From the IMG/VR virus record IMGVR_UViG_3300042516_000810, positions 1-21,177 of that record: 21,177 nt of DNA; one strand, 5' to 3'. The translations under genes were made by a program, and so were the position numbers. This document shows positions 1 through 21,177 of the stretch, piece after piece; the first letter of the stretch is position 1; the number at the start of each line of letters is the position of its first letter. Source of the stretch: a virus. The notes under the pieces are model-generated. The model had not been told where the DNA came from, searched no databases, and saw only the letters and a list, made by a program, of their open reading frames with translations.

Positions 1-12
1 AGCCAAATAAAC

Positions 13-33
13 ATACTAATCATAGATTAGTAT
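13..33. repeat. AT-rich inverted repeat 1 (9-bp stem, 3-nt loop)
   Basis: ATACTAATC at 13-21 and GATTAGTAT at 25-33 are exact reverse complements around the loop ATA. It is the first of three inverted repeats in a row. Confidence 0.85.
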
Positions 34-35
34 AA

Positions 36-71
36 TATAGTATTACTATAGTATACTATAGTAATACTATA
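36..71. repeat. Perfect 36-bp AT-rich palindrome
   Basis: The 36 bases are their own reverse complement with no mismatch and no spacer; the centre is GTATAC at 51-56. The half-site contains TAGTATTACTATAG. Such a palindrome could be a protein-binding site, a cruciform-forming element or part of an origin; it lacks the GC stem and T-run of a normal terminator. Confidence 0.95.
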
Positions 72-76
72 GGCTG

Positions 77-114
77 ATAGTAATACAATACTCTATAGAG
101 TATTATATTACTAT
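77..114. repeat. Near-perfect 38-bp AT-rich palindrome
   Basis: It is centred on CTCTATAGAG (91-100), with a single mismatched pair (86 against 105) across 19 base pairs. The outer arms TAGTAATA and TATTACTA repeat the core of the 36-71 palindrome, so the two elements are related. Confidence 0.9.
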
Positions 115-196
115 AATGTTCGATGTAGAATCTCGTAGTCAAATACTACACAGTCTATAGGCACCACCCCCTGTAAAACCTTGTAAAATCCTTCAG

Positions 197-224
197 GCGC
201 ATATGCATATACGCACACGCATAC
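197..224. other. 28-bp strictly alternating purine/pyrimidine tract
   Basis: Every step from G197 to C224 alternates purine and pyrimidine (GCGC, ATATGCATATAC, then GCACACGCATAC). Such tracts can adopt left-handed Z-DNA under negative supercoiling. It lies between the palindromes and the switch to the G+T-rich strand. Confidence 0.7.
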
Positions 225-411
225 CCCCGTTATGACCCCCACACATACATATAATTACTATGCTTATATTTTTTGTACAGTATGGTTTTGGCTTGTTTTG
301 GTGTATTTGTGTTAAGGTTTTGTTAATTGTTGTGTTTTGATGTCACTTTTTTGTGGTTTTGTTCGTTATTATTAGTGTAGGACTATTTTTTTTGATTGGG
401 GGTGTGTGCGT

Positions 412-1176
412 GTGACTTATCCGACTAATGATGGTATTTATAATCGGTTGACTGATTTGTATACTTCTTCGGGGGCGGCTGTTAGTGATTTGAGTGGTGT
501 TGTTGCTGGTGCGGATGTGTTGTCTTCTCAGTTTGCGGATGTGAAGAATGCTTTGCAGGATTTGCAGGATTTGGCGGATGCTTTGCGTAATGGTTATGCG
601 TATACGCCTGTTGGGGTTGTTGTTCCGTTTGCTGGTGCGGAGGCTAAGAAGCCGCCTTTTGGGTGGCTTGTTTGTAATGGTGATATTGTGCCTAATGGTA
701 GTGGTACGGTTCAGGGTTTGACTGCTGATTTTAGTGCTTTGTATAATGTTTTGGGTTCTTCGCATGGTTCTGCTGGCCAGTTGCCGGATTTGCGTGGGCG
801 TGTTGTTGCGGGTGTCGATAATATGGGCGGTCTTGACGCTGGTCGTCTTGATTGGGCGAATACGCTTGGTACTGCTGGTGGTACTCAGAATCATATTCTT
901 ACTCCGGGTGAGACTGCTTTAAGGACGCACGCGCATAGTGGTACTACTGGTGGGGAAAATGAGACGCATGTTCATACTTTTTCTATGCAGTCGAGAAATG
1001 CGTATACTTTGGGCGCTGCTGGTGCTGGTTTTTATCCGGGCGGGTCTTTTTCTACGGTTGGTCCGGATAGGGTGCATACGCATAATTTTAGTACGAGTGG
1101 TATTACTGAGGCGAATGGTTCTGCGCATAATAATATGCAGCCTACTATTTTGTTGAATTATCTTATTAAGGTGTGA
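412..1176 (+). CDS. Tail fibre / receptor-binding protein with tail-collar domain and HxH needle motifs
   Basis: This is a 254-residue protein likely to sit at the tip of a tail fibre. A short N-terminal part (1-60, helical, with repeated LQDL) precedes a tail-collar-type domain starting PVGVVVPFAG at 67 with the typical GWLVCNG at 84-90 and QLPDLRGRV at 123-131. Three HxH motifs follow (H173/H175, H186/H188, H222/H224), and the protein ends with HNNMQPTILLNYLIK, the classic end of collar-domain fibres. In the T4 gp37 needle, HxH motifs of the trimer bind iron. I chose GTG at 412 because it is correctly spaced from GGGGGTG (398-404); the GTG at 406 is too close. Codons are T/G-ending throughout. 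It stands apart from the main fibre cluster. The family call is firm; the receptor is unknown. Confidence 0.85.
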   Translation: MTYPTNDGIYNRLTDLYTSSGAAVSDLSGVVAGADVLSSQFADVKNALQDLQDLADALRNGYAYTPVGVVVPFAGAEAKKPPFGWLVCNGDIVPNGSGTVQGLTADFSALYNVLGSSHGSAGQLPDLRGRVVAGVDNMGGLDAGRLDWANTLGTAGGTQNHILTPGETALRTHAHSGTTGGENETHVHTFSMQSRNAYTLGAAGAGFYPGGSFSTVGPDRVHTHNFSTSGITEANGSAHNNMQPTILLNYLIKV

Positions 1177-1182
1177 TTGGTT

Positions 1183-1896
1183 ATGCCTAAGGCTTTTCCT
1201 AATACTGGTGTTACTATTGTTGATAATTCTTCTGATATTCCTGCGGCGAGTGCGTCGTTGGAGGGTTTTATAGTGTTTCAGAAGGATACGAATGAGTTGA
1301 AGATTTGTGATGGTACGAATTGGATTGGTGTTGTTGATACAGATGCTCCTAATGGGCTTGTTTTAATTAATCCTACAAGTGTTGCTGGAAGCGGAGTTAC
1401 TCTTAGTAATGGCACTGTTACTATTAGTGCTGCTTCGTCGGCTAGTGTTAATGGCGTTTTTTCTTCTTTGTTTGATAATTATAGGGTTATTTGGTCGCCT
1501 AGTGCTTATAGTAATGCTGCTCAAACGCAAACTAATATAAGATTGCGTGTTTCTGGTGCAGATAATAGTAATGCTAATTATTATTGGTCAAGGAATTTTT
1601 TTGGTGATGGTGTTGGTGGTGGTTCAAGTGTTAATTTAGGTACTGTTTGGCAATTGGGTGATACAAATACTCCTTTGCATTATTTTACTATGGATATTTA
1701 TAGTCCTTTTTTGAGTAGGCGTACAAGTTTTACTGCTCAGACAGCCGCTTGGCAAACTGCGACTTCTGTTTTCTTTTTAATTAATACGGCGGGTACGACT
1801 AGTGTTACAACGTCTTATGATGGTTTTACACTGAGTGCTTCTGCTGGAACATTTTCTGGAGAATTACGTATTTATGGGTATCGGAATAGTATTTGA
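1183..1896 (+). CDS. Putative virion fibre / receptor-binding protein (beta-rich)
   Basis: This is a 237-residue protein without catalytic motifs. Residues 18-50 contain a short module (SDIP...EGFIVFQKDTNELKICDGTNWIGV) of the type that recurs in phage fibre proteins and also appears in the 17130 gene as TDTNEYLKY...LWMQV. Residues 85-237 are rich in beta-forming, Ser/Thr/Asn/Gly residues (FDNYRVIWSPSAYS, RLRVSGAD, YDGFTL, FSGELRIYGYR), like jelly-roll tip domains of environmental phage receptor-binding proteins. ATG at 1183 has AAGGTG (1168-1173) at good spacing; the in-frame TTG at 1177 is too close. The gene starts six bases after the collar gene, so the two probably act together. A virion role is probable; the exact role is unknown. 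Confidence 0.6.
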   Translation: MPKAFPNTGVTIVDNSSDIPAASASLEGFIVFQKDTNELKICDGTNWIGVVDTDAPNGLVLINPTSVAGSGVTLSNGTVTISAASSASVNGVFSSLFDNYRVIWSPSAYSNAAQTQTNIRLRVSGADNSNANYYWSRNFFGDGVGGGSSVNLGTVWQLGDTNTPLHYFTMDIYSPFLSRRTSFTAQTAAWQTATSVFFLINTAGTTSVTTSYDGFTLSASAGTFSGELRIYGYRNSI

Positions 1897-1904
1897 GGTA
1901 ACTT

Positions 1905-2042
1905 ATGTTTAATTCTAATGTTCAACCAAAACGCAAAGTAAAAGAACAACGCAAAGAACCGTGGTATTGTCACACTTGTGACTTAGATAATCCACATTAT
2001 TATTCTAAGTGTCCTAAGTGTGGGGATCATCGGCCCCATTAA
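1905..2042 (+). CDS. Small RanBP2-type zinc-finger protein
   Basis: This is a 45-residue protein. A basic N-terminal tail (residues 8-18, five Lys and two Arg) is followed by W20-x-C22-x2-C25-x3-N29-x6-C36-x2-C39, an exact fit to the published RanBP2-type zinc-finger spacing. The four cysteines would bind one zinc ion. Known RanBP2-type fingers bind single-stranded RNA or ubiquitin in eukaryotes; small relatives occur in bacteria and phages with no set role. The start has GAGGT (1894-1898) upstream. Its TAA overlaps the AAGGAG that serves terminase, so the two genes are likely translationally coupled. Codons are less T-biased than in the fibre genes before it. Alternative: a generic zinc ribbon that matches by chance. 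The gene is very likely real; a nucleic-acid or terminase-accessory role is inference. Confidence 0.8.
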   Translation: MFNSNVQPKRKVKEQRKEPWYCHTCDLDNPHYYSKCPKCGDHRPH

Positions 2043-2051
2043 GGAGTTATC

Positions 2052-3509
2052 GTGGGTAATTACTCGTATGATTCGGAGAAGTTATCGGCTAAAGCACTAG
2101 AGACTACTATTCTAGAGTTTCCTGAGAAGATGGGTTGGTTCTTATCAAAGGGTTACGCGCCGCACTACTACCAAGTTTTATTCCATACGGATAAGAATAA
2201 TAAGATTCTTACTCGTTTTCGTCATCTTGTTGCTGGTCGTCGCGGCGGTAAGACTCTTAGTGCCGCTTGGGAAGTGTTATTTTATTGTTTGCATCCTGAA
2301 CAATTTCATTTGGATGCTCATGGGAAGAAAAATAATGCTTCTTTGTGGGTTTGGGCGTTGTCCGCGTCGTATAAGGTAGGCCGCCCATCGTATCTTACGT
2401 TCCGAGACGTATGTATCAAGGCTGGTTTGACGATTGGCAAGGAAGTTAAAGAGAATAAGGGTGGTCTTCGCTTCGAATTTGAGAATGGAAGCCTCGTAGA
2501 GTTCAAATCTGCTGAGGATCCACAGTCTCTTCGCGGCGCAGGACTTGATATTCTCTGGATGGACGAGGCCGCTTTCATTAAAAGCGACGAGTCGTGGGGC
2601 GTTATCAGACCATCCTTGTCAGATAAGCAAGGATTGCTGATTACAACGACCACGCCAAACCAGAAAAACTGGTTCTACGAAGAGTTTTTTAGTAATGATG
2701 CTCGTAAAGACACGAATAATAGTCGCGTAGAGTATCGTAGCATTGATAATCCTTATTTTAAGCGTGAAGAGTGGGAGTATGTGCAGTCTAGGTATCATCC
2801 GCTGCTATTCGCACAAGAGTATATGGCGAGTTTTGACAGTATGGCGGGCAAAGACCTTGCCGGAGACTGGCTGCACTATTATACGCACGAAGATTTGCTA
2901 GATAATGAGGGAAAGCCGCTGAAACTGCGAAAATATATGGGAGTAGACCCGGCGATCAGCCTCTCAGCCAACGCTGACAGGTTCGTAATCACCATAATCG
3001 GGGTATCAGACTCTAACGAAGTGTTTCTACTAGAGCAGTATGCGGCGAGAATTCCCTTCGCAGAACAACTCCTGAAGATTGAGGAGTATTATATTAAGCA
3101 TAAGCCAGAGATTATTGGTATTGAGTCTAATGCTTATCAGGCGGCACTCGTGCAGCAGACTGAAAGGTTGCAAACGATGCCGCCGGTTGTTCCTTTGTTT
3201 GCTAAGGGTAAGAAGTGGGAGCGTATTCTTGCTATGAGTCCTTTGTTTAGGATTGGTAAGGTGAAGATTAAGAAGGATCATGCTGATTTTATTCAGGAGT
3301 GGGTTGATTATGATTCTGCTCTTCGTGCTCCTAAGGATGACTGTTTGGATAGTATGGAGATTGCTCTTCGTACGGCTGGCGCGTTGTTGGGTGAGTTTTC
3401 TCCTCCGGCTAAGGAGGAGAGTGTTCTTCCGGATTGGGTTCTTGCGGATCGTCCGGGGAATAGAACTGATGATTCTTTTGTTGACGAGTTTATGGGGAGT
3501 ATGTGGTAA
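2052..3509 (+). CDS. terL: Terminase large subunit (packaging ATPase/nuclease)
   Basis: This 485-residue motor pumps DNA into the prohead and cuts the concatemer. The ATPase domain shows Walker A GRRGGKT (62-68), Walker B ILWMDE (167-172) and a coupling motif TTTTPN (198-203). The RNase H-like nuclease domain shows GVDPA with D299, GIESN with E358, and D429/D430/D433 in APKDDCLD. Length and order are normal for the family. GTG at 2052 is placed by AAGGAG (2041-2046). Base usage is patchy: bases from about 2400 to 3090 use many A- and C-ending codons, whereas after about 3100 the T/G-ending preference of the rest of the window resumes. The small subunit is not directly upstream; the best candidate is the helix-turn-helix gene at 6279. 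Confidence 0.97.
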   Translation: MGNYSYDSEKLSAKALETTILEFPEKMGWFLSKGYAPHYYQVLFHTDKNNKILTRFRHLVAGRRGGKTLSAAWEVLFYCLHPEQFHLDAHGKKNNASLWVWALSASYKVGRPSYLTFRDVCIKAGLTIGKEVKENKGGLRFEFENGSLVEFKSAEDPQSLRGAGLDILWMDEAAFIKSDESWGVIRPSLSDKQGLLITTTTPNQKNWFYEEFFSNDARKDTNNSRVEYRSIDNPYFKREEWEYVQSRYHPLLFAQEYMASFDSMAGKDLAGDWLHYYTHEDLLDNEGKPLKLRKYMGVDPAISLSANADRFVITIIGVSDSNEVFLLEQYAARIPFAEQLLKIEEYYIKHKPEIIGIESNAYQAALVQQTERLQTMPPVVPLFAKGKKWERILAMSPLFRIGKVKIKKDHADFIQEWVDYDSALRAPKDDCLDSMEIALRTAGALLGEFSPPAKEESVLPDWVLADRPGNRTDDSFVDEFMGSMW

Positions 3510-3511
3510 TT

Positions 3512-3853
3512 ATGAAGTGGATTGAGTCTATTAAGGGTAATGCTGCTGATGCGATTACGGGTGAGCGTATTTTTCCGGGTGAGCGAGTGTTTGATACGGA
3601 GGTTCCTAATCGTAAGACTGCGTATTTGATGATGTTTCGTACTCGTGTTTTGAAGGAGGAGACTATTGTTTCGTTGGCAGAGGCAGCGGGATACACTGTT
3701 ATTAAGCGTGATGCAGGAGATTCTGGAAACGCAGAGGTCGTGGACGGAGAGGATGTTAGCGTTGGAGGAGGAGAGGTTGAGGTTGGAGAGGCTCCGGTTG
3801 GAGGGAAGCCAGCCGCTAAGCGACGTTCCTCTGGGGCATCTAAGGGTAAGTGA
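3512..3853 (+). CDS. Hypothetical protein, 5' partner of an overlapping gene pair
   Basis: This 113-residue protein is not assigned to a family. The N-terminal half (MKWIESIKGN, TGERIFPGERVFDTEVP, AYLMMFRTRVLKEETIVSLAEAAGY) looks folded. From about residue 70 it becomes low complexity: Gly/Glu/Val-rich, then a basic tail (KPAAKRRSSGASKGK). That tail lies in the part also read in the +1 frame by the 3666 gene. Codons before the overlap are T/G-ending; inside it GCA, GGA and other non-preferred codons appear. The ATG follows the terminase stop by two bases; an in-frame GTG at 3503, three bases after GGGGAG, is the alternative start. Its place between terminase and portal suggests a packaging or head role, but that is only context. 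Confidence 0.7.
   Translation: MKWIESIKGNAADAITGERIFPGERVFDTEVPNRKTAYLMMFRTRVLKEETIVSLAEAAGYTVIKRDAGDSGNAEVVDGEDVSVGGGEVEVGEAPVGGKPAAKRRSSGASKGK
3653..3661 (+). promoter_or_regulatory. Internal ribosome binding site AAGGAGGAG for the overlapping gene
   Basis: A full AAGGAGG match lies inside the 3512 gene, encoding its Lys-Glu-Glu. It is six bases (from GGAGG) ahead of TTG at 3666, and decides the start of the overlapping +1-frame gene. Confidence 0.7.
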
Positions 3854-3965
3854 GGATGAGCAGGATCTTGATTGGGCTTTGAGTCAGGGTATTGTGTCTC
3901 CTCAGGAGTATAAGGATCTTCTTGAGAAGACGGGGCTTGCTCCTTCTGATCTTGAATTATTATAA
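3666..3965 (+). CDS. Overlapping (+1 frame) coiled-coil hypothetical protein
   Basis: This is a 99-residue protein whose first 188 bases lie inside the 3512 gene. Residues 17-47 are a charged helix (LETQR, TERMLALEEERLRLERLRLEG) with coiled-coil character. Residues 62-99 (SEDEQDLDWALSQGIVSPQEYKDLLEKTGL) resemble a short helical domain with a phage-head-protein look. TTG at 3666 follows a perfect AAGGAGG; ATG at 3711 is the alternative but lacks a good site. The non-overlapping end (3854-3965) shows the window's T/G-ending codon preference in this frame, which argues that it is translated. The stop TAA is followed at once by the portal's GGGGG. Function is unknown; a connector or packaging accessory is possible from position only. 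Confidence 0.75.
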   Translation: MFRWQRQRDTLLLSVMQEILETQRSWTERMLALEEERLRLERLRLEGSQPLSDVPLGHLRVSEDEQDLDWALSQGIVSPQEYKDLLEKTGLAPSDLELL

Positions 3966-3976
3966 GGGGGCTTGGT

Positions 3977-6286
3977 TTGGAAGAGACTGGTAATGATTAT
4001 TCGGAGGATATTCCGACTGGTTTTGCTTCGGCGGCTAGTCTCGTTAAGCGTGTTGAAGAGTTGCAGCGTCAGCGTGATCTTATGGAGCGTCAGTGGAAGT
4101 TGAATTTGGCGTTTTATAAGGGTAAGCAGTATGTGTTTTATAATCGTCGCACTCGTCGTATTGAGTCTCTTCCTACTGATGATGGTGATAAGCCGCGTTA
4201 TCGTGTGCGGTTGGTGTCGAATCAGATTGCTCCTAATACTATGTCGTTGTTGAGTCGTCTTGTTAAGTCTAAGCCTCAGTTTTTTGCTACTCCGGGGCAG
4301 GCGTCGTTTGAGGCGCAGAAGGCTACGGAGGTTGCTGAGAATCTTCTTGATTATTGGTGGGATGAGTTTCATTTGACTGAGAAGCGGGAAGAGGCGATGA
4401 TGTGGGGTATTATTGCTGGTAATGGGTTTTGGAAGATTACTTGGGATGATAAGGCTGGTCCGGGTATGCGGGTTACGCTTGATCCTAATGGTATGCCTAT
4501 TGTTGATCCTATGGTTGAGTATTATTTTAAGCAGAATCTTGAGATGGCTGGTGTTGATCCGTTGTCTTTTGAGAAGCGTGTGTTTCAGGGTGAGATTCGT
4601 GTGGATGTGTTGTCTCCGTTTGATGTGTTTTTGGATGATTCTGCTTCGGTGTTTGAGGATTGTAAGTATGCGTTTTGTGTGCATCCTATGACGAGTGATG
4701 AGATTTTTGAGCGTTATGGTGTGCGTTTGAAGCCTAATGCTGTTAATAGGTATCCTGATGAGACTCTTCCGGGTGCGTTTGGGAATAATGAGGCGAAGAC
4801 GCAGGAGAATGTGCGTATTGTGTATTATGGGTATTTTGTGCCGGGTGGTAAGTATCCTGAGGGTCGTTTTGTTGTGTTTACGAAGGATCCGTCTGTTGTG
4901 TTGTATGATGCTCCGTGGCCGTATCCGTTTAACGAGTTGCCTCTTGTGAAGTTTCCGGGTATGCGTGTTCCGGGGCAGTTGTGGGATTCGTCTGTTGTTG
5001 AGCAGGCTATTCCTCTTCAGAAGGAGTTGAATCGTTCGTTGTCGCAGGTTATTGAGTATAAGAATCTTACGTTGAAGCCGCAGATGTTGGCTCCGGTTGG
5101 TTCTTTGCGTCAGCGTATTACTGATGAGCCGGGTGCTATTTTTGAGTATAATCCGGTTGCTGGTAAGGTTCCTGAGAGCATTCCGATTCCTTCGTTGCCT
5201 CCGTATGTGTTTGAGCATTTGCGTGATTTGGGTAATCGTTTGAAGGATGTGTTTGGTCTTAATGAGATTGTGGAGGGTAGTGTTCCTCCGAATGTTGAGG
5301 CTGGTGTGGCTATTGATCTTCTTCAGGAGGCCGCTACTGATCGTTTGGCTCCTCAAATTATGATGATGGAGAAGAGTTTGGAGCGTGCTGGTAATTTGAT
5401 GTTGCAGTTGGCTCAGAAGTATTATAATGAGCCTCGTACGATGATTATTACTGGTTCTGGTTCTAAGCCTAAGGTTGCTCGGTTTGAGGATGCTGATCTT
5501 ATTAAGGGTGTGAGTGTGCGTGTTGAGGCTGGTTCTGGTTTGCCGCGTACTCGTGCTGGTCGGCAGGCTCGCGTTATGCAACTTATGCAGATGGGTTTGT
5601 TGTCGCCTACGAAGGCGTATAAGTATCTTGATATGGCTGATTTTAAGTCGTTGCAGATGCAGTTTGAGGCTGATGAGGAGCAGGCGCTTCGGGAGCATGA
5701 TGTGTTGCTTGATGGTGGGGTTGTGAATGAGCAGGAGGCTAAGAAGGCTAATGATGCGTTGTTGATGCAGATTATGCAGAATCCTGATGCTCCTATTGAT
5801 CCTATGTTGTTGCAGCAGAGTGTTGAGGCTGGTTTGTCGCCGCTTGCGTTTGAGAATAAGAGTGCGCATTTGGAGACTCATGCGTCGTTTATGAAGAGTG
5901 CTGAGTTTGAGACGCTTCCTAGTGAGATTAAGGATCGTTTTTATAAGCATTACGAGTTGACTCTTGCTGCTGTTCAGGCTGAGGCTGCGCCGACGGGTGA
6001 GGCTCCGAAGGTTTCGCTTCAGTTGCGTGGCGCGGTTGGACCTACGGCTGGTAGTCAGATTCTTACGAATAGTGGTATTAAGAATGTTACTCCGCAGACG
6101 TTGTTGGAGCCGCCGCTTGATACGGTTGTTATTGATAATAAGGATAAGCCTAATTCGGCTGAGGGTGTTGGTGGCGAGTTGGGTCGGTCGCAGTTGGAGT
6201 TGTTGCAGAAGTTGCAGCAGGAGCAGGCTATGGCTGATCAGGAACTTGTTAATGAGCAGCGGCGTATGGCGGTGCGTGGTGAGTAG
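3977..6286 (+). CDS. Portal protein
   Basis: This 769-residue protein is expected to form the ring at the capsid vertex through which terminase packages DNA and to which the tail attaches. The N-terminal part has a helix (LVKRVEELQRQRDLMERQWK), the FYKGKQYV segment, then VSNQIAPNTMSLLSRLVKSKPQFFATPG (about 75-105) and GNGFWKITWDD (about 149-159), which are typical of large podovirus-type portals. The middle carries the helical PLQKELNRSLSQVIEYKNL and LRDLGNRLKDVFGLNEIVEG segments. The C-terminal end (QLELLQKLQQEQAMADQELVNEQRR) is a likely coiled coil in the barrel or crown. TTG at 3977 is set by AAGGGGG (3964-3970). The last bases overlap the next gene by eight. Codons are strongly T/G-ending. 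Confidence 0.9.
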   Translation: MEETGNDYSEDIPTGFASAASLVKRVEELQRQRDLMERQWKLNLAFYKGKQYVFYNRRTRRIESLPTDDGDKPRYRVRLVSNQIAPNTMSLLSRLVKSKPQFFATPGQASFEAQKATEVAENLLDYWWDEFHLTEKREEAMMWGIIAGNGFWKITWDDKAGPGMRVTLDPNGMPIVDPMVEYYFKQNLEMAGVDPLSFEKRVFQGEIRVDVLSPFDVFLDDSASVFEDCKYAFCVHPMTSDEIFERYGVRLKPNAVNRYPDETLPGAFGNNEAKTQENVRIVYYGYFVPGGKYPEGRFVVFTKDPSVVLYDAPWPYPFNELPLVKFPGMRVPGQLWDSSVVEQAIPLQKELNRSLSQVIEYKNLTLKPQMLAPVGSLRQRITDEPGAIFEYNPVAGKVPESIPIPSLPPYVFEHLRDLGNRLKDVFGLNEIVEGSVPPNVEAGVAIDLLQEAATDRLAPQIMMMEKSLERAGNLMLQLAQKYYNEPRTMIITGSGSKPKVARFEDADLIKGVSVRVEAGSGLPRTRAGRQARVMQLMQMGLLSPTKAYKYLDMADFKSLQMQFEADEEQALREHDVLLDGGVVNEQEAKKANDALLMQIMQNPDAPIDPMLLQQSVEAGLSPLAFENKSAHLETHASFMKSAEFETLPSEIKDRFYKHYELTLAAVQAEAAPTGEAPKVSLQLRGAVGPTAGSQILTNSGIKNVTPQTLLEPPLDTVVIDNKDKPNSAEGVGGELGRSQLELLQKLQQEQAMADQELVNEQRRMAVRGE

Positions 6287-6782
6287 GCAAGAGCGTACGG
6301 AGTGGGATGATAAGGCTAAGGCTGCTACGTATGTGCAGTGGATTGCTTGTGATAAGCGTATTCGTGAGACTAGTCGTGTTACTGGTGTTCCTCATGCTAC
6401 TGTTGCGTATTGGGCTAAGCAGTGGGAGAAGGATGGTCCTCCTGAGAGTATGGATGCTGAGATTCGTAAGAATGCTTATGAGTTTGTTGATCATGCTAAT
6501 CGTGTGCGTAAGCAGGCGATGGAGAAGTTGGAGGCGCTTATTCCTGAGGCTGAGGTGAAGCAGTTGTCGGCTATTGCTACTGTTGTGGGTATTATGGATG
6601 ATAAGATTCGTCTTGCGCAGGGTCTTGCTACGAAGCGTACTGAGACTGTGCATACGCTTCCTACTCGTGATGAGATGAAGGAGTTGATGAGTGGTTTTGC
6701 TGATGGGCTTGTGGCTGCTGCGGAGGATCGCGCGGCTGAGGTTGTTAGTATTGAGCCGCTTAGTGTTGTTGTTAATGATTAG
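6279..6782 (+). CDS. Helix-turn-helix protein, candidate small terminase subunit
   Basis: This is a 167-residue protein. Residues 28-49 (RIRETSRVTGVPHATVAYWAKQW) read as a helix-turn-helix, and residues 60-115 are long helices (AEIRKNAYEFVDHANRVRKQAMEKLEALIPE), the usual plan of small terminase subunits: DNA-binding N terminus and helical oligomerisation core. A Thr/Pro-containing C-terminal part follows. Small terminases recognise the packaging site and load the large subunit. The start is GTG at 6279 (or 6276), overlapping the portal end by eight bases, with only a weak upstream GGCGGTG, so translation is probably coupled to the portal. Its place after the portal rather than beside the large subunit is less common. 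Alternative: a regulator or another head-assembly protein. Confidence 0.65.
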   Translation: MSRQERTEWDDKAKAATYVQWIACDKRIRETSRVTGVPHATVAYWAKQWEKDGPPESMDAEIRKNAYEFVDHANRVRKQAMEKLEALIPEAEVKQLSAIATVVGIMDDKIRLAQGLATKRTETVHTLPTRDEMKELMSGFADGLVAAAEDRAAEVVSIEPLSVVVND

Positions 6783-6828
6783 CGACCAACCGGAATAAGC
6801 CGGAGTCGTTTGATTATGGGAGGATACC

Positions 6829-7644
6829 ATGAGTGATGGTATTGATATGGATGGCGCTCTTGAGGCGTTGTCGTCCGAGTTGCCGGATGAGAATTCGGTG
6901 ATTGAGGATAGTGCTGGGGTTGAGAATGTGGTTGAGGACAATCAACCTGAGGTTGAATCCTTTACTGGTTTTGATCCTAGTACGCTTCCTGAGGATATGC
7001 AGGCTGTGTATCGTTCGATGCAGGGTGATTATACGCGGAAGACTCAGGAGATTGCGGAATTGCGGCGTCAGTACGAGTCGTTTTCCGAAGCGGGAGTTGA
7101 TGCTGATACTGCGCTACAAGCAGTCGGCTTCTTACAGGCGTTGAATACTGATCCGGAGTTTGCTAAGCAGGTTGCGGCTCAGATTCAGCAGAATGTGAGA
7201 ACAACCGATGGTAGCCAGCCGGTTATTGACGAGACTCCAGATAATAATAATAGTTACGAGGGGCTTCCGCCGCAGTTGGCGGCTGAGTTGGAGCAGATGC
7301 GTGCTTTCCGCGAGGAGATGATGCAGATGCAGGTTCAGCAGGAGACTATGGCGGAGTTAGAGGCTATGGAGAATACTATTCGTACGAGTAATCCTCATTA
7401 TTCTGATGATGATGTGGAGGCTATTTATAGTCTTGCTTATTCGACTGATGGTGATCTTATGGCTGCTCAGGAGTTGTATGCGGGTATTCAGCAGCGTATG
7501 TTGCAGGGATACTTGTCGTCTAAGGATGTGCCGCATGGTGCTACTCCTGCTCCTAGTGCTCCGTCTAGTGTGCCGCATCGTGATTTTTCTAATCTTGATG
7601 ATGCGCATAAGGCTGCTATGGAGGCTATTCGTAACATTTCCTAA
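6829..7644 (+). CDS. Capsid scaffolding protein
   Basis: This 271-residue acidic, helical protein sits just before the major capsid gene, the classic scaffold position. The N-terminal 60 residues are very acidic (SSELPDENSVIEDSAGVENVVEDNQPEVE). Helices follow: TRKTQEIAELRRQYESF, ELEQMRAFREEMMQMQVQQETMAELEAMEN. There is a Pro/Ser linker (GATPAPSAPSSVPHRD) and a short C-terminal helix (NLDDAHKAAMEAIRNIS), where scaffolds often bind coat protein. It is expected to direct prohead assembly and then leave. Start ATG 6829 follows GGGAGG. The 46-base gap to the preceding gene has no clear signal. No protease domain is visible, so it is not a protease-scaffold fusion. Confidence 0.85.
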   Translation: MSDGIDMDGALEALSSELPDENSVIEDSAGVENVVEDNQPEVESFTGFDPSTLPEDMQAVYRSMQGDYTRKTQEIAELRRQYESFSEAGVDADTALQAVGFLQALNTDPEFAKQVAAQIQQNVRTTDGSQPVIDETPDNNNSYEGLPPQLAAELEQMRAFREEMMQMQVQQETMAELEAMENTIRTSNPHYSDDDVEAIYSLAYSTDGDLMAAQELYAGIQQRMLQGYLSSKDVPHGATPAPSAPSSVPHRDFSNLDDAHKAAMEAIRNIS

Positions 7645-7661
7645 TTTGGAGGTGTTAGTAG

Positions 7662-8933
7662 ATGTCTGCTAATCTTAGTACGCTTAGCAACATTCTCAAG
7701 GAGTATTACCTTGGGCCGGTTGCTGAGCAGTTGAATAATGAGGTTCTTCTTCTGTCGCGTCTTGAGTCGCGTTCGGAGGATTTGGTTGGTAAGCGCGCGT
7801 ATGTGCCGCTTCATCATGGTCGTTCGTCGGGTGTCGGTGCTCGCGCTGAGTCGGCTCCGCTTCCGTCGGCTGGTAAGCAGGCGTACGAGAAGGCCGTGTA
7901 CGATCTGAAGTACCTGTATGGTCGTGTTGAGGTTACTGGTCCGTCGATGGCTAAGACGAAGAATGAGGCTGGTGCTTTCCTTCAGGCTCTTAAGTCGGAG
8001 TTGGACGGTATTCGTAATGACCTTAAGAAGGATCTTGCGCGTCAGGTGTATGGCGATGGTACTGCTACTATTGCTACTGGTACGGGTAATGGTAATGCTG
8101 GCGGCACGACGATTCTGGTCGGTGCTGAGCCGATCCGTAAGGGTCAGGTTTATCCGGGTATGCTGATCAATGTTGATCGTTCTGGTACGCTGTTGGCTGA
8201 TTCTTCGTCTCCGGCTACTACGACGTTTGTGGTTGCTTCGGTTGATGTTTCGGCTGGTACGATCACTACGACGGTTGCTCTTGCGAATGCTTCTCGCCCG
8301 TTTGCGGCGGGCGATAAGGTTCGTCGTGTTGGTGTTGAGGCGCGTACTCCGGCGGAGGGCAATACGTACTCGCTGTCGGACGAGATTGATGGTATTCAGC
8401 GTATTGTTGCTGATTCGGCTACTGCTCTTGGTGGTATTACGGCGACTGGCGCGAACGTGTGGTGGGATAACCAGCGCGTTACTAGCGTTGGCGCTCTTGC
8501 TCTGGATGATATCCAGCAGGGTCTTAATCTTGCGCGTATTGCTGGTGGTATGCCGTCGTCTATTATTACGACCCTTGGTGTGCAGCGCGAGTTCTACAAC
8601 CTGCTTGATAATGAGGTCCAGTACATTAATCCTGAGTCGCTGAATTACGCGGCTGGTTTCAAGACTCTCTCGTACAATGGTATGCCGCTGATTGCGGATA
8701 TTGATGCTCCGTACGGGAAGATGTACATTCTTGATGAGGCCACGATGAAGGTGTTCTCGGATCAGGATTGGCATTTTCTTGATGCTGATGGCATGACGCT
8801 TCGTCAGGTCACTGGTTACGATAAGTTTGAGGCTATCATGGCTCGTTACATGAACCTTGGTGCTACTCGTCGTAACAATCAGGTTGTGCTTACGGGTATT
8901 ACTGTTAGCGGCCAGCCGGACGCTGGTTTCTAA
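7662..8933 (+). CDS. Major capsid protein (HK97-fold type)
   Basis: This 423-residue protein is placed after scaffold and before a strong terminator. The sequence has the features of an HK97-like coat protein: N-terminal helices (TLSNILKEYYLGPVAEQLNNEVLLLSRLE), KRAYVPLHHGRSSGVGARAE, a YEKAVYDLKYLYGRVEVTGPSM strand region, a long spine-like helix (FLQALKSELDGIRNDLKKDLARQVYGDG), an inserted Gly/Thr/Val-rich beta region at about 150-235, and a C-terminal domain (TLGVQREFYNLLD...YNGMPLIADIDAPYGKMYILDEATMKVF). Unlike its neighbours it uses many C-ending codons (TAC, AAC, TTC, CTG, ATC), as expected for a very highly expressed gene. GGAGGTG upstream sets ATG 7662. A downstream hairpin probably ends or attenuates the transcript. 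Confidence 0.92.
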   Translation: MSANLSTLSNILKEYYLGPVAEQLNNEVLLLSRLESRSEDLVGKRAYVPLHHGRSSGVGARAESAPLPSAGKQAYEKAVYDLKYLYGRVEVTGPSMAKTKNEAGAFLQALKSELDGIRNDLKKDLARQVYGDGTATIATGTGNGNAGGTTILVGAEPIRKGQVYPGMLINVDRSGTLLADSSSPATTTFVVASVDVSAGTITTTVALANASRPFAAGDKVRRVGVEARTPAEGNTYSLSDEIDGIQRIVADSATALGGITATGANVWWDNQRVTSVGALALDDIQQGLNLARIAGGMPSSIITTLGVQREFYNLLDNEVQYINPESLNYAAGFKTLSYNGMPLIADIDAPYGKMYILDEATMKVFSDQDWHFLDADGMTLRQVTGYDKFEAIMARYMNLGATRRNNQVVLTGITVSGQPDAGF

Positions 8934-8940
8934 GATGGAT

Positions 8941-8972
8941 GGAGGGGAGGCTTCGGCCTCCCCTCCTCTTCT
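8941..8972 (+). terminator. Strong hairpin terminator after the capsid gene
   Basis: An 11-bp perfect GC-rich stem (GGAGGGGAGGC at 8941-8951 with GCCTCCCCTCC at 8956-8966) is closed by a stable C(TTCG)G tetraloop and followed by TCTTCT. It begins seven bases after the capsid stop. The T-run is imperfect, so it may give partial termination, leaving capsid mRNA in excess over the downstream tail genes. Confidence 0.85.
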
Positions 8973-8983
8973 AAGGAGATAAT

Positions 8984-9103
8984 ATGCCTAAAAAGTTGGA
9001 TAATATTGTTAGTGCTTTGAAGCGTGATAATCCTAATTGGCCTGAGGGTAAAGTTTGGGCTATTGCGCAGTCTACGTATAAGAAGATGCAGTCTAAGGGG
9101 TGA
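8984..9103 (+). CDS. Small conserved-type phage protein (39 residues)
   Basis: This short protein begins MPKKLDNIVSALKRDNPNWPEG and continues KVWAIAQSTYKKMQ. The pattern of a short charged start followed by a WAIA-type helix is familiar from small proteins near capsid genes in many phages, although no function is known to me. TAAGGAG (8972-8978) precedes ATG 8984, and this is the first gene after the terminator. T/G-ending codons in frame support translation. Its stop is part of the AAGGGGTGATC that serves the next reading frame. Confidence 0.75.
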   Translation: MPKKLDNIVSALKRDNPNWPEGKVWAIAQSTYKKMQSKG

Positions 9104-9107
9104 TCCT

Positions 9108-9170
9108 ATGAGTGGGTTTGCGCATTGGAAGTATCGTTTACGTTATTTTTATCGTCGTCGTAGGGGGTGA
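9108..9170 (+). CDS. Twenty-residue basic, aromatic microprotein
   Basis: ATG 9108 is preceded by AAGGGGTGATC (9095-9105), one of the longest ribosome-binding matches in the window. The peptide is rich in Arg (six) and in aromatic residues (Trp, two Phe, three Tyr), ending YRRRRG. Its last codons and stop (AGG GGG TGA) form the ribosome binding site of the next gene, so it may chiefly couple translation between the genes on either side. I know no family. A real peptide and a simple translational relay are both possible. Confidence 0.5.
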   Translation: MSGFAHWKYRLRYFYRRRRG

Positions 9171-9173
9171 TTT

Positions 9174-9431
9174 ATGTCGGAGGCTTGGACTCGTAAGGAA
9201 GGGCAGAATCCTGAAGGTGGTTTGAATGCTAAGGGTCGTGCGTCGTATAAGAAGGGTACGCTTAAGCCTCCGGTGTCTGCTAAGCAGGCTAAGCGTTCTC
9301 CTAAGGCTGCTGCTCGGCGAAAGTCTTTTTGCGCTCGTATGAGTGGTATGAAGAAACGTCTTACGTCTGCTAAGACTGCTAATGATCCTAATAGTCGTAT
9401 TAATAAGGCGCTTAGAAAGTGGGATTGTTGA
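9174..9431 (+). CDS. DUF6321-like small basic phage protein
   Basis: This is an 85-residue, Lys/Arg-rich protein. The stretch EAWTRKEGQNPEGGLNAKGRASY (4-26), then LKPPVSAKQAKRSPKAAARRKSFCARMSGM, matches my memory of phage proteins labelled DUF6321, which carry a near-invariant WTRKEGxNPxGGLNxKGRAS start. Their function is unknown; the high positive charge suggests contact with DNA or a minor virion part. ATG 9174 follows AGGGGGTGA at 9162-9170. The stop TGA overlaps the next ATG (TGATG), so translation is coupled. Confidence 0.75.
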   Translation: MSEAWTRKEGQNPEGGLNAKGRASYKKGTLKPPVSAKQAKRSPKAAARRKSFCARMSGMKKRLTSAKTANDPNSRINKALRKWDC

Positions 9432-9859
9432 TGAATCTTTGGTTGCCTACTAGTGTTAATTATGAGGCGTATCGTGTTGATCGTGCTGTGAATACTTATG
9501 ATGAGCGTCTTATGTTTGCTCGTAATGAGGATACTGGTGATTGGTGTGTTTTTGTGCGTATGCCGCGTCCACAGGATCCGTTTCCTCTTATGGGTTTTGG
9601 GAATGAGGTACCTAATCCTGATGTTGTTCTTGCTCGTGTTCAGGAAGGGCATCTTGTGCGACATAAGGAGCGTATTTGGTCGGAGATTGTTGAGTCGCAG
9701 AAGCAGTATCGTAAGGATTTGGATTATTTGGGTGATCAGGCTAGTGAGGAGAGTGCTGAGGTTGTTGAGCATTTTCTTCGTCAGCATGGTAAGTCGCCTG
9801 TGATTAAAGAGTTTATTACTAGTGATGTTCCGAAGGGGGGTGACGCGAGTGACGCTTGA
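9431..9859 (+). CDS. Hypothetical protein in the head-to-tail region
   Basis: This 142-residue acidic protein begins LWLPTSVNYEAYRVDRAVNTYDERLMFARNEDTGDWCVFVRMPR. The N-terminal half looks like a small alpha/beta domain (RNEDTGDWCVFVRMP), and the second half is helical and charged (HKERIWSEIVESQKQYRKDL). Similar short proteins follow DUF6321-type genes in other phages, as far as I recall, with no known role. I prefer ATG 9431, which overlaps the previous stop, over GTG 9419. Its end overlaps the next gene by 11 bases. Confidence 0.7.
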   Translation: MNLWLPTSVNYEAYRVDRAVNTYDERLMFARNEDTGDWCVFVRMPRPQDPFPLMGFGNEVPNPDVVLARVQEGHLVRHKERIWSEIVESQKQYRKDLDYLGDQASEESAEVVEHFLRQHGKSPVIKEFITSDVPKGGDASDA

Positions 9860-10496
9860 CGAGTTGTATGATCAGATGGATTTGTATGGTTTTGAGGATT
9901 TTGAGGATGATCAGAAGTTGACGCTTCTTAATGAGGCGTATTTTGATATTGTTACGCGCGAGCCTTGGCCTTTTTTGGAGGTTGTGAGTACGTTTACTGC
10001 GCCGGGGGGTTCTACGCAGATTACTAATCAGGCTTTTGCTGGTAGTCCTACGAATGTTAATAGTGTGCTTAGTTTTATTGATACGACTAATGATGTTGTT
10101 ATGACTCCTGAACGTGGGGACGTTATTGAGAAGAATTATCGTGTTAATGATTTGAATTCGTATCCTGAGCATTATTATTTTGTTGGTGAGGATTTGTTTG
10201 TGTATCCTGCGGTGCGTAATAATACGACGTATCGTTTGTTTTATACTCGTACTCCTGTTGCTGCTACGAGCGCGACGGATACGGGTGCTTGGTTTATCCC
10301 TTCTCGTCATCATAGTATTGTGTTGTATGGTGCTCTTGTGAAGGCGTTTCTTGTTAATGATGATCCGCAGGTTGCGGCGTTTCAGAATTTGTTTGAGTCT
10401 CGTTATCAGCAGATGCGAAATGATTTGTGGGTGCAGCAGTATGATCGTACTGAGCGTGTGCATATTATTTCGGATGCGTATGATTGGAATTATTAG
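9849..10496 (+). CDS. Head-tail adaptor / tail tubular protein A-like candidate
   Basis: This 215-residue protein is positioned between capsid genes and the big tail hub, where podoviruses place the adaptor (gp4 of P22, gp11 of T7). The N terminus is helical (TLDELYDQMDLYGFEDF, DQKLTLLNEAYFDIVTREPWPFLE), which fits the adaptor plan of a helical bundle around an LNEAY-type motif; a beta-rich middle (NVNSVLSFIDTTNDVVM, YPEHYYFVGEDLFVYPAV, YRLFYTRTPV) and a C-terminal helix (AAFQNLFESRYQQMRNDL) follow. It would bind the portal and seat the tail. GTG 9849 is set by GGGGGGTGA. Which adaptor family it belongs to cannot be told by eye. Confidence 0.65.
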   Translation: MTLDELYDQMDLYGFEDFEDDQKLTLLNEAYFDIVTREPWPFLEVVSTFTAPGGSTQITNQAFAGSPTNVNSVLSFIDTTNDVVMTPERGDVIEKNYRVNDLNSYPEHYYFVGEDLFVYPAVRNNTTYRLFYTRTPVAATSATDTGAWFIPSRHHSIVLYGALVKAFLVNDDPQVAAFQNLFESRYQQMRNDLWVQQYDRTERVHIISDAYDWNY

Positions 10497-10515
10497 GATT
10501 AGGGGGTGATCCGGC

Positions 10516-13458
10516 TTGGCTTTGACGTTTGTTAATCAGATTGGTGCTGTTGAGGGTATGAATCAGGCTGCTCCGGGTACTCTTATTCCTGAGTCGTTTG
10601 TGCGGTTTTCGCAGGATGTTTTGTTTGATCGTGCTGGTCTTATGCGTAGGCGCGGTCCTTTTAGTAGGTTTGATTTGTATAAGACTAATCCTAGTACCGG
10701 CCTTAAAGAGGTTACTGATTTTACTCGTGCTGGGGTTGAGGATGAGCGCATTCTTGCTGTGTTGTCTACGTATGATCCTAATGGTTCTGAGCGTATTGGT
10801 ATGCTTGTTGATTCTTATGAGGAGACGGGTTCTGATCGTCGTACTATTTTTCGTGTTTTTGATAATACGTTTGCATTTCTTGGTGAGCATACGTTGCCGT
10901 TTGATGTTACTCCGCTTAGTATTGTAAGTGCTAAGCCCGCTCTTGGTGGTGGTTTGTGGGTTAGTATTGCGGATGATCCTGCTAATGCTGAAACGCATTA
11001 TCAGTTTTTGTGGCGTGGCGGCGCCGGTAGCGTTGGCGGTGTTACTAGTTCTCGTAATGGTACACTTACTGCTGCTAATTTGCAGGGGTCGGGTATTCAG
11101 GGTTCTACTAATACTACAAATGATTGGGCTGCTGGGCACAAGTATTATAGTAAAAGTATTACTATTTCAACGACTGATCTTACTGCGGGTATGTTTGTTT
11201 ATGCTGTTAGTGGGTCTAATTATTATTATTTAGGTACTATTAATACTGTTAATGCTTCTAATATTATTTTGGAAAAACATCCTTTTATTTGGGATACTAC
11301 TTTTGCTGATAATCATCTTTTTGCTACGGTTACTAGTTTGCCTCTTATTTTTCTTAGTGTGCGTCCTTATGAGCATGTTCATGGGCGTGGTCTGCTTAAT
11401 GCTAGTCATAATAATAAGAGTATTACTAGTGGTGCATTAGGGTTGTCTGGTGAGGGCCATTGGAAGTCTGCGGCTGTTGCCTCTTACTTTTTGTATAGGG
11501 CTAGTGATAATATTTGTTTAGGTAAGGTTAATACGGTTAGTGCTAATGATGCGGCTGAACTTGTGGCGAATCCCGGCACTGATGTTAAGGCGGATGAGTA
11601 TATTATGAAGCCTGTTGCTGGTACGTCTTTGTTTACGAGTACCGCTTTTAATGTTAATAATCGTGTTGCTACGTCTTTTGGTGGTTTGTATACGGCTGTT
11701 TATTCTGGTTACCAGTGGTATGGTAATTTTGGTAAGGATGATCAGAATACTAATCGTGTGGTGTTTAGTGCTTCGCATGATCGTGAGGCTGTTGATTTGT
11801 CTTTGGATTCTGCTGATAGTATTCTTTTTCCGGGTAAGAGTAAGTTTCGCGGGTTGGGCGCGTCTAGCGCTGGTCTTCTTGTGTTTCTAGAGGATCGTAC
11901 GTATATTCTTCGTGGTAATGATCGTACTAATTTTAGTGTTGAGCAACTTGTTCCTGAGGGTTGTTTGTGTCCGTCTAGTATTGTTGAGTATGGTGGTGGT
12001 GTGTTTTGGGCGGGTAAGAGTGGGATTATGTTTTTTGATGGTGCTAGTGTTCGTAATCTTACTAAGGATAATCTTGGTTTGTATTATACTGATAGTCTTG
12101 ATGTTTTTAATCCTGAGCAGGATCGTGTGATTGGTTTTATGCATAAGAATAATCTTGTTATGCATTATACTAGTTTTAAGTCTCCTTTTGATCCTGTGCG
12201 TTATGAGCCTTTGTATGCTGCTGATTGGGCGGCTTCGGATGATAAGTATGGTTTTACTAGTTGGGACGAGTTTGATCCTGATTTTGATTACGATGATTTT
12301 TTCACTCAGAATAATACTCCTATTTATTGGGATCGTAAGATTCTGAATAATCCTGAGGAGTCGGCTAGTACAGGCACTTCTATTACGTGGTCCGCTGGCG
12401 GTGTAGTAACTAATAAGAGTTTAACTAGTAATGTTGCTACGCTTACTCTTAGTAATGGTCATGGTATTAATCTTAATGATCAAATTATTGTTAGTAATGT
12501 TGATGCTACTTTTAACGGCACTTATACTGTGACGGCTAAGACTGATACTACTGTTTCTTATGCTAAGATTGCTACTAATGTACCGTCTACTGTTGTTACT
12601 GTTACTTATCCTAATCCTCCTCGTGTTATTAAGGCTAATAATACGGGTGGTTCTTGGGGTGATGTGACTAATATTCAGAAGTGGGGGCCGTTGCGTAAAA
12701 ATACTAGCATTACATTTGCTATTTACTTACCTACAAACTCGCTTACTACTCTTAGTAATATGGATTTTCGTGGTGTCACTGCTATTGAAACAATCTATGG
12801 TCTTAAAACTATTGTTGGTGTTAATAGTGTTGAGTCTAATGCTCTTCGTGCTAGACTTATTGATATTCATCCTGTGTTTGACACAAACAGTAATGGAGAT
12901 GATGTTTATTTAGTTGAGAAGATTAATATTCCGTATTCTGATCTTGTTAAGGGACCGGATTTTTATCTTCAGACTAAGCATTTTACTGTGGGCGACCCTG
13001 TTCTTCGCAAGTGGTTCCAGCGTATTCTTCTTAATATGCTTCTTTATGATGGTGCTATTCGTATGGATATTGTCGATGATGATGATAACGATGATGTTGA
13101 TATTAAAAAGAAAAAGCATAAGAATTGGGAAGTGTTTGTTGAGAAGGGTTATAATTGGGATTATCTTGGTAAGGGCGAGGGCGCAGAATTTGGTATTGTT
13201 TTTCCTAAAATTACTTCTCCTAAAAAGTCTACTTGGCAGAATGTTGAGGCGGCTTTGTATGATTGGGACGAGTTGTTTACGTCTGATTTTAATAGGTATT
13301 CTAAGCGGATTAGTTGGCGTAAGGGTAGTGTTGGGTTTAGACTCTACCAGTTAAATAATTATAAGAAGCCTTATCATGGTGTTGTTACTCGTCCTACTCG
13401 TGTTGAGTTGCAGGGTTTTAGTATTGGCTTTAAGCCGTTGCGGCAGGGGAGGATTTAA
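10516..13458 (+). CDS. Tail hub / stabilisation protein (P22 gp10 or T7 gp12 role), beta-propeller-like
   Basis: This large 980-residue protein is the expected tail nozzle or hub of a short tail. Propeller-like blades are suggested by repeated short strands such as NRVVFSASHDREAV, AGLLVFLEDRTYILRG, GGGVFWAGKSGIMFFDG and DRVIGFMHKNNLVMHY. The N terminus (LIPESFVRFSQDVLFDRAGLMRRRGPF) is typical of this group. At about 616-700 sits an Ig-like beta domain (SNVATLTLSNGHGINLNDQIIVSNV...FNGTYTVTA) that looks inserted, as the same domain type occurs in unrelated phage virion proteins. Residues 854-869 hold an Asp-rich run followed by a Lys run. TTG 10516 is set by AGGGGGTGAT, an extended ribosome-binding match. 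Codons are T/G-ending. Confidence 0.75.
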   Translation: MALTFVNQIGAVEGMNQAAPGTLIPESFVRFSQDVLFDRAGLMRRRGPFSRFDLYKTNPSTGLKEVTDFTRAGVEDERILAVLSTYDPNGSERIGMLVDSYEETGSDRRTIFRVFDNTFAFLGEHTLPFDVTPLSIVSAKPALGGGLWVSIADDPANAETHYQFLWRGGAGSVGGVTSSRNGTLTAANLQGSGIQGSTNTTNDWAAGHKYYSKSITISTTDLTAGMFVYAVSGSNYYYLGTINTVNASNIILEKHPFIWDTTFADNHLFATVTSLPLIFLSVRPYEHVHGRGLLNASHNNKSITSGALGLSGEGHWKSAAVASYFLYRASDNICLGKVNTVSANDAAELVANPGTDVKADEYIMKPVAGTSLFTSTAFNVNNRVATSFGGLYTAVYSGYQWYGNFGKDDQNTNRVVFSASHDREAVDLSLDSADSILFPGKSKFRGLGASSAGLLVFLEDRTYILRGNDRTNFSVEQLVPEGCLCPSSIVEYGGGVFWAGKSGIMFFDGASVRNLTKDNLGLYYTDSLDVFNPEQDRVIGFMHKNNLVMHYTSFKSPFDPVRYEPLYAADWAASDDKYGFTSWDEFDPDFDYDDFFTQNNTPIYWDRKILNNPEESASTGTSITWSAGGVVTNKSLTSNVATLTLSNGHGINLNDQIIVSNVDATFNGTYTVTAKTDTTVSYAKIATNVPSTVVTVTYPNPPRVIKANNTGGSWGDVTNIQKWGPLRKNTSITFAIYLPTNSLTTLSNMDFRGVTAIETIYGLKTIVGVNSVESNALRARLIDIHPVFDTNSNGDDVYLVEKINIPYSDLVKGPDFYLQTKHFTVGDPVLRKWFQRILLNMLLYDGAIRMDIVDDDDNDDVDIKKKKHKNWEVFVEKGYNWDYLGKGEGAEFGIVFPKITSPKKSTWQNVEAALYDWDELFTSDFNRYSKRISWRKGSVGFRLYQLNNYKKPYHGVVTRPTRVELQGFSIGFKPLRQGRI

Positions 13459-13625
13459 TGGAGAATATGCCTGATTTTGATTTGTCTACTGCTGCTGGTA
13501 AGCAGGCATTTCAAGCATGGGTTACTAATATTATTCGTAATGAGGTTAATTCTTATGTTCGTCAGGTTATTGGTTTGGCTAATACTGGCGAGACTACTGC
13601 TGGTGGTCGTGTTAGAGTTCAATAG
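13458..13625 (+). CDS. Small hypothetical virion-region protein (55 residues)
   Basis: ATG 13458 overlaps the hub stop (TAATG) and follows GGGGAGG at 13447-13453. The protein starts MENMPDFDLSTAAGKQAFQAWV and continues as a helix (NIIRNEVNSYVRQVIGLA) with a Gly/Thr tail (ANTGETTAGGRVRVQ). T/G-ending codons in this frame support translation. Placed between hub and fibre genes, it could be a small tail or fibre-linking part; no family is recognised. Confidence 0.7.
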   Translation: MENMPDFDLSTAAGKQAFQAWVTNIIRNEVNSYVRQVIGLANTGETTAGGRVRVQ

Positions 13626-13639
13626 AAAGGAGGAGGTTT

Positions 13640-15877
13640 ATGGCTGATTTGAGTAGTTTTACTCCTAATTATTTGTTTCCGTATCCTCTTCCGGGGGATA
13701 GTGTTGCGAATACGTATCGTCGTATTCAAGAGTTGGCTGAGCGTATTGAGGCTACATATACTATTTTAGGTATTAATTTGGATTCTACTGCTGCGCTTCT
13801 TCAGGTTGGGGATACTGCTGGTGGGGATCTTACGGGTACGTATCCTAATCCTATTATTCGTAATGATGCTATTACGACTGCTAAGATTCTTAATCGTCAG
13901 GTTACTGGTAATAAGATTGATGAAGAGACGGTTGATACTATTAATCTTGTTGATGATTCGGTGACTACGGATAAGTTGGCGATTGTTGCGCTTAAGGATG
14001 GTACTACTGCTGTTACGCAGGTTCAGTCGGATAATTCTACTAGGGTTGCTACTACTGCGTATGTTGATGCTTATGTTGCTGGTAGTGTTCCTGATGGCGC
14101 TATTGGTACTGCGGAGTTGGCTGATGGTGCTGTTACTAATGTTAAGGTTAATGCTGCGGCTGCTATTTCTTATTCTAAGTTGAATTTGGCGAATAGTATT
14201 GTTAATGCTGATGTTGCTGCTAGCGCGGCTATTTCGTATTCTAAGTTAAATCTTGCTAATAGTATTACTACTGCTGATTTGGCGTTTGATGTTGCTACGC
14301 AGTCAGAGTTAAATACTGCGGTTAGTAATGCTGCTAGTGCGTTGTCTAGTCACGAGTCTGATACTACGAGTATTCATGGTATTAGTGATACTGCTAATCT
14401 TGTGTATACTAATGATTCTCGTTTGACGGATTCTCGTACTCCTACTGGTGGTGCAGGTGGTGTGCTTAGCGGATCGTATCCTAATCCGGGTTTTGCTGTA
14501 GATATGGCTACGCAGTCGGAGTTAGATAATCATGCTTCTGATACTACTAGTGTGCATGGTATTGCTGATACTAGTGTTCTTGCAACTCAAACTGATGTTT
14601 CTACTGCGGTTAGCAATCATTCTTCGGATACGACGAACGTACATGGTATTACGGATACTACTAATATTGTGTATACGAATGATTCGCGTCTTTCTGATTC
14701 GCGTACGCCAAGTGGCGCTGCTGGCGGCGATTTGGCTGGATCGTATCCTAATCCTACGTTGGCTACGACGGGAACTGCGGGTACGTATACTAAGGTTACT
14801 ACTGATTCTAAGGGGCGCGTGACTAGTGGTACTACGCTTAGCGAGTCTGATATTCCTAGTTTAAGTCCTAGTAAGATTACGGGTACTGCGGTTATTACTA
14901 CTGATGCTCGTTTGTCTGATGCTCGTACTCCTACGGCTCATGCTACTACTCATAATCCGGGCCAGTCGGATGCGCTTGATTTGACGAAGATTGTTGGTAT
15001 TGGTACTACGCTTCCGACGCTGCCTAATTCGTTGTATCCTGCTGGTGCTTTGTTTGGTGTTGGTACTGTTGCTCCGTATATGCTTTATCGAAGTACGGGT
15101 ACTGCGTGGGACCAACTTGGTGGTGCTGGTGGCAGCGCTAGTGTTACGACTGATGATGTTGCGCCTACTAGCCCTGCTGATGGTGATTTGTGGTATGATT
15201 CTACTACTGGTAAGACGTTTGTGTGGTATGAGGATGGGTCTAGTAATCAGTGGGTTGAGGTTGGTACGAATGGTCAGTTAGTTATTCCGTTGCATGGTGC
15301 TGAGCATGTTCGTGGTGGTAATGATATTATTGATGGTGATCGACTTACTGTTGATTATGTGCCGTCAAGATATACTCGTAATAGTGCTGCTAGTGGTGCT
15401 GGTAATAACACCGATCTTACTGCACATTTAAGCGGAATTGATAATAACTTTGAAAAAATTCGCGTAGATACTAATGGTAGAATTACTTTGCCATATCAAC
15501 CTCGTTTTTCAGTTACAAAAGAATCAGGATCAACCGTAGCAGCAGTAAATAAAGCAACTTTTAGTGATGTTAATATTAATATTGGTTCTTGTTGGAGCGC
15601 TGCAAATAATAGGTTTACGGCTCCTGTAAATGGAGACTATTATTTTGAATATCATTTAGTAAGCAATTTAAGTGGTAGTTTTACTATTGAATTTAGAAAA
15701 AATGGTACCGCTATGACATTAGGAACATTTCCTCGTGGATTTACTAATATTCAATATGGAACTTGTAGTGGTGCTGGCATTCTTACATTAAATGCAAATG
15801 ATTATATTGAAATTTGGATTGCTGTAGGAACAATGCATACTAATCATTGTTCTTTTACTGGGTATCTTATAGGATAA
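13640..15877 (+). CDS. Main tail fibre with repeats and a C1q-like tip
   Basis: This is a 745-residue fibre. Residues 1-45 (SSFTPNYLFPYPLPGDSV..TYRRIQELAERIEATYTILG) form the likely tail-attachment end. A long repetitive shaft follows: three GG-x-L-x-G-x-YPNP units (61-71, 273-283, 362-372), two copies of AISYSKLNLANSI 22 residues apart (175-187 and 197-209), and several HxSDTTxxHGIxDTxNIVYTNDSRLxDSRTP units. Residues 512-541 carry a DGDLWYDSTTGK..WVEV module. Residues 618-745 resemble a C1q/TNF-type domain (FSVTKESG, NRFTAPVNGDYYFEYHLV, IEFRKNGT, DYIEIWIAVG), the probable receptor-binding trimer. From about 15410 onward codons become A-ending, unlike the shaft. AAGGAGGAGG sets ATG 13640. Confidence 0.88.
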   Translation: MADLSSFTPNYLFPYPLPGDSVANTYRRIQELAERIEATYTILGINLDSTAALLQVGDTAGGDLTGTYPNPIIRNDAITTAKILNRQVTGNKIDEETVDTINLVDDSVTTDKLAIVALKDGTTAVTQVQSDNSTRVATTAYVDAYVAGSVPDGAIGTAELADGAVTNVKVNAAAAISYSKLNLANSIVNADVAASAAISYSKLNLANSITTADLAFDVATQSELNTAVSNAASALSSHESDTTSIHGISDTANLVYTNDSRLTDSRTPTGGAGGVLSGSYPNPGFAVDMATQSELDNHASDTTSVHGIADTSVLATQTDVSTAVSNHSSDTTNVHGITDTTNIVYTNDSRLSDSRTPSGAAGGDLAGSYPNPTLATTGTAGTYTKVTTDSKGRVTSGTTLSESDIPSLSPSKITGTAVITTDARLSDARTPTAHATTHNPGQSDALDLTKIVGIGTTLPTLPNSLYPAGALFGVGTVAPYMLYRSTGTAWDQLGGAGGSASVTTDDVAPTSPADGDLWYDSTTGKTFVWYEDGSSNQWVEVGTNGQLVIPLHGAEHVRGGNDIIDGDRLTVDYVPSRYTRNSAASGAGNNTDLTAHLSGIDNNFEKIRVDTNGRITLPYQPRFSVTKESGSTVAAVNKATFSDVNINIGSCWSAANNRFTAPVNGDYYFEYHLVSNLSGSFTIEFRKNGTAMTLGTFPRGFTNIQYGTCSGAGILTLNANDYIEIWIAVGTMHTNHCSFTGYLIG
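14162..14266 (+). repeat. Tandem repeat inside the fibre gene (two 39-base coding copies)
   Basis: Bases 14162-14200 and 14228-14266 both encode AISYSKLNLANSI, 66 bases apart start to start. The DNA differs mostly at third positions, so the repeat is old at DNA level and kept at protein level. Confidence 0.8.
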
Positions 15878-15888
15878 AGGAGGAGTGA

Positions 15889-17118
15889 ATGGCTATTAAT
15901 TTTCCAAATTCGCCCTCCAACGGGCAAGAATACACAAGCGGAACAACCACATGGGTCTATGATGGTACCAAGTGGGCTTTAAAGTCCACTACAACTACTA
16001 CTAACGATAGTATGCCCGTAGGATCTATTATGTGGTTTGCTGGTACGAGTACGCCTAACGGTTGGATTGCTGCTGACGGTAACGCAGTGTCTCGCACCAC
16101 ATATGCTACATTATTTGCAGTCATTGGCACTACATATGGTACTGGCAATGGTAGTACGACGTTTAATGTTCCTAATGTGTCTGCTACGACTGGTGCTTAT
16201 TATATTAGGTTTACTACTAGTGTGGGTACTGTTACGACTACGGCTCTTTCTAGTGCGCCTGTTGGCACTATGATGGATTGGCCTACTACGTCATCTTATC
16301 CTACGGGTTGGCTTCGTGCTGATGGGACGAATGTTAGTCGTACTACGTATGCTGATTTGTTTAGTCTTATTGGTACTACGTATGGTACGGGTGATGGTTT
16401 GACTACGTTTACTCTGCCTAATCTTCCTGCTGCTGGTAGTGGTTCGCCTGTGAAAATTATTAAGGCTACTCTTAGTGGTATTACTGAGCCTAGTACGGTT
16501 GCTCATGCTGCAAGCCATCAGGCTGGTGGTAGTGATGTTATTAGTATTAGGCAGTCTCAAATTATGGATTTTGTTTTTACTAATGAGGCGGCTCGTGATG
16601 CTTCTATTACTAGTCCTGTTGAGGGTATGCGGGCTTATTTAACTTCTCCTACAAGTCCTGCTGCAACAGGTGGCACTACATTCACTCCGTCTGGTATCCA
16701 AACTATTTATAACGGTAATGTTTGGGTATGCGTTACGCCCATCGGGGCGTATACGGCCGATACGGGAACCCGTGCCAGCGCAAGCGCTGGAGCATTGACA
16801 GGCGGAGGAACTAATCCGACTGTCACGCTCGTAACTGGCACAACTGCGCTTATCCATATTGGCTGCAACTCATTCGGAACGTCAGGCAATAATGCCACGA
16901 TGTCTTATGCAGTCAGCGGAGCATCGACTATCGCATCAAGCATTGACAATGCGATCGAGATGTATTACTCGGGCAATAGCGTTGGCAACGCTTGGGGCAT
17001 TTCGCTCATTATGTCCGGCCTGACTGCTGGGACTAATACATTTACCCTTGAGTATTCGGCTAATACTGGAACAGCAAGTTTCCGACGCCGCCGTATCACC
17101 GTTCAGGGAATTGGATAA
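15889..17118 (+). CDS. Tail fibre protein with two tandem collar domains and a distinct tip
   Basis: This is a 409-residue protein. Residues 1-31 form a short N-terminal module (INFPNSPSNGQEYTSGTTTWVYDGTKWAL) common in phage fibres. Two collar domains follow, starting PVGSIMWFAG (43) and PVGTMMDWP (124), each with GW-(I/L)-x-ADG, RTTYA-x-LF and IGTTYGTG, showing an internal duplication. Residues 240-287 are a linker module (EGMRAYLTSPTS...YNGNVWVCV). Residues 288-409 form a Gly/Ser/Thr-rich beta domain, the likely receptor-binding tip. Bases 15889-16120 and about 16650-17118 use A- and C-ending codons, whereas the middle has the genome's T/G preference, a mosaic sign. AAAGGAGGAG sets ATG 15889. 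The receptor is unknown. Confidence 0.82.
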   Translation: MAINFPNSPSNGQEYTSGTTTWVYDGTKWALKSTTTTTNDSMPVGSIMWFAGTSTPNGWIAADGNAVSRTTYATLFAVIGTTYGTGNGSTTFNVPNVSATTGAYYIRFTTSVGTVTTTALSSAPVGTMMDWPTTSSYPTGWLRADGTNVSRTTYADLFSLIGTTYGTGDGLTTFTLPNLPAAGSGSPVKIIKATLSGITEPSTVAHAASHQAGGSDVISIRQSQIMDFVFTNEAARDASITSPVEGMRAYLTSPTSPAATGGTTFTPSGIQTIYNGNVWVCVTPIGAYTADTGTRASASAGALTGGGTNPTVTLVTGTTALIHIGCNSFGTSGNNATMSYAVSGASTIASSIDNAIEMYYSGNSVGNAWGISLIMSGLTAGTNTFTLEYSANTGTASFRRRRITVQGIG

Positions 17119-17129
17119 GGAGGTGTTTT

Positions 17130-18350
17130 ATGAGTGTTCTTGGTCATGGTGTAGAATTATGTACTTATGCAACTAGGCCGTCAAATCCTCCTGTAGGAAC
17201 TATTATTTACCAAACTGATACGAATGAGTATTTAAAGTACGTTGATAATCCTGATCTTTCTGGTAATAAATTGTGGATGCAGGTTGAGTCAAAATCTAAT
17301 AGAAATAAGATCATTAATGGTAATATGACTATTGATCAGCGTAATAATGGTTCTACTGTTCAAAGTAATGGTTCTTTTCCTGTTGATAGGTTTCGTTATA
17401 ATACTCCTGCTTCTTCTTGGACGGTTCAACTAAGTAGAAATCTTCTTTCTTCTCCTGTTACTGGTGCTATTAATACTTATGCTTTACGAGCATTTGTAAG
17501 CGGTTCTGGTACTCCAAGCGGCGCTACTGATGAGGTTATTATTCAACAGCGCATTGAGGGTTTAAATTTGCTTGATGCTGGTTTTGGTTTATTTGAAACA
17601 AAATATATGACCTTATCTTTCTGGGTTAATGCGTCTACTGGCGGGCCAACAAATAATCTTTATTCTGTTTCGTTTAGAAATAGTGCTACTAATCGTAGTT
17701 ATGTTGCTACATATACTATTAATAATGCGTTTAGTTGGGAGTATAAAACTATTACTATTCCTGTTGATCTTTCTGGCACTTGGCTTAGGGATAATAATGT
17801 TGGTTTGAGTGTGGCTTGGAATCTTGGTGCTGGTTCTAGTAGGCTTACTACTGCTGGTTCTTGGCAGACGGGTAATTTTATTGGTACTAGTGGTACTCGT
17901 AATCTTATTCAAACTAATGGTGCTGAGTTTTTCTTAAGTAATGTTCAGTTAGAACTTGGTACTGCTGCTAGTGATTTTGAAGTAGAATCTTATAATACGC
18001 AATTAGATAAATGCCTTCGTTACTTTATGTCTTATGGTGGTACGGCTGCTTATGAGCGGGTAGGGTTTGGAAGTGCTATTTCTGCAACTAATGTGCTTGT
18101 TTATACGCCTTTTCCTGTTCCTATGCGCGCCGCTCCTAGCGCTGTTGCTAGTTCTGGTAATTTTAATATTTCTGATGGGGCCACTGGTTATATTGCTACT
18201 GGTGTTACCTTAAATACGAATCATAGCGCGCCTACATCTGGATGGAGCAATTGGACTGTAGCCTCTGGTTTAACGCAATACAGACCATATTCTATTGAAA
18301 CAAATAATAGCACTACAGCAAGGTTTTCTTTTAGTGCTGAGTTGGCATAA
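17130..18350 (+). CDS. Tail fibre / carbohydrate-binding-like receptor-binding protein
   Basis: This is a 406-residue protein. Residues 12-51 form an attachment module (TYATRPSNPPVGTIIYQTDTNEYLKY...LWMQV) of the same style as in the 1183 gene. From residue 58 (RNKIINGNMTIDQRNNGS..PVDRFRY) it follows a pattern common in phage fibre tips, where a INGxMxIxQR start is followed by a jelly-roll resembling carbohydrate-binding modules (YMTLSFWVNAST, YKTITIPVDLSGTW, FFLSNVQLELGTAASDFE). Residues after about 300 (CLRYFMSYGG onward) form a second beta domain. No enzymatic residues are evident, so binding rather than glycan cleavage is inferred. ATAAGGAGGTG (17115-17125) sets ATG 17130 and overlaps the previous stop. 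Confidence 0.78.
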   Translation: MSVLGHGVELCTYATRPSNPPVGTIIYQTDTNEYLKYVDNPDLSGNKLWMQVESKSNRNKIINGNMTIDQRNNGSTVQSNGSFPVDRFRYNTPASSWTVQLSRNLLSSPVTGAINTYALRAFVSGSGTPSGATDEVIIQQRIEGLNLLDAGFGLFETKYMTLSFWVNASTGGPTNNLYSVSFRNSATNRSYVATYTINNAFSWEYKTITIPVDLSGTWLRDNNVGLSVAWNLGAGSSRLTTAGSWQTGNFIGTSGTRNLIQTNGAEFFLSNVQLELGTAASDFEVESYNTQLDKCLRYFMSYGGTAAYERVGFGSAISATNVLVYTPFPVPMRAAPSAVASSGNFNISDGATGYIATGVTLNTNHSAPTSGWSNWTVASGLTQYRPYSIETNNSTTARFSFSAELA

Positions 18351-18360
18351 GGAGGTGACT
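18347..18360 (+). repeat. Repeated stop/ribosome-binding junction, copy 1
   Basis: ATAAGGAGGTGACT is identical to 18622-18635. It contains the stop of the 17130 gene and the ribosome binding site of the 18362 gene. Closely related junctions occur at 15874 and 17115. Confidence 0.85.
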
Positions 18361-18361
18361 A

Positions 18362-18622
18362 GTGTCTGACGCAACAGGAGCAGTAACTACAAACTATAGT
18401 TTTAAAACTATTAGTGGAGAGGACACTGCGGGATATACTAGTATTAATGCGGTTATTACTAGCATTGATACACAATTAATGGATAAGGCTTTTAAGCCTG
18501 ATATGATTGTTTTATACCAAGGCGCGTCTGCGCCTAGTGGGTGGCAGGATGTTGATGCGGCTGTTGTAAGCGCTGGTGGTCCTGCTAGTGGCACTGGGTA
18601 TATTTGGATTAAAAAGACTTGA
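18362..18622 (+). CDS. Mini collar-like tail protein (86 residues)
   Basis: This is a small protein: a helical N-terminal part (SGEDTAGYTSINAVITSIDTQLMDKAF), then PDMIVLYQGASAPSGWQDVDAAV and an end GPASGTGYIWIKKT. The MIxLYxGxxxPSGW motif is that of the start of collar domains, but the remainder of such a domain is missing. It could be a trimmed collar protein, or a complete mini-tip bound at a fibre end. GTG 18362 is set by AAGGAGGTGACTA. It lies last in the fibre cluster. Confidence 0.65.
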   Translation: MSDATGAVTTNYSFKTISGEDTAGYTSINAVITSIDTQLMDKAFKPDMIVLYQGASAPSGWQDVDAAVVSAGGPASGTGYIWIKKT

Positions 18623-18635
18623 TAAGGAGGTGACT
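18622..18635 (+). repeat. Repeated stop/ribosome-binding junction, copy 2
   Basis: An identical 14-base copy of 18347-18360; here it holds the overlap between the stop of the 18362 gene and the ribosome binding site of the 18638 gene. Confidence 0.85.
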
Positions 18636-18637
18636 GG

Positions 18638-19384
18638 GTGGCTGGAGAAGATATCGCAACTTATTCTGGTACTGCTGCGGCTGCCTTTGAAGCCGCTAAA
18701 GAACAAGCCGCGCGTCAAAGTAAAGCCTTGTTTAACCAGTATTATGGTAGTATTCCTAATTTTGATTCTAGTACGATGAGTAATATTTTTAATGCTCAGA
18801 GTGGTTTGGTGAATGAGGATGCTATTGCTGGTCTTACTAGTGGTATTACTATGACTGGTCGTGGTGTGATGGCTGATATTGCGCGTTCTGGGGCGTCTGA
18901 GGAGGCCGCTGCTGTGCAGGAATTACAGTCGCGTGGTTTTGGGGGTGAGATTGGTGGCGGCCTTATGGCGCAGCGTAGGGGCCTTGCAGAGACTATGACT
19001 GGTCAGCGCGCTGGTGCTGCTAGAAACGAGTTCCTTAGCGCGTTTGCTACTGGCTTGTCGCCTATTACTTCTAGTTGGGAAGAGATGCAGCAGGCTATGA
19101 TTCAGGATCAGTATGATAAGAATCTTGTTGAGGCTATGGGGTTTGCTGCTGGTCGTGAGCCTACTACTGAGACTGCTGCGGCTACGCCTCCGGCTCTTGA
19201 GACGGGTAGTATTGTTGAGGCTCGTCAGCGCGACGAGTATACGAAGAAGGGCACTCCTAAGGGCGAGGGTATTCCTAAGCCGGGTCAGGAGAAGCCGGGT
19301 CAAGTGTTTAAGGGTACTGGTGGTGCTACTTGGGTTTATCGTCCTCAAGGGCCTAGTGGTGCTGGTTGGTATCGTAAATCCTAG
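18638..19384 (+). CDS. Probable internal virion protein, Ala/Gly-rich
   Basis: This is a 248-residue protein without a clear family. Residues 1-40 are an Ala-rich helix (AAAAFEAAKEQAARQSKALFNQYYG). The middle is Gly/Ala-rich and helical (GLTSGITMTGRGVMADIARSGASEEAAAVQELQSRGFGGEIGGG), with repeated small residues that could pack against membranes or DNA. The C-terminal part (PGQEKPGQVFKGTGGATWVYRPQGPSGAGWYRKS) is Gly/Pro-rich and may be flexible. GTG 18638 follows AAGGAGGTGACT. Its place after the fibres and before other helical proteins fits ejection or internal core proteins of podoviruses. Codons in the first 100 bases are less T-biased than the rest. Confidence 0.5.
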   Translation: MAGEDIATYSGTAAAAFEAAKEQAARQSKALFNQYYGSIPNFDSSTMSNIFNAQSGLVNEDAIAGLTSGITMTGRGVMADIARSGASEEAAAVQELQSRGFGGEIGGGLMAQRRGLAETMTGQRAGAARNEFLSAFATGLSPITSSWEEMQQAMIQDQYDKNLVEAMGFAAGREPTTETAAATPPALETGSIVEARQRDEYTKKGTPKGEGIPKPGQEKPGQVFKGTGGATWVYRPQGPSGAGWYRKS

Positions 19385-19401
19385 TAAGGGGGTGATTGCG
19401 T

Positions 19402-20289
19402 ATGGCTGAAGAGAATGATATGGGCTGGTTGAATGAGTATTTGCGTCCTAGTAGGCGCTCGTTTGAGCGTTTCTTGGGTGGACAGCAGAGGCAGTATAAT
19501 CCTCTTATTAGGCTGTTGGGTCAGCAGTTGGGTGGTATGCGTCCGGGGCAGGATCCTATGGTTAAGGCGTATGATGAGATCCTTAAGGGTATGCGTACTG
19601 GTGAGCAGGTTAGTGAGCGTTTTGCTGGTTCTCGTGCTAATATTATGAAGTTGATTCAGGAGTCTCCGCTTGCTGCTGCTGGTGATCGTGCTGGTGCTCT
19701 TGTGAGTGCTGTTGGGGCGGCTATTGGGGCTGATCCTACTCAGACTGCTTTGACGAGTGAGTCGTCTAAGTCGCTTGCTCCTGATGCTACTCGTTTGGCG
19801 TTTCAGACTGGTGCTGAGTCGCGTTTGGCTGGTGCTGAGCAGGAGGCTCTTGCTGGTTTGGAGGAGCGTCGTCAGGGTGCTATTCTTGGGCGTGAGCAGG
19901 CGCGTGGTGATGCGCGTTCGCGTCGTATGGAGGTTGCTCGTTTGTTGGCTCAGACTCAGGGTCAGCGTCTTGCTGGTCGTATGAATCCTCTTGAGTTGGC
20001 GCAGATGGCTGGCGGTTTTCAGGATTGGATGCGTTCTCGTGGGGGTTATGGCGGGGGTTTTAGTCGAGCCTCTGGCGGACCTGAAACTGTCGAGGATCCC
20101 CCCGGAGGCGATTTAACGTGGTTTAGAACCGATGTTTATGGAAGACCTACTTTTATTAATCCTGCTCTTCCGGGAGGAACCGGTTCTTATAATATTTATG
20201 GCTCGTTACTCGGCGCAGGGGCTTCTCCTGAGGAAGCCAAAGAGGGCACTAGAGGTAGGTATAGAGGCGGCTTTGCTACTAATCGGTAG
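19402..20289 (+). CDS. Probable internal virion protein, helical
   Basis: This 295-residue protein is largely helical: RRSFERFLGGQQRQYNPLIRLLGQQLGG, KAYDEILKGMRTGEQVSERFAG, AGAEQEALAGLEERRQGAILGREQARGDARSRRMEVARLL. The central part is amphipathic and rich in Ala, Arg, Gln and Glu, as in ejection or core proteins. The last 75 residues (GGPETVEDPPGGDLTWFRTDVYGRPTFINPALPGGTGSYN...) are Gly/Pro-rich, and their DNA (from about 20060) has a balanced codon use unlike the T/G-ending body. ATG 19402 is set by AAGGGGGTGAT (19386-19396); an in-frame TTG at 19396 is less likely. Role assigned by context only. Confidence 0.5.
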   Translation: MAEENDMGWLNEYLRPSRRSFERFLGGQQRQYNPLIRLLGQQLGGMRPGQDPMVKAYDEILKGMRTGEQVSERFAGSRANIMKLIQESPLAAAGDRAGALVSAVGAAIGADPTQTALTSESSKSLAPDATRLAFQTGAESRLAGAEQEALAGLEERRQGAILGREQARGDARSRRMEVARLLAQTQGQRLAGRMNPLELAQMAGGFQDWMRSRGGYGGGFSRASGGPETVEDPPGGDLTWFRTDVYGRPTFINPALPGGTGSYNIYGSLLGAGASPEEAKEGTRGRYRGGFATNR

Positions 20290-20297
20290 GAGAATAT

Positions 20298-21177
20298 ATG
20301 GCTATTAATTGGCAGACTATTTTAGAGGCTCCTAAAACTAAGGGCCAACTTTTAACTCGTAAACCTAGGCAGTATAAGCCGGGAGAAACGGTTATTTTTA
20401 ATTATGCTAGTGGTAATCAAGTTTATTGGAATCCTATTGCTGGTAAATTCCAAAAGACTAGTGAGGTTAAGCAGCCTAAGTATACGTTTGCTGAGGCTAT
20501 GAATCTGGCTCAGTATGGTTATACTGGTCTGTTTGGTCGTGGAGAAAAGAAGACGCTTGGTCTTCTTGGAGAGAATTATCAGCAGATTCAGGCTCTTGCT
20601 AATTATCGTGATGGTCTTGCTGTTCCTAAGTTTGCTTTAACTGGTAATGAGTCTCAACAAACACTTAATCGTATCGCTGCTGCTGATGCCATTGGTCAAC
20701 GCCAATATAATAGTTACATTGATCTTTATCAGAAGTTTAATGAAAAGTACGGGGATAACGCTGAGGGTTATATTAGTCGTTATGGTGCTAAGCCTAGCGT
20801 AGACTCTAAGTATGGTATTCTCTTTAATCTTAACAATGCTGAGATTGTTAGCGATGATGTTAATGCTACGTATCAGAATAATCTTGCTAAGACCTTGATT
20901 AAGGCTGGTAAGGCTCTTACGGGTGAGAATACTACGGATCAGGATAAGGCTCTTGGCGTGTTTATGACGAGTCTTGGTATGGATTCGAAGATTACGTCTA
21001 CTCGTGCTAAGGCTAATCGGGATAAGATTAAGGCTATGGAGGAGCAGTTGGGGCTTATTCAGGATTTGTATTCTCCTGAGGTTCAGCAGGCTCTTAGTGC
21101 GGCTAATGGTACGCAGATGCCTCAGCATACGTTTAGTAATACTATTACTGGTATTGTTGGTGCTGTTGCTGCTAGCG
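20298..21177 (+). CDS. Probable internal virion protein, cut off at the window end
   Basis: This open frame has no stop before the window edge, so at least 293 residues are seen. It starts MAINWQTILEAPKTKG. Residues 30-60 are beta-like (ETVIFNYASGNQVYWNPIAGKFQ). A long helical part follows (EAMNLAQYGYTGLF, QQIQALANYRDG, ADAIGQRQYNSYIDLYQKFNEKYG, KANRDKIKAMEEQLGLIQDLYSPEVQQAL). The last visible residues (TITGIVGAVAAS) look hydrophobic and could start a membrane-active or transmembrane segment. TAGGAG overlapping the previous stop sets ATG 20298. A long ejection-type protein is the best guess; the rest lies outside the window. Confidence 0.6.
   Translation, partial: MAINWQTILEAPKTKGQLLTRKPRQYKPGETVIFNYASGNQVYWNPIAGKFQKTSEVKQPKYTFAEAMNLAQYGYTGLFGRGEKKTLGLLGENYQQIQALANYRDGLAVPKFALTGNESQQTLNRIAAADAIGQRQYNSYIDLYQKFNEKYGDNAEGYISRYGAKPSVDSKYGILFNLNNAEIVSDDVNATYQNNLAKTLIKAGKALTGENTTDQDKALGVFMTSLGMDSKITSTRAKANRDKIKAMEEQLGLIQDLYSPEVQQALSAANGTQMPQHTFSNTITGIVGAVAAS

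Follow-up and report, generated by a model that had tools for sequence, protein, structure and literature searches.

A conserved same-strand overlap of two small tailed-phage genes located between terminase and portal, with selection apparently divided along its length

Two small genes that lie between the terminase and portal genes in a lineage of uncultured tailed phages, here called G1 and G2, form what is with high probability a true and conserved same-strand (+1) overlap, in which selection is segregated along the shared stretch, G2 is the older gene and the overlap grew by a 3′ extension of G1. Both proteins are very probably real, and the patterns described below suggest that both products are translated. 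In particular, G2 would be translated from its own Shine-Dalgarno sequence and TTG codon inside G1, and selection would act first on the folded end of G1 and then on the long helix of G2. In the second part of the overlap, G1 would add only a disordered tail, which must stay open, hydrophilic and rich in lysine and arginine.

The overlap and the proteins it encodes

The window (the whole 21-kb stretch of DNA analysed, from an uncultured virus record) carries, in order, the terminase large subunit gene (2052-3509), G1, G2 and a P22-like portal gene (3977-6286). Both reading frames and their overlap lie exactly where an earlier note, made from the sequence alone, had placed them, and the Shine-Dalgarno motif and TTG start that it described are present (Table 1). 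A small terminase gene was not found 5′ of the large subunit in the window; judged by eye, the N-terminus of an ORF 3′ of the portal (6290-6782) is HTH-like, and this ORF could encode the small terminase.

Table 1. Features of the G1/G2 locus in the window, with the evidence for each.
Feature	Position	Strand	Description or evidence
G1	3512..3853	+	ORF, ATG at 3512, stop at 3853, 113 aa
G2	3666..3965	+	ORF, TTG at 3666, stop at 3965, 99 aa
Probable dual-coding overlap of 188 nt; G2 frame is +1 with respect to G1	3666..3853	+	Relatives, openness, constraint, composition
AAGGAGG, putative Shine-Dalgarno of G2; lies within G1, where it encodes Lys-Glu	3653..3659	+	Sequence; AAGGAG in relatives
Overlap part 1: last helix of G1 apparently constrained, G2 not detectably	3666..3698	+	NN/NS and NN/SN at nt 5-33
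Overlap part 2: helix of G2 apparently constrained; G1 tail free in sequence, kept open and hydrophilic	3699..3853	+	Ratios measured to nt 171; composition

Relatives were gathered by using the terminase and portal to scan viral contigs, and they are not independent samples. Altogether, 58 distinct relatives (40 of them below 95% identity) carry both genes in the identical +1 frame with overlaps of 146-209 nt, and two later scans yielded about 45 further entries with the same plan, not fully deduplicated. The same-phase overlap is conserved throughout these 58 sequences and the later scans, with identity to the window protein falling to 33-36% for G1 and 53-58% for G2, and with the G1 stop position shifting by up to about 60 nt. 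G2 starts with TTG in 58/58 relatives and is preceded by AAGGAG in 56/58, with AGGGAG in one more (L051). The conservation of AAGGAG is weak evidence by itself, as AAGGAG encodes Lys-Glu in 46/72 cases in portal genes, and TTG is not unusual either, as it is also the start codon of 26/31 portals for which the start is clear; the AGGGAG of L051, whose Arg codon serves 4% of Arg, is a better hint that the Shine-Dalgarno sequence is kept. In four relatives (L008 at 5909-6746, and also L009, L107 and L108), an insert of about 840 nt separates G2 from the portal and carries an ORF of about 240 codons that is glycosyltransferase-like by eye.

G2 is predicted to consist of one helix (residues 2-47) and a C-terminal helical hairpin (model pLDDT 79). 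Its C-terminus matches the Pfam model SHOCT_2 in 2/56 members (best E 0.0069), and the window protein matches none of the SHOCT models. Phage records gave no match for the G2 protein or for the DNA, a related locus was not found in bacterial or archaeal genomes, and searching viral and solved structures with the G2 model in Foldseek returned nothing significant; Pfam and PHROGs offered no meaningful family for G1 or G2. Because G2 adjoins the portal and is retained in all lineages, its position suggests a role in packaging or head assembly with G1 as an accessory, and both proteins may act there beside the portal.

The AlphaFold model of G1 has a domain from residue 1 to about 62 (pLDDT about 80-90) and a tail with a pLDDT of about 42, with disorder predicted from residue ~69 (nt ~3716). 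The G1 product had been described as turning low-complexity exactly where G2 forms a charged coiled coil; disorder is indeed predicted over G2, but its onset does not coincide with the start of the overlap, of which the initial ~33-45 nt still code for the end of the G1 folded part. A match of the tail to DDE_Tnp_IS1595 fell below that model's own cut-off in low-complexity sequence and was discarded. Window-clade G1 lacks the four cysteines in two CxxC pairs of a C4 zinc finger; the pairs of its C4 relatives align to AxTG and KExT, the profile comparison with those relatives scores weakly (hhalign 15%, E 0.0017), and the model's fold matches are mostly zinc fingers, but low (Z below 5). G1 therefore looks like a degenerate zinc finger that would have lost its cysteines and zinc binding.

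Lineages without G1 and the age of G2

Three groups of lineages (L053; L260/L265; L267/L268/L280) have no intact G1 and retain G2. In L053, a decayed remnant of G1 is left and the Shine-Dalgarno sequence, TTG and FGW of G2 are still present, and in L260 and L268, G2 starts at the terminase stop codon (TAGTG and TAATG) at the same residue. Across genomes lacking G1, the G1 frame over G2 acquires 4-7 stop-making sites and T-ending codons return (20/43 in L053, 23/40 in L260 and 21/34 in L268, versus 195/1241 in the family); closing of the frame accompanies loss of G1. Relatives with an interrupted frame had been named beforehand as the observation that would refute dual coding, and such relatives exist; because the interruption is confined to genomes without G1, it supports dual coding instead. 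Since the terminase tree and the portal tree both place L053 and L260/L265 inside the clade (topologies taken without branch supports), G1 appears to have been lost at least twice independently; L268/L280 are sister to the clade in one tree and nested in the other, again on topology without branch supports. Upstream of the terminase, L268 (1477-1611) and L267 (138-272) carry a 45-aa ORF that contains two CxxC pairs (WNCMKCSEENAHYLVKCGMCGERRP) and resembles, by eye, a RanBP2-type zinc finger.

Further, distant relatives, with about 50% identity in terminase, carry a G2 homologue (hhalign 97.5%, E 7e-12). Several of these homologues show M-F-G and an N-terminal helix by eye together with the same C-terminal motif, and their overlap with the preceding gene is mostly absent or short (about 1-65 nt where the start is callable). 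The product of that preceding gene is a small CxxC...CxxC protein whose tail looks disordered; it aligns with G1 over the domain. The loci L063 and L075 are without G1 entirely. The earlier note had read the second frame as overprinted on an older, disordered G1 tail, and this part of its interpretation is not supported. It is improbable that G2 arose de novo by overprinting on such a tail: G1-type genes with disordered tails do occur in distant phages, but G2 homologues occur beyond the overlap clade, mostly with no or short overlap and in some cases (L063, L075) without G1, and G2 outlives G1. The polarity is probably reversed, with G2 the older and widely retained gene and the G1 tail written over it, because distant G2 homologues mostly have no or short overlap and G2 persists without G1. 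The overlap most likely grew as the 3′ end of G1 extended into G2 in an ancestor of the clade.

The same genomes bear on where G2 begins. At its 5′ end, no constraint can be distinguished from that of G1, which leaves the first ~10 codons without G2-specific constraint, and Met is conserved at codons 15-16; translation could start there instead, at a conserved GTG-ATG (nt 3708-3713), and the overlap would then be about 143 nt. Such a later start is very unlikely, given that the Shine-Dalgarno sequence and TTG are conserved in relatives, that in genomes without G1 the residue of G2 that aligns with the TTG is its start, coded ATG or GTG and followed by Phe, that L053 retains the Shine-Dalgarno sequence, TTG and FGW after losing G1, and that the internal ATG has no visible Shine-Dalgarno sequence ahead of it. 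In genomes where G2 directly follows the terminase, it starts with GTG or ATG instead of TTG. A G1 codon NTT (Ile, Leu or Val) may force G2 to begin with TTG in the overlapping genomes; against this, portals favour TTG too.

An open frame and divided selection

The openness of the G1 frame was compared with simulations in which the G2 protein was held fixed and codons were drawn from each phage's portal gene. Across 39 genomes, the simulated G1 frame was open in a median of 0.1% of trials (maximum 2%), and the real frame is open in 39/39; the simulation expects about 4 stops in the G1 tail region, where none is observed. Outside the overlap, observed and predicted stops agree in the control stretches (6.2/6.1, 7.7/8.3 and 9.1/8.5).

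Moreover, T-ending codons are absent from overlap sites where they would create a stop in G1 (0/568, compared with 66% over the remainder of G2 and 78% for the portal), and they are also reduced at sites harmless to G1 (24%, versus 63-67% elsewhere). The loss of T/G-ending codons inside the overlap, noticed at first in the window, is real and general: third-position T in G2 falls to 11% in the overlap, versus 48% for the remainder of the gene and 52% for the portal (40 non-redundant relatives). As the sole evidence of dual coding, this loss was rejected, because parts of the terminase gene dip likewise, with T-ending codons at 12-30% and no long second frame visible (2577-2651, 2802-2876 and 2952-3026, or codons ~175-200, ~250-275 and ~300-325; in the window and in most of the relatives that were checked). 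A simple test of whether synonymous differences are depleted in the overlap gave a negative result; Leu codons change frequently there, and with stratification by amino acid the odds ratio was 0.84.

Nucleotide changes were then scored by their effects in both frames for 20 disjoint closest pairs, giving dN/dS-like ratios, of which those for G1 are rough because G1-synonymous sites are mostly second positions of G2. At overlap nt 5-33, nonsynonymous changes are suppressed in G1 (NN/NS 0.17) and not in G2 (NN/SN 1.10); the ratios become 0.35 for G2 and 0.95 for G1 at nt 33-100, and 0.32 for G2 and 1.52 for G1 at nt 100-171. With more pairs, which are then not independent, the gradient along the overlap is smoother. 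The hand-over lies near the end of the predicted last helix of G1 (residues 49-58), before model confidence falls at residue ~69, and the overlap is judged real in part because the hand-over matches this predicted domain border. The suggestion that G2 is the constrained frame thus stands for most of the overlap (0.32-0.35), but for the first ~30 nt it is G1 that is constrained (0.17 versus 1.10). Protein-level selection appears to be present in each frame, on G1 at nt 5-33 and on G2 beyond, with selection on G1 in its tail limited to composition.

Amino-acid identity in the G1 tail is unconstrained, and because of this the function of the tail is possibly only a very weak one. Its composition, by comparison with simulations that keep the frame open, is shifted toward a hydrophilic tail (GRAVY -0.97 versus +0.20; hydrophobic residues 1.3% versus 23%; Lys/Arg 18% versus 3.5%), with hydropathy and Lys/Arg shifted in 39/39 genomes. 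In control stretches, hydrophobic residues are unshifted and the Lys/Arg shift is smaller. These differences suggest that the composition of the tail reflects selection. It is conceivable, though we place it a little short of an even chance, that the tail is selected for composition alone, its sequence drifting with the synonymous sites of G2, and that the G1 NTT codon holds the G2 start at TTG.

If only G2 were functional, the open G1 frame would be a by-product of G2 amino acids and codon bias. The freedom of the tail's sequence and the variation of the stop position by ~60 nt suit that explanation; it is refuted for openness by the probability of about 0.1% per genome, and the frame closes once G1 is absent, and the G1 folded domain together with the first ~30 nt of the overlap is conserved as protein, so that we regard it as quite improbable. 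A conserved RNA structure, in place of a second protein, is the least credible source of the codon pattern: the window folds somewhat better than shuffles at 3620-3710 (z -1.9), but five relatives give z of 0 to 1.5 with no common structure, the G2 start region included, and openness and tail composition would be left unexplained. A dual-coding overlap is the preferred reading, and the first claim of the earlier note, that two frames are maintained at once, is borne out by the openness of the G1 frame, the segregated constraint and the composition of the tail.

Comparison with known overlaps and meaning

The G1/G2 pair resembles the long same-strand +1 (phase-1) overlaps of dsDNA viruses and bacteria in joining adjacent, co-oriented genes by a terminal overlap (PMC8903798, PMC7017920, PMC3887535), which more often originate when the upstream gene lengthens at its 3′ end (PMC3887535). 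In viruses, +1 overlaps have a median of 14 nt (interquartile range 8-26; PMC8903798), and 84% of viral overlaps are below 50 nt (PMC7017920). Unlike typical +1 overlaps, that of G1/G2 spans 146-209 nt, is kept across a divergent clade and comes with natural loss of one gene. As in the overlapping genes of HIV-1 (PMC9119678), one gene dominates each stretch and a disordered part lies over a structured one; unlike them, G1/G2 occurs in tailed phages, with a single hand-over point and a compositional constraint in the freer frame. Long +1 overlaps are thus known but uncommon and segregated constraint is known from HIV-1, and G1/G2 is a new, well-documented case.

Two small ORFs occupy the same terminase-portal position in Arthrobacter phage Jasmine, Microbacterium phage Shocker, Cellulosimicrobium phage DS1 and podovirus ctEqG8, and in DS1 and ctEqG8 a CxxC...CxxC protein with an acidic tail is encoded there. 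BLASTP of G1 against Shocker gp18 was not significant and gives no link. Annotation readily overlooks long dual-coding stretches in tailed phages: in ctEqG8, the two ORFs share an unannotated overlap of about 149 nt (L147, 4170-4318), and the annotated downstream gene begins only at 4311, close to where the upstream ORF ends. If the G1 tail is selected for composition alone, a disordered tail would be encoded through another gene's synonymous freedom. Overall, with its nearly one hundred sequences, the recurrent absence of G1 and an abrupt hand-over of constraint, the family is well suited for testing how selection in overlapping genes can be measured and whether selection on disordered tails acts on their composition rather than on their sequence.
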